A stretch of DNA of 64,000 nt, taken from assembly GCA_017940385.1 (NCBI GenBank), contig JAGAYS010000037.1:55050-119049 (forward strand), written 5' to 3'. The notes beneath the pieces are model-generated. The model ran no database searches, was not told the DNA's origin, and saw only the letters and a program-made list of their open reading frames with translations. Numbering within the stretch: the stretch's first letter is position 1; each line of letters opens with the position of its first letter. Shown here piece by piece: positions 1-64,000 of this stretch. The translations under genes were made by a program, and so were the position numbers. Source of the DNA: Ruminobacter sp. (lineage in GTDB: Bacteria > Pseudomonadota > Gammaproteobacteria > Enterobacterales > Succinivibrionaceae).

Positions 1-269
1 CACTTCACGCTGATATCTGACGGCAGAAAGACATTTGTTCCCAGCATCCATGCATGTGAAGGTCTGACGACGTCAGTCGTAAAATTGACGACCTGTCCGG
101 TAGCATGCACGCCGGCATCGGTTCTGCCGGCACAGAATGTCTCAATATAAGTTCCGGCCACACGACTCAGGGCCTTTTCGATGCGTTCCTGCACACTGTC
201 AAATGATTTCTGACGCTGAAAGCCTTTATAGGCCTGTCCGTTATACTCTATTCCCAGAGCAATGTTCAT
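1..269 (-). CDS. truA: tRNA pseudouridine synthase A, N-terminal part (truncated by window edge)
   Basis: TruA converts U38-U40 of tRNA anticodon arms to pseudouridine. Only the first 89 codons lie in the window; the gene runs off the left edge. The translation starts [17 protein letters not shown] and carries the catalytic-aspartate motif [18 protein letters not shown], diagnostic of TruA. The ATG at 267-269 is preceded by AAGGAAAACCGA, a reasonable ribosome binding site, and matches the usual TruA start. It lies downstream of the glycosylation cluster on the same strand, but a strong terminator separates them, so it is probably expressed independently. Confidence 0.93.
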
Positions 270-389
270 TCGGTTTTCCTTTTTGTTTATGATGACCTCG
301 GTAAAAAACCAGTCAGCCGGATTTTACGGCTAAATATACCATAAATCTCCACGGCAAAAAACCTGCGGAAGGATATACCGTACGGAAGA

Positions 390-427
390 AACACCGGGAA
401 CCTTCGTTTCCGCTGGTTCCCGGTGTT
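390..427 (-). terminator. Intrinsic terminator of the glycosylation cluster
   Basis: A perfect 13-bp inverted repeat (AACACCGGGAACC / GGTTCCCGGTGTT) with a 12-nt loop lies just past the stop of the PIG-V-like gene. Read leftwards it is followed by TTTCTT. Confidence 0.75.
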
Positions 428-439
428 CAGGATTAAAAA

Positions 440-1804
440 TTAAATTACAAAGAATTTGGAATGCCCCCATGCCAATGCGAAAAATACGCTGAACAGGGCA
501 AATACAACCGGCAGAAGGCTGCGTGCGGCCATGTTGTTCTTGACGATAAGGGTAAACGTCAACAGACACGGCAGCATGCAGAACAGATATCTTGGGAAAG
601 CATTAACGCCGGTCATGACAGGAATGAGAATGCAGATTATGAAATACAGGGATTCGGCATAGTATTTCTGTCTGAAAAGATACCATACCAAAGGCAGACT
701 CAGGATAATCATAATGCTGAAATATTCCTTATAACCGCCGGTCATCAATCCCTGAATAACGTAATTTACAGGATTGCCCATTGAACGTCCCCAGGCCCAC
801 TGTATATGCATGAAGGCAAAGCTGTCGCCGGTCAGATTGAACAGATAGTTCTGATATATGAACATCGGTAGCGGAACCAGCATAATTCCCAGAATAAGTT
901 TGAGATTGTTTCTGTTGAAGGTAAAAAGGTTTCTGAAGCCGTACTCCATGATACCGGCAAGAAGAAGAGGAAACACGAACATAACGCCAACATTTCTGGT
1001 GGCACTCATGCCCATGGCCACAAGTCCGGCCATCAGGAAATTCTTTTTGGCAATAAAAGTAAATGCCAGTATGGAGAATACAAGGAAAAGACTTTCCGAA
1101 TAAGGTGCCATAAAGTAAATTGAGTAAGGCAGGAAGCAGAGAATGACCGTTGATGCCTCACGCACTGAACGGGACAGATTATGCAGCTTAAGATAATTGT
1201 TCCACAGAAACAGTGCCAGCAGGAATGACAGATTGCTCACGGTCATCAGTCCCAGAAGATAATTACCTCCAAGAACGAAGGATACGACACCTGCAAGCAT
1301 CGGATACCCCGGCAGGAATGCCCAGTTTGCGGCATGCCCGGTGGTCAGGTTCTGAGGCACCGGGGCATATCCGTCCCTTGACACGGTTTCAAACCAGGCA
1401 CAGTCAAACTGACACATGATGTTCATGGTATCACCGACGACATTGCTGAACAACGGCTCATGAATGTAATTTACTTCTGAAGGATAATGATAGTTACCGA
1501 GGTAAATGATTGAAAAAAGAACGCACCTCGATATCATGAAAATAATGAAAATCCATGAAAGTTCCGTAATCTTTTCACCCCATGAACCGGTTTTGAAAGA
1601 CAGTTTTTCCGCCAGCCTGTGTCCAAGAGATTCATCCTTAGGAGTGGCGGGGGCAGAGCTTTCGGAGTTTTCACTCCCCTCATTTCCGGAAGTTGCTTCC
1701 TTTGAATATGGATAATCCCAGGATCTGTTCCACCCGTGAACCTGAGGGGAAACAGCTCTTGAATCATTCATGTAAGATGTATCGTTATTTAAATCATTAT
1801 GCAT
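440..1804 (-). CDS. PIG-V-like integral membrane glycosyltransferase
   Basis: A multi-membrane-spanning protein of about 454 residues with the family features of bacterial PIG-V (GPI mannosyltransferase 2)-like enzymes. These include an acidic motif on the first large non-cytoplasmic loop (DCAWFETVSRDGY, about residues 134-146), a following FLPGYP segment, and many hydrophobic helices to the C-terminus. Such GT-C enzymes use polyprenyl-phosphate sugars on the periplasmic face. It is the last gene of a leftward set with a GtrB-like sugar-phosphate synthase and a GtrA-like flippase, so it is the likely transferase that consumes their product. The reading frame extends to a TTG at 1846; the ATG at 1802-1804 was chosen, but no strong ribosome binding site decides it. 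About 80 N-terminal residues are polar and low in complexity (Ser/Glu/Asn-rich), which is unusual for the family. The acceptor is unknown. Confidence 0.75.
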   Translation of the reverse strand: MHNDLNNDTSYMNDSRAVSPQVHGWNRSWDYPYSKEATSGNEGSENSESSAPATPKDESLGHRLAEKLSFKTGSWGEKITELSWIFIIFMISRCVLFSIIYLGNYHYPSEVNYIHEPLFSNVVGDTMNIMCQFDCAWFETVSRDGYAPVPQNLTTGHAANWAFLPGYPMLAGVVSFVLGGNYLLGLMTVSNLSFLLALFLWNNYLKLHNLSRSVREASTVILCFLPYSIYFMAPYSESLFLVFSILAFTFIAKKNFLMAGLVAMGMSATRNVGVMFVFPLLLAGIMEYGFRNLFTFNRNNLKLILGIMLVPLPMFIYQNYLFNLTGDSFAFMHIQWAWGRSMGNPVNYVIQGLMTGGYKEYFSIMIILSLPLVWYLFRQKYYAESLYFIICILIPVMTGVNAFPRYLFCMLPCLLTFTLIVKNNMAARSLLPVVFALFSVFFALAWGHSKFFVI

Positions 1805-1958
1805 ATCAATGAGCCGGATTAAATTCTTGTCCAAGTAATAAGTCAAAACTGCGGTTACGCACCGACGGAACCCCGGTTTATCTGATTCCTCGCTGATGTA
1901 TAGTCTCTTCGTGAACTCCGATAACCACCGTCATTTCAGTTTACTGTTTTTATAATTC

Positions 1959-2501
1959 TCAGCCTTTATTTTTATCGGCGATATCCGCCGCTTTTCTGAA
2001 CACCCAGTATTTTGAGCCTGCATAGCTCAGCACGGTAACAATCACCATTGCACTGACCACCGGAACGTATCCGTAAAGCCCAAGCCAGATCTTCATCATG
2101 GAAATAATACCGGCCCTGAGACACAGGGTGACAACGGAAAGAGTAATAAGCTTCATGAATACATCCACGGTTCCCTTCTTTCTGAAAGTTACCCTGCTGT
2201 GTCCGAAAAACGATACGCTGAAAGCCACACAGAAGCTTATCACCGATACGGTTTCCTCAAAATACCTGCATACGGCATCACTCACGGCCTCGGCAGAACA
2301 GTCTGCTCCCACAAAACCGGCCAGAGCCAGAACGCAGGAACTTAAACCATCGGTTCCCACAACCTGAAACATAAAAACGGTAACAGCCAGATCCACGAGA
2401 GTTGCCAGTCCGCCAACAATAAGAAATCTGACAATTCTCAGGAATTCACCGTTTTTCAGCAGTCCGAAAATTCCGGAATTTCCGCACGTAACAACACTCA
2501 T
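1959..2501 (-). CDS. GtrA-family membrane protein (putative polyprenyl-phosphate-sugar flippase)
   Basis: A 180-residue protein with four hydrophobic segments and the GtrA signature near the first helix (LRIVRFLIVGGLATLVDLAV). GtrA-type proteins are thought to flip the undecaprenyl-phosphate-linked sugar made by GtrB. The ATG has a clear GGAGAG site. It lies 24 bp after the gtrB-like gene and about 150 bp before the PIG-V-like gene, all on the same strand, matching the three-part logic of glycan-modification clusters (synthase, flippase, transferase). A central segment of about 30 residues rich in Cys, Ala and Asp between helices 1 and 2 is longer than in typical GtrA proteins of about 120-150 residues. 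Confidence 0.8.
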   Translation of the reverse strand: MSVVTCGNSGIFGLLKNGEFLRIVRFLIVGGLATLVDLAVTVFMFQVVGTDGLSSCVLALAGFVGADCSAEAVSDAVCRYFEETVSVISFCVAFSVSFFGHSRVTFRKKGTVDVFMKLITLSVVTLCLRAGIISMMKIWLGLYGYVPVVSAMVIVTVLSYAGSKYWVFRKAADIADKNKG

Positions 2502-2525
2502 CCGTACTCTCCGTATTCCATTCAG

Positions 2526-3545
2526 CTACTTATCGTTTACGTCATTTTCGGAAGCCAGATCTACTTCCCGTTCCACCTGTCCGTGCTTCACGCCGGACTT
2601 CACGTTACGGTAAATGTTCTCCAGAATGTATACCGGTCTGTTCTTTACCTCGATGAAGATGCGTGAGATGTACTCACCAAGAATACCGATGGAGATAAGC
2701 TGTACGGAACCGAGGAACAGCACGGCACACATGATTGATGCATACCCCGGAACATCAGAACCGTTAATCAGGGTTTTGGTAAAAATGTAAATCATGTAGC
2801 ATGAGGCAATGAGACCGAGCATTCCGCCTATGTAGCTCCACACGCGCAGAGGCATGCTGGAGAAACTTACAATTCCGTCAAGCGCGAAATTCCAAAGCTT
2901 CCAGTAATTGAACTTTGATGATCCCTCCTGTCTCTCAGGTCTTTCGTAAGGAATACCGTATGAGGAAAAACCGGCCCAGGCAAAAATACCCTTCATGAAT
3001 CTGTTTCTTTCAGGAAGGCGGTTTATCGCATCAATTACACGACGATCGATAAGGCGAAAATCACCGGCATTTACAGGAATGTGAACCTTGTTGGTCATCA
3101 CGTTGAATACCCTGTAAAAGGCCCCGGCCGTAAGCCTCTTCAGCGGGGTATCCTTTGAACGGTCGACTCTGATACCGTAGACCATGTCATAATCCTTTTC
3201 GAGCCAGGCCTTTACAAAATCAAGAATGAGGTGCGGAGGATCCTGCAAATCAACGTCAATCGGAACTACCGCATCACCTGACGCATGTCTGAGACCTGCT
3301 GTCATGGCTGCTTCCTTACCAAAATTACGGGAAAGGTTCACCAGAGCTATTCTCTTATCTTTTTCTATCAGCTTTTTAATGATTTCAACGGTATCGTCCC
3401 TACTGCCGTCATTCACGAACATGATTTCATAATGACCATCAATTTCATTCAGAGCTTTAGTAACTTCAACATAGAAACTGTTTATGGCTTCATGTTCGTT
3501 ATAAACAGGAACCAGCAGTGTTATAAAATAATTATTCTTGTCCAT
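2526..3545 (-). CDS. GtrB/DPM1-like polyprenyl-phosphate glycosyltransferase (GT2)
   Basis: A 339-residue enzyme with a cytosolic GT-A domain and two C-terminal membrane helices (about residues 235-260 and 270-295). Visible motifs are LLVPVYNEHEAI at the start, FVNDGSRDDT (nucleotide binding), the DVDLQDPP metal-binding motif and LSRNFGKEAAMTAGL, all typical of bactoprenol glucosyl transferase and dolichol-phosphate mannose synthase relatives. It should attach a nucleotide-activated hexose to undecaprenyl phosphate on the inner face of the membrane. It is followed directly by the GtrA-like flippase. The sugar cannot be told from sequence. Confidence 0.88.
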   Translation of the reverse strand: MDKNNYFITLLVPVYNEHEAINSFYVEVTKALNEIDGHYEIMFVNDGSRDDTVEIIKKLIEKDKRIALVNLSRNFGKEAAMTAGLRHASGDAVVPIDVDLQDPPHLILDFVKAWLEKDYDMVYGIRVDRSKDTPLKRLTAGAFYRVFNVMTNKVHIPVNAGDFRLIDRRVIDAINRLPERNRFMKGIFAWAGFSSYGIPYERPERQEGSSKFNYWKLWNFALDGIVSFSSMPLRVWSYIGGMLGLIASCYMIYIFTKTLINGSDVPGYASIMCAVLFLGSVQLISIGILGEYISRIFIEVKNRPVYILENIYRNVKSGVKHGQVEREVDLASENDVNDK

Positions 3546-3657
3546 TGTTTTTTGCCGAAATAATAATAAATGCCGAAAAGTTGACGATGCCAGCTTTCAG
3601 CCGCGTCCGGGCTCCCGTCCGGATACTTGTCCAAAATTCATCCGCAACCAGGTTAGC

Positions 3658-4272
3658 TCAGTAAACAGCCTCTTCCCGTTCATCTTCAGTCCCGTAATTG
3701 AGACTGAACACTTCGGAATCTCCCGGAACGGATGTTCGGGAAGTGATTGCCAGTGCATAAATGTTTACAGGAAGTGAAGTGCTAACCGGAACGTAGTTAA
3801 CCTCACCGGGAATCTCGCTTATGAAATCACGCTCGATGGGGATGTAGATTTCATAGCTTCCGGGTTCGTCAAGGTAGGCGGTCGAATGATCACCAACGGT
3901 GATCATGGTATGACCCAGCTCCGATTTAAGGCGCAGAAAGGCATAAATCGTATCCGGATTCTTATATAACTTGAAAATAAAGGCACTTCTGTCGGTAAAC
4001 GCCATGCCGCGACCATTGCTGTCAGGAGCGGAGAACCCTGTTCTGTCCAGAAAATAAGGTCTTTCCGTGGTTGTGTCATAGACATGTCCGGGGATGACAT
4101 ACATACTCTGGTATTTATTCCAGAACCTTACTTTTTTATCAAGGTAGTAGTACTGATATGAGTCAGACACATCTCTGTGTCTGTTAAGATCCAGTACATA
4201 CACGTAATACCCACCCAGCGCCAGTATCAGGATAAGCATACATGACACAAAAAGTGCATTACTGTTCTTCAT
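3658..4272 (-). CDS. Hypothetical membrane-anchored exported protein at head of glycosylation cluster
   Basis: About 204 residues. The N-terminus (MKNSNALFVSCMLILILALG) is a single hydrophobic segment of signal-anchor type, followed by a soluble, Tyr- and Asp-rich, probably beta-sheet domain facing the periplasm. No family was recognised. The frame is open back to a TTG at 4311; two ATGs (4278 and 4272) are possible, and 4272 is preceded by GGAT at a usable distance. It lies 112 bp upstream of the gtrB-like gene on the same strand and may be co-transcribed, perhaps as an accessory or acceptor protein. That role is inferred from position only. Confidence 0.6.
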   Translation of the reverse strand: MKNSNALFVSCMLILILALGGYYVYVLDLNRHRDVSDSYQYYYLDKKVRFWNKYQSMYVIPGHVYDTTTERPYFLDRTGFSAPDSNGRGMAFTDRSAFIFKLYKNPDTIYAFLRLKSELGHTMITVGDHSTAYLDEPGSYEIYIPIERDFISEIPGEVNYVPVSTSLPVNIYALAITSRTSVPGDSEVFSLNYGTEDEREEAVY

Positions 4273-4419
4273 AAACATAATATCCAAATGTTGTTGACTT
4301 AGATCCGCCAATCACACCTGTTTTAGGTATTAAGACGTAATCCGGGACCATTCATACTTATTATTTCTTATGATTATCAGATCGTAATCTGCCTGTCATC
4401 AGTCTGCATTTCTGTCATT

Positions 4420-4443
4420 GTCATGCTCCTTTCGGAGCATGAC
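4420..4443. terminator. Short perfect hairpin downstream of folE
   Basis: GTCATGCTCC and GGAGCATGAC form a 10-bp stem with a 4-nt TTTC loop. There is no real T-tract on either side, so terminator function is uncertain. Confidence 0.4.
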
Positions 4444-4515
4444 CTGTTGTTATGATAATTGTTTTCTGTCGGCCTTATGAAATAAGCCCGCACGTTCCGT
4501 TAACCTGACTGACAA

Positions 4516-5163
4516 TCAGTCGGTAAGAAATTCGTGACGGGAGGCCTGGTTAAACTTGAAGTAACCTCCAAGAGCCGTAGTTGTGGTTTCACTTGTGGCA
4601 TCCTGAACACCGCGTGACTTGACGCAGTAGTGAGTAGCCGTAATGGTTACGGCAACATTCTGGGTCTCAAGCAACGTCTGCAGAGCCACCAGAATCTGCT
4701 GAGTGAGACGCTCCTGAACCTGCGGTCTGCGGGCAAAGAACTGCACGATGCGATTAATCTTGGACAGACCGATAATCTTTCTTGAAGGAAGATACGCCAC
4801 CTTGGCCTTTCCGTCAATTGTCACAAAATGATGTTCGCAGGTACTGGTAAGGGTAATGTCGCTTACCTTAACCATTTCATCAACCTTCATCTTGTTATCA
4901 ATCACGGTGATTGACGGGAAATTGGCATAATCAAGGCCGGAAAAGATTTCATTCACGTACATTTTGGCAATACGGTACGGAGTGCGGTTTAAGCTGTCAT
5001 CAGAACGATCCAGCCCCAAAATATCCATGATGGCACCCATGTGCTTTTCTATTTCGGCTCTCTGTTCGTCATGAGACATATCAATGGGAACACGCGGTGT
5101 TTCCAGCCCCTGGGCCAGAAGAGCATCACGAACCATTGCAGCTTCTTTGCTTATTTCACTCAT
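4516..5163 (-). CDS. folE: GTP cyclohydrolase 1
   Basis: FolE converts GTP to 7,8-dihydroneopterin triphosphate, the first step of folate synthesis. The protein of 215 residues contains the zinc-site motifs STCEHHF and [10 protein letters not shown] and the family core [21 protein letters not shown]. The frame is open to a TTG at 5214, but the ATG at 5161-5163 ([23 protein letters not shown]) matches the start of E. coli FolE and is preceded by CGGAGACTGACTGAG, so the shorter start is preferred. pabB and pabA, also in folate synthesis, are 6.6 kb away in another unit. Confidence 0.95.
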
Positions 5164-5336
5164 CTCAGTCAGTCTCCGCAGTAATCGCTTTAAACTGTCG
5201 CTATTGTACTCCAAAACAATAACCTTTTCACAAATTTTTGAGATAAGGAACGAATACCGGAAAGATATCAGAAGTTAACCAAATACAGCACCGAATTTTG
5301 TTGTTTTACGGTAAGACGCATGTCCGGGATTTTTCT

Positions 5337-7181
5337 TTATTTGACGCCTATAAAGCCATCCGTCTGCTTCTGCCACAGTCTGGCATATACGCCCTTCTTC
5401 GCCAGAAGCTCCTTATGTGTTCCCTGCTCGATAATCCCGCCGTTTGAAAGGACTATCAGGCGATCCATCGAAGCAATGGTGGACAGTCTGTGAGCAATAG
5501 CTATAACGGTTCTGTTCTCCATCAGCCCCTCAAGGTTCTCCTGAATTGCCGCCTCCACCTCGGAATCAAGAGCTGATGTAGCCTCATCAAGAATAAGAAT
5601 CGGAGCATTCTTAAGAATAACCCTGGCAATGGCGATTCGCTGTCTCTGTCCTCCGGAAAGTCTTACGCCGCGTTCACCTACCTGAGTATCAAAGCCGCTG
5701 TTCCCCTGAGAATCGCTCAGCAGCTCGATAAAATCAGTGGCTCTTGCCTGATCCGCAGCAGCCCGAACCATAACGTCAAGTTCCGCGCTCTCGGTTTCGG
5801 CAGCCCTTCCGTAGGATATGTTGTCCCTTACTGAACGATGCAAAAGTGAAGTATCCTGGGTAACCATGGCAACAGCCTGATGCAGTTCATCCTGAGACAT
5901 TTTTCTGATGTCCACTCCGTCTATGGTGATCATTCCGGAATTCACTTCATAGAGACGAAGCAGAAGACTGACAAGAGTTGATTTGCCGCTGCCTGACGGC
6001 CCAACGATACCAATGCGTTCCCCCTTGCGGATGTGAAGATTCAGACCGTTAAATACCTTCACCTTGGAATTATAGGCAAATACCACATCCCTGAAACATA
6101 TGTCTCCGTTAAGGTTGTTGGATCTCACGGGGGTCTCGGGATCATTGATGCTTATCGGACGGGAAAGTGCATCAATGCCGTTGTTGACGTTGCCTACATT
6201 TTCGAAAAGCATTCCCACTTCCCACATTACCCACTGGGAAAGGTTGGCCGTTCTAATGGCCAGACCGAGGGAAACAGCCACGGCCCCCACCTGTACCATA
6301 CCGTGGTTCCAGAGAAACACGGACACAAGAACCAGAGACAGAATCAACAGGTAGTTTATAAGCTGAACACTCACGTTGAATCTTGAAACCATGCGCATCA
6401 TCAGGTACTCGGAATCGACACAGGCCTGCATGTTTCCACGGGCATATGCCTCCTCCTTTGCGTACTGGGAAAAAAGCTTTACGGTCTGGATGTTGGCATA
6501 ACTGTCAACGATTCCTCCCACCATGAGTGATCTCTTTTCCGCATTATCATTGCTTAGACGACTGAGACGCGGAATAAAGTAGTACATAAGTGACAGATAT
6601 CCTGCAAGCCATACCAGCATAATAAGCATAAGATACAGATCCGTACCGGCAAGTACTGCCATCATGGTTACGAAATACACCAGAATATGCACGATAACAT
6701 TGGAGAATTTAAGAACCGTATCGCGAAGACTCAAAGACGTCTGCATAAGCTTCTGAGAAACCCTTCCGGAAAACTCATCGGCAAAATATGAAAGACTCTG
6801 TCTCAGCAGATAGCGGTGCATGCGGTAACGCATGCGCATCGGAAAATTAACCCTTATGGTCTGGTTAAGGAGCAGTGCATGCAGGGTAATACAGGCCGGA
6901 AGAAGCACCAGCGTCATCAGCCCGAACAGAATGAACACGCCACGATAGTCGTAAAACACGGAATGTCCCGTGTATCCGTTGAGTATGTCGACAAAAAGGC
7001 CGATAAAATAAAATAGAAAAGCCTCTCCGGCCCCGATTATCGCGGCCAGCACGGATATCATCAGCAGATACCATTTGATGTCACGGGTAAAAAACCAGAC
7101 GAACCTGAAAAAACCCTTCGGAGGTTTTTCCACAGGATCATCCGAAAACGGAGACAGTAACTTCTCAAAAAAAACAAACAC
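5337..7181 (-). CDS. ABC exporter, fused permease and ATPase
   Basis: A half-transporter of 614 residues. The N-terminal half has about six membrane helices (type I exporter fold). The C-terminal nucleotide-binding domain shows Walker A GPSGSGKST, the Q-loop MVTQD, the signature LSGGQRQRIAIARV, Walker B ILILDEATSALD and the switch His in IAHRLST. It is related to MsbA/MdlB-like homodimeric exporters of lipids or drugs; the substrate cannot be assigned. The start codon is GTG (MFVFFEKLLSPF), a common N-terminus for this group, and there is no good internal alternative before the first helix. The adjacent same-strand folE is 173 bp downstream. Confidence 0.9.
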   Translation of the reverse strand: MFVFFEKLLSPFSDDPVEKPPKGFFRFVWFFTRDIKWYLLMISVLAAIIGAGEAFLFYFIGLFVDILNGYTGHSVFYDYRGVFILFGLMTLVLLPACITLHALLLNQTIRVNFPMRMRYRMHRYLLRQSLSYFADEFSGRVSQKLMQTSLSLRDTVLKFSNVIVHILVYFVTMMAVLAGTDLYLMLIMLVWLAGYLSLMYYFIPRLSRLSNDNAEKRSLMVGGIVDSYANIQTVKLFSQYAKEEAYARGNMQACVDSEYLMMRMVSRFNVSVQLINYLLILSLVLVSVFLWNHGMVQVGAVAVSLGLAIRTANLSQWVMWEVGMLFENVGNVNNGIDALSRPISINDPETPVRSNNLNGDICFRDVVFAYNSKVKVFNGLNLHIRKGERIGIVGPSGSGKSTLVSLLLRLYEVNSGMITIDGVDIRKMSQDELHQAVAMVTQDTSLLHRSVRDNISYGRAAETESAELDVMVRAAADQARATDFIELLSDSQGNSGFDTQVGERGVRLSGGQRQRIAIARVILKNAPILILDEATSALDSEVEAAIQENLEGLMENRTVIAIAHRLSTIASMDRLIVLSNGGIIEQGTHKELLAKKGVYARLWQKQTDGFIGVK

Positions 7182-7343
7182 CTTTGCTGCCAGTCTCTTT
7201 TATTCCATCATCTTCTTCAATGCTTTCCGAACGGACACGTATTTAATTTCTGTTTTTAAATAACGGATTAAACATTCTGTTTCCGCCGCATGCGGAATGT
7301 GTGTCCTGCCGAATTCGTCCGACACGGAAGCAGCCGCATCAAT

Positions 7344-7898
7344 TTAAAATCTTATTTCCTGAACAATTACGTTATCAAGATTTCTCAGGGATATCCCGTT
7401 TTCGTCAATAACCGCCATGCTTTTGTCACTGCCGCCCCGGGGAAAGGTTATGGAGCCGGGGTTCAGTACATAAATGCCGCTGCGGTTCTTCTTAAGTACC
7501 GGACAATGCGTGTGACCGCTCATGAAGATATCCCCTTCGGAAAGGCCAATGAATTCCGCATCGGTTTCGTCATAACGGTGACCGTGGGTCATGAATGCCT
7601 TTCTCCCGTTAATCACGAGGGTATTGTACGTGGCATCTATCGGAAATTCCAGAACGGCTGAATCAACCTCACTGTCACAGTTTCCGCGAACGGCGATTAT
7701 CTTTTCCTTTACGGAATTAAGAAGCTTCACGATATACATGGGATCATATACTGACGGCAGACCGTTACGCGGCCCGTGATTCAAAAAATCCCCCAGAAAA
7801 ATCAAAAAGTCGGCATTATTGGCATCAGCCACATTCAGTGCTTTTTTCAGATTTTCGGCATTGCCGTGCACGTCTGATATTACCGCATAAGTAGTCAT
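7344..7898 (-). CDS. yfcE: Metallophosphodiesterase YfcE
   Basis: A 184-residue calcineurin-like phosphoesterase, the same length as E. coli YfcE. All metal-binding blocks are present in order: SDVHGN, GDFLNHGPRN, RGNCDSEVD, MTHGHRY and SGHTHCP. E. coli YfcE hydrolyses phosphodiester model substrates; its physiological substrate is unclear. The frame is open further upstream to 8015, but the ATG at 7896-7898 follows a strong GGGGGA site and gives the family N-terminus, so it is taken as the start. Confidence 0.92.
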   Translation of the reverse strand: MTTYAVISDVHGNAENLKKALNVADANNADFLIFLGDFLNHGPRNGLPSVYDPMYIVKLLNSVKEKIIAVRGNCDSEVDSAVLEFPIDATYNTLVINGRKAFMTHGHRYDETDAEFIGLSEGDIFMSGHTHCPVLKKNRSGIYVLNPGSITFPRGGSDKSMAVIDENGISLRNLDNVIVQEIRF

Positions 7899-8279
7899 CT
7901 CTGAATTCCCCCTGTTTCTGTGGCTATTATATCTCATTTGATTTATTTTGACTGAGCCATGTGACTTTTGGGCGGCAAAAAAAACAAATTGGGATATTAC
8001 GAAAAAACCGCTCAAGAATCCATAACATGAGAAATGCCTGCACCGGTCAGACAGTCATCCGTCTCTGTCAGCTCTGACGAATTCCTTAACCACAGTCAGG
8101 ATGTTTCTCACGTGACGTAAAACATACCTTTCATTCCAAGGAAAAGCTGATACCTAATGGTGAGAAAATCATTAAATATTTACATTTATCTAACAAATAT
8201 TTATACTTAAAATGTTGTGTATCACAAATACACAACCTAAATAATAACAACATACATTTTTGTCTTTTGGAGACCTTAC
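7899..8279. other. Intergenic region between divergent yfcE and the unknown membrane-protein gene
   Basis: 381 bp without a supported gene. It must hold the promoters of both divergent genes and becomes AT-rich toward the right. The only structured element seen is the palindrome at 8214-8236. Confidence 0.6.
8214..8236. promoter_or_regulatory. Perfect 9-bp inverted repeat upstream of the unknown membrane protein gene
   Basis: GTTGTGTAT-CACAA-ATACACAAC, perfect arms with a 5-bp spacer, 44 bp before the ATG at 8280 and just after an AT-rich promoter-like stretch. It could be a repressor operator or a 5'UTR hairpin. Confidence 0.5.
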
Positions 8280-9164
8280 ATGAAATCAATCACCGTTGAA
8301 CAGTGCTTCAGCAACTTCACCAATGCTTTTAAAATTTCATTACCGTCAACTCCTGCGTTGATACTGGCCCATATCGTATTATTCCTGCTACTCCTTGTTT
8401 TCTTTATGGGACTGGCATTTCTTCTTACTGCAGTATTAGGACCATTCCCTTACGTCGCAGCCTTTCTTGTAAGACTCATCGCAAACCTTCTTCAGGTGGT
8501 AATTGCCATCGGATTAATGAATGTTGCCTGCAAACATATTTTTTACCGTGAAAAAGTACGCTGGAACAGTGCCGTATCCATACTTGGCGACTGGGATTTC
8601 TTTTTAAAGGCTCTCGGTTTGGCAATTCTGTGGATTCTTGCGTATGTAGCACTTTCCTTTGTCATAGGACTGCTGGCCTTCCTTCTTATTGGTTTGGGGG
8701 CTGCACTCAATTCATATACAGTTTCAATTCTGATCGGAATCATACTCGGCATCCCTGTCCTTGGATTGTTTTTAATACTCGGAACCGGAACGATGTTAAG
8801 CCACTATCTGCTCGTACCTTACGGAGAAAACGAATCTGTTTTTTCAGCTTTCAGTAAAGGAATAATGGCATCTTTTAAGAATCTGTCCGTAACGGTTTCG
8901 GTTTTCATCGTTTCTTTATGCATTTTCCTGCTGTCCATTCTCATCGTACTGCCGATGTTTTATCTGATATCACACCACGCATCACCGGTTTCCATTTTCC
9001 TGTACACGATTCCGGTAGCTGTTTTAATTATAACCATCGGTTACGCCTATATATGCTTCTACAGTCAGACCGGTCACTACATTTTTTCAAATGAGAACGC
9101 TGACAATGAGAATACAGGCTATAACGGGTATTCTGGCTATAACAACTACGAAAGACTCAACTAA
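8280..9164 (+). CDS. Hypothetical integral membrane protein with Asn/Tyr-rich tail
   Basis: A 294-residue protein with about six hydrophobic segments arranged in pairs and little soluble domain, reminiscent of BPSS1780-like or glycerophosphoryl-diester-type membrane proteins of unknown function; no firm family assigned. The C-terminal 20 or so residues are a hydrophilic repeat of NENxD, GYNGYSGYNNY type. The ATG is preceded by TTTTGGAGACCTTAC, a good ribosome binding site. It stands alone, flanked by the divergent yfcE and by a terminator. Confidence 0.75.
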   Translation: MKSITVEQCFSNFTNAFKISLPSTPALILAHIVLFLLLLVFFMGLAFLLTAVLGPFPYVAAFLVRLIANLLQVVIAIGLMNVACKHIFYREKVRWNSAVSILGDWDFFLKALGLAILWILAYVALSFVIGLLAFLLIGLGAALNSYTVSILIGIILGIPVLGLFLILGTGTMLSHYLLVPYGENESVFSAFSKGIMASFKNLSVTVSVFIVSLCIFLLSILIVLPMFYLISHHASPVSIFLYTIPVAVLIITIGYAYICFYSQTGHYIFSNENADNENTGYNGYSGYNNYERLN

Positions 9165-9239
9165 ACGGCAGGCGGAACATCCGCTGAACGATAATCATGA
9201 TGAATCGGCTTCCTAAAACAGTGAAGCTTGTAATATTGG

Positions 9240-9270
9240 AGGAGGTGCACTATATAGTGACACCTCCTTC
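9240..9270 (+). terminator. Terminator after the 8280 membrane-protein gene
   Basis: AGGAGGTG pairs with CACCTCCT around an inner self-complementary CACTATATAGTG, making one long stem, followed by a T/C-rich tail. Confidence 0.6.
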
Positions 9271-9620
9271 TTCTGTCTCAGGATCAGAACATTTTCGGTT
9301 TTATCCAAGATTGCTGTTTTCTGAATTACTTAAGCATCGTTGTATCGTTATCTGAAGAATTTCTGCTGCAGTCGTATTGTTCATAATAGTATCTCTCCGT
9401 CTCATCCTAATTTCCGCTAGCAATTATCCGATCGGCATCATATCCTGCCTGTCTCTTTTATTTGAGACATCTATCAGCCCGTACTCCCAAATGTCACGCA
9501 TGACCGCAAACAAATTTCTGCCAACCTCAGCGTAAATCCTTAAAAACCATTCTGAACATGATAAAACTGTTTAAATAAACAGCATTTCGCCGTATAAAAT
9601 GATTTTTTCGGCCAAAGCTG
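9271..9620. other. Non-coding stretch before the first tRNA-fMet
   Basis: No supported gene, repeat or RNA was seen here. Confidence 0.5.
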
Positions 9621-9648
9621 TTGCAATTACGAATTTTTGTGTTAACAT
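9621..9648 (+). promoter_or_regulatory. Putative promoter of the first tRNA-fMet
   Basis: TTGCAA at 9621-9626, 16-bp spacer, TAACAT at 9643-9648, about 20 bp before the tRNA 5' end. The second tRNA-fMet copy has the same -35 and spacing. Confidence 0.5.
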
Positions 9649-9667
9649 TATGCACAATTCAATTTGA

Positions 9668-9744
<77 letters not shown>

Positions 9745-9952
9745 TCTGCCGTCAGGCATCCGAAAATCCGAAAAATCTTTTTTATCCGCACTAAGTTTTA
9801 TCTGCTTTATTTTCTTTAACCGTTTTTATTCCGTTTATCATTTTCTGCAGTCTAATGCATTCCTTCCCGGATAAATTTTCCGACACATAAACGTCCAAAA
9901 AGAACAAAAATACGACAAATAAACCTAAAATAATTTTTTTTCGCACAAAAAC

Positions 9953-9980
9953 TTGCAAATACCGGAAAAAGTGTTATTAT
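9953..9980 (+). promoter_or_regulatory. Putative promoter of the second tRNA-fMet
   Basis: TTGCAA at 9953-9958, 16-bp spacer, TATTAT at 9975-9980, 18 bp before the tRNA. This suggests that the second copy has its own promoter. Confidence 0.5.
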
Positions 9981-9998
9981 AAGCACACTTCCGTTTGG

Positions 9999-10075
<77 letters not shown>

Positions 10076-10425
10076 TCTTCAAACGTTTTTCTGATAAATC
10101 ATTATTCAATAAAATCTCTGAACGTTTTATTATTGTTTTAGTCATTATTTACCGTTCATTGTTACATATTCACTCTTTTCCTGACTCTTTCATAAACAAC
10201 CTATTCTCTCCTGCTTACTGATATCGGTCTGCATGCGTTTTTCACATCACTCACGTTTTGAACCATCAGGAGATACAGAAAACAACGTTCATCAGGAAAA
10301 TACTACGCTCAAAATTGAATCCCGCCGTCCTCTGTATGGTTATCAGTTTAAGGTATTAAACCAGAAAGTTTTTTCAAAAAACGTATAATCGCAAAACACC
10401 GGATTTTATCCTAAGCTTCATAGAC
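10076..10425. other. Non-coding stretch after tRNA-fMet
   Basis: 350 bp without a supported gene. No strong hairpin or repeat was seen. Confidence 0.5.
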
Positions 10426-10938
10426 TTAACCGATACTCAGGCGATACTCCATAATATAGTCATCCATGACATACCCGCATCCGATATCCGTTACTACGGC
10501 GTCAGCCTGAATGAAACCCAATTTTTTATAGGCGTTTATCGCATTAATGTTTCCCTTGTTTACGGTAAGCACAATACGCTTTCTGTCATGGGCTTTTGCG
10601 AATTCCACAATCTTATAAAACGCTTCCGTAGCAATTCCCCGGTGTCTGAAATCCTTAAGAAGATAAAGCTTTGACAGAAAAAGATAATCATCCCTTACTG
10701 ACAGCCCCGTATACCCGACTTTAACACCGTTGGCCACAATGTAGAAATAGCTGTAATTTTCGCTTTCAAGCTGTTTCGTCATGGCCTCGGCAGACTGGAA
10801 TTTTTTAATCATGTATTCAGTCTGACCGGCCGGAAGTCTTTCTGTCCAGTACTCACGCCAGATGGAAGTTGCAAAATCAGCCATCATCCTTACTTCATCC
10901 GGAACCGGATCTATCTGTTTCAAAGTAATTTCGTTCAT
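10426..10938 (-). CDS. GNAT-family N-acetyltransferase
   Basis: A 170-residue protein with the GNAT fold. The central acetyl-CoA loop is KDFRHRGIATEAFYKIVEFA, preceded by a YLFLSKLYLL strand and followed by VNKGNINAINAYKKLGF, the typical C-terminal motif. The substrate is unknown. The frame is open to 11004, but the ATG at 10936-10938 directly follows AGGAGTGCTTC and gives a normal N-terminus (MNEITLKQIDPVPDE). It begins 10 bp after the flavodoxin gene on the same strand, so the two are almost certainly co-transcribed. Confidence 0.88.
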   Translation of the reverse strand: MNEITLKQIDPVPDEVRMMADFATSIWREYWTERLPAGQTEYMIKKFQSAEAMTKQLESENYSYFYIVANGVKVGYTGLSVRDDYLFLSKLYLLKDFRHRGIATEAFYKIVEFAKAHDRKRIVLTVNKGNINAINAYKKLGFIQADAVVTDIGCGYVMDDYIMEYRLSIG

Positions 10939-10948
10939 GAAGCACTCC

Positions 10949-11467
10949 TTAGAATTTAAATGATTCAAGCCATTTCCTGATTGAATCAAGTGACTCTCCG
11001 ACATGACTGCCGGTGATGGCGAGACCGGGGGCTATTTCTGCCCCAGGACAGTATTTTTTCAGGTCTTTCTCACAGTTCCCAAGGCCTGAGCCCTCATGAG
11101 TCACCAGCGGATGAATCCTCTTTCCATTAAGGTTAAGTTTCTCCAGTTGGGAATACAAGGCCATCGGGAAAGTAGACCACCAGCACGGACCGCACACAAA
11201 GATGTCATCGTAACCGCTGACGTCATCCAGATATCTGACAAGATCAGGCTTTATCCCGAGCTTCTTCTCAGCCTTGGCTTCATTTGTACACTCGTAATAG
11301 TCTTCGCTGTACTTTGTTACGGTTTCAATACGGAATACGTCGGCATCTATCTCATTAAGAAGATACTCAACAGCCGTTTCAGTATTGCCCTTATCAAGGA
11401 ATCTGATATCACCGCCGACAAAATTCAGTCCCGGACGTGAAAAATAAATCACCAGATTTTTAGTCAT
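10949..11467 (-). CDS. Flavodoxin-family protein
   Basis: A 172-residue flavodoxin-like protein. The N-terminal strand MTKNLVIYFSRPG, the FVCGPCWWSTFPMAL segment and the LVTHEGSGLGNCEKDL segment correspond to the FMN phosphate and isoalloxazine loops of the flavodoxin_4 group. It probably acts as a small FMN-dependent reductase; partner unknown. The ATG at 11465-11467 follows AGAGGTTTTCT and is preferred to an upstream in-frame start at 11530. It is the first gene of a two-gene unit with the acetyltransferase. Confidence 0.85.
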   Translation of the reverse strand: MTKNLVIYFSRPGLNFVGGDIRFLDKGNTETAVEYLLNEIDADVFRIETVTKYSEDYYECTNEAKAEKKLGIKPDLVRYLDDVSGYDDIFVCGPCWWSTFPMALYSQLEKLNLNGKRIHPLVTHEGSGLGNCEKDLKKYCPGAEIAPGLAITGSHVGESLDSIRKWLESFKF

Positions 11468-11776
11468 AGAAAACCTCTCACTGACCTGTTTTTCTGCAGA
11501 AAAAATTAAGAAAACAAAACAGGAAAACATATTAATTCAGTCAGAAGTCTTTCTCAAAGAAAATGCACTGACGACCTTGGCAAAAAATGATCCGCACCTG
11601 AAAATGCATTTATCATCCATCAGTACGAAGTGACGCACCTACCTGACGGTTCGAAAAAATAAATACACCTTTTTCACTGATTTTTTCGTCTCTGCCGACG
11701 TGGTGATGTAAAATAAGCCGCAGTTAATAAAGCCAATTTTAATAAGGAACCGATTCACTGAATCAGAATAACCGAT
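11468..11776. other. Divergent intergenic region between flavodoxin and pabB
   Basis: About 309 bp holding the promoters for both directions. No distinct operator or hairpin was recognised. Confidence 0.5.
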
Positions 11777-13411
11777 ATGCAAATTTACGCTGACAGATAT
11801 TTTAACAGTCCGGCTGAAATCATTGAAGTATTCAGCCCGGAGGATGTGAAAGCAGGAATTGACAGAGTCGAAAAACTCAGAAATGACGGATTTCACCTCC
11901 TCGGCTACATGAGATACAATCTCGAAAAGCCGAACGGCAAAGGAATGCCTCTTGTATATTTTGAAGCATACGAAAACGTCTCCGCACAACCATGGGAAAA
12001 CACCTTGAAAATGAAAGATACCGGCAGTCCCCGCAGCGACGGAGAACCGGTCGGAACATGTCTGTGCCCGCTGATTACCAAAAATGAATACGTAAACATG
12101 ATTGCATTCATTAAGGAACAGATTCTTAACGGCATAACATACGAGGTAAACTACACATACCCGTCCGTTCTGAAAACAAACCTGTCGGAAGACGAACTGT
12201 ACAGATACCTGCTGCCACGTCAGACAACTCCCTACAATGCATTCATCAGAAACAGATACGAAACTCTGATGTCCTTTTCTCCGGAACTGTTTTTCAGGAT
12301 AAAGGGAAGACACATTCTTACCAAACCGATGAAGGGCACAATAAGGCGCGGCTCAACAGCCGAAGAAGATGCGGCAAACAGAAAATTTCTGGCAGAGGAT
12401 GAAAAAAACCGGGCTGAAAATCTGATGATTGTGGATCTGCTCCGCAATGATCTCGGAATTGTTGCCAAGGACGGCAGTGTCAGGGCAGACAGACTTTTTG
12501 AAATAGAGGAACACCCTACCTTATTTCAGATGACCTCAGAAATCTCTGCCGAATTAAGGGATGACGTAACGCTTTACGATGTTATCAGAGCGGTCTATCC
12601 GTGCGGTTCAATAACAGGAGCCCCGAAGAAATCAACCATGAAGGTTATTGAACAGACCGAACCCTTCGACAGGGATATATACTGCGGAGCCGTTGCATAC
12701 CTCCACGGGGACGAAACGGTATTTTCGGTACCGATAAGAATCCTGCAGAAACGCCGTGACGAACGGGATTTCAGATATTATGCCGGAGGAGCGGTAACAT
12801 TTGATTCAACTGCTGAAGACGAATGGAATGAAACCCTGACCAAAGCCAGATTTCTTGAAAGCGGGCTGTCCCTAATCGAAACCGGAACGGGAGACAGTAC
12901 TCTTCACATTAAGAGGCTCAAAAAATCCGCAGGCGAACTTGGCTTCAGATGGAATGATGAACTTGATTCATTCAGTTTTCCCGAAAACATTGTTTCCCGT
13001 ATAGAACTTCACAGGGACGGACACTATGCCGTGACAACACGGCAGATACCGGCACCTGCTGACAGGCCGAATGTAAGAATACACGGAAAGGTCAATTCGG
13101 CCAACCCATTCCTTTACCATAAGACGACGGTCAGAAGCGGCTATCCTCATGAATTCTTTGAGGAAATAAGAACCAATGAGAAGAATGAAATCACTGAAGG
13201 CACATTCACCAATGTTGCCGTAAGGTTCGGAAATGAAATGTTTACCCCGCCGCTCCGCTGCGGCCTGCTTAACGGAGTCATGAGACAGAAGCTTATCGCC
13301 AACGGTACTCTGAAGGAAAAAATTCTTTATCCTGAAGATCTGATTAATGCCGATGCCGTGTACTGTCTTAATTCAGTAAGAGGCCTGTTTGAGGTGAAAT
13401 TATGCTTGTAA
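11777..13411 (+). CDS. pabB: Aminodeoxychorismate synthase component I fused to aminodeoxychorismate lyase (PabB-PabC)
   Basis: A 544-residue bifunctional protein for p-aminobenzoate synthesis. Residues about 1-375 form the chorismate-binding PabB domain (PMKGTIRRGSTAEED, ENLMIVDLLRNDLG, YPCGSITGAPKKSTMKVI, YAGGAVTFDSTAEDEWNET). Residues about 385-544 are a short class IV aminotransferase-like domain, with the YHKTT lysine motif expected to bind PLP and EITEGTFTNVAVR. The N-terminal region before the chorismate domain is short, as in fused PabB forms. The last 10 bases overlap the start of pabA, so the glutamine amidotransferase is translationally coupled. The three activities (PabA, PabB, PabC) are thus made together and would convert chorismate to p-aminobenzoate for the folate pathway begun by FolE. 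Confidence 0.93.
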   Translation: MQIYADRYFNSPAEIIEVFSPEDVKAGIDRVEKLRNDGFHLLGYMRYNLEKPNGKGMPLVYFEAYENVSAQPWENTLKMKDTGSPRSDGEPVGTCLCPLITKNEYVNMIAFIKEQILNGITYEVNYTYPSVLKTNLSEDELYRYLLPRQTTPYNAFIRNRYETLMSFSPELFFRIKGRHILTKPMKGTIRRGSTAEEDAANRKFLAEDEKNRAENLMIVDLLRNDLGIVAKDGSVRADRLFEIEEHPTLFQMTSEISAELRDDVTLYDVIRAVYPCGSITGAPKKSTMKVIEQTEPFDRDIYCGAVAYLHGDETVFSVPIRILQKRRDERDFRYYAGGAVTFDSTAEDEWNETLTKARFLESGLSLIETGTGDSTLHIKRLKKSAGELGFRWNDELDSFSFPENIVSRIELHRDGHYAVTTRQIPAPADRPNVRIHGKVNSANPFLYHKTTVRSGYPHEFFEEIRTNEKNEITEGTFTNVAVRFGNEMFTPPLRCGLLNGVMRQKLIANGTLKEKILYPEDLINADAVYCLNSVRGLFEVKLCL

Positions 13412-13962
13412 TAGATAATTATGATTCTTTTACCTACAACATTGTTCAGTATCTTAAAATACTCGGCATAAACCCCACTGTCATAAAAAATGACGAAATC
13501 CCCCTCAGTCAGATAAAAAAACTGGATTTTAACCGAATCATCGTTTCCCCGGGATGGGGCTCTCCGGAAAATTCAGGAGTAAGCATGGAGGTTATAGATT
13601 ATTACCGTGACAGTATGCCCATACTGGGCATCTGCCTCGGCATGCAGTGCATTGCCAGATACTTCGGAGCCGACATAGTCAGAGCACCACGTCCGTGTCA
13701 CGGCAAGAATTCCGAAATATATTTCAGGCCTGACTTCAGACTGTTTCACGGCTTTAATCAGGGCTTCAGTGCAACAAGATACCATTCCCTCATGATATCA
13801 AATCCGTCTGACGATATTGACATCACCGCGGAAACGGCAGACCATATTCCCATGGCTCTGAAAATCAGGGGAAGAAACATCTACGGAGTTCAGTTTCACC
13901 CCGAAGCGATACTTACTGAACACGGCCTCGACATATTCAGAAATTTTATTGAACTCTGTTAG
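13402..13962 (+). CDS. pabA: Aminodeoxychorismate synthase component II (glutamine amidotransferase)
   Basis: A 186-residue class I glutamine amidotransferase. The active-site triad is visible: Cys in LGICLGMQCIARYFG, and His and Glu in GVQFHPEAILTEHG. MLVIDNYDSFTYNIVQYL is the usual PabA/TrpG start. It supplies ammonia to PabB. PabA and TrpG are hard to tell apart by sequence; the 10-bp overlap with the pabBC fusion decides the name. Confidence 0.93.
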   Translation: MLVIDNYDSFTYNIVQYLKILGINPTVIKNDEIPLSQIKKLDFNRIIVSPGWGSPENSGVSMEVIDYYRDSMPILGICLGMQCIARYFGADIVRAPRPCHGKNSEIYFRPDFRLFHGFNQGFSATRYHSLMISNPSDDIDITAETADHIPMALKIRGRNIYGVQFHPEAILTEHGLDIFRNFIELC

Positions 13963-14062
13963 GAAATAATCAGGCATAACACCTGAAAAACGGATATTTA
14001 CGACAGAAAACGTACTAAAGATAAAACTGCCCCGCTAATCCGATACGGAATAAGGAAAAGAA

Positions 14063-14899
14063 ATGCTACAGGATATCGGCGAACACGTATTCAAAAATGA
14101 ATTCACGCTCAGAAGACCGCCAAGAGCCGGAGATTCGGTTCTGGCGTTCCATGAAAGAAGCGTATACGTTGCAGGCAACGGCAGTTCCGCTCCCGTTACG
14201 CTGCCGTCGGCAGACTGCTTCAGTGAAGCGGATCTTGCCTATCTTTTTTCCATTGATAACAGAGCTTATTTCCTGTTTAAGGGAAATCATGCTCAGCTGA
14301 ATCTTCCGGGATTTTCATGGCAGGATAATACCGTTCTGCGTTCGGACAATCCCCGTATGACCTGCTTTGCGGGATTTACGGCATACCACCTGTACAACTG
14401 GTATTTTAACAACAGGTATTGCGGCAGATGCGGAACTGAAACGGTTCATTCAGCAAAGGAAAGAGCACTGATATGCCCGCATTGCCATAACATAATCTAT
14501 CCGAAAATAGCCCCTGCCGTTATCGTGGGAATCACGGACGGGGACAGAATAGTGGTAACGAGATACAGGGATCGCCCGTACAGAGGTCTTGCCCTTATCG
14601 CCGGATTCTGCGAAATAGGTGAAACCCCGGAAATGACGGCCTGCCGGGAAGCCATGGAGGAAGTCGGACTTAAAATCAAAAATCTCAGATACTGCGGATC
14701 ACAGCCCTGGGGGCTGGACAGCAACATTCTATTCGGCTTTATGGCCGAAGTTGACGGCAGTACCGACATTATCCGTGATGAGAACGAACTTGCGGAAGCG
14801 TTCTGGGTATCGAGAGAAGAACTTACGGAACCTGACTCCACCATCTCACTTACAAAAACCATGATCGGGAACTTCAAAAAGAACGGTTTTAAATTCTGA
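14063..14899 (+). CDS. nudC: NADH pyrophosphatase / NAD-RNA decapping hydrolase
   Basis: A 278-residue Nudix hydrolase of the NudC subgroup. It has a four-cysteine zinc ribbon (CGRCG ... CPHC, about residues 120-140), the Nudix box with GFCEIGETPEMTACREAMEEVGL, and the NudC marker SQPW downstream of it. It cleaves NAD(H) and removes NAD caps from RNA. The ATG follows AAGGAAAAGAA. It lies 100 bp after pabA on the same strand and may be read through from that operon. Confidence 0.95.
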   Translation: MLQDIGEHVFKNEFTLRRPPRAGDSVLAFHERSVYVAGNGSSAPVTLPSADCFSEADLAYLFSIDNRAYFLFKGNHAQLNLPGFSWQDNTVLRSDNPRMTCFAGFTAYHLYNWYFNNRYCGRCGTETVHSAKERALICPHCHNIIYPKIAPAVIVGITDGDRIVVTRYRDRPYRGLALIAGFCEIGETPEMTACREAMEEVGLKIKNLRYCGSQPWGLDSNILFGFMAEVDGSTDIIRDENELAEAFWVSREELTEPDSTISLTKTMIGNFKKNGFKF

Positions 14900-15098
14900 A
14901 ACAGCCGCAGATAATATCCCCGGACATGTCAACGTCACCTGAATGTATTTCTGACGGTTTTTCTGCCTCTGCAGGTAAATATAATCCTGTACGAAACAGC
15001 AGTTAAACTATAGAATAAAGAAAAAACAGAACAAGTGACGGATCGAACCTGCGGTTCTGAGTAAAAGACAACAAAACAAAAAGAAGAAACACACAACC

Positions 15099-16034
15099 AT
15101 GAATAACATATCACGCCGTGCCGACACTGTTTCAGGGCATCTGGCCGCTCTGACCACCGTTTCGATATGGAGCGTTACCTACATATCCACTAAAGTTCTC
15201 TTAACTGATTTCACTCCGATTGAAATTCTGTTCATGCGCTTTGTCATTGCCGTGCTGGCTCTCAAGCTCATTGTCTTTAAAAGCGTGGGAATCAAAAAGA
15301 ATGAACAGATTTATTTTGCCCTGTCAGGACTTACCGGACCTTTTCTCTACTTTCTTATCGAAAATTCGGCACTCATTTATACTACTGCGGTCAACGTCAG
15401 CATAATTCTGACTGTTACACCAATGTTTACGGCCATCGTTACCAGATTCTTCTACAAGGATGAACGAAAACTGGATTTCTGGTTCTATTTGGGATTTGCT
15501 GCCGCACTTTCAGGGATTGTACTCCTCAGCGTCAAAGGAGCGGCTGACCTGTCATTCAATCCGGTGGGAGATTTAATGTCTGTTTCCGCGGGAATTGTCT
15601 GGGCGTTCTATTCCGTGCTTACCAGGAAGATTAATTCTTTCGGATACAACACGGTGTCGGTCACCAGACGTTCCTTTGAATATGGAATAATCTACATGAT
15701 TCCGCTGCTCTTCATCTTTGACTTTCATGTTGAGACTGCAGAACTGCTCAAGCCCGTAAATCTGTCAAATATTATATTTTTAGGACTTTTTGCCTCAGCG
15801 GTAAGTTTTACGTTATGGAACCTGTCCGTAAAAAAAATCGGAGCAGTCACGGCCATAATCTACCTGTACATTACTCCGGTAATATCCGCAGTTGCGGCTG
15901 ATTTCTTTCTTGGGGAAAAACTGACGCTAACGGGATGGCTTGCATGTTTTATCATAACATTGGGGCTTATCATCTCTCAGGGCGGATCAAAGCTTCTGCT
16001 TAAAAAACTTGGAAGATCGTCCGACAATTCATGA
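15099..16034 (+). CDS. EamA/DMT-family transporter
   Basis: A 311-residue protein with ten predicted membrane helices in two EamA repeats, each with the family pattern (VSIWSVTYISTKVLLTDFTP in the first, SVSAGIVWAFYSVLTRKINS in the second, and GAVTAIIYLYITPVISAVAADFFLGE near the end). Members export amino acids, metabolites or drugs; the substrate is not predictable here. It is a single gene, followed by a convergent hairpin terminator. Confidence 0.88.
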   Translation: MNNISRRADTVSGHLAALTTVSIWSVTYISTKVLLTDFTPIEILFMRFVIAVLALKLIVFKSVGIKKNEQIYFALSGLTGPFLYFLIENSALIYTTAVNVSIILTVTPMFTAIVTRFFYKDERKLDFWFYLGFAAALSGIVLLSVKGAADLSFNPVGDLMSVSAGIVWAFYSVLTRKINSFGYNTVSVTRRSFEYGIIYMIPLLFIFDFHVETAELLKPVNLSNIIFLGLFASAVSFTLWNLSVKKIGAVTAIIYLYITPVISAVAADFFLGEKLTLTGWLACFIITLGLIISQGGSKLLLKKLGRSSDNS

Positions 16035-16079
16035 TACGTCGGACAAGACCAAAACGGAAATTTTCGTTTAGGGATAACT

Positions 16080-16115
16080 CATGTTGCGGTAACTACGGAT
16101 GATTACCGCAACATG
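16080..16115. terminator. Bidirectional hairpin between convergent DMT transporter and lipoprotein genes
   Basis: Perfect 13-bp stem CATGTTGCGGTAA / TTACCGCAACATG with a 10-nt loop, located between two converging genes. T-tracts are weak. Confidence 0.55.
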
Positions 16116-16137
16116 CGGAAATTCAGACAACTCTCGA

Positions 16138-17199
16138 CTAGTTATAATTACCTTTATTAGTCTTACAAAGTCTGCCTTTGTCTGCTTTCACCTGTCTGCG
16201 CCAAATAAGAACACCAAGCATGAATATGAAGAATGTAAGGGTGCAGGCAACGGTGTATTCATATCTTGTAACAGCACGTTCCCTTGAATCGGAAAGATTC
16301 TTGGCAACAAACATCTGAGTGTCAGTTATTTCATGCTTGATTTCATGAAGTTTTTCTCTTGCTGAGGTCGTAACCTGAATAAGTTCGTTTGTATTTCTTA
16401 CCAGATACTCATGCCTGCCGACCACACCGCTGTCATCAACACATGAATATTTGAAAAGAGTCATTACGGTACCAATTTCATTTTTGGCCTCCGGCATTTC
16501 CGAGTAAAGATTGTCAGTCCAGTTTTCGTATTCTTCAATAAAAACAGCTATCGTCGCCCTGGCTTTTTTAATTTCATCCGTATTGTTGGAACCCAAGGCC
16601 TCGAGAACCTTTTTTTCCACCAGTGACTGATAGGTCAGAAGATTCAGCATCAGATTATCAACATAGTCATCGGACACCTTCAGCTTCATTTCCTGAAGCA
16701 TCTGTCTGAATACCGGCTGCCAGACAATAAAATCGGCCTTACTTCTGCCGGCTTCCTGACCAAGCCGAAAATTGTAGCGTCTTTTTTCAGTCATCTGGTC
16801 CATGATGTTCAGGAAGTCTCCAGCCAGCATGGCAACTTTATTAATTTTGCTGTTGAGATAATCATCTGATGACTTACAGGAAAAACCGGAGAATCTGGCA
16901 AGACTGTATTCAAACTGCCGTCTCGAAGCATTCATCTCGACAAGACGTTTTTCGAACTCCTCTTCGGAGTTTGAAATGATTACGTCATGGTGATGGGCCG
17001 ACAGTGCGAGCAGGCTGTTTTCAACATCCTTTAACAGCAAAAGGAAACTGATTTCGGCAGTATTCACATCTTTCTGAGATGATGATTCACTGCCGACTTC
17101 AGCAATACTGCATTGCGAGAACAGATCGTCGGAATCTTTACTGCAACCGAATAAACCGAAACATATAACAAATCCAATAATCAAACAAAACTTATTCAT
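16138..17199 (-). CDS. Lipoprotein with helical periplasmic domain and C-terminal membrane helix, downstream of leuA-araC
   Basis: A 353-residue protein of unknown function. It starts with a lipoprotein signal (MNKFCLIIGFVICFGLFGC, lipid-attachment Cys19), continues with a long, charged, almost entirely alpha-helical region (about 20-310) and ends in a hydrophobic helix (about 315-337, TLTFFIFMLGVLIWRR) with a short basic cytoplasmic tail. The layout resembles the four-helix sensory part of chemoreceptors and histidine kinases, but no HAMP, signalling or kinase domain follows. The ATG at 17197-17199 is preceded by GAGGAGACTCAG and gives the lipobox; an upstream in-frame start at 17238 would bury it. 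It begins 50 bp after the leuA-araC stop on the same strand, so co-transcription is likely. Confidence 0.7.
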   Translation of the reverse strand: MNKFCLIIGFVICFGLFGCSKDSDDLFSQCSIAEVGSESSSQKDVNTAEISFLLLLKDVENSLLALSAHHHDVIISNSEEEFEKRLVEMNASRRQFEYSLARFSGFSCKSSDDYLNSKINKVAMLAGDFLNIMDQMTEKRRYNFRLGQEAGRSKADFIVWQPVFRQMLQEMKLKVSDDYVDNLMLNLLTYQSLVEKKVLEALGSNNTDEIKKARATIAVFIEEYENWTDNLYSEMPEAKNEIGTVMTLFKYSCVDDSGVVGRHEYLVRNTNELIQVTTSAREKLHEIKHEITDTQMFVAKNLSDSRERAVTRYEYTVACTLTFFIFMLGVLIWRRQVKADKGRLCKTNKGNYN

Positions 17200-17249
17200 C
17201 CTGAGTCTCCTCAACAGATACTTACCTCGGGACCACATTTATCAAGCTG

Positions 17250-19250
17250 CTACTTGATGGTCTGATTAAGATTTCTGTACTGCATCGGCGTCATTTCAAA
17301 GTATTTCTTGAATACTCTGATGAAATGTTCCACGTTAGGATATCCGATGGCATACGAAATGTTTTCAACTGTCATATTACCGTTCTTTAAGAGAGTTTTT
17401 GCCTTCTTCAGACGGATGGAAGTCAAATGTTCTCCAAAGGTCTTTCCGGACTTGTCCTTAATGTACTTGGAAATATACGGAGCAGACAGCCGGAAATATT
17501 CAGCCATGTCTTCAAGGGTTATTTCCTGGTACTTTGCCTGAATGTAATTAATCATGGCAATTAATCTGTCGTCCTTGGAGAGACTGTTGTTCTGGAGCTG
17601 AGGAAGTTTGTTTACGGCAACAACCAGAGCGTTGATTGAAGCCTTGATGATATCTTCATCAAGACCGGCACCCCAGTAACTTACACCGTTACAGAGAATC
17701 CCCACATATGCCATGGCCTTTGAGGATGTTCCCTTGGAAATGGCATGTTCCTCGTAAACAGACAGCTCATAGCTGATGCCGAAGTACTGTTTAATGGTAT
17801 TGCTTACCGCATCAAGTCTGCCGTTACCGTTGGCATCAACCACCGTCTTCTTGTCTCCGCAACAGATAACGGTCTCCGCCATAATGCCGTCATTCTGTTT
17901 GAAATGACTTTCGGAAATATGGAAGTTAGGAATATAGTTGATATAGTTTTCGGCAAAAATATCATACACAACCTGAGGAGAAAGTTCCTTGTGCTGTTCG
18001 TCAGACACCTGCTTAACGGCATAACCGACCTCTTCCCTCATCTTCATCGGAATGTTCAGAGAGAAATTATGGGAAAGAATATATGCAACACCACCCTTTC
18101 CTGACTGACTGTTGATTCTGATTACGTCAGAATCATAGGTTCTGCCGACATCAACAGGATCAATAGGAAGATACGGTACGTCCCAGATCTTCTTTTTCTG
18201 TGCTTCACGACAGGCCATTCCCTTGGCGATCGCATCCTGATGTGAACCGCTGAATGCCGTAAATACCAGATCACCGCCGTACGGCTGTCTTGGAGACACA
18301 TGCATTCCAGTCAGCTTTTCGTAAACCTCTCTGATGTGAGGCATGTTTGAAAAATCGAGGCCCGGATCGATACCGTATGAGAACATGTTCATGGCAACGG
18401 TGATTATATCCACGTTACCGGTTCTTTCTCCGTTACCGAAGAGAGTACCTTCAATTCTGTCGGCTCCGGCAAGCAGACCGAGCTCCGCATCAGCCACACC
18501 GCATCCGCGGTCGTTGTGAGGGTGCAGACTCAGTACCACGTTTTCACGGTACTTCAGATTCTTTGACAAAAATTCAATCTGGGTGGCAAACACGTGAGGC
18601 ATGGCAGTTTCCACGGTGGCAGGAACATTGATGATGGCCCTGCGTTCCTTGCTAGGCTGCCATACGTCAAGAACGGCGTTGCAAACATCGAGTGCATAAT
18701 CTACTTCAGTACCGTGAAAACTTTCCGGACTGTATTCAAAAGCGAAATCGCCTTCGGTTTCATCGGCGAGCTTCTTCAGAAGTTTGGCTCCGTCAATTGC
18801 CATCTGCTTAATCTGTTCCTTGTCCTTTCTGAACACCTGTTCACGCTGGGCAACTGAAGTTGAGTTATAGAGATGAACTACGGCATGAGGAGCACCTCTC
18901 AGGGCATCAAACGTCTTTCTGATAATGTGTTCCCTGGCCTGAGTCAGAACCTGGATGGTCACGTCATCAGGAATCATGTCTCTTTCAATCAGGGCTCTCA
19001 GGAACAGAAACTCCGTTTCGGAAGCGGCAGGAAAGCCTACCTCAATTTCCTTAAAACCGATATCCACAAGCATCTTGAAGAATTCAAGCTTCTCATCGAG
19101 TCCCATAGGTTCGATCAGAGCCTGATTACCGTCACGAAGATCAACTGAACACCAGACGGGAACCCTGTCAATATGATCCTTTTTTACCCAGTCGTAGGTT
19201 GCGACCGGAGGCATGAAATACTGACGTGTATACTTATCAAAATTCTTCAT
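17250..19250 (-). CDS. leuA: 2-isopropylmalate synthase fused to an AraC-type DNA-binding domain
   Basis: One uninterrupted frame of 666 residues. Residues about 1-555 are a complete 2-isopropylmalate synthase of the long (LeuA2/yeast-like) class: the metal/substrate motif SVDLRDGNQALIEPM (35-49), HPHNDRGCGVADAELGLLAGA (243-263, two metal-binding His), FGNGERTGNVD, and the C-terminal leucine-feedback domain (about 445-550). Residues about 560-660 are a full AraC/XylS domain with two helix-turn-helix units: EITLEDMAEYFRLSAPYISKY (first) and NMTVENISYAIGYPNVEHFI then RVFKKYFEMTPMQYR (second, the family signature). A normal LeuA2 ends at about 555-560, so the AraC part is an added C-terminal module. 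AAGGAGAACATA precedes the ATG. No leuBCD genes are near. The obvious inference is an enzyme that also binds DNA, perhaps sensing leucine through its regulatory domain; this is not shown by the sequence. Confidence 0.93.
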   Translation of the reverse strand: MKNFDKYTRQYFMPPVATYDWVKKDHIDRVPVWCSVDLRDGNQALIEPMGLDEKLEFFKMLVDIGFKEIEVGFPAASETEFLFLRALIERDMIPDDVTIQVLTQAREHIIRKTFDALRGAPHAVVHLYNSTSVAQREQVFRKDKEQIKQMAIDGAKLLKKLADETEGDFAFEYSPESFHGTEVDYALDVCNAVLDVWQPSKERRAIINVPATVETAMPHVFATQIEFLSKNLKYRENVVLSLHPHNDRGCGVADAELGLLAGADRIEGTLFGNGERTGNVDIITVAMNMFSYGIDPGLDFSNMPHIREVYEKLTGMHVSPRQPYGGDLVFTAFSGSHQDAIAKGMACREAQKKKIWDVPYLPIDPVDVGRTYDSDVIRINSQSGKGGVAYILSHNFSLNIPMKMREEVGYAVKQVSDEQHKELSPQVVYDIFAENYINYIPNFHISESHFKQNDGIMAETVICCGDKKTVVDANGNGRLDAVSNTIKQYFGISYELSVYEEHAISKGTSSKAMAYVGILCNGVSYWGAGLDEDIIKASINALVVAVNKLPQLQNNSLSKDDRLIAMINYIQAKYQEITLEDMAEYFRLSAPYISKYIKDKSGKTFGEHLTSIRLKKAKTLLKNGNMTVENISYAIGYPNVEHFIRVFKKYFEMTPMQYRNLNQTIK

Positions 19251-19890
19251 TATGTTCTCCTTGTCATGATCGACGGAAATCCGTTTTACTTCCGCTTAAA
19301 TGACCTGTTTAAATAATCGGTATGGATAACAGCATGATTCTCGATGATGAACCGCAGAGATAAATCCGAACACAATTCATCATTAAAATAAATCAATATA
19401 TTTGACTTAATTTTATCACTAAAAAAACAGTTTACAATGATTATATTTAATCTATTTGACTGATATTTATTAATATTTTTATTCTTTAGCAGGTTTTTCA
19501 CCTTATTTCATGTCTGACGCGAATTAACGAAACGGCCCGTCTCTGTGTTTTCAGTGTCTTCATCCGACTTAATTCCCATTGTTTTAGCGGTTATTTATCT
19601 CACTGCAAAAATAAAAATAAGAAGCTGCGGAAAATGAAACAATAAGTCGCTGAAAAATCATACGGATTATCCGGAAGTAAATTCAGACATAAACTTCCGG
19701 GATTTCATAAAATACCGCCGCAAAACAACTTCCGGAAGCATGACATATCATTATCTAATACTTAAATCACGGATCTTTTTCGTATAAGAAGCTAATATAT
19801 GATTAAAAGTGTGCTATATTTTCACAAAAAATAAAAACTTAAATAAATATGGCACAACAGCAGAATAATCAATGACATTGGGGACACCGC
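19251..19890. other. AT-rich divergent intergenic region between leuA-araC and malE
   Basis: 640 bp without a convincing gene. It separates the divergent leuA-araC and malE genes and so contains both promoters. No leucine-rich leader peptide and no attenuator hairpin were recognised upstream of leuA, although a leader of the enteric type would have been expected if leuA were attenuated. It is the most likely place for a binding site of the AraC domain of the LeuA fusion. Confidence 0.5.
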
Positions 19891-21090
19891 ATGAATAAGC
19901 TTATCTTTAATGTTGCAGCCGGAATTGCCGCATTAGGATTAATCCAGCCAGCAACAGCAGCCGAAGAACCGGCAAATACTTCAGATGAAAACCGTTTGGT
20001 AATATGGATAAACGGAGACAAACCATATAACGGAATCAGCAAGGTAGGCGAAGCCTTTGAAAAGGACACCGGCATAAAGGTTATAGTTGCCCATCCTGAC
20101 GACGTCAGCGTCCGTTTCCAGCAGTATGCATCAATGGGCAGCGGTCCCGACATTTATACATGGGCCCATGACCAGTACGGAGAACTGGTCAGCAAGGGAC
20201 TTATCGACGAAATAACTCCTTCCAAGGAGCTTATGGCCAAATTCTATCCGAAGGCATGGGAAGCCATGCAGGTAAACGGCAAATATTACGGTTACCCTAT
20301 TTCGATGGAATCCACTTCACTTCTCTGCAATAAAAAGCTCGCTCCAAAAGCCCCAAAGACCTTTGAGGAACTGGTTGCCCTTGACGATAATCTGAGACAG
20401 CATGACAAGAGAGCAATTCTGTGGGATTACAGAACTCCGTACTTCTCATACCCTCTGTTCTCCGCTAACGGCGGCTACGCATTCAAAAAAGGTCCTGACG
20501 GCGTCTACAACACCAAAGAGACAGGTGTAAACAATGAAGGTTCTCAGCTTGGTCTCAGATACCTTGTGGAACTCATTATTTATGATCACATGCAGAAAGG
20601 CGTAACCTATGATGTAATGAAGGATAAATTTGCTTCAGGTGATGTTGCCTGCATAATTGATGGTCCATGGGGTTGGGGCAACTATAGTTCAGTGGATTTC
20701 AGCGTAAATCCGCTTCCGGCTCTCCGTGGAAAGAAGGGTAAACCACTCGTTGGCGTACTCGGCATGACCATCAACGTGAATTCACGCAAAAAGGCTGAAG
20801 CGCAGAAATTCATAACCGAGTATCTGCTTACCGACAAGGGATATCAGGCAATGGTAAATGACCGTATTCTCGGAGCCGTGGCGCTTAAGTCTTTTGAAAA
20901 GAAACTCGAGGCTTCCGATCCGAGGGTTGCCGTAACAATGCAGAACGCTGCAATAGGTGACCTGATGCCTAATGTATTTGAAATGTCCAGATACTGGGGT
21001 GCGCTCCACTTTGCAATCATAAACGCAACCACCGGCAGAAAGACCGTTCAGGACGCACTTAAGGAAGCAGAGGAACAGATTCTCCGCTAA
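19891..21090 (+). CDS. malE: Maltose/maltodextrin-binding periplasmic protein
   Basis: A 399-residue ABC solute-binding protein strongly resembling E. coli Mal[75 protein letters not shown] and [20 protein letters not shown]. The first 23 residues are a Sec signal peptide ending ATAA. It captures maltodextrins for MalFGK2. The gene stands alone, with its own terminator; malF, malG and malK are not next to it. Together with the pullulanase at 35 kb it points to growth on starch and glycogen fragments. Confidence 0.95.
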
Positions 21091-21129
21091 AAAACAGTTA
21101 AGCTCCGGCAACGGCAGCCTGAATTAAAA

Positions 21130-21173
21130 AAACCTCTTTGCCATATATATAATGGTAAAGAGGTTTCTTTTTT
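21130..21173 (+). terminator. Strong intrinsic terminator of malE
   Basis: AAACCTCTTTGCCAT pairs with ATGGTAAAGAGGTTT (one G-T pair), a 7-nt ATATATA loop, then CTTTTTT. Confidence 0.9.
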
Positions 21174-21249
21174 AGCCTCACGGCCTTTGACGTCAAAACG
21201 GATAAGGCCGTGCACCAGATTGCATGAAATTAAAAAGCAGGTGCTTTTT

Positions 21250-21756
21250 CTATTCCGGTTTCATTCCCGTCTTCCAATAGGCATTTGCCCTGTTAAACTT
21301 ATGAATAACCTGATTACTGCTGCCTCTAAAATCCAGAGAAGGATCCTTCAGCTCCTGAACGAATTTACCGTCGATAAGCACGTCTACCAGTTCAACAACC
21401 TCCATCTGTTCAGGTGTCAGCTCATCATATACATAGCCGGTCCACATCCAGATATCCTTTTCCGGAGCACATTCCGCCCTCACTCTCTCACACAGGGCCT
21501 TCACGGCAGACAGGTTGGCCGGAAGCAGAGGATCTCCGCCTGAAAGACTTAAACCTCTTCTCCTGATCCTGGTATCATTAAGATCCGCAATAATGGTATC
21601 GCTCATTTCCTGGGTAAACGGGAAACCTGCATTTACATTCCAGGTAGACTGGTTATAGCACCCCTTGCAGTGATGCTCACACCCTGAAACAAACAAAGTA
21701 CATCTGGTTCCCCTGCCGTTTAAAACGTCTATCGGTATATATTTACAGTAGTTCAT
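21250..21756 (-). CDS. nrdG: Anaerobic ribonucleoside-triphosphate reductase activating protein
   Basis: A radical-SAM activase that installs the glycyl radical in NrdD under anaerobiosis. The 168-residue protein has the CxxxCxxC cluster motif (CEHHCKGCYN), SLSGGDPLLP, DIWMWTGY and VDVLIDGKFVQELKDPSLDFRGSSNQ, all close to E. coli NrdG. The ATG at 21754-21756 gives the conserved N-terminus MNYCKYIPIDVLNG; a GTG five codons upstream is possible. nrdD is normally the neighbour, but is not in this window. Confidence 0.94.
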   Translation of the reverse strand: MNYCKYIPIDVLNGRGTRCTLFVSGCEHHCKGCYNQSTWNVNAGFPFTQEMSDTIIADLNDTRIRRRGLSLSGGDPLLPANLSAVKALCERVRAECAPEKDIWMWTGYVYDELTPEQMEVVELVDVLIDGKFVQELKDPSLDFRGSSNQVIHKFNRANAYWKTGMKPE

Positions 21757-22093
21757 TTTTAATCGTTCCACACCATACAGATGAAATTAATTATATTTTG
21801 ACTTTGGCTGTCTGCTTTTATCCGGGAATTCTTTTTTGAAATCCCGTCATTTGGACAAATTTTTTTCCGTAACGGAAAAACTCCCACTAGTTTACTATTG
21901 ACGTTTTTTATCTTCAAGACGACTGAATTTTTTCAGACAAATATTGAACCGGTTTTACAAAACCCGAAAAAAACGGTTGAAAAATCCTAATTACGGAATT
22001 TTTACGGGTTTTATGTAAATCGTCGATTCAAGTGAATTGTTTCCGTCACGGGCACATGCCTTTCCGAATTCCGCATTAACGGCTGCCTCCGGT
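21757..22093. other. Intergenic region between uvrB and nrdG
   Basis: 337 bp without a supported gene. It contains a loose inverted repeat (ACAAAACCCG ... CGGGTTTTATGT, about 40 nt apart) that might belong to the uvrB 3' end; no clear T-tract terminator was found. Confidence 0.4.
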
Positions 22094-24133
22094 CTATTCC
22101 ATTTCCTTAAGCCGCTTATCGCATTCCCTGATTCTGTCCCTCAGAACCATTGCCTCTTCGAACTTAAGATTTTTTGCCGCCTCTCTCATGTTTTTCTGCA
22201 TTTCATCCATAAGCTTAACCAGGGTTGCGGCATCGTTAATCGTCGAAACGTCAAACTGTTCGGCGGCTCCGTTAAGAAGCTGGGCTCCGGCGGTATTATC
22301 GGCGGCCTCGTCACCGAGCATCATGATATCTACTATCTTCTTGTTGAGAGCCTGCGGTTCAATACCGTGTTCCTTATTGTACTCTTCCTGTTTCTGACGT
22401 CGACGCACGGTCTCATTTATGGCCTCCCTCATGGAATCACTCACATGATCCGCATAGAGAATGGCCTTACCGTGAAGATTTCTTGCCGCACGTCCTATTG
22501 TCTGAATGAGTGATCGCGTTGAACGCAGAAATCCTTCCTTATCGGCATCAAGAATTGCCACAAGGGATACTTCCGGCATATCCAGCCCCTCCCTTAGAAG
22601 GTTGATGCCGACCAGTGCATCGAACTTGCCGAGACGAAGATCCCTGATGATCTCAACACGTTCCACGGTATCAATGTCCGAGTGCAGATATCTGACTCTG
22701 ATACCATGCTCATCCAGATAATCGGTAAGATCCTCTGCCATCTTCTTGGTAAGTGTTGTAACCAGCACCCTTTCATTCTTAGCGGCACGCTGTCTGATCT
22801 CGCTCATTACGTCTTCAACCTGAAAAGCCACGGGTCTGACCTCAAGAGTCGGATCGAGCAGTCCCGTCGGACGAACAATCTGTTCAACCACCTCGCCACC
22901 GCTTTCCTCTATTTCATAACTGTTCGGGGTAGCGGAGACATATATTGTCTGCGGCTGCAGCTGATGGAACTCCTTAAACTTCAGCGGTCTGTTATCAAGT
23001 GCCGACGGCAGTCGGAAGCCGAATTCAACCAGCGTTTCCTTACGTGACCGATCGCCCTTATACATGGCTCCTATCTGAGGAACGGTAACATGGGATTCAT
23101 CAATAATAAGCAGTCCGTCTTTCGGAAGATAATCGAAAAGGCACGGCGGAGCTTCTCCCGGAGCCCTGCCTGAAAGATATCTGGAATAGTTTTCGATACC
23201 GGAACAGTACCCCAGTTCATTCATCATTTCTATGTCACAGGTAGTCCTGTCGGTAAGACGCTGATCCTCAACAAGCTTGCGGGCCTCAAGAAGCTCAGCC
23301 TTACGTATCTTCAGGTCATCCTTAATCTGGCTGACTGCATTCTGAATAACCGATTTAGGAGTTACGTAATGGGTTTTAGGGTAAATTGTTATACGCTGTA
23401 CTTTTCGCATGAGTTTTCCGGTAAGCGGCTCAAAAATACTGAGAGACTCTATTTCATCATCAAAGAGCTCTATACGAACCGCAAAATCATCGGCTTCCGC
23501 AGGAAACACATCGATAACGTCACCGCGAACCCTGAACGTGGCACGTGAAAAATCTATTTCGTTGCGTGTGTACTGAAGTTCGGCAAGTCGTCTGATGATT
23601 TTACTCTGAGAAATTTCCTCCCCGACGGAAAGATGCAGCATCATTTTCAGATAACTGTCAGGTGAACCAAGTCCGTATATGGCACTGACGGAAGCCACGA
23701 TAATCACATCCCTTCTTTCGAGGAGTGCCTTTGTGGCACTCAGACGCATCTGCTCTATGTGATCATTAACCTTGGCATCTTTTTCTATATAAGTATCAGA
23801 ACTCGGTATGTAGGCTTCAGGCTGATAATAGTCATAGTACGAAACAAAATACTCTACGGCATTGTTAGGGAAGAACTCCCTCATCTCACCGTAAAGCTGG
23901 GCGGCAAGTGTTTTATTATGAGCCATAATCATGGTCGGACGATTAAGTCTCGCTATGACGTTGGCCATTGTGAAAGTTTTACCGGAACCGGTAACACCGA
24001 GAAGAGTCTGAGCCTTTTTTCCGGATTCTATGCCGGCAACAAGTTTTTCTATTGCCTGTGGCTGATCCCCTGACGGCTTATATGCCGACTTAAGTTCAAA
24101 AACCTTTCCGCTTTCATTTTCTTGTAAAGACAT
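22094..24133 (-). CDS. uvrB: Excinuclease ABC subunit B
   Basis: A 679-residue damage-recognition helicase of nucleotide excision repair. Motifs are Walker [11 protein letters not shown], the beta-hairpin [21 protein letters not shown] that clamps damaged DNA, the DEAD-like [10 protein letters not shown], helicase motifs [30 protein letters not shown] and QTIGRAARN, and the C-terminal UVR motif ([15 protein letters not shown]) that contacts UvrA and UvrC. The length is normal for the family. No exact LexA box was noticed upstream. Confidence 0.97.
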
Positions 24134-24588
24134 ATGTGGAATCCCGATACGGTTGAGGAAGCATTAGTAACAAATTTGTCAGTTACCAAACATTCTATCA
24201 CTGCGACATGTTTTAAACATCCAAAACAGAATTATTGTCTCTTACAATCATAATGTTCTGCATGTAATTGTCCTGTAGGCAGATGTTATTGAACAAGTAT
24301 TAAACAGCAGGCGGAATCCATACCGCGGTTAACCGAAATAAAACGACCGGTTCGCAAATAAAACCGAAGCTTTTCAACTTTTTATCAAAACAAAAATATA
24401 TATTTTTTCAAAAATATCGGATGATATTCCGCCGGCAATGCTTATATTTCAAACACTCATGCAGGTTTAACCAAAAAAGGACAAAATCAGCACCGGACTG
24501 TTTTATGTACGTTTTAAGTAAAAAAAAGCCCTTTTTGCTTAAAATACACGCAAACACACGTGTTTTTAAACTTTTTTAAAAAATATTG
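24134..24588. other. Intergenic region upstream of uvrB and of tRNA-Asn
   Basis: About 455 bp, AT-rich toward the right, with no supported gene. It should contain the uvrB promoter on the minus strand. Confidence 0.5.
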
Positions 24589-24617
24589 TTGACAGAAATT
24601 AGCAAAACCAATATCAT
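24589..24617 (+). promoter_or_regulatory. Sigma70-type promoter of tRNA-Asn
   Basis: TTGACA at 24589-24594, 17-bp spacer, TATCAT at 24612-24617, preceded by an A/T-tract-rich stretch like an UP element. Transcription would start about 50 bp before the tRNA. Confidence 0.7.
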
Positions 24618-24673
24618 GCACAGCGTTGGCAGTGCTTAACGAACTAACGAAAAGCAAAGCTGACAATTTAAGT

Positions 24674-24749
24674 TCCTCCTTAGTTCAGTCGGTAGAACGG
24701 CGGACTGTTAATCCGTATGTCGCTGGTTCAAGTCCAGCAGGAGGAGCCA
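24674..24749 (+). tRNA. tRNA-Asn (GTT)
   Basis: 76 nt with encoded CCA. The anticodon arm CGGACTGTTAATCCG carries GTT, the D-arm is TAGTTCAGTCGGTAGAA and the T-arm is CTGGTTCAAGTCCAG. The acceptor stem TCCTCCT pairs with AGGAGGA. Confidence 0.97.
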
Positions 24750-25096
24750 TTAAATCTCTTACTATCTTATCCCTCCTCAGTTGCAATAATTTCTTTCGTA
24801 CTACACTTTGTCGTTTTCCTTTTGTGTTTTCACTTCAGGTGTTTTCGCATATCATTTCTCCATTTTATCTTTTACGTTAAATAAGCCGGTGATCTTTACC
24901 CTACGATAATCGTGAACAACGGTCTTCTTATGTAATGTCGTGCGTTTGTAAATATTTTTTTAATCAAACGTCATAAACTGAATACCTGCAATAGCAAAAT
25001 ATGGTATTAATAGCTGGTAATAGTTATTTTTGTTTTTATTATCGATAAATCCAACTCCCGCGATAATAATACTCACTTTATAAAGGAGAAATTTCT
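24750..25096. other. Region between tRNA-Asn and the RND pump operon
   Basis: 347 bp, AT-rich. No gene is supported and no TetR- or MarR-type regulator is encoded here. The pump promoter must lie in it. The ribosome binding site of the adaptor gene (AAAGGAGAAATTTCT) is at its right end. Confidence 0.5.
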
Positions 25097-26206
25097 ATGC
25101 CTTCATGGAAAATTGTTGTTCCTGCGGCAACAGCCGTCATATTCGGAGCCGTTATAGGTTTCAACATGTACAAGGCAAAGATGATACAGGATTATCTTGC
25201 CAACATGAAACCTCCTGTAAATCCAGTGGCAACAATGAAAGTAAAAAAGGAACCGTGGCATGACGTTATCAGTGCCATCGGCTTCATTGAACCTAATCAG
25301 GGTATCGAAGTATCATCTGAATCTTCAGGAAGCATTACCGGTCTGTACTTTGAATCAGGCGATGTCGTCAAAAAGGAACAGATTCTGATTCAGGTTAACG
25401 ACAATGTTGAGCAGGCAAACTACGAAGCAGCCAAAGCCCAGGCTGAAGCAGCAAAGAAGAAATTCGTAAGATATTCCGCCCTCTTTACAAAAGGAAACGT
25501 TTCACAGCAGGATCTGGATAATGCCAGGGCTGATTATGAAGCCTCATCAGCCAACGTTGATGCCATCAAGGCTCAGATAGACAAACTGAAGATCAGAGCT
25601 CCTTTTGACGGTAAACTCGGTATCAGAAACGTGTACATGGGACAGTATCTGCAACCGGGAACAAAGATTGTTCATCTTGAAGACAATTCTCTGGTAAAGG
25701 TGCGTTTCACGATATCACAGAACGATGTTCAGAAAATAGCCCTTCATGAAAAAGTAGAACTTACCGTGGACTCATACCCCGGAGAAACCTTTGAAGGCGA
25801 AATCACGGCCATTGAAGTTGTAATGAATCACGATGCCGGCATTCTTCAGATTCAGGGAACCATACCGAACCCTCACAGCAAGCTCATTACCGGTATGTAC
25901 GCCAAGGTAAACGTACAGATTCCGAACGAACAGGAACAGATTGCCGTTCCGAAGACTGCCGTAGCATATAATCTTTACGGTACATCCGTATACCGCGTAA
26001 AGACAAACGAGAACGGACAGAAGATTTCCGAACTCGTTAACGTCAAGACCGGTGAGGAAAACATGGATCGCGTCGTAATTACCTCCGGCATCAATCCAGG
26101 AGATGAAATCATCACCGAAGGTCTGGTAAGACTTTCAAACGGCAGTCTGATTGAAATTACCGACAAAGACCTTCTTGACAAGACAGATACTGTACCGGAG
26201 CTCTAA
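25097..26206 (+). CDS. RND efflux periplasmic adaptor subunit
   Basis: A 369-residue membrane fusion protein. It has an N-terminal hydrophobic anchor (about 5-22), a lipoyl half-motif (SSESSGSITGLYFESGDVVKKEQILIQV), a coiled-coil hairpin (about 110-160), the second lipoyl half-motif LKIRAPFDGKLGIRNVYMGQYLQPG, and beta-barrel and membrane-proximal domains. It bridges the inner-membrane pump to an outer-membrane channel. Six bases separate it from the pump gene. It most resembles MexH-like adaptors; no outer-membrane factor gene is present. Confidence 0.92.
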   Translation: MPSWKIVVPAATAVIFGAVIGFNMYKAKMIQDYLANMKPPVNPVATMKVKKEPWHDVISAIGFIEPNQGIEVSSESSGSITGLYFESGDVVKKEQILIQVNDNVEQANYEAAKAQAEAAKKKFVRYSALFTKGNVSQQDLDNARADYEASSANVDAIKAQIDKLKIRAPFDGKLGIRNVYMGQYLQPGTKIVHLEDNSLVKVRFTISQNDVQKIALHEKVELTVDSYPGETFEGEITAIEVVMNHDAGILQIQGTIPNPHSKLITGMYAKVNVQIPNEQEQIAVPKTAVAYNLYGTSVYRVKTNENGQKISELVNVKTGEENMDRVVITSGINPGDEIITEGLVRLSNGSLIEITDKDLLDKTDTVPEL

Positions 26207-26211
26207 TAAAT

Positions 26212-29200
26212 ATGTTTACTGATATTTTTATAAAAAGACCGGTCATGGCGGTATGTATCAGCCTCCTGATAGCCCTGCTCGGACTTCAGGCACTGAAAAA
26301 CATGGCCGTTCGCCAGTATCCTGAAATGACCAACACGGTGGTTACCGTAACAACCAGCTATTACGGAGCCGGTTCCGATCTGATTCAGGGCTTTATAACC
26401 GAGCCGATTGAACAGGCTGTTGCGCAGGCGGACAACATTGACTACATGACCTCAAACTCCAAAATGGGTACATCAACCATTACCGTGTACATGAAACTCA
26501 ACACGGATCCGAACGGAGCTCTTGCGGACATTCTTTCCCGTGTAAATTCGGTTAAATCCCAGCTTCCGAGCGAAGCACAGGATCCTACCATTTCGCTTTC
26601 AACGGGTTCAACAACTTCCGTAATCTACATTTCATTCTCCAGCAGTGAAATGGAAGGTCCGCAGATTACCGACTACCTTAACCGCGTAATCATTCCTCAG
26701 CTCTTCACCGTAAACGGCGTGGCAAAGGTAACCCTGTACGGCGGGAATGACTATGCTCTGAGAATCTGGATAGACCCTCTTAAACTTGCCGCTCATTCAA
26801 TGACGGCCAAGGACGTTCTGAACGTTCTCCAGGCAAACAACTTCCAGACTTCATCAGGTCAGGTCAACAACATGTACACCCTGATGAACACCAACACCGA
26901 TACACAGGTGGCTAATGCAGATGAGCTTGCAGAACTCATTGTGGCCTCAAACAACGGTGCCGTGGTAAGACTGCGCGACGTGGCCAGAGTCTCACTTGCC
27001 GCCAACCATGATACCTTCCGTTCCATTGCCAACGGACAAAAGGCCGTGGTTGCCGCAATCGATGCAACACCAACCGCAAATCCTCTTGACATTGCTGACG
27101 GCATCAAGAAGATGCTGCCTTCAATGAACAAGAGTCTTCCTCCATCAATGAAAATGGACATTATCTACGACAGTACCATTTCCATCGATGAATCAATTTC
27201 CGAAGTTATAGAAACCATTGTTGAAGCTGCCATAATCGTTCTTGTGGTTATAACCCTGTTCATGGGCTCATTCAGATCAGTTGTTATTCCGATTGTTACG
27301 ATTCCGCTGTCAATGATCGGCGTAATCATGCTGATGAGCGTATGCGGATTCTCCATAAACCTCATGACACTCCTCGCAATGGTACTTGCCATAGGTCTGG
27401 TGGTGGACGATGCCATAGTCGTGGTTGAAAACGTCGACCGTCACATCAAGGAAGGCGAAACCCCGTTCAGGGCCGCCATCATCGGTACCAGGGAAATTGC
27501 AATTCCGGTTATTTCCATGACCATCACGCTCGGTGCGGTTTACTCACCGATTGCACTGATGGGCGGCATCACCGGTTCCCTGTTTACGGAATTCGCACTT
27601 ACTCTTGCAGGCTCCGTGCTTATTTCCGGCATCATCGCACTCACCCTTTCACCGATGATGTGCTCAAAAATGCTTAAAGCCGAAGAAAAACCCGGTAAGT
27701 TTGAAGAAACCGTAAACACCATTCTGAACAGGATAACAACCGCCTATACCAATACCCTTGACACTGTTCTACGTACCAGAATGCCTATCATCATCACGGC
27801 GGGAATCATTATGGTTACCCTTCCGATTCTGTTTAAATATACCTCCAGCGAACTTGCTCCGTACGAAGATACCGGTGCGTTCATGATGATGGGCAAGGCA
27901 CCGACCAACGCCAACCTGGATTATCTTGAAAACGGCATCAAAAAGCTTACCGAAAAAGCCGGCAAAGACTCATCCGTTGCCAACACCCTTGGCATGATCG
28001 GCGTTCCTGCATCAAACCAGGGCATGGCCATCATGGTACTGAAGGAATTCTCCGAACGAGACAAGCAGGAAGACGTTATTGAAAGGGTTACGCCTCTTCT
28101 GAGCAAAAGCCCGGACATTAATGCCACCGTATTCCAGATGCCTCCTCTTCCGGGAAGTTCGAGCGGTCTGCCGATGCAGTTCGTAATCATGACTCCGAAC
28201 AGTTTCGAAGAACTCAATTCCGTGGCCGAAACAGTCATGGACAAGGCAAAGAAGAGTGGGCTCTTTGTATATTTCGACAGTGACCTGACATACGACTCAC
28301 CTACCCTTCACATCGAAATAGATCGTAAGAAGGCAGGTGCCTACGGCGTTACCATGAGTGACATCGGTCAGACACTGTCAACCATGATAGCTGACGGTTA
28401 CGTAAACCGCGTGGCAATTGACGGCCGTGCATATGAAGTCATTCCTCAGACCGAACGTATCAACCGTCTGACCCCGGAATCACTTGACCGGTACTTTATC
28501 AAAACCCAGAGCGGAAAGATGATTTCCATTGGTTCCGTACTTAACCTTCAGGTCAAGACCGAACCTGCATCATTATCAAAGATGTCACAGCAGAATGCTG
28601 CCACCCTGAGCTTTGCCCTGAGTCCGGGAGTAAGCATGGGTGAAGCGGTAAGCTTCTTTGAAAATGAAGTGGTTCCTACCCTTCCAAGCGGATATACCCA
28701 TGATTACAAGGGTGAATCAAGACAGTACACCACCGAAGGCAGTTCTCTGGCCTCAACCTTCGCGCTTGCCGTGTTCATAATATTCCTGGTTCTTGCATGT
28801 CAGTTTGAAAGCTGGAGAGACCCTTGCGTAATCCTTATTGCAGTACCGCTGGCAATCTCCGGAGCAATGCTGCTGCTTTCCCTCGGTCTTGCAACTCTCA
28901 ACATCTATACCGAAGTAGGTCTTATCACTCTTGTAGGTCTGATTTCCAAGCACGGTATCCTTATCTGCGAAGTAAGCAGGGAGGAACAGCTCAAAAACGG
29001 ACTTTCCAAGATTGAAGCCGTTAAGAAAGCCGCTTCCATCCGTCTCCGTCCGATACTGATGACTACTGCCGCGATGGTTGCCGGTCTGCTTCCGCTGCTC
29101 ACTGCGGAAGGTTCAGGTGCCGCCAGCCGCTTCTCAATAGGTCTGGTAATCGTTGCCGGTCTTTCAATCGGTACAATGTTTACCCTTTTTGTGCTTCCGG

Positions 29201-29298
29201 TGATTTACACCTTTGTGGGACAGGTTCATAAACCGCTTCCTGTTTTTGAGGAAAATCCGGAACCCGAGAATGAAGCTGACAGTGAAAAACCTGTTTAA
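26212..29298 (+). CDS. RND multidrug efflux pump, MexI-like inner-membrane transporter
   Basis: A 1028-residue HAE1-family proton antiporter. It starts MFTDIFIKRPVMAVCISLL like MexI-type pumps, with twelve membrane helices and two large periplasmic loops. The proton-relay acidic pair lies in LAMVLAIGLVVDDAIVVVENVDRH, and the relay lysine in TLVGLISKHGILICEV. RxxPxxxT-type segments (RLRPILMTTAAMVAGLLPLL) are present. It exports drugs or other amphiphiles as a trimer with the adjacent adaptor and a TolC-like channel encoded elsewhere. The C-terminus ends in an acidic tail. Confidence 0.93.
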   Translation: MFTDIFIKRPVMAVCISLLIALLGLQALKNMAVRQYPEMTNTVVTVTTSYYGAGSDLIQGFITEPIEQAVAQADNIDYMTSNSKMGTSTITVYMKLNTDPNGALADILSRVNSVKSQLPSEAQDPTISLSTGSTTSVIYISFSSSEMEGPQITDYLNRVIIPQLFTVNGVAKVTLYGGNDYALRIWIDPLKLAAHSMTAKDVLNVLQANNFQTSSGQVNNMYTLMNTNTDTQVANADELAELIVASNNGAVVRLRDVARVSLAANHDTFRSIANGQKAVVAAIDATPTANPLDIADGIKKMLPSMNKSLPPSMKMDIIYDSTISIDESISEVIETIVEAAIIVLVVITLFMGSFRSVVIPIVTIPLSMIGVIMLMSVCGFSINLMTLLAMVLAIGLVVDDAIVVVENVDRHIKEGETPFRAAIIGTREIAIPVISMTITLGAVYSPIALMGGITGSLFTEFALTLAGSVLISGIIALTLSPMMCSKMLKAEEKPGKFEETVNTILNRITTAYTNTLDTVLRTRMPIIITAGIIMVTLPILFKYTSSELAPYEDTGAFMMMGKAPTNANLDYLENGIKKLTEKAGKDSSVANTLGMIGVPASNQGMAIMVLKEFSERDKQEDVIERVTPLLSKSPDINATVFQMPPLPGSSSGLPMQFVIMTPNSFEELNSVAETVMDKAKKSGLFVYFDSDLTYDSPTLHIEIDRKKAGAYGVTMSDIGQTLSTMIADGYVNRVAIDGRAYEVIPQTERINRLTPESLDRYFIKTQSGKMISIGSVLNLQVKTEPASLSKMSQQNAATLSFALSPGVSMGEAVSFFENEVVPTLPSGYTHDYKGESRQYTTEGSSLASTFALAVFIIFLVLACQFESWRDPCVILIAVPLAISGAMLLLSLGLATLNIYTEVGLITLVGLISKHGILICEVSREEQLKNGLSKIEAVKKAASIRLRPILMTTAAMVAGLLPLLTAEGSGAASRFSIGLVIVAGLSIGTMFTLFVLPVIYTFVGQVHKPLPVFEENPEPENEADSEKPV

Positions 29299-29345
29299 TC
29301 CCGAACGGATTTCATTCTGATCTGAGTGACAATCCGGAAATAATG

Positions 29346-29378
29346 AGGGCATGCGTAATACGCATGCCCTTATTTTTT
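29346..29378 (+). terminator. Terminator of the RND pump operon
   Basis: AGGGCATGCG / CGCATGCCCT, perfect 10-bp stem with a 5-nt loop, followed by TATTTTTTT. Confidence 0.88.
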
Positions 29379-29904
29379 TACAGAAAAGCACCTTGTTTTA
29401 CAAAATGCCCATTTCCAAAACTCACTTTTTTCACCGTTCAAAAAACAGCTTCAGACCTTATAAAATAACGTTTTCCGTCATAAAAAAACATCCGAAAAAC
29501 CTTATATTCTGTTAACAATTTTTAAACATTTGACAAGATTACAGATAACAAACATAAACACATAATGTGTATTATTTATTCATCACAATATTATTGTTTA
29601 TTATATTTTTGATATTATTTTTATATTATCATCAAAAAACAATTTTAAAAAAATTGTTAATTTTTAATCAATTTTGTATTGTAAGTCACTATTAATATGT
29701 TATAATTTTGTTAATTAATCAAAGTAACCTAAGTTTGGTAATTTGTACTCCGTTAATTTGTACTTTCCGGCATACGGGAATGTTACGGCATGTGTGAAAC
29801 TGATAAACAGACTATAAAAATAATTTCTAACGGAATTAAGTCCAACAGCGGTATGTTTGTGCAATCTCTTAAATCAACACAGTGGAAATCAAGGAGCGGA
29901 CTTC
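29379..29904. other. Very AT-rich region upstream of the degenerate GGDEF-EAL gene
   Basis: 526 bp without a supported gene. It contains a perfect inverted repeat AACAATTTT-AAA-AAAATTGTT at 29638-29658 and a direct repeat TAATTTGTACT at 29739-29749 and 29754-29764, spaced 15 bp start to start. It is probably a complex promoter with a long leader. Confidence 0.5.
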
Positions 29905-31791
29905 ATGTCTAAATCAATTAGTACCATGACAAAAAGCGTACTAGTGGCAGTTTTGTTATGCTTTATAGGTATCTGTATTGCTTTTTACACAACCAGCAGA
30001 GAATGTTCAGTACAGCTTGCAAAAACCAAGAATGTTCTGATGGGAGCCTACGACTGGGCAAACTTCACGACTGAAATCGGAAACAATGCCATTCCTACTC
30101 TTGAACTGGCTTCTCTCAGCGTGTACGTAAGCAATAATCAGGTCTATAACTCAAATACCAACACAGCAAGCATTTTTGACAAGATCTTCACTACCACGGA
30201 TGAATTCAGAATCGCCAACACTGACGTTAAGTTCTCAATTGACTCAAGTGAAATATACAATTCATTCCTGATTAAGATTGTTACCCTGATCGTACTTATT
30301 GTTATTGCGGCTCTTGTTACCGCTCAGCTGTTCCTCATCGCAAACTATCAGTATGCACTGTTCATCAAGAACTCAATTCTCAGCAAGAGATATGAGGATC
30401 TTCCGTTCGAGGATCTTTCCCGCGAGCTTTCAAGAAACGACACTCAGAATGAAAAGGAAATCGCTGATGCCAAGAAGAAGATTGAGCATCTCGCCAGTGC
30501 CGCCGCAATGGATCCGATGACCAACCTTTATAACCGCACCACTTTCAACAACGCCTTTGAAGGTCTTCTCAACAAGGTTGCTTCAAGAGAAAAGTCAATT
30601 CTGGGTATTTTCAGAGCATCAGAGATCAACTACATTAACTCTGAACGCGGTTACCAGATGGGCGACAAGTACATTCACGACCTTGCCGACATCATTAAGG
30701 ACTCAATCAAGCGTTTCCCGGGCACCAACGCCTACAGAATCTCCGGTACCGACATCGCCATCCTTGTGCCTAAGGGAGATGAAAAGGTTGTTAATGCGAT
30801 CAACGACACCATGAAGCTGCAGATTACCGAGTTCCAGAAGACCTACGATCTGACCAATGTGTGCTACAGCGGCTATACATTCTTCGGACCTAAGGAACAG
30901 AAGGCTGACATCATGTCAAGAGCGGATCTTGCTCTTGCCAAGGCTCAGACCTCAACCGGTAACGGCTTCGCAATTCAGACCGAAAACACCGATAACTACT
31001 TCCAGGGTGAAATGCACTGGTTAAAAACCATTAAGGACATTATTGAACACCGCAACATCACTCTCTACTACCAGCCTATTAAGAGCATGAACATTTCCAT
31101 CAAGCCATACGTGGAAATCTATGCCCACTTCTCAACCGAGGAAGGTGAGCATCTGTCAACCGAAATAGTTCTTGCCGCAGCACAGCGTCATGAACTTCTG
31201 GTAAAGCTTGAAGAAATGATTATAGATTCCATCATTTCCAAGTACCGTCTGATCAACCAGACCGACATGAGATTCGGCATCAACCTTTCTTCAAATGCCC
31301 TGCTCAGCACCTCCTTCCTGCTCTGGCTGGAAAGAACCCTTATCCGCAACTCAGACATTGCGGAAGGCCTTGTATTTGAAATTGATGAAGCTCTTCTTGA
31401 AAGCAGCAACATGGCTGCCGAAAGACTGTTCGGCATCATCCACAGAAGCGGAGCCTCAACAAGTATCAGCCACTTCGGTAAGGGACTCGAATCATTCAGA
31501 CTGTTCAGGGAACTCAAGCCTAACTACATTAAGATTGATCCGAACATCTGCCAGTCATTTGACAGAGACAATACCGCTCAGCAGTTTGTCCGCATGCTCA
31601 TTGAAGTTTCACACCGCCAGGGCTGCGTGATCGTAGCGGAAGGTATTGAAACCATTGCACAGCGTCAAAAGGTGGAAGCTCTCTACGTTGATGCAATTCA
31701 GGGATACATGATTGCAAAGCCTCAGGAACTTGAAGATAAGATTGAATTAAACTGGGTTACCATAAAGAATAGTGCAGAGTACTCAGCATAA
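29905..31791 (+). CDS. Membrane protein with degenerate GGDEF and EAL domains (first of a tandem pair)
   Basis: A 628-residue protein. Two membrane helices (about 8-28 and 118-147) flank a periplasmic segment of about 90 residues, followed by a GGDEF domain and an EAL domain. The GGDEF domain keeps DPMTNLYNR but has SGTDI where the GGDEF loop should be, so cyclase activity is not expected. The EAL domain has EIYAHF for EAL, and SHFGKG in place of DDFGTG, losing both metal-binding aspartates. It keeps the Asn of INLSSN, the Glu of VFEIDE, KIDPN and AEGIET. It may bind c-di-GMP without hydrolysing it, or act as a CsrD/MshH-like or LapD-like regulator. The ATG follows AAGGAGCGGACTTC; the frame is open to an upstream TTG at 29857 that lacks such a site. 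Confidence 0.88.
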   Translation: MSKSISTMTKSVLVAVLLCFIGICIAFYTTSRECSVQLAKTKNVLMGAYDWANFTTEIGNNAIPTLELASLSVYVSNNQVYNSNTNTASIFDKIFTTTDEFRIANTDVKFSIDSSEIYNSFLIKIVTLIVLIVIAALVTAQLFLIANYQYALFIKNSILSKRYEDLPFEDLSRELSRNDTQNEKEIADAKKKIEHLASAAAMDPMTNLYNRTTFNNAFEGLLNKVASREKSILGIFRASEINYINSERGYQMGDKYIHDLADIIKDSIKRFPGTNAYRISGTDIAILVPKGDEKVVNAINDTMKLQITEFQKTYDLTNVCYSGYTFFGPKEQKADIMSRADLALAKAQTSTGNGFAIQTENTDNYFQGEMHWLKTIKDIIEHRNITLYYQPIKSMNISIKPYVEIYAHFSTEEGEHLSTEIVLAAAQRHELLVKLEEMIIDSIISKYRLINQTDMRFGINLSSNALLSTSFLLWLERTLIRNSDIAEGLVFEIDEALLESSNMAAERLFGIIHRSGASTSISHFGKGLESFRLFRELKPNYIKIDPNICQSFDRDNTAQQFVRMLIEVSHRQGCVIVAEGIETIAQRQKVEALYVDAIQGYMIAKPQELEDKIELNWVTIKNSAEYSA

Positions 31792-31860
31792 TTTCAATCT
31801 TACTGAGACAACGTTAAAAATATTGTGATATTTTATTAATGGTGCCGAGGATTTAACCGA

Positions 31861-31896
31861 AAAGAAAGACCCGGTACCCACCGGGTCTTTCTTTAC
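31861..31896 (+). terminator. Strong hairpin terminator between the two GGDEF-EAL-like genes
   Basis: AAAGAAAGACCCGGT / ACCGGGTCTTTCTTT, perfect 15-bp stem, 4-nt loop. The two paralogous genes are therefore probably separate transcription units or differ in level through partial readthrough. Confidence 0.88.
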
Positions 31897-31936
31897 CGCC
31901 TCCATTCTGTAACTGTAAATTGTTCAGAGATATTTT

Positions 31937-34309
31937 ATGCGCTATATAAATCTTCCGTTTTCACGCCAGTTTCTGGTGGGTGTGGTTCTTTATTCAGTAT
32001 GTATTATCCTTGCCGTATACGTTGCGTATTTCGGAACCAACAGGGTTAACACCATCAATACAGAAAGCATGATCACCTCTCAGAGCGCCACCATATATGA
32101 CTTCATGGAAAGCAAATCCCACGAAGACATCACTACACTTATTCAGGTACTTGAAAACAATCCCCTGTCATCAAGCATTCCTTCAAATATCTCCTACATA
32201 GAATGGATCTCTGATGATCCCAACAAAGGACCGGTAACCAGAACTCCGAACAACTCAACCATCAAGCATTCGATACTGGAAAAATTCAAGCAGAACATTC
32301 AGGAAAGGGAGAAACAGGGAAACTTCTCCACAGAATACACCAAATACATCTGTGATCATGAGTGCTTTATTCTGCTGTACAACTCATATCAGATTAACCA
32401 AATCTCCGGAAGAGCCATTGTGGCCCTGAAGCTCCGCTCCATATCAGAACTGCTGGAAAATCTTAACAACCGCCCTACCATCATGCTGTACGGCATTACG
32501 GATCAGGACAATCTGCAGTGGCTGGATCAGAACGTAACCAAACTTTCCTGGGGAAACTTCATAGAACCGAACAAGAAGAACAGAATCCTCAACAGCATTG
32601 CCAAGTACAGATATTCATTTAACGGCAAAACCACCTACAGAAATCTGCTGGACGCCATCTGTGAGGATCAGAGGTTCGGAAACTATGTAATCACTCCGAT
32701 TACATTCAATCATCAGCTCATAGGCTATACCGTAACATTCCTTCCTAAGGTGACTCTTTCATCCGCCATCAAGCACGGTATCGTCAACAACATTACCATA
32801 ACCTGCATACTCACGATTCTCGCCGTGCTTATTCTGTGTCATTATGTCTTCAATCTTGTAAGACTCGAAAGCTTTTTCCTGAGGAACAGATCCCGCATCA
32901 GCAAATATGCGAAATCAAAGAAGTCACGCAGCTCTGACGAGGTCTACGCACTGCTTGGTCACCTGCAGGCTTCTCTCAATTCCAATGAAGATCTTTCAAC
33001 ACAGATTGAGTCCCTGCACAACAAGCTGGAATTCTATTCCAACTACGATCCTCATACCAGCCTGCCGAACCGTAAGTGGATTCTGGAACAAATAACCCAC
33101 CTGCAGACGGAACGCAAAGTCAACAGCGCCATAGAGCTGTTTGCCGTGGAATTCTGTCCGGTACTTCCAAAGGAAATCTATGACGATGAGAAGATGTGCC
33201 ACCGCATTTCCTCAATAATGCTGAACCTCATCAATGAAAAGGACTATCTGGCCTTCTACGAACCTACCGTGTATTACCTGCTGACAACCAGCATAAAAAA
33301 CAAGACGGAAATGGATGAACTTCTTGATCTTTTCCGCAAGGAGCTGTCTGAACAGGTCAATAACGGCAAAGAGATTCGCATCAGTGCCGGTATCGTTCAG
33401 GTACTCAGCAACTCCATAAGCCCTGCCCTTATCATGAAGCAGACTCACCTTGCATATCAGCACAGCTGCGAACTGGACGTTAACGACAGCTATGCCGTAT
33501 ATACCGATTCCATGAATACCCAGTCGTCAGGCATAGACACGGCCTTTGCAAACAGACTGAAGCACGCCAGAATGAAGGGAGATCTGACCATGCGTTATGA
33601 TCAGGTAATGAACGTTACCTGCAAAACCATCGTCAGCCTGATTGCCAAGAGCTTCTGGTTCCAGGAAGGTGTTACCTACAACCTTGACGATTTTACCGAC
33701 CAGATCATCAGCTCCGGTCTCAACACGGAAAACTGCTACTGGAAGGTTGAAAATGCCATGCATGATCTTGCCGAACTTGATCAGGACACCAACCATAACA
33801 TAAACATGATTATTCCGCTGAACTACGGTCAGCTGCTTGACAGTGATCTGCCAAGTTTTCTGGACATGGTTACGGTAAAATACCGTATTCTTCCTAACAG
33901 AATAACCTTTGCTCTTACGGAAAACGCCATCAGCAACGATATTACAAACTGTCTTGACGCCATAGAAAAACTGTCTGCAAACGGATACCACTTCACTCTG
34001 CAGAATTACAACATGGGCCTCATCGACATGGATTTCATTAAGGAGAACAAATTCTCCTCAGTAATGCTTAGCGGCTCCCTTACCAAGAGGGTTCTGACCA
34101 GTGAATATGACCGATTCATGCTGAGCCGTATGGTAAAGAGATGGATTCAGGATACCGAACCGCAGATTATTCTGCAGGATGTTGACAGCATGATTACCCT
34201 GGAAACCTTCAAGGAACTTGGCGTAAACGTCATGTCAGGCATTCTGTTCCCGTGTTCTCAGGACTTAAGTGCTGTTAAAGCCTTCGTAAACAGAGAGGAT
34301 TCGGTTTAA
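31937..34309 (+). CDS. Membrane protein with highly eroded GGDEF-EAL-like domains (second of the pair)
   Basis: A 790-residue protein. Two membrane helices (about 12-32 and 283-305) enclose a large periplasmic domain of about 250 residues, followed by a coiled linker and a GGDEF-like domain recognisable by DPHTSLPNRKWILEQ (about 371-385). Its GGDEF loop is replaced by YEPTVYYL. The EAL-like domain has MRYDQVM for the opening motif, LTENAIS for the Glu motif, NYNMGLID for DDFGTG, VMLSG for the KxD motif and LQDVDS for EGVET, so all known metal and catalytic positions are lost. It is expected to be a scaffold or RNA/protein-interaction protein of the CsrD kind rather than an enzyme. It starts 41 bp after the terminator of its paralog. 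Confidence 0.82.
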   Translation: MRYINLPFSRQFLVGVVLYSVCIILAVYVAYFGTNRVNTINTESMITSQSATIYDFMESKSHEDITTLIQVLENNPLSSSIPSNISYIEWISDDPNKGPVTRTPNNSTIKHSILEKFKQNIQEREKQGNFSTEYTKYICDHECFILLYNSYQINQISGRAIVALKLRSISELLENLNNRPTIMLYGITDQDNLQWLDQNVTKLSWGNFIEPNKKNRILNSIAKYRYSFNGKTTYRNLLDAICEDQRFGNYVITPITFNHQLIGYTVTFLPKVTLSSAIKHGIVNNITITCILTILAVLILCHYVFNLVRLESFFLRNRSRISKYAKSKKSRSSDEVYALLGHLQASLNSNEDLSTQIESLHNKLEFYSNYDPHTSLPNRKWILEQITHLQTERKVNSAIELFAVEFCPVLPKEIYDDEKMCHRISSIMLNLINEKDYLAFYEPTVYYLLTTSIKNKTEMDELLDLFRKELSEQVNNGKEIRISAGIVQVLSNSISPALIMKQTHLAYQHSCELDVNDSYAVYTDSMNTQSSGIDTAFANRLKHARMKGDLTMRYDQVMNVTCKTIVSLIAKSFWFQEGVTYNLDDFTDQIISSGLNTENCYWKVENAMHDLAELDQDTNHNINMIIPLNYGQLLDSDLPSFLDMVTVKYRILPNRITFALTENAISNDITNCLDAIEKLSANGYHFTLQNYNMGLIDMDFIKENKFSSVMLSGSLTKRVLTSEYDRFMLSRMVKRWIQDTEPQIILQDVDSMITLETFKELGVNVMSGILFPCSQDLSAVKAFVNREDSV

Positions 34310-34362
34310 CGGGAGTAAAACCTGCAAACGGAAAAATATCCGGCACCTCCGGTTTTCCAATG

Positions 34363-34397
34363 CTGAAAGGATGGACTCACCATCCTTTCAGTTGTTT
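34363..34397 (+). terminator. Terminator after the second GGDEF-EAL-like gene
   Basis: CTGAAAGGATGG / CCATCCTTTCAG, perfect 12-bp stem with a 5-nt loop, then TTGTTTT. Confidence 0.85.
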
Positions 34398-34465
34398 TAT
34401 ATCAAGCTTCTAAAATTTCCGGAGTACGTGATTCCTCTTTTCCATGTTCCATGCGACGAAAGCAC

Positions 34466-34672
34466 TTAATCAGCAGTAGCACGGTAATCCTCATTCTCAT
34501 CACGAGATTCAAACAGACAGAGTCTCTCTTCCTTCACGGCATAACAGGCAACCAGTTCATTATGCGTGCAACGTATTTCTTTTACCGAATTTCCTTCGAA
34601 CTCTCTCAGATTCAGACCGTCGGTTAACACATCACGGCATGTTTTTTTGGTCCTGTCAGCTTTTACTTTCAT
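34466..34672 (-). CDS. Possible small hypothetical protein (68 residues)
   Basis: An open frame in an otherwise empty stretch, starting with ATG at 34670-34672. The product is hydrophilic with mixed charge and a Lys/Arg-rich start (MKVKADRTKKTCRDVL). Residue composition looks protein-like, but only a weak GAGA-type ribosome binding site precedes it and no family is recognised. It converges with the terminator of the upstream gene. It may be spurious. Confidence 0.35.
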   Translation of the reverse strand: MKVKADRTKKTCRDVLTDGLNLREFEGNSVKEIRCTHNELVACYAVKEERLCLFESRDENEDYRATAD

Positions 34673-35024
34673 TCAGAATTTTCTCTTTAAAATCCTTCGC
34701 ATTCCTTTATCTGCAACAATTCCGTGAAGATCCCTTTATTTTTTGCCACTGATGCCACAAAAAAGCTTATATCAGCATACTAAATATACTTGATAATATA
34801 AAAATAGGGTAATTTTTTACACAAAAAACCATTATATGTTGTTTAATAAAATAGATATTGTTCACAGACTTAAAGAAAATGTACTCTTTTTACCAAAAAT
34901 AAAGACGCTTGTCACAATTTTTGGTAACGCTTTCATTTATAGTTCGAACACTGTTTTTTGGCATTTTGCCATTTTTTTGGCTTTTTGCCTTTGTGTTGTG
35001 TACTTAACAATGTGAGAGTGTTTT
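34673..35024. other. Upstream region of the pullulanase gene
   Basis: 352 bp, AT-rich, without another gene. It ends with the leader of the pullulanase mRNA; the last 60 bases before the start contain short T-rich repeats (GGCATTTTGCC, GGCTTTTTGCC). No MalT box was recognised. Confidence 0.45.
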
Positions 35025-37886
35025 ATGAAGTTTAATAAAAATAAGCTTTGTTTTGCGGTTTCTGCTGCAATTCTTTCCATGTCACTTACGGCTTGTGGCA
35101 GTGGCGGCAGCAGTAGCGGCGATAACGGCAAGGTGACCGATACTTGGATTGACAGTAATAATCCTACAGTCGGCAACGATCAGTCTTTGATATACGAACC
35201 TGCAGAAATCAAAGATTCCTGTGTTGTTCCTCAGAATACCATTATCGTTAGGGGCGATTATTACGACCAGTATGCCGCATGGCTTTGGAATGATGAAGGT
35301 AATATGTTTGACAGCTGGCCCGGAGAAGAATTTACCAACAACGACATGGGGTCAGCATGTGCCGAACCTATTCATTTATTTAATCATGATGACGGTGAAG
35401 GACTCGTTTCCCTTGAAGGCTTTAATGTAATTGTAAACAACAATAATAACGGTTCTCAGACAACAACTAACGTATTTACTCAGGAGAAACCTTGCCTCAG
35501 CATGAGTTCCGCTTCAGATGCAACCTTCGTTACCGCTGCTGAATGCGGTGTTATCATCGATGGTCTGGATGAACAGGTTCCAATGGAGAATGCAACTTAC
35601 ATTTCTCATAACGGATCAATCCTTGCAGACGGTGCAGAAATTGAATTCACCGAAAAGGTAGGTAATCCTGAATCAGCCTATGTCGACGTTACACTTCTTT
35701 TCAAGGGGCCTGACATGGCTGAAGATTCCAAGGGGCTTTTCTGGTTCAGCAAGGCTTCTGCCAAGACTCCTGGCGACAGCAGGGAAAATGCTATCGAATT
35801 CAGTAACGGTGACATTATTCGTATCGGTCAGGACCTGACTGTTCCTGACGGAGAAACCAAAAGCGTTAAGCTTAACGTAATGTATAACGGCGCCGTTTCA
35901 TCATATACCATCAAAAAGTCTTATGTTGTTAAGACTGATGAATGCCGACTGAATACAAAGACTGAACCTCTCGGTGCTGAATACACCTCTACTGCAACCA
36001 CTTTCCGTATCTGGTCTCCTGATTCAAGCAATGTTTCCGTTACCGTTGACGGCGTCAAGTACAATATGAGAAAGGTTGCACTTCCTTGTCTTACTGAGGT
36101 TTACGAAGTCGTGGTTGACGGCGATCTGGCAGGTAAGACCTATCAGTTCTCCGTAGGCGGCAAGAAGGTTCGTGACCCGTATGGCAAGATGGTTGCAAAT
36201 GGAAGCAACACCGCCAATATCGTAATGGACATGAGTCAGACCGAACCGGATGAACCATGGGTTGATGCTCCGGAACTTAAGAACAGAGAAGATGCCGTTA
36301 TTTATGAAGTTCACGTACGTGACTTTACCATTGACCCAACCTCAGGTGTGGATGAAGATAAGAGAGGCCGCTACCTCGGTATGGTTCAGACCGGAACTAC
36401 ATATAACGGAGTAACAACCGGTATTGATCATCTTAAGGAACTGGGTGTTACTCACGTTCAGCTGCAGCCAATCTTTGATTATGCTACATGTTCAAACGTA
36501 GATTCTCAGAACCAAAACTGCTACAACTGGGGCTACGATCCTTGGAACTTCAACGTTCCTGAAGATCGTTACTCATCCGTATTCGGTACTGATGATTACA
36601 ACACCAAAATCAGGGAAGTTAAAACCATGGTTAACGAATTCCACAAAAACGGCATTCGTGTAATTATGGACGTGGTATATAACCACACCATGGATAATAC
36701 CGTGTTTGAAAATATTACTTCAAAGTACTACCTGAAGGTTGACCTTAACGGTTGCGGTAATACCACTAATCCGGACAATAACATGGTTTGGACCATGATT
36801 CGCGACTCAATGGATTATTGGAAGAACGAATACCACATCGACGGTTTCAGATTAGACCTTGTAGGTTCATTCTCAATGAAGGATTTTTCCGACTTCGGTG
36901 TATATCTGAACAGACAGTATCCTGATTCTACCCTTCTCATTTACGGCGAACCATGGGCAGCCGACAATGATGCCGCCGAAAAGTATGTTGACAATCCTGT
37001 CCGTACCGGCAGAATGCATACACAGGATGATGATGCTCACGTAGGCGCATTCAACAACCGTATCAGAAACTGTCTGAAGGGTTCAAGTAATGACGCAGAA
37101 GCCCTCGGCTTCATTTTCAATAAGTTTAATACCGGCTGGGACAGCAACGAAACCGATGAAAACGATAAGCCACTTGATAGCAATTTGAAATGTGTGTTTA
37201 TGGGTGCAATCGGCGGTGTCCGTCATAAGGATGCAACCGGAAAGAATATTTGGAGTGCACAGGGCTTTACCGATCCTGAACAGTCAATCTCCTACCTGAC
37301 CGCTCACGATAATCTTGACCTCCGTGATAAGATTGAAGCTGCCGGTGTGAAAGCTCTTGCCGACAAGAAGAAGCTTCAGGTTTATGCAAATGCCATGATT
37401 TTTGCAAGCCAGGGCATCTCCTTTATCCATGGCGGTGAAGAAATCGGTCGTACCAAGGCTGCTGCGGGTAAAGATATTCACAACACCTACAACACCACCA
37501 CCGGTGCAAATGACTACAAGTGGGATCTTAAGAGCGGAGACTGGAAGGATGTAAGTGAAGCCTATGCCAAGCTCATTGCTTTAAGAAAGGCTCACCCTGC
37601 ATTCCGCATGACTACCGCTGATGATATCTTTGATAACGTTACATTAGATACTGCAAACAGTACCGATGAAATAGTTGTATTTGATATCAACGGTGCGGCT
37701 GTCGGTGATGAATGGAGCAGCATTAAGGTTGCGTTTAACAGTAAGAAAACTTCTGTAACAATTAGCAATCTCGATGCACAGCTTGTCAAGGTTGTTGACG
37801 GTGCCAAGGTCCTGAATGATGTTGTCGACAATGATGTTGCCGCACCTCAGTCAGTAACCATTTGGGCTGTTGTTCCACAGGAATAG
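35025..37886 (+). CDS. pulA: Surface-type pullulanase lipoprotein (type I pullulanase, GH13)
   Basis: A 953-residue debranching enzyme that cleaves alpha-1,6 bonds in pullulan, starch and glycogen. The N-terminus is a lipoprotein signal with lipobox LTAC (Cys24) followed by a Gly/Ser linker. Residues about 48-160 look like a starch-binding module of the CBM26 type (AAWLWNDEGNMFDSWPG, FNVIVNNNNNGSQTTTNV). Then come a beta-sandwich linker, a CBM48-like domain (about 315-395) and the GH13 barrel. The type I pullulanase signature YNWGYDP is near residue 500, the nucleophile Asp in DGFRLD near 611, the acid/base Glu in YGEPW near 642, and the transition-state Asp in LTAHDN near 762. It presumably acts on polymeric starch at the cell surface, feeding maltodextrins to MalE. 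Confidence 0.92.
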   Translation: MKFNKNKLCFAVSAAILSMSLTACGSGGSSSGDNGKVTDTWIDSNNPTVGNDQSLIYEPAEIKDSCVVPQNTIIVRGDYYDQYAAWLWNDEGNMFDSWPGEEFTNNDMGSACAEPIHLFNHDDGEGLVSLEGFNVIVNNNNNGSQTTTNVFTQEKPCLSMSSASDATFVTAAECGVIIDGLDEQVPMENATYISHNGSILADGAEIEFTEKVGNPESAYVDVTLLFKGPDMAEDSKGLFWFSKASAKTPGDSRENAIEFSNGDIIRIGQDLTVPDGETKSVKLNVMYNGAVSSYTIKKSYVVKTDECRLNTKTEPLGAEYTSTATTFRIWSPDSSNVSVTVDGVKYNMRKVALPCLTEVYEVVVDGDLAGKTYQFSVGGKKVRDPYGKMVANGSNTANIVMDMSQTEPDEPWVDAPELKNREDAVIYEVHVRDFTIDPTSGVDEDKRGRYLGMVQTGTTYNGVTTGIDHLKELGVTHVQLQPIFDYATCSNVDSQNQNCYNWGYDPWNFNVPEDRYSSVFGTDDYNTKIREVKTMVNEFHKNGIRVIMDVVYNHTMDNTVFENITSKYYLKVDLNGCGNTTNPDNNMVWTMIRDSMDYWKNEYHIDGFRLDLVGSFSMKDFSDFGVYLNRQYPDSTLLIYGEPWAADNDAAEKYVDNPVRTGRMHTQDDDAHVGAFNNRIRNCLKGSSNDAEALGFIFNKFNTGWDSNETDENDKPLDSNLKCVFMGAIGGVRHKDATGKNIWSAQGFTDPEQSISYLTAHDNLDLRDKIEAAGVKALADKKKLQVYANAMIFASQGISFIHGGEEIGRTKAAAGKDIHNTYNTTTGANDYKWDLKSGDWKDVSEAYAKLIALRKAHPAFRMTTADDIFDNVTLDTANSTDEIVVFDINGAAVGDEWSSIKVAFNSKKTSVTISNLDAQLVKVVDGAKVLNDVVDNDVAAPQSVTIWAVVPQE

Positions 37887-37970
37887 TTCGCATGTTTTAC
37901 GGATGTTTTTGAAAAACTTACGTAAAAACCCATAACCTAAACTTTGATTCATATGTTTAGGCAATACTGA

Positions 37971-38003
37971 GAGACCGAATCAGGCAATGGATTCGGTCTC
38001 TTA
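37971..38003 (+). terminator. Terminator of pulA
   Basis: GAGACCGAATC / GATTCGGTCTC, perfect 11-bp stem with an 8-nt loop, followed by TTAATT. Confidence 0.7.
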
Positions 38004-38037
38004 ATTATTATGCGATACGGAACATTCAGGTTTCATA

Positions 38038-38079
38038 CAAAAAGGCCGGGAGCTCCATACGTTGCTCCCGGCCTTTTTG
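38038..38079. terminator. Bidirectional terminator between convergent pulA and serC
   Basis: CAAAAAGGCCGGGAGC / GCTCCCGGCCTTTTTG, perfect 16-bp stem with A-tract and T-tract on the two sides, so it can work in both directions. For serC it lies 18 bp past the stop. Confidence 0.9.
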
Positions 38080-38097
38080 TGTCTATACTGTAACGAC

Positions 38098-39183
38098 TTA
38101 CTTATGAGCCTTTTCGAATTTTTCCATAAAGGCAACCAGAGCCTTAACGCCTTCAAGAGGCATTGCATTGTAAAGGCTGGCTCTCATACCGCCAAGTACT
38201 CTGTGACCCTTGAGGGAAATCAGATTATTAGCCTTGGCTTCGGCAATAAACTGCTGATCGAGACTGCTGTCCTTCAGGAAGAACGGAATGTTCATGCGTG
38301 AACGCACACCTTCAGCAACGTTGTTGCTGTAGAAATCAGAACTGTCAATGAAGTTATAGAGAAGTTCTGACTTTTCCTTATTAATGGCTTCCATCGCTTC
38401 AACACCGCCGAGGCTCTTTAACCAGGCAAATACCTTGCCGGCAAAGTACCATGCAAAGGTATTAGGAGTATTGAGCATTGAATCATGATCGGCAGTGACC
38501 TTGTAGTCCCAGATTGCAGGAGTGATTGACTGTGCATGACCAATCAGATCCTCTCTTACGATAACAATAGTAATGCCTGAAGGTCCGATATTCTTCTGAG
38601 CACCGCCGTAAAGCATACCGAATTTTGAAACATCCATGCGACGGGAAAGAATGCATGATGAAATATCGGCAATCAGCGGAACGTCACCGGTATCAGGAGT
38701 GTTGAACATTTCAATACCGTGAATGGTTTCGTTCATACATACGTGAACATAGGCTGAATCCTTCTTTAAAGGAAGACCTTCAAGCTTAAGATCAACCTTG
38801 CCGTCAGCATTTACGAAGTCACCCTTAATGGAATTCACGTTGGTGTACTTCACTGCTTCTTCAGCTGCGTAACCTGACCAGGCACCGGTAACAATGTAAT
38901 CGGCTGAACCGTCTGCAGAAGCAAGATTCATAGGAAGATTGGCAAAAACACCTCTTCCGCCGCCGTGCATGAACAGTACCTTATAGTTGTCAGGAATATT
39001 CATGAGCTCACGAAGATCAGCAGTGGCTTTTTCAGCGATAGCCAGATAATCCTTGGAACGGTGAGAGATTTCAATTACGCCGGCACCGATTCCGTTGATA
39101 TCCAAAAACTCCTTCTGAACATCCTTCATAACAGCTTCAGGAAGCATAGAAGGACCTGCTGCAAAATTGTATACCTTACTCAT
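38098..39183 (-). CDS. serC: Phosphoserine aminotransferase
   Basis: A 361-residue PLP enzyme of class V that makes 3-phosphoserine from 3-phosphohydroxypyruvate (serine pathway; also acts in pyridoxal synthesis). It begins KVYNFAAGPSMLPEAVM, contains LFMHGGGRGVFANLPMNL, the Asp motif LIADISSCILSRRMDVSKFG and the PLP lysine in LYGGAQKNIGPSGITIVIV, and ends with GGMRASLYNAMPLEGVKALVAFM. Length and motifs are normal. It lies downstream of gyrA on the same strand, but a terminator separates them. Confidence 0.96.
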   Translation of the reverse strand: MSKVYNFAAGPSMLPEAVMKDVQKEFLDINGIGAGVIEISHRSKDYLAIAEKATADLRELMNIPDNYKVLFMHGGGRGVFANLPMNLASADGSADYIVTGAWSGYAAEEAVKYTNVNSIKGDFVNADGKVDLKLEGLPLKKDSAYVHVCMNETIHGIEMFNTPDTGDVPLIADISSCILSRRMDVSKFGMLYGGAQKNIGPSGITIVIVREDLIGHAQSITPAIWDYKVTADHDSMLNTPNTFAWYFAGKVFAWLKSLGGVEAMEAINKEKSELLYNFIDSSDFYSNNVAEGVRSRMNIPFFLKDSSLDQQFIAEAKANNLISLKGHRVLGGMRASLYNAMPLEGVKALVAFMEKFEKAHK

Positions 39184-39342
39184 AGAGAGACACCTTGTCC
39201 TATTCTGATATTTGCTTGAAAAATAATTTAAAAACAGATGCGAACATTATACAGAAAAAACAGGCATAAAGATAAAAATAAAACATAAATGGGCGTTTTT
39301 CCTGCATGAAACGAACTGTTCTGAGAACTTTTCCGATAAAAC

Positions 39343-39378
39343 AAAGGAGGAGAAAAACATATGTCTTTCTCCCCCTTT
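39343..39378 (-). terminator. Terminator between gyrA and serC
   Basis: Read leftwards, AAAGGGGGAGAAA pairs imperfectly with TTTCTCCTCCTTT (one G-T pair) and is followed by GTTTT, just after the gyrA stop. Confidence 0.65.
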
Positions 39379-39434
39379 AACCGTCAGTAAATCTGACAAA
39401 TCAAACCTCAGGCTTTTTCTTCAGTCTGAAATCA

Positions 39435-42275
39435 TCAGATGTCAGAATCATCCTGTGCGTCTGAAGCGGCATCCGCAACTGATTCACCGTCAGATGCGAC
39501 ATCGGCGGCGTTATCAGTATCTGCGTCTGCAGGGATCTGTCCTTCCTGTTCCTCGTCATCGGTCTTAACAACACGCTGTACGGATACAAGCTTGAGACCT
39601 TCATCAAGACGAATTAGACGAACGCCCTGACCGTAACGGGAAATCACGCTGACCTCATCAACACGGGTACGAACAAGAATACCGGCATTGTTGATAAGAA
39701 TGATTTCGTCACCGTCGGCAACCTGTACGGCACCGATTACCCTGCCGTTGCGATCCTCACCCTTGATGGCGATTACGCCCTTGGCATTACGACGTCTCAA
39801 CGGGAAGTCGACAACAGGACTGCGCTTACCGAAGCCGTTTTCGGTGGCTATCAGTACGTACGGCAGAGTGCTGTCGATTACCATCATGGAAACTACCTGA
39901 TGGCCCTTGGCAAGATTCATGCCCCTGACGCCTCGTGATACACGACCGGAAGCTCTAACACCGCCACGGTAATTAGGACCGATAACAAGTGCATCTTCCT
40001 CTGAACCTTCACCATCGCCGTCAGCATCGGCACTTACGGCTTCCTCAATGGTCTCCGCAGCTTCTGCAGCTTCTTCATTTTCACCGTCAGTGTCGATGGT
40101 TGCATCAGCTTCAGGTGTTAATGGAGAATACTCGTTAAAGAGACATGCACGTCCGTCGGAACTGAACAGGGCAATTACGTCGCTGCCTGATGTCAGTGCG
40201 ACATTGACGAGGCTTACGCCTTCATCAAGCTTAATGGCTCTGAGACCCTGGGCATTAACGTTTCTGTAAGCGCTCAGCTTGGTCTTCTTTACATAACCGT
40301 TGGAGGTTGCAAAGAACAGGAATTTGTTCTCGTCAAAGCTGTTTACCGGAACAATGGTCTGAATTGACTCGTTTTCCTCAAGTCTCAGCAGGTTCACAAT
40401 CGGACGGCCCTTAGAATTTGAAGACGCTTCCGGCAGGTCATATACGTTGATTGAGAACACCTTGCCGCGGGAGGTAAAGCACAACACGGTATCATGTGTA
40501 TTCACCACATACATGCTGTCAATTACGTCCTCATCCTTCACCATGGTGGCACGACGGCCGCGGCCTCCGCGCTTCTGGGCTTCATATTCAGATAAAGGCT
40601 GGTACTTGATGTAACCGGCATGGGACAGGGTAATAACGGCTGAAACCGGATCAATCAGATCCTTCTTGGTAATTTCAGCGGTGTTGGTTTCGATCACGCT
40701 TCTTCTGGCGTCACCGTAATCATTGCGAATCTGTTCGAGTTCCTCAATGATAATGTCACGCAGAAGCTCTTCTGATGCCAGTATTCTCAGGAATTCCTTG
40801 ATCTGGGCAGAAAGTTCACGGTATTCCTCGGTAATCTTGTCCTGTTCCAGATTGGTCAGACGGTGCAGAGGCATGTCCAGAATTGCCACTGTCTGAGGAT
40901 CGGAGAAGAAATATGCCCCATCGTGAATACCGAATCTAGGTTCAATGTATTCAGGTTTGCAAAGTTCCCTGCCGTCCGCCGCAATTTCAATAAGACTGTT
41001 AAGTTCACCGTAATTCCACGGATGAGCCATCAAGGCCGCATGTGCTTCCTGTCTGTTGGCACTGCCCTTGATAATTGCAATGATTTCGTCGATGTTGCTT
41101 AAGGCCACAAGCAGAGCTTCGAGCTTATGAGCCCTGTCACGTGCAATCTTAAGATCATAAACGGTACGTCTTGTTACAACTTCCTTTCTGTGCTTGATGA
41201 AGTGCTCAAGAATCTGCTTCAGATTAAGAACTTCAGGACGGTTGTCAACGAGTGCCAGCATGTTTATAGGGAAAGACACCTGCATTCTGGTCTGCTGGAA
41301 AAGTTTGTTGAGAACTATTTCAGGAGATTCGTTCTGACGCAGGAAGATTTCAATGCGGACCTTTTTGGTTGAACCGTTGTTCACGCGGGTTATGCCTTCG
41401 ATGGTGTGGTCACGCATGCATTCACTGATCTTCTTTTCGATTTCAGCAGGTCCTACACCGTAAGGAAGTTCGGTAACAATAATCTTCTGTTTACCGTTTT
41501 CATCCCCTTCAATGGTGGTCTTTGCACGAATGATGGCCTTACCGTTACCGGTCTGATATGCCCTTCTGATGTCGCTCTGTCCGTAGATGATACCGCCGGT
41601 AGGGAAATCCGGAGCAGGGATGTACTGCATAAGATCGTCAACCGTCAGTTCAGGATTACGCATTAATGCCACGGTGGCATTTACGACTTCTGACAGATTA
41701 TGAGTCGGAATATTGGTGGCCATACCTACCGCAATGCCTGATGTTCCGTTAACCAGAAGGTTAGGAAGCTTGTTAGGCATTACAACCGGAATTGTTTCAC
41801 TGTTATCGTAGTTTGGAACGGTATCAACGGTTTCCTTTTCCAGATCCGCAACCATTTCACCGCAGATCTTGGACATTCTGACTTCGGTATAACGCATGGC
41901 CGCAGCCTTGTAACCGTCAAGGTCACCGAAGTTGCCGTGACCGTCCACGAGCGGATAACGGAGGGAGAAATCCTGAGCCATACGGACGATGGTATCATAA
42001 ACGGCCGTATCACCGTGAGGATGATACTTACCGATAACATCACCAACTACACGTGCTGACTTTAAATGCTTGGTATTGTAAAAGTTTCTCAGCTTGTACA
42101 TGGAGTACAGACTGCGTCTGTGTACCGGCTTTAAACCGTCTCTTACGTCTGGGAGTGCACGATCCACGATTACGCTCATGGCATAATTGATAAATGCGCT
42201 CTGAAGCTGTTCAGTGATCTTTACCGGACGGACATTCTCCGGTAATGAATCTCTGGATGTTGTATTGTCACTCAT
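39435..42275 (-). CDS. gyrA: DNA gyrase subunit A
   Basis: A 946-residue type II topoisomerase subunit. The catalytic Tyr lies in the [11 protein letters not shown] segment. The quinolone-resistance region reads [19 protein letters not shown], with Thr at the position equivalent to E. coli Ser83 and Asp at 87. The gammaproteobacterial central domain ([26 protein letters not shown]) is present, and the C-terminal wrapping domain has the GyrA box QKRGGRGRR (about 564-572). An insertion of about 55 residues, almost entirely Asp/Glu/Ala, interrupts the C-terminal pinwheel at about 715-768; the C-terminus is also acidic. The ATG at 42273-42275 begins [20 protein letters not shown]. Confidence 0.97.
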
Positions 42276-42734
42276 CTCAATTACTCATTATTAATATAAA
42301 AAATTTGTGGCTCATTGTACCATAAAACCATATTATTTTCATGCAGTTTCCTAGCCCGGAAGTGACGTCAGCCGGTGTTCCTGAGATAATCTGAATATTT
42401 TCGCCGTCAGATGCTTTTTGTTTTCTGCCCGCACCCCCTTACATTAAGGTTTAGAATTCCGTTTTTTCATTCAGAAGGATTATTATTTCATAAACAACGT
42501 TTCCGTCTGACGCCTGACTGCCGGATTCATTTTCCCGTCATGGCATGCATGCCACGGTTTTAATATTTTTTTGTTAAATTTCATCGAAACTAATTATATA
42601 ATTGTCGGACTTTCATATCCTGACAGTCTGAACAGATCGTATCTTATCCGGCGGAAGACGGGCTCATTACACTGCCGGACGGAAACGTCGTCAATGCACC
42701 TGTTCGGACAGTCACAGCCAAAAGGAATACAACA
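42276..42734. other. Divergent intergenic region between gyrA and rdgC
   Basis: 459 bp without a supported gene; it holds the gyrA promoter (minus) and the rdgC promoter (plus). No further element was recognised. Confidence 0.5.
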
Positions 42735-43643
42735 ATGTGGTTTAAAAATGTCAGAGTATACACGCTCGATACAGGGTTCAAGTACAGCACCGAAGAACTT
42801 GACAAACTTCTTGCACCTCAGAAATACACTCCGTGTTCAGGTCAGGACATGGTACGTTTCGGTTGGGTAAGTCCGCTCGGACAGGACGAGGAGGTTCTCT
42901 GTCATAAGATCAATGACGACTACTTCTTCCGCTGCAGAACCGAAAAAAGAATGCTCCCTGCCAGCGTGGTTAATGAAGAATTAAAGGAAAAGGTGGAAGA
43001 GCTCGAACTTAAGCAGGCACGTAACGTAAGCAAAAAGGAAAAGGCGGAGCTCAAGGAAAACATCGTTAATGAACTCCTGCCTAGAGCTTTCCGACTCCAT
43101 AAGGAAAACTGGATCTGGGTTAGCGGCAAATACGGCTATGTCGTGGTAAACGTGGCCTCAGACAAGCAGGCAGAGGATCTTATCGCCCTCTTAAGAAAAA
43201 GTCTCGGTTCCCTTCCGGCCCGCCTCTTCAAATTCAACAAATCCGTTAACGACTGCATGACGGAATGGGTTGCCAACGGTGAAGGCCCGGTTGGAATTGA
43301 AATCGGCGACGAGGTTGAACTCAAGGCGGTTGACGGTGCCGGCGGCACCATCAAGGCAAAGAAACAGGACCTGGACACTGCAGAAATCAAGGCTCACCTT
43401 GAAGCAGGCAAGGTTGTTACAAGTCTTGCAATCACCGTAAACGATGACGTATCACTTGTCATAGACGATTCTTTTGCCCTTAAGAGAATAAAGCTTTCCG
43501 ACACCGTTATTGACGAGAACGCCACCGTTAGCGATGACCCGGCAGCCCAGCTCGATGCCGATCTTACCCTTATAAGCGGCGAATTCTCAAAGCTGATTCC
43601 GGTACTGGTTGATGCATTCGGCGGCGAAAGCGAAGCTGAATAA
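42735..43643 (+). CDS. rdgC: Recombination-associated protein RdgC
   Basis: A 302-residue nucleoid-associated protein that forms a ring around DNA and restrains RecA. It matches E. coli RdgC over its whole length: MWFKNVRVYTLDTGF at the start, LLPRAFRLHKENWIWV, ALLRKSLGSLPARLF, TIKAKKQDLDTAEIKAHLEAGKVV and FDADLTLISGE-like AAQLDADLTLISGEFSKLIP near the end. A lysine/glutamate-rich helix (about 75-115) is the usual arm region. It is monocistronic, followed by a terminator. Confidence 0.95.
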   Translation: MWFKNVRVYTLDTGFKYSTEELDKLLAPQKYTPCSGQDMVRFGWVSPLGQDEEVLCHKINDDYFFRCRTEKRMLPASVVNEELKEKVEELELKQARNVSKKEKAELKENIVNELLPRAFRLHKENWIWVSGKYGYVVVNVASDKQAEDLIALLRKSLGSLPARLFKFNKSVNDCMTEWVANGEGPVGIEIGDEVELKAVDGAGGTIKAKKQDLDTAEIKAHLEAGKVVTSLAITVNDDVSLVIDDSFALKRIKLSDTVIDENATVSDDPAAQLDADLTLISGEFSKLIPVLVDAFGGESEAE

Positions 43644-43700
43644 AGCATAACTGACGATCCGGAAACGGTTAACCGTTTTTCCCATTCATAAAATGCACTT

Positions 43701-43745
43701 AATCCGGCAGCGGCCATACTGTTCATGGCGCTGCCGGATTTTATG
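43701..43745 (+). terminator. Terminator of rdgC
   Basis: AATCCGGCAGC / GCTGCCGGATT stem with an inner GCCAT/ATGGC helix, followed by TTTAT. A separate palindrome AAACGGTTAACCGTTT lies at 43663-43678. Confidence 0.8.
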
Positions 43746-43854
43746 ATTAGAGGCTTTTTTTATTTTATACCGGTCAGATGATACACAAATCACGGAGAAA
43801 ATTATAAAATATGGCAGCTTCTAAAATTCAAACACCAGATTTAAGGGATCACAC

Positions 43855-45195
43855 ATGAAAAAACCTGAGCTTTTATCACCGGCAGGCACATTAAAGAACT
43901 TAAGATACGCCACGGCCTTCGGTGCCGATGCCGTCTATGCCGGTCAGCCCCGCTACAGTCTGCGAATCAGAAACAATGAATTCGATTATCAGACTCTTGA
44001 ATCAGCCATCAGGGAACTGCATGATGCGGGAAAGAAGCTCTACATGGTTGTAAACATTCAGCCTCACAACATCAAGGTAAAAAAGTTTGCCAAAGATCTT
44101 GCCGACATTGTTGCCCTTAACCCTGATGCCTTAATCATGTCAGATCCCGGCATGATTATGATGGTAAGGGAAGCCTATCCGGACATGCCGATTCATCTTT
44201 CGGTACAGGCAAACACAATTAACTTTGCCTCCGTGCGCTTCTGGGAAAAAATGGGACTTAAGAGAATAATACTTTCCAGAGAGCTTCATCTTGACGAAAT
44301 CAGGGAAATCCGCGATGAATGTCCTCAGATGGAACTGGAGGTTTTTGTTCACGGTGCTCTGTGCATGGCCTACTCCGGCCGCTGCCTGCTGAGCGGTTAT
44401 CTCACCCACCGCGACTCAAATCAGGGAGCCTGCACCAACTCCTGCAGATGGGCCTATAAGATACACAAGGCCGTAGAAGACGATACCGGAGAGCTGGTCG
44501 AACCGGATCTCGGCAGCGATCTTGTTACCCCGCACAGCTATCTTCTGGAAGAACCTAAGAGACCTGGTGAACTCATGGCCTGCGACGAGGATGAACACGG
44601 TACCTACATCATGAACTCACGAGATCTGCGTGCCGTCGAACACGTGCAGAAACTCTGTGAAATCGGTGTTGACTCCCTTAAGATTGAAGGTCGCACAAAA
44701 TCTTTCTACTACTGTGCCAGAACCGCCTCAGTCTACCGCCGTGCCATCGACGCCGCCATGCGCGGAGAAAATATCGTGGAGGAACTGAAATCCGAACTCG
44801 AATCACTGGCACACAGAGGCTATACGGACGGATTCCTCACCCGTCACGGCATCAGTGAATACCAGAATTATGACTACGGCTACAGCATCTCAGATAAGAG
44901 TCAGTTCGTCGGTGAAGTTACCGGCATCGATGCTGACGGTCTGTGGCAGGTAAGCGTGCGTAACCGTTTTGAACTTGGGGACACCCTCGAGATACTGTCT
45001 CCGGGAGTAAGAGAATTCATCACCCTTGACAATCTGCTTGATAAGAAAAAGCAGCCTGTCACCGTAGCACCCGGCGACGGACACGTGGTTTACTTTAAAT
45101 GTCCGCTGCCTCCTGAATACGCCCGCATGGGCATTATCGTGCGTCACTTCAGAAACGGGGAGAACACGAGACAGCCCGTAATCAGACAGAATTAA
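43855..45195 (+). CDS. trhP: U32 family tRNA hydroxylation protein TrhP
   Basis: A 446-residue member of peptidase family U32, orthologous to E. coli TrhP (YegQ), which with prephenate helps make 5-hydroxyuridine at tRNA position 34. It starts KPELLSPAGTLKNLRYATAF, with GADAVYAGQPRYSLRIRNNEF, the U32 signature EVFVHGALCMAYSGRCLLSGY and conserved cysteines (QGACTNSCRW). No protease catalytic residues are established for the family. AAGGGATCACAC precedes the ATG. Confidence 0.93.
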   Translation: MKKPELLSPAGTLKNLRYATAFGADAVYAGQPRYSLRIRNNEFDYQTLESAIRELHDAGKKLYMVVNIQPHNIKVKKFAKDLADIVALNPDALIMSDPGMIMMVREAYPDMPIHLSVQANTINFASVRFWEKMGLKRIILSRELHLDEIREIRDECPQMELEVFVHGALCMAYSGRCLLSGYLTHRDSNQGACTNSCRWAYKIHKAVEDDTGELVEPDLGSDLVTPHSYLLEEPKRPGELMACDEDEHGTYIMNSRDLRAVEHVQKLCEIGVDSLKIEGRTKSFYYCARTASVYRRAIDAAMRGENIVEELKSELESLAHRGYTDGFLTRHGISEYQNYDYGYSISDKSQFVGEVTGIDADGLWQVSVRNRFELGDTLEILSPGVREFITLDNLLDKKKQPVTVAPGDGHVVYFKCPLPPEYARMGIIVRHFRNGENTRQPVIRQN

Positions 45196-45225
45196 TCCTG
45201 TCTCTCCGTATGTAACACAGAATTA

Positions 45226-45264
45226 ACGGAAGCTGCCGGCATTCGGCAACTTCCGTACTTTTTT
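45226..45264 (+). terminator. Terminator of trhP
   Basis: ACGGAAG(C)TGCCG pairs with CGGCA(A)CTTCCGT across a short loop and is followed by ACTTTTTT. Confidence 0.82.
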
Positions 45265-45297
45265 AAGCCCCGGGAACTCGACAGTTCCGGGGCTTAA
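45265..45297. terminator. Second GC-rich hairpin following trhP
   Basis: AAGCCCCGGGAACT / AGTTCCGGGGCTT with one bulged G and a 4-nt loop, immediately after the first hairpin. It lacks its own T-tract; it may be a backup terminator or repeat element. Confidence 0.5.
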
Positions 45298-45593
45298 TCT
45301 GAAGCGGCACAAAACCCTGCCATTAGGCATGTTTAGGCCGTGCAGCAGGCAAAGGGATTTCATTTATTGTGAATTCAGTCTTCTTTTGAAACACAAAACA
45401 TGCTTATACTCTATACAGGAGGACTGTCGTTTTTACTGAACCTTTTAACCCATGTTCAAAAAACAGCCACATCATTCTTTACAAATATGATTCAGTAATA
45501 GTAGTATTGAAACAGAGGAATGCAGCATCGGTAATGTTGCGGATTTATCATAGGGATATGTGATTCCACAGATTAAGAGTGGAGAGATTTGTT
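45298..45593. other. Upstream region of the pilin gene
   Basis: 296 bp without a gene. It ends with the pilin ribosome binding site GGAGAGATTTGTT. Confidence 0.5.
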
Positions 45594-46304
45594 ATGAAAA
45601 GATACAATGCTGACGCTTATTCAGGTATAAAACCTAACGGTTTTACCTTAATAGAATTAGTGATCGTTATTGTTATTTTAGGTATACTTTCAGCCGCGGC
45701 CGTTCCAAAATTCATGAGTATGCAGGCGGATGCCAGGGCTTCGACGCTGACATCAATAAAAGGTGCCGTGAAATCGGCAAACTCCATGATTTACGCAAAG
45801 TCACTTACAAACAACATCAACAACAGTTACTCTGAAAAAATCGATCAAAACAAGGAATGGCAGGAAGACTGCAGTACCGGCAGTTGCGTTAAGATTGGCA
45901 ATATCTGGGTCTATACAAAATTCGGTTATGTTGATCGTAATTCTGTGGCTTATCTTCTGGATACGGATATCAGTGGCAATCAGGATACCAAGGTTGTCAC
46001 GAACAAAAAAACCAAGGAGAAAATAACCGTTCCGGCGCGAAATACCACACAGGGAGGCTCAAACTACAATTGCCCTACAGGTAATAATTCGGTACTGTGC
46101 AAGGATCATGATTTCTGTCAGTGCAGAGTCAACAAATATGCCGCAGCGGAAAACAGAGATACCCAGTTCATAGTACCGAAGGGATTCGATTATAACATTA
46201 ACAAACATCCTAAGGGCGGGTGCTATTTCGGCTACACGACTTCCGATGTAGTCAACAAATCAGTAAAACCTCCTGTGTACACACTCAAGACCGAAGGATG
46301 CTAA
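45594..46304 (+). CDS. Type IV prepilin of MSHA type
   Basis: A 236-residue prepilin. A 16-residue leader ending in Gly (MKRYNADAYSGIKPNG) is followed by FTLIELVIVIVILGILSA, with Phe at +1 and the essential Glu at +5 for PilD processing and methylation. The next stretch, AAVPKFMSMQADARASTLTSIKG, is characteristic of MSHA-family pilins. The globular part is Asn/Lys/Thr-rich with seven cysteines (several close together near 95-101 and 160-180), probably disulfide-bonded. The ATG at 45594 follows GGAGAGATTTGTT; an in-frame GTG at 45579 is less likely. No other pilus genes are in the window, so assembly proteins must be encoded elsewhere. Confidence 0.88.
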   Translation: MKRYNADAYSGIKPNGFTLIELVIVIVILGILSAAAVPKFMSMQADARASTLTSIKGAVKSANSMIYAKSLTNNINNSYSEKIDQNKEWQEDCSTGSCVKIGNIWVYTKFGYVDRNSVAYLLDTDISGNQDTKVVTNKKTKEKITVPARNTTQGGSNYNCPTGNNSVLCKDHDFCQCRVNKYAAAENRDTQFIVPKGFDYNINKHPKGGCYFGYTTSDVVNKSVKPPVYTLKTEGC

Positions 46305-46341
46305 AACATATCAGTCGTTAACATAACATGATTTTTTCCGG

Positions 46342-46373
46342 ACGGCTACGGATTCATTTCCGTAGCCGTTTTT
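46342..46373 (+). terminator. Terminator of the pilin gene
   Basis: CGGCTACGGA / TCCGTAGCCG, 10-bp stem with a 6-nt loop, followed by TTTTTG. Confidence 0.88.
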
Positions 46374-46567
46374 GCGTAAATTCCAATAACACTCCGCATG
46401 GTTCTGTGCGTTCAGTCCAATCCTAATCTGTCCCAGATGATATAATGTTCAACTGTCTGCATTGAGACAGAATAGAATTTTTTTATATTAACACGAGATA
46501 AAACAGCAAATTGTGCCCAAAAAGGCGGATTACGAAAGTCCTGTATGCCTTTCTGGCGCGTTAACGG

Positions 46568-48154
46568 ATGGGCAGAGTGATTCAGTCAGTACACATACGT
46601 TGTCCGGGATGCTCCGGCAACATGATATTCAGCATCAGAAAGCAGAAGCTCGTATGCGAATCCTGCGGTAAAACCAGCACGGTACGGGAATATGAGAATA
46701 TCGTTGCGGAGAAAAACCGAAAAGGAGTAAAGGATGCTTTCATATCCGGAGCAAAAGCTTATAACGATAATGAAAAGAATCCTCTGAACCGCTACTATAC
46801 ATGCAGCAGTTGCGGCGGACAGATTTATCTTGGTGTTCTTTCAGCTACGGCAAAGTGTCCATTCTGCGGAAATGACATTATCATGACCGACAAATACAGG
46901 GCACAAAAGATGCCGGACTTTCTAATTCCGTTCCAAAAGGATCAGGAAAACTTTAGGGAAAAAATCATTGAGAAGGCTATGGAAAGAACAATGGTTCCGG
47001 ATGCCTTTATCGAAAAGCTGAAATCAGCCAAATACGTTCCGTCATACATACCGTTCTGGGTATGCGATGCCGAGCTTTCAGGCTCTCTTGATTATGAGGT
47101 AGAAACAATAACTCCGTGGCCGATATCACTTACAGGCAGAGAGAAAATGAACTATTTCCATTTTGTAAGGGAATGCCACGCCCGCGGTTCAATACGTATC
47201 TCCGGAATTCCGCAGGATGCCTGCGACAGCCTCGATGACAAACTTACTCAGCCTCTTGAACCATTCAATACGAATGCTGCCGTACCGTTCAGTCCTGCCT
47301 GGCTTTCAGGCTTGGATGCCAAAATCTACGACGTTGATTCGGAACACGGCCTTTATCAGATTCTGAAAAGAATGCACACATCTTTTGACGTTTTGCTGAC
47401 CAATGCAAAAAAATATGATTTTTTCGCAGGCAGCGAACAGAACTACAGACTCGTCCATCACAGAATGCTTTACGCACTGTTTCCTGTATGGACGGCAGAG
47501 GTTGAATGGGAAAGCAATAAAAAAAACACGAACTACTGGGAACGGGAAGAGAACAGAAAATTCATTTTCTCCATGAACGGACAAACCGGCAAATGCGTCG
47601 GCAGCTTTCCGGTATGCACAAAAAAAATAAATATCTGTGCCGTAAGCTGCTGGTTCCTTTACCTGTCCTTCTGTTATCTCTGGCTGACACAGTCGCTTTT
47701 CTTTGAAAAGACATCCACGCTGCCACCTGTTCTGAACCATCCGTACTTCATTGCCGCAACCCTGATTCCCGTATGGTTCTTCGTAAACAGAACCGCACCA
47801 AAGTGGTTTTTTAAAACTGAACGAACAAGTTATTTTTACGGAACTCTGTTTATGCTGTTGGGAATTCTGTTTCTTGCTCTGACCGCAATTGTGACACCAA
47901 GTAACCTCATATACATATTGAGCCCAATGGTCTTGATTCCTTTTCTGATTCTGTCCAAAGCTACCTCGGAATTCATGCCTCAGCGTCTGCAGAAAATAAC
48001 GGACCTGAAACTCGTAAGACAGGGTGATGATTACATAATACCGGGAAATTCACGTGTGTATGAAAGAAAGGTAAAACACAGACATCTATGCCTGCGCAGC
48101 CATAAGCACACCACCCTACGTTTCGGTATCAGCACAAAGGATCTGTATAAGTAA
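46568..48154 (+). CDS. Zinc-ribbon multi-helix membrane protein, copy A
   Basis: A 528-residue protein of unknown function. The N-terminus has two four-cysteine zinc ribbons (Cys12/15/30/33 and Cys79/82/97/100), with the second reading YTCSSCGGQIYLG ... KCPFCGND. A soluble domain of about 200 residues follows (FLIPFQKDQENFREKI, VPSYIPFWVCDAELSG, YALFPVWTAEVEW, FSMNGQTGKCVGSFPV), then about four hydrophobic segments and a basic tail. Zinc-ribbon proteins of this layout are often misnamed PriA-like; no helicase motif is present. Paralogous to the gene at 49499-51025 and to the fragment at 49087-49409. The ATG at 46568 has a poor ribosome binding site; GTG at 46577 is an alternative. Confidence 0.78.
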   Translation: MGRVIQSVHIRCPGCSGNMIFSIRKQKLVCESCGKTSTVREYENIVAEKNRKGVKDAFISGAKAYNDNEKNPLNRYYTCSSCGGQIYLGVLSATAKCPFCGNDIIMTDKYRAQKMPDFLIPFQKDQENFREKIIEKAMERTMVPDAFIEKLKSAKYVPSYIPFWVCDAELSGSLDYEVETITPWPISLTGREKMNYFHFVRECHARGSIRISGIPQDACDSLDDKLTQPLEPFNTNAAVPFSPAWLSGLDAKIYDVDSEHGLYQILKRMHTSFDVLLTNAKKYDFFAGSEQNYRLVHHRMLYALFPVWTAEVEWESNKKNTNYWEREENRKFIFSMNGQTGKCVGSFPVCTKKINICAVSCWFLYLSFCYLWLTQSLFFEKTSTLPPVLNHPYFIAATLIPVWFFVNRTAPKWFFKTERTSYFYGTLFMLLGILFLALTAIVTPSNLIYILSPMVLIPFLILSKATSEFMPQRLQKITDLKLVRQGDDYIIPGNSRVYERKVKHRHLCLRSHKHTTLRFGISTKDLYK

Positions 48155-48245
48155 CACGGAGCTTCCTGGCAATCTCCGTTTTAGGCATGCCGCATCATAA
48201 AAAGTCTACGACATGCCCATGCCTTATTCCAGACTGAAATCTTTA
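47838..48245 (+). repeat. Direct repeat, copy 1 (3' end of zinc-ribbon gene A and its downstream region)
   Basis: The last 100 codons of gene A plus about 90 bp beyond its stop are repeated, diverged, at 49088-49501. The coding parts align codon for codon, with no gap over 100 residues, and both continue into the same GGCATGCC-containing hairpin and CTGAAATCTTT. Confidence 0.75.
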
Positions 48246-48257
48246 GTAAAATTTGAG

Positions 48258-48289
48258 TACACGTCAAAAAACGCACTTTTTGACGTGTA
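48258..48289. terminator. Hairpin downstream of zinc-ribbon gene A
   Basis: TACACGTCAAAAA / TTTTTGACGTGTA, perfect 13-bp arms with a 6-nt loop. It could terminate gene A. Confidence 0.6.
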
Positions 48290-48373
48290 TTCCCGTAATA
48301 CTATTCAAAAATTGCATAAATTGACGAGTACTATTAAAAATCAATCTTAAAGATCGTTCCACAATCGACAAAA

Positions 48374-48400
48374 AATCCCTAAACTAAAGCGTTAGGGATT
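48374..48400 (-). terminator. Terminator of the relBE-type module
   Basis: AATCCCTAA / TTAGGGATT, perfect 9-bp stem; read leftwards it ends in a T-tract (ATTTTTTG). It lies just after the toxin stop. Confidence 0.75.
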
Positions 48401-48405
48401 CTAGA

Positions 48406-48672
48406 CTATTTATAAATCTCTCTCCTGTGTCCTATTTGCAAAACCAAAATTATAACTTCTTCGTCTCTAATTTCAGCCAATATTCGATAATCACCTACCC
48501 TATACCTCCATTGACATGCCTTATTTGCAACCAAAGCCTTACCATGAATTCTAGGGTTTACGCAACCTTCCAAATTTTTCTTCAACCAAGAAGCTATCAG
48601 CTTGGCTGTATTCCTATCTAATTTTGATAATTGCTTTTTGACTTTTTGAGTAAAAAGAACGGAATAACTCAT
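48406..48672 (-). CDS. RelE/ParE-superfamily toxin
   Basis: An 88-residue basic protein with the RelE fold: an N-terminal helical stretch (TQKVKKQLSKLDRNTAKLIASWLKKNL), the central LVANKACQWRYRVGDYRILAEIRDEEVIILVL strands and the C-terminal GHRREIYK, where Arg and His/Tyr residues serve RNA cleavage in RelE members. RelE-type toxins cut mRNA on the ribosome; ParE-type poison gyrase. The WRYRVGDYRIL pattern favours the RelE group. The start ATG overlaps the antitoxin stop by 4 bases (ATGA), as in most modules of this type. Confidence 0.9.
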   Translation of the reverse strand: MSYSVLFTQKVKKQLSKLDRNTAKLIASWLKKNLEGCVNPRIHGKALVANKACQWRYRVGDYRILAEIRDEEVIILVLQIGHRREIYK

Positions 48673-48890
48673 GCTAAATCCAGTTCCTCAATAACTTCAT
48701 CAAGGGTATAAGTAACTGGATTTTTTTTATATTCAGCATAAGCCTTTTCATATTCTTTCAAGTCAAATTCTTCTTCAATATGATCCATGACAATTCTACG
48801 AACCAGTTCTGAAACAGTCATTCCTCGCATTGATGCATATGATTTAATAATATCAGTATCAACATCGTTTAATCTGAGAGATATAGACAT
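48669..48890 (-). CDS. RelB/ribbon-helix-helix-type antitoxin
   Basis: A 73-residue acidic protein. The N-terminus SISLRLNDVDTDIIKSYASMRGMTVSELVRRIVMDHIEEEFD is a ribbon-helix-helix DNA-binding domain. The C-terminal part (LKEYEKAYAEYKKNPVTYTLDEVIEELDL) is the flexible toxin-binding tail seen in DUF6290/RelB-like antitoxins. It should neutralise the RelE-like toxin and repress the operon through the palindrome at 48918-48938. GGAGGCAGT precedes the ATG. Confidence 0.9.
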   Translation of the reverse strand: MSISLRLNDVDTDIIKSYASMRGMTVSELVRRIVMDHIEEEFDLKEYEKAYAEYKKNPVTYTLDEVIEELDLA

Positions 48891-48917
48891 ACTGCCTCCT
48901 ATAAAATATTGCCCTAT

Positions 48918-48955
48918 CTGTATTACATTGTAATACAGAGACTCAATAATTTCAA
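48918..48955 (-). promoter_or_regulatory. Promoter and operator of the toxin-antitoxin module
   Basis: On the minus strand: -35 TTGAAA (48950-48955), 17-bp spacer, -10 TACAAT (48927-48932). A perfect palindrome CTGTATTAC-ATT-GTAATACAG at 48918-48938 covers the -10 box, the classic layout of an autoregulated antitoxin operator. Confidence 0.85.
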
Positions 48956-49086
48956 GAAAGCATCTGATGATATTTGAAACAAAAAAACCCAGTCATAAGA
49001 CTCGGGACAAGGTTATCAATTGAGCTAAACAACTTTAGTCCAGTAAATAAGAACAGTCTTCCTTGCTTAGCTTGAGATAGGATTTT

Positions 49087-49409
49087 ATCACGGATAATTC
49101 CTGTTCATGCTGTTGGGAATTATGCTTCTGGTACTTTCCGCAATCGTGGCACCAAATAACACCATATACGTATTAAGTCCCATGGTTGTGATTATTTTTC
49201 TGATTATGTCCAAAGCGACCTCGGAATTTTTGCCGAAGTCTCTGCGGATAATGACGGATCGGAAACTCGTAAGACAGGGTGACGATTACATAATTCCCGG
49301 AAGTTTACGTGTTTATGAAAGAAAGGTAAAACACAGACATCTGAGCGTGCACCAACATAAAACCACCACCATACGTGACGGTATCAGCCTAAAGGATGTG
49401 TATAAGTAA
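49087..49409 (+). pseudogene. 5'-truncated remnant of a third zinc-ribbon membrane protein gene
   Basis: Codes for about 100 residues (from MLLGIMLLVLSAIVAPNN to ISLKDVYK) that align without gaps to the C-terminal 100 residues of gene A (MLLGILFLALTAIVTPSN to ISTKDLYK). Immediately upstream the homology ends at an in-frame TAA (CACGGATAATTCCTG against TACGGAACTCTG in gene A). The zinc ribbons, soluble domain and first helices are missing. It has no good ribosome binding site. The toxin-antitoxin module occupies the place where its 5' part should be. Confidence 0.8.
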
Positions 49410-49501
49410 CACGTAGCCTCAAAACGGTCTCCGTTTCGGGCATGCCGAATCAAAAAAAGGTTTACGGTATGCCCATGCCCGTTACGGTGCTGAAATCTTT
49501 A
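49088..49501 (+). repeat. Direct repeat, copy 2 (zinc-ribbon gene remnant and downstream)
   Basis: Diverged copy of 47838-48245, including the region after the stop codon. Its right end coincides with the stop codon of zinc-ribbon gene B on the other strand. Confidence 0.75.
49438..49474. terminator. Hairpin between the remnant and convergent zinc-ribbon gene B
   Basis: GGGCATGCCG / CGGTATGCCC (one G-T pair) with a 17-nt loop. A related hairpin occurs after gene A in repeat copy 1. Confidence 0.55.
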
Positions 49502-51025
49502 TTTTAAAAAATATAAAAGACCCACTTTATCTTCTTCGTCCTTTGACGGTTTACTGCCTTCGATAATGCTTTTTGGGGAAGAATTACTTTTCTTCTCTTC
49601 ATCACGATCCCATCTTCTTGTCACAGTGTTTTTATAATAGTCAGAATGACAGTAGTCACAATGAGGAGCCAGTGAAAGTGTATTCTGCTTTTTTACCAGC
49701 TTCCAGAGAAAACAGCATGAAGTTATGGAAACAAACAGGATCAGAGCGGTAACCATCACAATATTGAATATATCCCTGCCTCCATAAGTCATCTTATAAG
49801 CCTCATAACCGAAGTACCAGGCCCCGTAAGTAAACAGAATGCTGAAAACGGCCGTACTCAGGTTTCTGATAAAGACATATTTGGCACAGACATAGACCAC
49901 TGAAGCATAAAGAAAAATCAAAACAGTCATTCCCTTCATGGAATTACCGTCTTTAATAACACCAAGAGCGCATACCCAGTAACACAGATTCAGACAGAAC
50001 AGCCAGGGAAAGAGCTGACTGCACACAAACTTAACCATGCTTACCGGTATACTGCAGGCTACTTTGCCGGTCTGGCCGTTTACGGAACACGGAAACTTCC
50101 TGCCCTGCCACGTGATGTCCATGTGCCATATCGGAAACAGAGCATAACTCACCTTTAACGGCTTATAGTCATACTGTCTGTCGGTCACCTTGTAGTAATG
50201 ATAGAGTGCAGCCTGACTAAGAGTTCTGTCAAATGATTCCCTGGCTCTGTTCTCTGCCCTTACAACACAGTCTTCCATGCTCACGTTATATACCTTGGCA
50301 TGAAGTCCGGCAAGATATGCAAAGCTGAATCTGGGAGCATTGGCACACTCAAAAGGCTCAAGCATCTGAGATATTCTGTCATCAACCTCAATCGATGCAT
50401 CCTGAGGTATCTTTGTGAAGGTTTCCGTACCATAGCCATGCCCGGAATACACAACGTGATGATATTTCTTGTTGCTGTAACTTACTCTTTCCACCTGAAA
50501 AGACGCTTTTCCGGACACGGTAACGTCAAAGAGCCAAAAGGGAATGTACCAGGCCTTTATATTCTCAAATGTTGCCCCCACCCTGAAGGCATCCGGAACA
50601 AACATCCGCTTTTTGAGTACTGCCCTGTATTCCTCAAGAAACTGAGCCTTATCGATTTTAAACGGAACTATAAAATCCGGAACCTGCTGATCCCTGTACT
50701 TATCCGTAAATACCAGGGCATTACCGCAGAACGGGCATACTCCGGTGGCTGCTGCAGCCCCCGGGGTAATCTCTCCCCCGCATGAGGAGCAGGTGTATGA
50801 ACGAAGCATGTTCTCCTTACTGTCGTCCCCCTCCTCCTCCACATTCAAAAGAGCGCCACGGCTGAATGATTCAGCTCCTTTTTTCTTCTTTTCTGCAAGA
50901 ATATTATTATACTCATAAACGGTATACATGCTTGAACAGGATTCGCATTCAAGCATCTGCTCCGTAATATTGAAAACCAGATTTCCGGAACAGCCCGGAC
51001 ATCTGGCATGGTCTGAATATTTCAT
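49499..51025 (-). CDS. Zinc-ribbon multi-helix membrane protein, copy B
   Basis: A 508-residue paralog of the protein at 46568-48154. It has the same N-terminal plan of two zinc ribbons (Cys9/12/27/30 and Cys79/82/97/100; RCPGCSGNLVF, YTCSSCGGEITPG, VCPFCGNALVF), the same soluble domain landmarks (FIVPFKIDKAQF, IKAWYIPFWLFD, YALFPIWHMDITW, CSVNGQTGKVACSIPV) and about four membrane helices. It differs in the C-terminal tail, which carries an extra Cys/His cluster (HCDYCHSDYY) and a long charged end. Function unknown. Zinc ribbons at the cytosolic N-terminus and a conserved membrane part suggest a sensor or a membrane-remodelling role, but nothing in the sequence decides it. Confidence 0.78.
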   Translation of the reverse strand: MKYSDHARCPGCSGNLVFNITEQMLECESCSSMYTVYEYNNILAEKKKKGAESFSRGALLNVEEEGDDSKENMLRSYTCSSCGGEITPGAAAATGVCPFCGNALVFTDKYRDQQVPDFIVPFKIDKAQFLEEYRAVLKKRMFVPDAFRVGATFENIKAWYIPFWLFDVTVSGKASFQVERVSYSNKKYHHVVYSGHGYGTETFTKIPQDASIEVDDRISQMLEPFECANAPRFSFAYLAGLHAKVYNVSMEDCVVRAENRARESFDRTLSQAALYHYYKVTDRQYDYKPLKVSYALFPIWHMDITWQGRKFPCSVNGQTGKVACSIPVSMVKFVCSQLFPWLFCLNLCYWVCALGVIKDGNSMKGMTVLIFLYASVVYVCAKYVFIRNLSTAVFSILFTYGAWYFGYEAYKMTYGGRDIFNIVMVTALILFVSITSCCFLWKLVKKQNTLSLAPHCDYCHSDYYKNTVTRRWDRDEEKKSNSSPKSIIEGSKPSKDEEDKVGLLYFLK

Positions 51026-51502
51026 GAAAAACTCCGACGTTTAAGTGGAGATAAACCTCAATTATTATTTCGTCTTCTCCGTGTACGGTATGGCATTAAC
51101 CGCTCATCATGTTTGCATAATACACAACAGGTGTCTTTCTTTCTGTGACGTTCACACATACTTTTAAAAGCTAAAAGCCGACTAATTCTTATCTGTCGGC
51201 GTTTTCTCATTCACCGGGTCGGCTATTCACCGTCTGAGACAAATCCTCCATCCTGCCTGCCAGCCGATTTCCGGGACAGAAATATGTATCGGACATCAGA
51301 GGCTTTTTTGAGCGGATTTATTTTTTGGTAACGCGGATGATTGATGAACAGATATTTGTTATCGATTTGTCGTTTATGCTCAAGAAATACAACTACCGAC
51401 ATGTTAGAATTTATGAGTATGGTTCGGCATATTAAGTATTGAAATAAAAGGACTCCAACAAAAATCAGTCAGAAAAATTTCACTACGGAAGGAGAAACTG
51501 AT
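51026..51502. other. Divergent intergenic region between zinc-ribbon gene B and the VanX-like gene
   Basis: 477 bp without a supported gene. A small hairpin (GCCGAC ... GTCGGC, 51177-51200) flanked by an A-run and a T-run lies near the middle. The right end carries the GGAGAAACTGAT ribosome binding site. Confidence 0.5.
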
Positions 51503-52294
51503 ATGAAAAAACAGAGTAAAAGAAAAGGACTGACATCTTTATTTTTTGCCATAACTCTCGTTTTGTACGGTTGTGCAAACCAGGCTGAGCAGGCAAAAAC
51601 AGATACTCTCAATGAAATATCCAACAGTGATGCCAAGTTAAATCTTTCTGATGATGCCAGCGGCTTTGTGTTACTCAGCGAATCAGTTCCTGATGCAATT
51701 TTAGAAATCAGATATTATTCGACATATAATTTTGTGGGCACCAGAATTGACGGGTATGAAGAACCGGTTGCCTTACTTACAAAAGAGGCTGCCACAGCAC
51801 TCAGAAAAGTCAGTGATGAGTTAAAAAAGAAGGGATACCGTCTAAAAATTTTTGATGCCTATCGTCCTCAAAAAGCTGTTAATCACTTTATGCGCTGGGC
51901 TCTTGACACTAATGATGTGACAATGAAACCGTATTTTTATCCAGAACTGGAAAAAGACGTTCTTTTCCCTCAGGGATATATAGCTGAACATTCAGGACAC
52001 AGTCGCGGCAGTACGGTTGATTTAACTCTTTTTGACATGAAAACGGAAAAAGAAGTAGATATGGGAGGAACGTTCGATTACTTTGGTTTACTGAGCCATC
52101 CGGATTATACAAAAATCACTAAAGAACAATATAACAACCGAATGATTCTTCGGGATGCAATGTTGAATAACGGTTTTAAACCTTTGGAAGAAGAATGGTG
52201 GCACTTTACGCTAAAAGACGAACCTTATCCTGACACTTATTTCACTTTCCCGGTATCTGTTACTTCAGTTTCGAATGACAGATGTGTTAAATAA
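51503..52294 (+). CDS. VanX/DdpX-like D-Ala-D-Ala dipeptidase, predicted lipoprotein
   Basis: A 263-residue zinc dipeptidase of family M15D. Zinc ligands and catalytic residues are visible: SGHSRGSTVDL (His166, Asp173), the EWWHF motif (Glu231, His234), and Arg121 in FDAYRPQKAV. The N-terminus is a lipoprotein signal with lipobox VLYGC (Cys24), so the enzyme should be anchored on the periplasmic side. VanX proper is cytosolic and part of vancomycin resistance; here no VanH or VanA is present, so a role in recycling D-Ala-D-Ala from peptidoglycan as a nutrient (as for DdpX) is more likely. It is a single gene with its own terminator. Confidence 0.88.
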   Translation: MKKQSKRKGLTSLFFAITLVLYGCANQAEQAKTDTLNEISNSDAKLNLSDDASGFVLLSESVPDAILEIRYYSTYNFVGTRIDGYEEPVALLTKEAATALRKVSDELKKKGYRLKIFDAYRPQKAVNHFMRWALDTNDVTMKPYFYPELEKDVLFPQGYIAEHSGHSRGSTVDLTLFDMKTEKEVDMGGTFDYFGLLSHPDYTKITKEQYNNRMILRDAMLNNGFKPLEEEWWHFTLKDEPYPDTYFTFPVSVTSVSNDRCVK

Positions 52295-52325
52295 TAACAC
52301 TTCCGTACCTATATAAAGCCAAATC

Positions 52326-52353
52326 AGGCCGGCAGTTCTTTACCTGTCGGCCT
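52326..52353 (+). terminator. Terminator of the VanX-like gene
   Basis: AGGCCGGCAG / CTGTCGGCCT (one G-T pair), 8-nt loop, then TCTTC. Confidence 0.65.
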
Positions 52354-52435
52354 TCTTCATGAAAAAGATCATAACCTGAACAGGTTTATGACCCGATACA
52401 TTTACTGATACATTTACTGAGAGGCAAGGCAAAAA

Positions 52436-53332
52436 CTAACCCTTTGAACCATAGAAACGGAACTTCGGATGCTTCCAGACCGGAACAAGCCTTTCATCAA
52501 AAACATATCTCGTTCCCAGGGGAACCTTGTCATCACGGTGATAGTCTGTTCCGCATGAAGCATAAAGCCCGAATTCCAGAGCCAGCTCGGTAGGATACTC
52601 TTTTTCAAAGGCATTCAGTTGTCTGCATCCGAGGGTCTCCATGGCCTCTCCTCCAGCCTCTTTGAAGGCTCTGGTGAGCTCATGCATCTTTTCACGTCTG
52701 ACTTCCTCGGTATTTTCCGGTTTTTTTGGATCAAAATAACGCCAAACATGTGCCAGAACAGGAATCCCGCCGGCATTTAAAATGGTCTCGACGGCCTCAG
52801 CCATGCTGCACCACGGAGCCTCCTTAATGGTGACGAGACCGCCGGTGGCAAAATATTTTTCGTAAACATCATCAGGACTGGTAAGATCAACCATTTTACG
52901 GTTTACCAAATACTGCGAAACATTATACTTGTTTACGGTACCGGCAAATGTTCCCATGAGATCGTCATAGTCAACAGATATTCCTACATCCGCAAGCCTG
53001 CTGCAGAGGAGCTCTGTGTACTCCATTCTCTTACGGTTCTGCGTATCCAGCAGTTCGGTAAGTGACTTATTTTCTATATCAATGCAAAGTCCCTGAATAT
53101 GTATTTTACGGGGGGTGGTAATTTCCACTCCCGCCACGAGACTTATACCCGCTTTCACGGCTTCCGTACAGGCTTCATCAATCCCTGACACGTTATCATG
53201 ATCAGACAGGCCGAATACCCTGATACCGGCATCAAAAGCCTTTCTGACGACCTCAGAAGGCGAATACAGGCCATCTGATTTGTTTGAATGATTATGCAGA
53301 TCAATCATTAAACCTTCGCAATTCTCACTCAT
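52436..53332 (-). CDS. rnm: PHP-domain phosphoesterase, RNase AM-like
   Basis: A 298-residue PHP-family metalloenzyme similar to E. coli YciV (RNase AM), a 5'-3' exonuclease that trims 5S rRNA ends and degrades pAp and short RNA. Metal ligands are in MIDLHNHSNKSDGLYSPSEV, GLSDHDNVSG, VAGVEIT, VLAHVWRY and YASCGTDYHRDD. The ATG at 53330-53332 follows a G-rich site (GGGGGGGAGTC) and gives a normal N-terminus; the frame is open to 53413. It lies 99 bp after the Bcr/CflA gene on the same strand. Confidence 0.82.
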   Translation of the reverse strand: MSENCEGLMIDLHNHSNKSDGLYSPSEVVRKAFDAGIRVFGLSDHDNVSGIDEACTEAVKAGISLVAGVEITTPRKIHIQGLCIDIENKSLTELLDTQNRKRMEYTELLCSRLADVGISVDYDDLMGTFAGTVNKYNVSQYLVNRKMVDLTSPDDVYEKYFATGGLVTIKEAPWCSMAEAVETILNAGGIPVLAHVWRYFDPKKPENTEEVRREKMHELTRAFKEAGGEAMETLGCRQLNAFEKEYPTELALEFGLYASCGTDYHRDDKVPLGTRYVFDERLVPVWKHPKFRFYGSKG

Positions 53333-53431
53333 GACTCCCCCCCCTTTCTCCTGACTGCCGCCGGTGAAACCCGCGGCAAAAAAAACGATATTAAAAGACG
53401 GAACCGTCAGCAAACTGTACGGTTCTCATCA

Positions 53432-54688
53432 TTACGTCTGACTGTCTCCTTCACCGTCATGCCCCCCCGCTTCATCAGTCGCCGCCATACCTGCCGCAGC
53501 CGTCTCCTGTAAATGAAATCTGCGGGATAACGTGAACACGGCAAGAGCGGCTACCGACAGAACAAACATGGTAGCGGCCATGGGCACTGCCGTTGTTCCT
53601 GAAAAAGAGTTGAAAACCAGTCCCGCAAGAGCCCCCAGTCCAAAACGCAGGCTCCCCATGACCGAAGAGGCCGTACCTGTCATTTCCGGGAATTTTCCCA
53701 AAGTATACGTTGTGCTCAGTGCACCGATAAGTCCGACGGTACAGACGGTCATCACAACAGGAATGATAATCAGCGGAAGACAGTCTGTCTCGGCAATAGC
53801 CATTACAAGAAGAAGCGTACTGCCGACAGCACTGAAACACAATGCCCCCATAAAAGAGGTAAGCAGCCCGAATCTTTTTACGAACCGCCCGGTAAAGCTT
53901 ACGACAATCATCAGAGAAATGATGTTAAGAGCAAATACAAGGCCAAAGGTCATACTGTCAAGACCGTATATGTTCATGTATACCTGTGAGGCACCTGATA
54001 TAAAAGAGAACATGGCAGCGCAGTTTAATGCCTGTGCCAGCACGGTACCGCAGACACTCTTATGACTGATTATCTTTCCGTAGTTTGCAAGCATGACCGA
54101 GAAATTCAGCGGCTGTCTTCTGTCCTTCGGCAGTGATTCAGGTATACCGAAGCCTATGCAGCAGAGAATCAGCACACCGATGGTGGCAAGAAGATAGAAG
54201 CAGTACTGCCACCCGAATCCGGCAAGCATTCCTCCGAGTGTCGGAGCAATAAGCGGTGCCAGACTCATTGCAATCATGGAAATGTTGATTGCCCTGTTAA
54301 ACTGCGTACCTTTAAAAATATCCTTCATTACGGCATTGGCAACAACAGCACCGGACGCACCGCCAAGAGCCTGCAGGAGACGCATTACGAAGAACACGCC
54401 GAAATTTCTGGTAAATACGGCACACATGGAGGCCAGCGTAAATACCAGCGTTCCGATCATTATTATCTTCTTACGTCCAAGAGCATCGGAAAGAGGTCCG
54501 TATATGAGCTGCCCGGCGGCGAATCCGCCAAAGAATATGCTCACGGTTAACTGCATATCACTAATCGAGGAATTCATCTCCTCAGCTATGCCTGTCAGCG
54601 ACGGCAGATACATATCGGTTGCAAGAGGAGCCAGGCAGCTTGCAAGACACAGGAACAGGATGGTTTTGTAAAATTTTAAGTCAGACAT
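53432..54688 (-). CDS. Bcr/CflA-family multidrug efflux MFS transporter
   Basis: A 418-residue major facilitator with twelve membrane helices. Family motifs are LAPLATDMYLPSLTGIAEEM in the first loop, the motif A region GPLSDALGRKKIIMIG, RLLQALGGASGAVVANAVMKD in helix 4-5, and MAMSLAPLIAPTLGGML-like IAMSLAPLIAPTLGG. It belongs with bicyclomycin and chloramphenicol exporters; substrates can include sulfonamides, dipeptides or cysteine. The short hydrophilic C-terminal tail (TDEAGGHDGEGDSQT) is acidic. Confidence 0.92.
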   Translation of the reverse strand: MSDLKFYKTILFLCLASCLAPLATDMYLPSLTGIAEEMNSSISDMQLTVSIFFGGFAAGQLIYGPLSDALGRKKIIMIGTLVFTLASMCAVFTRNFGVFFVMRLLQALGGASGAVVANAVMKDIFKGTQFNRAINISMIAMSLAPLIAPTLGGMLAGFGWQYCFYLLATIGVLILCCIGFGIPESLPKDRRQPLNFSVMLANYGKIISHKSVCGTVLAQALNCAAMFSFISGASQVYMNIYGLDSMTFGLVFALNIISLMIVVSFTGRFVKRFGLLTSFMGALCFSAVGSTLLLVMAIAETDCLPLIIIPVVMTVCTVGLIGALSTTYTLGKFPEMTGTASSVMGSLRFGLGALAGLVFNSFSGTTAVPMAATMFVLSVAALAVFTLSRRFHLQETAAAGMAATDEAGGHDGEGDSQT

Positions 54689-54878
54689 GTCACTCGCCGT
54701 TGAAGTTTTTAAGGCCGGAGCCGGATTTTCCCATCCGGCACATATGGTCCCGTCAGAAAGATGTCGTCATCATGCATGCCTCATTTCTGATACGGGAAAC
54801 GTCACACTGTAATTTTAACAATTCCTGGCGCAATTCGTAATTGGAAATTAAAAAAAACGAAACCTGATAAAAAGCATC

Positions 54879-54910
54879 CGGTTCAGTATCGGAAACACGA
54901 TACCGAACCG
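54879..54910 (-). terminator. Terminator after the P-loop-like gene
   Basis: CGGTTC..TATCG pairs with CGATA.CGAACCG with a small internal mismatch; read leftwards it is followed by GCTTTTTATC. Confidence 0.6.
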
Positions 54911-54940
54911 TTATTAAAGAAAATACGCTGTGGAACGGCA

Positions 54941-56578
54941 CTAGGCCAGCATGGTTGTTTTAACAGAAACAGCTGGTTCGCTGCCGTTTGCCAGACTGAA
55001 ATTATATATCATGGCATTTATTCTGCCTGTATATCCGTGGATCAGGTTTCTGAAGGAAGCGGAATTTATCCTCATATTAAGGGTAACGTCAAGCAGTTCA
55101 TTCTCATCCGCATTCACGGCCACTGCAATCACGGTATAGCTTTCACTGCCTCCTGTCTCTCTGATGACAAAGACATTGCCGAACGGAATGACTTCATAAT
55201 TATCGAAGTCGGATATAAAGTCATAAACAGCCTGCCAGACAGTTACCCTGCTGGAACCGCTAAGATATTTCTTCTGAAGCTTCAGGTAGCCGCACAGCAC
55301 GTCTGCAAGAACCGATGCATCAACATTCTCGAGAGCCAGCTGAATCTGTTCCCTGCGTGAAACAAGCCCGCAGAGTTCCCTGAGATAGTCATCGTGAGCA
55401 TTTACCTCATCGGACACAGCCATGACAATCTCGGTATTGACAAGTTCAGCCACGTCAAGTCTGCTGTCATCACGGGTAACAAGTGAAACCAGGCCTTCAG
55501 CGTAAAGAATCTGCAGAAATCTTCTGGTATATGAATAGATTTCCCCGGTATATCTTGTGTTATTACGAGGATCAAATCTGCTAATTTCCCGGGTATTTAC
55601 CACCTCTCCGTTAAGCAGTCTGGCAATGCCGATATCACCGCACAGGAGATAGGCTCCATTGCCGCTGTTGAGGCTGTCACGTATGAACCATACGGCGTTG
55701 CTGACCACGGAGGTAATAAAAAGATCCTTTGCCTCTATTGAGGTAAAGAGTGTGCTCGGTTTAACCAGGCCGCCGTCATAATGACCGCACCAGTCATAAA
55801 GCTCATCGGAATCAAGTTCCGAGAAGCTTGCCTTGAGAACGGTGGTCATCTCTTCATAGGTTATACCGCACCAGCCAAACATTCTGGATGATCCCGTCTG
55901 TTTTTCCGATGACAGGTTATAGAACAGCGGACCGGCTTCAGGATGCTCCGGATGCACAAGCATGTCCGCAATTCCCGGAATATGAGTTCCCGCAAGAGAG
56001 AGATAGATGAAACCATCGCGACGATCAGCCTCAATGAGAGACACCCACAGACGGCGCCATGCGTTCAGAAATTCGGAACTTCTGGTTACGAATCGCTGTA
56101 CCCTGTCAAAATTCTTGAAAATCAGTACAAGCTTTTTTCCGGATTCCGCATACAGACCTCTGAGAAGAGCGACCCAGTCATACCTCGGCAATTTTTTGAC
56201 TTCCGGATACATTGACTTTATGGCCTGTGCAGTCTGTGTGGACAGATCGGTAATAAAGGTATTGTATGATGTTGTGGCATTCACGTCCGTAAAATCAAAC
56301 GTAAGCACCGTAAAACTGCCGCGTTTTTTAAATATATCCTGTTTATTGACGATATCCGAGCCCCAGAAAACGGCAGGATCGGTTCGCTGGTCATAAAAGG
56401 CACCAATCATATCCGCAAAAGTGGATACGCCGAGCCCTGCAGGAGCACACAGGGAAATAAAGTTATGCCCATCAGCAACGGCTTCATCAACCACCTCTAT
56501 GTAGGAAGTTTTATCAACCCTCAGATTACGGGAACATAATGATATGTATAGATTGTCCTGAGTTACGTCAATCAGCAT
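54941..56578 (-). CDS. AAA-ATPase-like protein with degenerate Walker motifs
   Basis: About 545 residues with the layout of predicted AAA-ATPases of the PF09820/DUF1703 type. These are common in gut anaerobes; the N-terminus VDKTSYIEVVDEAV corresponds to their conserved YVDKT block. The Walker A position reads APAGLGVSTFADMIGAFYD (about 48-66), with Val where the phosphate-binding Lys should be. The Walker B position reads LVLIFKNFDRV, with Lys-Asn in place of the usual Asp-Glu. The C-terminal nuclease-like domain is also hard to recognise. ATP hydrolysis is therefore doubtful. ATG at 56576-56578 or GTG at 56585-56587 may start it. No operon partner. Confidence 0.6.
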   Translation of the reverse strand: MLIDVTQDNLYISLCSRNLRVDKTSYIEVVDEAVADGHNFISLCAPAGLGVSTFADMIGAFYDQRTDPAVFWGSDIVNKQDIFKKRGSFTVLTFDFTDVNATTSYNTFITDLSTQTAQAIKSMYPEVKKLPRYDWVALLRGLYAESGKKLVLIFKNFDRVQRFVTRSSEFLNAWRRLWVSLIEADRRDGFIYLSLAGTHIPGIADMLVHPEHPEAGPLFYNLSSEKQTGSSRMFGWCGITYEEMTTVLKASFSELDSDELYDWCGHYDGGLVKPSTLFTSIEAKDLFITSVVSNAVWFIRDSLNSGNGAYLLCGDIGIARLLNGEVVNTREISRFDPRNNTRYTGEIYSYTRRFLQILYAEGLVSLVTRDDSRLDVAELVNTEIVMAVSDEVNAHDDYLRELCGLVSRREQIQLALENVDASVLADVLCGYLKLQKKYLSGSSRVTVWQAVYDFISDFDNYEVIPFGNVFVIRETGGSESYTVIAVAVNADENELLDVTLNMRINSASFRNLIHGYTGRINAMIYNFSLANGSEPAVSVKTTMLA

Positions 56579-56793
56579 CTGCGACACCAGCTCTTAAAAA
56601 TTTTAAAAACGGAAACGGCAATTAATACCATACAAATTTACGCATATTATACAGGATTGTAACAAAAATTCCCGTATTAATGGGAATAAGGGACAATAAA
56701 GGCATCTTTTAGGTAAAAAAGAAAAACCCGCAATACTAAAACGCTGAACGGAAGCGTGCTGAGAATGCCGTAAGCTTAAACGGTAAAATATTC

Positions 56794-56819
56794 TCCGGGA
56801 AAACCCTGGGTCTCCCGGA
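56794..56819 (-). terminator. Hairpin after the PC4-like gene
   Basis: TCCGGGA / TCCCGGA, 7-bp stem with a 12-nt loop, immediately after the stop codon of the minus-strand gene. The T-tract is short. Confidence 0.5.
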
Positions 56820-56827
56820 AAAAACTA

Positions 56828-57043
56828 TCAGATATTCTGCAGAGCCTGTCTGAGTGAATTAAGCTCCTCCTGGGTCATGGTTACACCCTTCCCCATTTTT
56901 TCATGGTTCGGAGCCCAGTCACGGATGTCATACTTTGGTGCCGCATTGTTCCACGAAACCCTGTTTAGTTCCTTACGCCACCCCTTTGGATTTTCAGAAA
57001 TTACGGCAATTTCCTCTACAATTTCAAATTTAATGTCTGTCAT
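56828..57043 (-). CDS. YdbC-like PC4/Sub1-family single-stranded DNA-binding protein
   Basis: A 71-residue protein. The block NPKGWRKELNRVSWNNAAPKYDIRDWAPNHEKMGKGVTMT is the conserved core of the bacterial YdbC family, which folds like the eukaryotic coactivator PC4 and binds single-stranded nucleic acid (characterised for Lactococcus YdbC). The length is normal. AGGAAATACTG precedes the ATG. It stands alone. The family is mainly known from Firmicutes, so acquisition by transfer is possible. Confidence 0.85.
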   Translation of the reverse strand: MTDIKFEIVEEIAVISENPKGWRKELNRVSWNNAAPKYDIRDWAPNHEKMGKGVTMTQEELNSLRQALQNI

Positions 57044-57442
57044 CAGTATTTCCTATGGTTAATTGACATCGGTATTCTCATGTGTCGATTATTATTTTAT
57101 GAAAACCGAAGTGTACGTTCACATTTCCTCAAACAAACCGTACCGGTTATACCGGCAAATTTTTATGATATTCAATCATTAATTACCTTATACATCTGTA
57201 AATGAAATCGCATTTTTGAAAAAAATATTAAATTAAATTAAGTTACATTACGTTAAATTAAACAACACCATATTTAACAAACACGGAAAAGACATACGTA
57301 TGCTTTGTTAAGTAAATACGGTTATTCATATTTAATAATTATTTTTAATAAAGGATTTAAAACAGAACTGATATTATAAATTCATATACTTAATAAATCG
57401 TTTTACATGAATTTAAAGTATATGAAAAAACGATATAAAAAA
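57044..57442. other. AT-rich region between fabF terminator and the PC4-like gene
   Basis: About 400 bp, very AT-rich, with repeated TTAAATTA-like words near 57225-57260. No gene is supported. Confidence 0.5.
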
Positions 57443-57467
57443 GGGAGAACGGATTAACCGTTCTCCC
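57443..57467 (-). terminator. Terminator of the yceD-fabF operon
   Basis: GGGAGAACGG / CCGTTCTCCC, perfect 10-bp stem with a 5-nt loop; read leftwards it is followed by TTTTTTAT. Confidence 0.9.
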
Positions 57468-57494
57468 TCGCATGTAACAATACCGCAGAGCGGA

Positions 57495-58745
57495 TTATTC
57501 TGAGTAACGCTTAAACAGTAATGAACCGTTAGTTCCGCCGAAACCGAATGAATTTGAAAGTGCGTATTCAAATTCAGCCTTCTGGGCTACGTTAGGAACC
57601 AGATTGATACCTTCAACTTCAGGATCAGGATTTTCCAGATTGATGGTTGGAGGACAAATCTGTTCACGGACAGCCAGAGTGGTGATTACTGCTTCAACCG
57701 CACCGGCAGCACCGAGGAGGTGACCGGTCATTGACTTGGTTGAGCTGACACGAACAGTGGAAATGGCGTCACCGAAGGTACTCTTCACGGCTCTGATTTC
57801 TGCCAGGTCGCCTAAATGAGTAGAAGTACCGTGAGCATTTACATAACCAACTTCTGCAGGAGTGATACCGCCGTCACGGATGGCATTCTGCATTGCAAGA
57901 GCCGCACCTGCACCGTCTTCCGGAGGAGCAGTCATGTGGAATGCGTCAGAACTCATGCCGAAGCCTGCAAGTTCAGCGTAAATCTTGGCACCGCGTGCCT
58001 TTGCGTGTTCGAGTTCTTCAAGAATCAGCACGCCTGCACCGTCACCGAGTACAAAACCGTTACGGTCGATATCCCATGGACGGCTTGCCTTTTCAGGATC
58101 GTCATTACGGGTTGATAAAGCCTTAAGGGCACAGAAACCGCCGATACCCATCTGGGTTGAAGCCTTTTCAGCACCGCCGCAGATCATAACATCAGCATCA
58201 CCGTACTGAATCATGCGGGCACTGAGGCCGATTGCATGAGTACCTGATGAACATGCAGTTACGGTAGCAACATTAGGACCGCGCGCACCAAGTCTGATTG
58301 ATACATGACCTGAAACCATGTTAATGATGGTTGACGGAACAAAGAACGGACTGATCTTACGTGGACCGCCCTCAATCAGTGATTCGGCATTCTTTTCAAT
58401 TAACCCGAGACCACCGATACCGGAACCGATCGCGCAACCTACACGAGGAGCATTTTCCGGAGTAATCTTAAGACCTGAATCCTCAAAGGCCATTAAGGCT
58501 GCGGCAATACCGTACTGGATAAATAAATCCATCTTACGGCTGTCTTTTTTGTTAATACCAAACTTTTCAGAATCAAAGTCCTTTACTAAACCTGCAATTT
58601 TGCTTGAATAGTCAGTGGTATCAAAATGATCGATAAGAGAAATACCACTCTTACCGGCTAATAAATTCTTCCATGCTTCCTCAACGGTGTTACCTACAGG
58701 GGAAAGCATACCAAGACCTGTTATTACAACTCTGCGTTTTGACAC
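57495..58745 (-). CDS. fabF: Beta-ketoacyl-ACP synthase II
   Basis: A 416-residue condensing enzyme of fatty acid elongation. The catalytic triad is visible: Cys in [13 protein letters not shown], His in [11 protein letters not shown] and His in [16 protein letters not shown]. It starts [20 protein letters not shown]. It is the last gene of the lipid operon, 105 bp after acpP, and is followed by the operon terminator. Confidence 0.96.
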
Positions 58746-58850
58746 AGATTGCCTCCGTACGATTAAAACAAGACCTAAACAAGAAAAGCGTTTAGTTAAC
58801 CACCAAAACGCTCTTCTTTAATATCACGGAAAAACTACATTAAGTAGCTA

Positions 58851-59087
58851 TTACTTGCGATGTGCTTCGATGTAGTCGATAGCGCTCTGAACGGTAGTGA
58901 TCTTTTCAGCATCTTCGTCAGGGATTTCGGTATCGAACTCTTCTTCAAGTGCCATAACTAATTCTACGGTATCAAGAGAGTCAGCACCTAAGTCATCGAT
59001 GAAAGAAGCAGATAAAACTACTTCATCTTCGTTAACACCAAGCTGTTCAACGATTACTTTCTTAACGCGTTCTTCAATATTACTCAT
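58851..59087 (-). CDS. acpP: Acyl carrier protein
   Basis: A 78-residue acidic carrier protein. The 4'-phosphopantetheine site is the Ser of [18 protein letters not shown]. It shuttles acyl chains among FabD, FabH, FabG and FabF, all encoded beside it. AGGATTAATATAA precedes the ATG. The 149-bp gap to fabG may hold an internal promoter, as acpP is usually expressed more strongly than its neighbours. Confidence 0.97.
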
Positions 59088-59236
59088 TTATATTAATCCT
59101 ATTTACGATTATCGTGTTAATATACAAACCCTTTCGGGTTAATAAACTCATTTAATTGAGCCCATTATAGCTATTTATATTTAGTATATCTAGTAAAATA
59201 TTAAAAAAACTGTTCTACATCACTATTATACTGAAA

Positions 59237-59968
59237 TTACATATACATGCCGCCGTTCACGCTGATGGTTTCACCGGTAATGTATGAAGCCATGTCGGAT
59301 GCGAGGAACAGAACAGCATTGGCAATATCCTGAGGATCACCGAGTTTTCCGGCAGGAACCTGAGTCAGAATGGCATTCTTCTGATCATCGGTCAGAGCCG
59401 CGGTCATATCAGTGGCAATAAAGCCAGGAGCCACACAGTTAACGGTAATACCGCGTGATGCCACTTCCTTTGCCAGACTCTTTGAAAAACCGATGAGACC
59501 AGCCTTTGCAGCCGCATAGTTACACTGACCAGGATTACCCATCAGACCAACAACTGAACTTACAGAGATGATTCTGCCGGCACGCTTCTTCATCATAGGT
59601 CTGAGAACGCCCTTTGACATTCTGTATACGCTGGCGAGATTGGTATTGATGATGGCATCCCATTCTTCGTCCTTCATGCGCATTAAGAGATTGTCACGGG
59701 TGATACCTGCATTGTTTACCAGGATATCAACGTCACCGAAAGCGGCCTTAACGTCTTCAAGGCACTTGTCTACTGATTCCTGAGAAGAAACATCGAGAAC
59801 AAGTCCCTTACCGTTTTCACCGAGATATTCGGTAATCTTGGCAGCACCGCTCTCAGAAGTAGCGGTTCCGCATACCTTGGCACCAAGTTTTGCAAAGCTT
59901 TCGGCAATAGCCTTACCGATACCTCTGGAGGCACCGGTAACAAGTACAACCTTACCTGAAAAATCCAT
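59237..59968 (-). CDS. fabG: 3-oxoacyl-ACP reductase
   Basis: A 243-residue short-chain dehydrogenase that reduces 3-oxoacyl-ACP with NADPH. Motifs are the cofactor loop VTGASRGIGKAIA, NNAGITRDNLLMRM, the catalytic Ser in ISVSSVVGLMGN and the YAAAK motif, and the end reads YITGETISVNGGMYM. It lies 14 bp after fabD. Confidence 0.96.
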   Translation of the reverse strand: MDFSGKVVLVTGASRGIGKAIAESFAKLGAKVCGTATSESGAAKITEYLGENGKGLVLDVSSQESVDKCLEDVKAAFGDVDILVNNAGITRDNLLMRMKDEEWDAIINTNLASVYRMSKGVLRPMMKKRAGRIISVSSVVGLMGNPGQCNYAAAKAGLIGFSKSLAKEVASRGITVNCVAPGFIATDMTAALTDDQKNAILTQVPAGKLGDPQDIANAVLFLASDMASYITGETISVNGGMYM

Positions 59969-59982
59969 ATTTACTCCTTTAA

Positions 59983-60918
59983 TTATGCAACAGCAGCCAG
60001 AGAAGCTTCGAGTGTTGCGGCATCATTTAAAGAAATTGCATTAACTTCTTTATCAATACGCTTGATTAAACCAGCAAGAACCTTACCCGGACCAACTTCA
60101 ATCATGGTCTTAATTCCGTCAGCAGATGCTGCCTGTACGGTTTCAACCCAGCGAACAGGGCTGTAGAGCTGTCTTACAAGTGCATCCTTGATTGCATCAG
60201 CATCATCAACCTTAGCCACGTCAACGTTATTGATCACCGGCACGGACGGAACCTTGAATTCAACCTTTGCAAGTTCCTTAGCCAGCTCATCGGCGGCACT
60301 CTTCATGAGAGCACAGTGTGATGGAACACTTACCGGAAGAGGCAGAACGCGCTTTGCACCGGCAGCCTTGAGAGCTTCTGAAGCAGCTTCAACTGCTTCC
60401 TTGTTACCGGCTATAACAACCTGCCCAGGAGAGTTGAAGTTAACGGCTGAACATACCTGTGAACCGCTGGCTTCGGCACATGCCTTGATTACAACGTCAT
60501 CAGCAAGACCGATAACGGCAGCCATTGCCCCCACTCCGAGAGGAACTGCGGCCTGCATGAACTCACCGCGAAGCTTTACAAGCTTTACGGCATCCTTGAA
60601 ATCAATGACACCGGCACATACCAGCGCGCTGTATTCGCCGAGTGAATGACCGGCCATTACGGCTGGCTTTAAGGAAGTCTTTTCCTGCCAAAGTCTGTAA
60701 AGAGCTACTGAAGCAGTTAATAAGGCAGGCTGAGTCTTATAAGTTTTACCCAATTCTTCGGCAGGGCCGTTCATTACAAGATCAAAAAGGTCGTAGCCGA
60801 GCACTTCGGAGGCTTCAGCAAAGGTATCCCTGATTACGGAATACTGCTCTGAAAGCTCCTTGAGCATACCTACAGACTGTGAACCCTGTCCAGGGAACAC
60901 AAAACCAAAATTAGCCAT
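59983..60918 (-). CDS. fabD: Malonyl-CoA:ACP transacylase
   Basis: A 311-residue acyltransferase that loads malonyl groups on ACP. It starts NFGFVFPGQGSQSVGML; the catalytic Ser is in AGHSLGEYSALVCAG, the Arg in VKLRGEFMQAAVPLG, and the His in VPSHCALMKSAADEL. It is 10 bp downstream of fabH. Confidence 0.96.
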   Translation of the reverse strand: MANFGFVFPGQGSQSVGMLKELSEQYSVIRDTFAEASEVLGYDLFDLVMNGPAEELGKTYKTQPALLTASVALYRLWQEKTSLKPAVMAGHSLGEYSALVCAGVIDFKDAVKLVKLRGEFMQAAVPLGVGAMAAVIGLADDVVIKACAEASGSQVCSAVNFNSPGQVVIAGNKEAVEAASEALKAAGAKRVLPLPVSVPSHCALMKSAADELAKELAKVEFKVPSVPVINNVDVAKVDDADAIKDALVRQLYSPVRWVETVQAASADGIKTMIEVGPGKVLAGLIKRIDKEVNAISLNDAATLEASLAAVA

Positions 60919-60928
60919 ATAACAACTC

Positions 60929-61879
60929 CTAGTATTTAATTAAAGCACTGCCCCAGGTAAAACCGCCACCGAAAGACTCAAGAAGAATTAAATCTCCCCT
61001 CTTGATACGGCCGTCTCTGATTCCTTCATCCAGGGCGATAGGCACGGATGCACCTGAAGTGTTGCCGTACTTATCAAGATTTACAATCACCTGTTCCATA
61101 GGCAGAGCCAGCTTGCGGGCAGTAGCCGCAATGATGCGCAGATTTGCCTGATGAGGAACAAGCCATTTGAGTTCACCGCGATCAATGGAATTTTCTTCCA
61201 TAGTCTCGGTAACAACGTGACTTAAAGTATTAACGGCGACCTTAAAGACTTCATTTCCCTTCATGTAAAGCCAGCCGATTTCAGGATTGAGACGGTTTAC
61301 GTTAGGCAGTTTAAGCAAATCGCCGTATGAACCGTCTGCATGAATTGTGGCGGAATAAATACCCGGTTCCTCGCTGGCTCCAATCACCGCAGCACCGGCA
61401 CCGTCTCCGAAAAGAATAATTGTTGTTCTGTCATTTGGTTCACAGGCAGAAGACATCACGTCAGCACCGATTACCAGAGCCTTTTTGGCAGTACCGGATC
61501 TTATGTATGAGTCAGCAATACTTAAACCATATGAAAAGCCGCTACATGCCGCAGCCACGTCAAACGCAGGCTGTCCCTTGGTTCCCAGCATTGCCTGAAC
61601 CTGGCAGGCCGCTGACGGAAACGCATTCGGAGCACTTGTGGTCCCGACTATAATCAGATCAAGCTCGTCGGCAGTGATGCCGGCAGCCTCAATAGCCTTT
61701 AATGCGGCTTTGTAAGCCATTACCGAAACAGTATCATCACCTTCGGCGATTCGGCGCTCTCTTATACCGGTTCTTTCAACAATCCACTCATTACTGGTTT
61801 CAACCATCTTTTCAAGATCGGCGTTCGTACGAACCTTCGGAGGAACGTAACTGCCTGTACCAAGAATTTTACTGTACAT
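60929..61879 (-). CDS. fabH: Beta-ketoacyl-ACP synthase III
   Basis: A 316-residue initiating condensing enzyme. The catalytic residues are the Cys in [13 protein letters not shown], the His in [11 protein letters not shown] and the Asn in [13 protein letters not shown]. It starts fatty acid chains from acetyl-CoA and malonyl-ACP. The gene begins 6 bp after plsX. Confidence 0.96.
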
Positions 61880-61885
61880 AGAGTT

Positions 61886-62893
61886 CTATGCGCCCTTTAA
61901 TTTAATCAAACAATCAGCAATATGCTCAGGTACCCTGTTCAGACACTCGGATCTAGCCTGAGCAATCGCTCTAACCAAAGCATTACAGTCAGCAGCACCA
62001 TGACTTTTTACGACAACACCGTTCAGTCCCAGAAGAGACGAACCGTTGTATCCGTCAGGCTGCATGTCAGTTATACGTTTTTTATGAAGATATTTTATAG
62101 GTTTGAGCAGTTTGTGCAACAGTGTATATCCAGATAACCGCTGTTCTATCACACGATAAAGACCTTCCGCAGTCTTAAGTGCGACATTTCCGGAAAAACC
62201 ATCCGTAACTATAACATCCGCGACATTACCAAAGATATCGTTACCTTCCACAAAACCAATGTAGTTCAGTGTATTACATTGATTCAGCAGTGCGGACGCA
62301 CCCTGAATGGCTTCAGTACCTTTTATAGCTTCACGTCCCACATTAAGGACGGCAATTCTCGGATTTTCAATATTCAGATAGTCAGAAGCCAGAATGGAGC
62401 CCATTACGGCAAACTGAAAAAGCACATTCTGGTCACAATGAAGATTTGCGCCTAAATCCAGAAAAACAGTCCCTTTTTTATTCAATGTAGGCAACACTTT
62501 CACCAGTGCGCTGCGATGAATCCCGGGAATGTTCCCGAGCAGATGGTTGGCTATCGCCACCATAGCACCGGTATTTCCGGCACTCACAGCCGCCATGGCC
62601 TTTTTTGTAGAAACGGCTTCAATAGCCATCCACATTGATGACTGTCTCTTATGTCTGAGGGCGAATTTCGGATTTTCATTCCCTTCAATGACATCGACAG
62701 CATTAATCAGCTCAACTCTGGAATTACCTATGAGTTTTTCTTTCCTAAAAAAATCAAGCACCAGATCCTCCCGCCCGAACGCCAGAACATTCAGATCGGA
62801 ATAAAACGTCAGTGCCTGCTTAATAGCAGGCACTGACACTCGGGGACCGAAATCGCCCCCCATTAGATCTAGTGCTACAGTAATACCTTCCAA
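61886..62893 (-). CDS. plsX: Phosphate acyltransferase PlsX
   Basis: A 335-residue peripheral membrane enzyme that converts acyl-ACP to acyl-phosphate for phospholipid synthesis. It has the family start TVALDLMGGDFGPRVSVPA, RHKRQSSMWMAIEAV, VSAGNTGAMVAIANH and VTDGFSGNVALKTAEG. The start codon is TTG (62891-62893), supported by the conserved N-terminus; the next ATG (in LMGGDFG) would cut the conserved motif. It begins 23 bp after rpmF. Confidence 0.94.
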   Translation of the reverse strand: MEGITVALDLMGGDFGPRVSVPAIKQALTFYSDLNVLAFGREDLVLDFFRKEKLIGNSRVELINAVDVIEGNENPKFALRHKRQSSMWMAIEAVSTKKAMAAVSAGNTGAMVAIANHLLGNIPGIHRSALVKVLPTLNKKGTVFLDLGANLHCDQNVLFQFAVMGSILASDYLNIENPRIAVLNVGREAIKGTEAIQGASALLNQCNTLNYIGFVEGNDIFGNVADVIVTDGFSGNVALKTAEGLYRVIEQRLSGYTLLHKLLKPIKYLHKKRITDMQPDGYNGSSLLGLNGVVVKSHGAADCNALVRAIAQARSECLNRVPEHIADCLIKLKGA

Positions 62894-62916
62894 GGTGATC
62901 TGCTTTTTAACTCAGA

Positions 62917-63087
62917 TTACTTGTTAATTACCTTAACACCACGATAGTAACCGTCAGCGGTTACGTTGTGACGTAAATGGTATTCCTGAGTGGTCTTATC
63001 CACAGATACAGTTGGGGTAGCTAAACTATCATGTGATCTGCGCATATCGCGACGTGAACGTGACTTACGATTCTGTTGAACGGCCAT
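62917..63087 (-). CDS. rpmF: Ribosomal protein L32
   Basis: A 56-residue protein starting [20 protein letters not shown] and ending [11 protein letters not shown], the gammaproteobacterial L32 pattern without a zinc-binding Cys set. AGGAGAAGGTA precedes the ATG. It lies 14 bp after yceD and 23 bp before plsX, the conserved arrangement that couples ribosome and lipid gene expression. Confidence 0.97.
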
Positions 63088-63101
63088 TACCTTCTCCTAA
63101 T

Positions 63102-63620
63102 TTACTTACTCTTTAATTTACTCAAAACCGCAAAAGGGTTGGTTTTCTCCGGCTCCACGATTTCGCCTGCCACCCATTCCTTTCCGCCTTCAGGACAATC
63201 GGCATCCTCATGTCTTGGAGAGGAAGGCAATGCAAGAATCAGTTCATCTTCCAGTATCTGATACAGGTCGACTTCACCGAACTCATCGACATCAACAAAA
63301 TCATATAAATCCTCAAGTCCGAGTTCCTCAACCTTTTTAAGGTCCGGAGTGTAACGGATCTGTGAACTTATCTTTAAGTCAAAGAGCTCACCGCAACGTT
63401 GGCATACACACTTCACAGCAGTACCAACACTGCCCTCAATTGCTGTTATACCCTGCAAATCGACACCAAAAGTCAGATTAACTTCGGCATCTTCAACAAT
63501 TTCCTCTACTATACTCTGCAGTCTTTCAAGTTTTTCCTTAGGTATGATACCTACGTAATCAAGCCTTTTGGCCGCCGTATATCGAGGGTCCACTTTCTGT
63601 GGAATTTTCACTTTTTGCAT
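63102..63620 (-). CDS. yceD: Large ribosomal RNA subunit accumulation protein YceD (DUF177)
   Basis: A 172-residue protein of the YceD family, needed for normal 23S rRNA levels in E. coli. It starts MQKVKIPQKVDPRYTAAKRLDYVG, with the conserved CVCQRCGELFDLKI, the acidic VDEFGEVDLYQILEDELILALP and the end NPFAVLSKLKSK. The ATG at 63618-63620 gives the E. coli-like start; an upstream extension to 63647 is unlikely. No strong ribosome binding site is visible. It heads the yceD-rpmF-plsX-fab operon. Confidence 0.93.
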   Translation of the reverse strand: MQKVKIPQKVDPRYTAAKRLDYVGIIPKEKLERLQSIVEEIVEDAEVNLTFGVDLQGITAIEGSVGTAVKCVCQRCGELFDLKISSQIRYTPDLKKVEELGLEDLYDFVDVDEFGEVDLYQILEDELILALPSSPRHEDADCPEGGKEWVAGEIVEPEKTNPFAVLSKLKSK

Positions 63621-64000
63621 AGTGTCGCTATGATATATAAAAAACAATTGATAGTCAAAGAAAAAAATTAAATTTTATATTTTGAACATTAACTGAGCAC
63701 ACACATGCTCACAGGCTTGCTAACAGCCCGTAATCGGGCAGGGCTGAGACGATCATGTCGAAAAAATAAGCATTCATGACATCGCAAGCCACAGGTTCTT
63801 CGGGTTACCCACAGCCTTTTCCGGAATTCAAATCATTCAGTATGCGCTTTTTTAATTTTAAACCGGTGAATTTCGGCAATGCCCGTCTTTAGACTTTCTC
63901 ACAATATTCTTTTGAAGAATTTTCCCTTTTTTTTAAAATTTTTTACCCTTCAATCCCTTGAATTACAAGCCTTTTACACATTATTTCGCTTGTTTGACAA
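63621..64000. other. Region upstream of the yceD-fab operon, to window edge
   Basis: 380 bp, with a very AT-rich right end, and no supported gene. It should contain the operon promoter on the minus strand. The usual divergent maf gene is not visible in this window. Confidence 0.5.

Follow-up and report, generated by a model that had tools for sequence, protein, structure and literature searches.

The question that this locus raises is whether a biosynthetic enzyme may, by means of a DNA-binding domain of its own, also regulate the gene that encodes it. In the 64-kb window (the whole stretch of Ruminobacter sp. DNA that was analysed), positions 17250-19250 of the reverse strand are occupied by a single open frame of 666 codons with an ATG start and zero internal stops. 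The sequence-only reading had described its product as an uninterrupted 2-isopropylmalate synthase (IPMS) of the LeuA2 type followed by a full double helix-turn-helix (HTH) domain of the AraC family, and this was confirmed by the open frame and by Pfam and NCBIfam searches, with full-length homologues in other genomes. Enzyme and DNA-binding domain are joined in one chain; that this chain acts on its own gene is strongly suggested by the DNA sites found upstream of it.

Domains, conservation and metabolic place of the fused protein

All five Pfam domains of the protein exceeded their gathering cut-offs: the catalytic HMGL-like TIM barrel (residues 32-308; 18327-19157, reverse strand), IPMS_D2 (327-392), the leucine-binding regulatory domain LeuA_dimer (425-549; 17604-17978, reverse strand), HTH_18 (582-660; 17271-17507, reverse strand) and HTH_AraC (622-660). 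The HTH_18 match, with 71.1 bits against a cut-off of 33.6, places two HTH motifs in one C-terminal domain. Furthermore, the NCBIfam model PRK03739 (LeuA2 type) covered residues 5-548 with 795.9 bits against a cut-off of 455; the equivalog cut-off of TIGR00970 was missed (664 versus 697.4).

An AlphaFold model based on 33 sequences was moderate overall (mean pLDDT 77.5, pTM 0.54), with an unreliable arrangement of domains. It predicted two beta-beta-beta-alpha repeats in the leucine domain (residues 444-547) and then seven helices (561-664), with a block pLDDT of 79-89 across residues 561-660; most of the leucine domain and of these helices was modelled confidently, and 322-384, a stretch close to the active site, poorly. 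The helix that closes the leucine domain spans 534-547, and the HTH domain begins shortly afterwards, at 561; the linker between the enzyme and the HTH domain is the least conserved part of the protein. The closest solved enzyme, by both sequence and fold, is LeuA of M. tuberculosis (1sr9, 3fig), and the expected IPMS structures head the best 50 fold-search matches listed.

Among 33 aligned fusions, residues R39, D40, E176, H243, H245, H337 and Y360 are invariant; counting along the sequence alignment, we take them to be the counterparts of M. tuberculosis R80, D81, E218, H285, H287, H379 and Y410, presumably with the same roles. The GNG motif of the leucine domain (G475, N476, G477) is invariant in the same set, as are D480 and A481. 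In the HTH domain, Y592, S594, I597, E641, H642, F643, R645 and F647 are invariant, and P591 and K595 are conserved in at least 90% of the fusions; the helices carrying Y592 to F647 are presumably the DNA-touching recognition helices of the AraC family. The sequence-only reading had named the loss of DNA-contact residues as evidence against it; the recognition helices are conserved in the 33 fusions. The dN/dS ratio of the HTH domain was 0.003-0.035 in the 7 of 12 pairs yielding a value (4 of these 7 with dS above 1), dS being saturated in the remaining five. By these estimates, the HTH domain is under strong purifying selection.

The same reading had also pointed to a stop codon or separate pieces at residues 555-560 as a sign that the fusion is not real. 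Such a break was seen in two loci, L099 (genome G148) and L189 (G131), where a frameshift in the linker has left the HTH domain in another frame and the operator is kept. In L099 the frameshift sits at a run of A, and a sequencing error, decay or recoding may lie behind both cases. Among the remaining unfused loci that were examined, leuA2 was never followed directly by an HTH domain.

It should be added that the LeuA_dimer family was found once, as the fusion, in all 13 fusion genomes checked outside Ruminobacter (G007, G011 and 11 Lachnospiraceae), a count that covers LeuA_dimer-bearing proteins, besides which IPMS enzymes without this domain may exist. Of 30 fusion genomes, 29 encode LeuB, and all 26 Lachnospiraceae among them have a LeuC-type protein; in four Succinivibrionaceae fusion genomes, no match to the LeuC family found in Lachnospiraceae was obtained. 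Since the fusion is the sole LeuA_dimer protein in the 13 genomes and LeuB and LeuC accompany it, it presumably supplies the leucine pathway outside Ruminobacter, and we infer that it is an active, leucine-inhibited isopropylmalate synthase. The four Ruminobacter genomes encode two LeuA_dimer proteins each, and in the genome of the window the second IPMS heads a native, intact leuABCD operon, the LeuC of which is of the TIGR00170 type.

As to its surroundings, an open frame at 16138-17238 (reverse strand, 366 aa) begins 11 nt behind the fusion gene. Judged by eye, it starts like a lipoprotein and has a transmembrane-like stretch towards its end, and it gave no match in Pfam and NCBIfam searches. 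It was rejected as an operon partner, being absent from this position in R. amylophilus. Elsewhere in the window, two tRNA genes of equal Rfam score lie near each other at 9668-9741 and 9999-10072 (forward strand).

A putative operator and its position in the promoter

The spaced word TAAA-N4-ATCA was found in 66 of the 76 upstream regions (300 bp) of fusion genes without a T-box motif; its mean was 2.8 over five shuffles, where the commonest word of any kind reached 22. The full motif is ATTAAAATAnATCAAnAAAAnTGATTAAATTTAATCATT, with a half-site TTAAA-N4-ATCA that occurs in inverted and direct arrangement. Within each half-site, two boxes are spaced by about one helical turn, as the double HTH of AraC proteins needs. 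With a matrix trained on 71 of these 76 loci, the scores of which are hence not independent, sites above 20 bits were found in 67 of the 76, and 380 shuffled regions reached at most 10. The opposite strand of the same regions scored up to 34 bits, in line with a near-palindromic core and with a second site, O2, so that the orientation of the operator is not sharply defined.

Across 132 loci, sites above 15 bits preceded the LeuA2 gene in 85 of 92 fused loci and in 0 of 40 unfused ones, counts that are taken over related species and represent few independent events; the other seven fused genes had no site above this threshold. Held-out fused loci behaved alike, 15 of 16 exceeding 15 bits (12 of 13 with a T-box; L099, L189 and L192). 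In a test restricted to four independent pairs, the operator followed the HTH domain in 3.8 on average, with a median p of 0.125. Pairs of half-sites were inverted at an offset of 19 in 62 of 89 loci and direct at an offset of 23 in 40 of 89; in shuffles and in 31 unfused loci, no offset occurred more than once. The commonest arrangement is thus inverted, unlike the direct repeats that AraC proteins usually bind, and would suit the two-fold symmetry of an enzyme dimer.

The region 19251-19890, where the operator had been expected, indeed contains it: O1, ATTAATAAATATCAGTCAAATAGATTAAATATAATCATT, lies at 19474-19436 on the reverse strand, and O2 faces it at 19382-19420 on the forward strand. A matrix built from Lachnospiraceae only (77 sites) gave O1 33.4 and O2 28.0 bits, more than any other site in the window; the next two (13.5 and 1.5 bits) belong to the same promoter, and all those listed elsewhere fell below 0. 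The maximum over 1000 shuffles was 15.7 bits, against 33.4 for O1. The g9 Succinivibrionaceae (L011, L012) scored 13.4 and 9.9 bits, having merely an inverted pair near the start codon. In a group of Lachnospiraceae loci (L085, L087, L089, L091-L093, L095-L098), O1 holds a longer palindrome such as GGAAAGTGA...TCACTTTCC; in this L085-L098 group O2, where found, lies about 15 bp farther downstream.

A consensus scan of the window independently placed a -35-like hexamer, TTGTAA, at 19432-19437 and an extended -10, TG-N-TAAAAT, with the hexamer at 19410-19415, both on the reverse strand; this was one of four promoter-like sites in the window, and shuffles gave a mean of 7.2. An extended -10 stood behind O1 in 78 of 85 loci versus 4 of 85 shuffled ones, 67 of the matches beginning 60 bp and 8 beginning 59 bp after the O1 start. 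Given this near-constant distance, the last operator box touches the -35 region, as it does here at TTGTAA; boxes likewise touch the -35 in class II activation by AraC-type proteins. The O2 of the window is a whole operator on the opposite strand, which covers the -10 and the probable start site, with its reverse half-site TTGATTTATTTTAA at 19396-19383. Such a reverse half-site was present behind O1 in 41/85 loci and 0/85 shuffled ones, the distance from the first half-site being 76-78 bp in 20 loci, 84-93 bp in another 20 and 43 bp in one. In the other 44 of the 85 no O2 was found, and repression through O2 therefore cannot be general.

The range of targets appeared narrow. In 40 fusion genomes, the O1 pattern with up to three mismatches occurred at the fusion promoter in 30 and was not matched there in 10; elsewhere it gave two hits with three mismatches each, by which a regulon beyond leuA was rejected, and the backward control of the pattern gave zero hits. 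Scattered further matches of the inverted-pair pattern (up to two mismatches) in 20 genomes are mostly chance, probably, since its backward control also matched in 4 of the 20. Two of 29 leuB promoters scored above 15 bits (29.9 and 15.6). No operator was found at 29 LeuC-type loci (tblastn, 600 nt upstream; two locus pairs overlap and one further locus has no upstream DNA). No neighbour family was common to more than 13 of 89 fusion loci, many of which have just 1.5 kb of flank. Taken together, the system appears to consist of one gene that targets itself, with leuB recruited occasionally.

Three further sites were noted. An operator-like site lies before leuB-ilvD (L221:4281-4313, G409), a possible enlargement of the regulon. 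A single half-site, TTAAAATAAATCAA, has similar surroundings in three Ruminobacter genomes (G000:C31:54268-54300, G003:C11:6625 and G002:C41:25476), the G000 copy sitting between truA and a cmoM-like gene. Moreover, an inverted operator pair with zero mismatches was found near a contig end, beside an unassigned open frame of 426 aa (L220:259-291, G068:C77).

The most economical reading of the promoter data is that the fused domain recognises this predicted operator and acts on its own promoter, which we regard as very probable.

Distribution of the fusion and of the leucine T-box

Full-length relatives were found in the three other Ruminobacter genomes, with identities of 98% (uncultured), 95% (R. 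amylophilus DSM 1361) and 89%, so that the fusion is present in sister genomes. Ruminobacter is a member of the Succinivibrionaceae, where 9 of 35 genomes sampled (the genome of the window counted) and three genera carry the fusion; it was absent from all 24 genomes of other families of the same order. In the Lachnospiraceae it was of full length (match reaching residue 659 or beyond) in at least 89 of 397 genomes, besides G131 and G148 with the linker frameshift and G231, where it is cut by the contig end. In 391 Clostridia sampled, 13 matches were full-length (E up to 1e-230), some of them from genomes already counted. Cultured carriers include Ruminobacter amylophilus, Roseburia hominis and R. 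faecis. The expectation that the architecture recurs in gut bacteria was borne out, cultured and uncultured species being carriers.

When 132 enzyme domains were placed in a FastTree tree, eight Succinivibrionaceae sequences formed one clade (support 90), nested in a starred clade of 11 of which the remaining three are from Lachnospiraceae. Because of this position, the fusion seems to have arisen in Lachnospiraceae and entered Succinivibrionaceae from there. The presence of the HTH domain changes about six times on the tree; unfused sequences nested among fused ones may be HTH losses, gain and loss being inseparable on this tree. Left out were 13 near-duplicates (more than 97% alike), L001-L003, the partial L064, L067 (21% identity), the short stretches L193 and L201, and L009/L143, which have less than 200 nt upstream.

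In Lachnospiraceae, the antiterminator motif of a T-box preceded leuA2 in 24 of 28 unfused and 14 of 84 fused loci, 13 of these 14 being supported by Rfam and hence counted as T-boxes (13/84); these figures, too, come from related species with few independent events. The Rfam gathering score was reached in 11 of the 14 (L128, L133, L038, L079, L080, L081, L090, L158, L138, L148 and L149) and just missed in L124 and L130 (90.1 and 90.7 versus 93); in L126, Rfam found no T-box behind the motif. At gathering score, Rfam detected a T-box before leuA2 in 12 of 15 loci that had initially been classed as unfused versus 2 of 25 fused ones, and L099, one of the three T-box-less among these 15, is the frameshifted fusion. 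All 12 motif hits of unfused genes that were put to Rfam were confirmed.

GAACTC, with its leucine codon, stood at the specifier place in 26 of 44 motif-bearing loci, the position being judged by eye. In 12 fused loci with both elements, the operator lies farther upstream than the T-box, which is the order to be expected if a promoter site precedes a leader. Comparison of T-box and HTH domain over the four independent pairs gave 0.1 differing the same way, 1.0 the opposite way and 2.9 without difference. A scan of the window for riboswitches, leaders or T-boxes found none. Apparently, the fusion has largely displaced the leucine T-box leader in Lachnospiraceae. It should also be mentioned that Clostridiales-1 RNAs were detected at L109:4722-4885 (reverse), L047:12012-12210 (reverse) and L149:10304-10470 (forward), the first of them between the T-box and an unfused leuA2.

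Proposed mechanism, rival explanations and known systems

We propose that the fusion is an autoregulatory trigger enzyme whose leucine-binding IPMS part takes the place of the sensor of AraC, and we assign to this reading a probability of about 0.7. In a homodimeric, leucine-inhibited IPMS, each of the two leucine-binding domains would be followed directly by an AraC-type DNA-binding domain. When leucine is scarce, the protein would occupy O1, next to the -35, and recruit RNA polymerase to its own gene, in the manner of class II activation, at a promoter with an extended -10 but a poor -35. Binding of leucine would move the regulatory domains and thereby reposition or release the HTH pairs; where O2 exists, a dimer at the -10 and start site would repress. 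One gene would thus be enzyme, sensor, regulator and target, and would have passed from Lachnospiraceae, where it arose, to Succinivibrionaceae together with its operator.

Parts of this proposal differ in strength. That leucine is the switching ligand we hold to be somewhat better than an even bet, and activation from O1 with repression from O2 has an even chance. Stated as a whole, that a complete biosynthetic enzyme serves as an AraC sensor, with a symmetric IPMS dimer that senses leucine and moves its HTH pairs back and forth from an activating O1 to a repressing O2, and that this device displaced the leucyl-tRNA-sensing T-box and, being self-contained, crossed from Bacillota into Pseudomonadota with its regulation preserved, the picture stays tentative, a little short of even odds.

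Autoregulation could also take its signal from the catalytic site, by occupancy with 2-ketoisovalerate or alpha-isopropylmalate, and not from leucine. Invariance is equally strict at the catalytic residues and in the leucine domain, and alpha-isopropylmalate is, in the available part of the source (PMC6844326), the activator of Leu3p/LeuB in fungi, of which yeast Leu3p would be the parallel; as opposed to this, the HTH domain closely follows the last helix of the leucine domain in the model (534-547, then 561), and many T-boxes of the replaced system read a leucine codon. We consider this version unlikely, if the strongest of the rivals. It is less likely still that the HTH domain merely tethers the enzyme to DNA, or makes of it a plain autorepressor or activator free of metabolite control. 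That view gains from the nature of the support, which consists of DNA sites and not of ligands, and from the own promoter being nearly the sole target found, but it has the HTH domain behind a ligand-binding domain that is itself conserved, and the loss of T-box control of the committed step would be costly if nothing took its place.

The motif might, further, belong to another regulator, the HTH domain acting elsewhere or being vestigial. Binding of the motif by the fusion is deduced from sequence, which leaves some room for this; however, the motif marks the LeuA2 promoter in 85 of 92 fused loci and in 0 of 40 unfused ones, accompanies the fusion in another phylum, is nearly unique per genome and consists of two boxes about one helical turn apart, and the HTH domain is under constraint, all of which makes such a regulator improbable. 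Finally, an assembly artefact or recent pseudogene fusion, of which the frameshifts of L099 and L189 might be reminiscent, is refuted by independent genomes including cultured relatives, at least 89 Lachnospiraceae with varied neighbourhoods and the low dN/dS of the HTH domain, and its likelihood is negligible.

Returning to the autoregulatory trigger enzyme, it would, if true, unite the two controls of a committed step, feedback inhibition and feedback on transcription, in one allosteric protein of rumen and gut bacteria. It would also be a clear instance of an RNA leader apparently giving way to a protein regulator, including loci that have both, with the operator upstream of the T-box, and of a gene carrying its own regulation along in transfer between phyla. 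What is new in this analysis is the operator, with half-site TTAAA-N4-ATCA, before the fusion genes. Among the matches listed from the open-access literature, a scope outside which most subscription papers fall, no description of the fusion was found in the available portions of text. A survey of 106 companion domains for AraC/XylS has none of the terms isopropylmalate, HMGL or LeuA in the available main text (PMC5882156), and neither isopropylmalate nor leuA occurs in the available text of a comparative genomics paper on Roseburia (PMC7478625).

The closest precedent is PutA, a metabolic enzyme that contains a DNA-binding domain and is an autogenous regulator, according to the available part of the source (PMC5293562); as in the fusion, enzyme and DNA-binding domain form one chain. 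PutA differs in being a proline-catabolic flavoenzyme and autorepressor with an N-terminal ribbon-helix-helix (RHH), whereas the fusion is biosynthetic, has an AraC domain and an operator in an activator-like position. In fungi, Leu3p/LeuB couples transcription of leucine genes to the IPMS step through alpha-isopropylmalate (PMC6844326, available part); there the transcription factor is separate, and here IPMS itself carries the DNA-binding domain. The leucine T-box likewise gives leucine-responsive control of leuA, but as an RNA that senses tRNA charging after initiation, whereas the fusion would act at initiation on the free metabolite. M. tuberculosis LeuA (1sr9, 3fig) has the same domain order up to residue 549 of the fusion and no AraC domain. 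AraC itself, the arabinose regulator, has a sensor domain followed by the same double HTH, with boxes adjoining the -35 and another operator through which it could repress; in the fusion, by contrast, the sensor is a complete enzyme, the half-sites are mainly inverted, and almost only its own gene is targeted.
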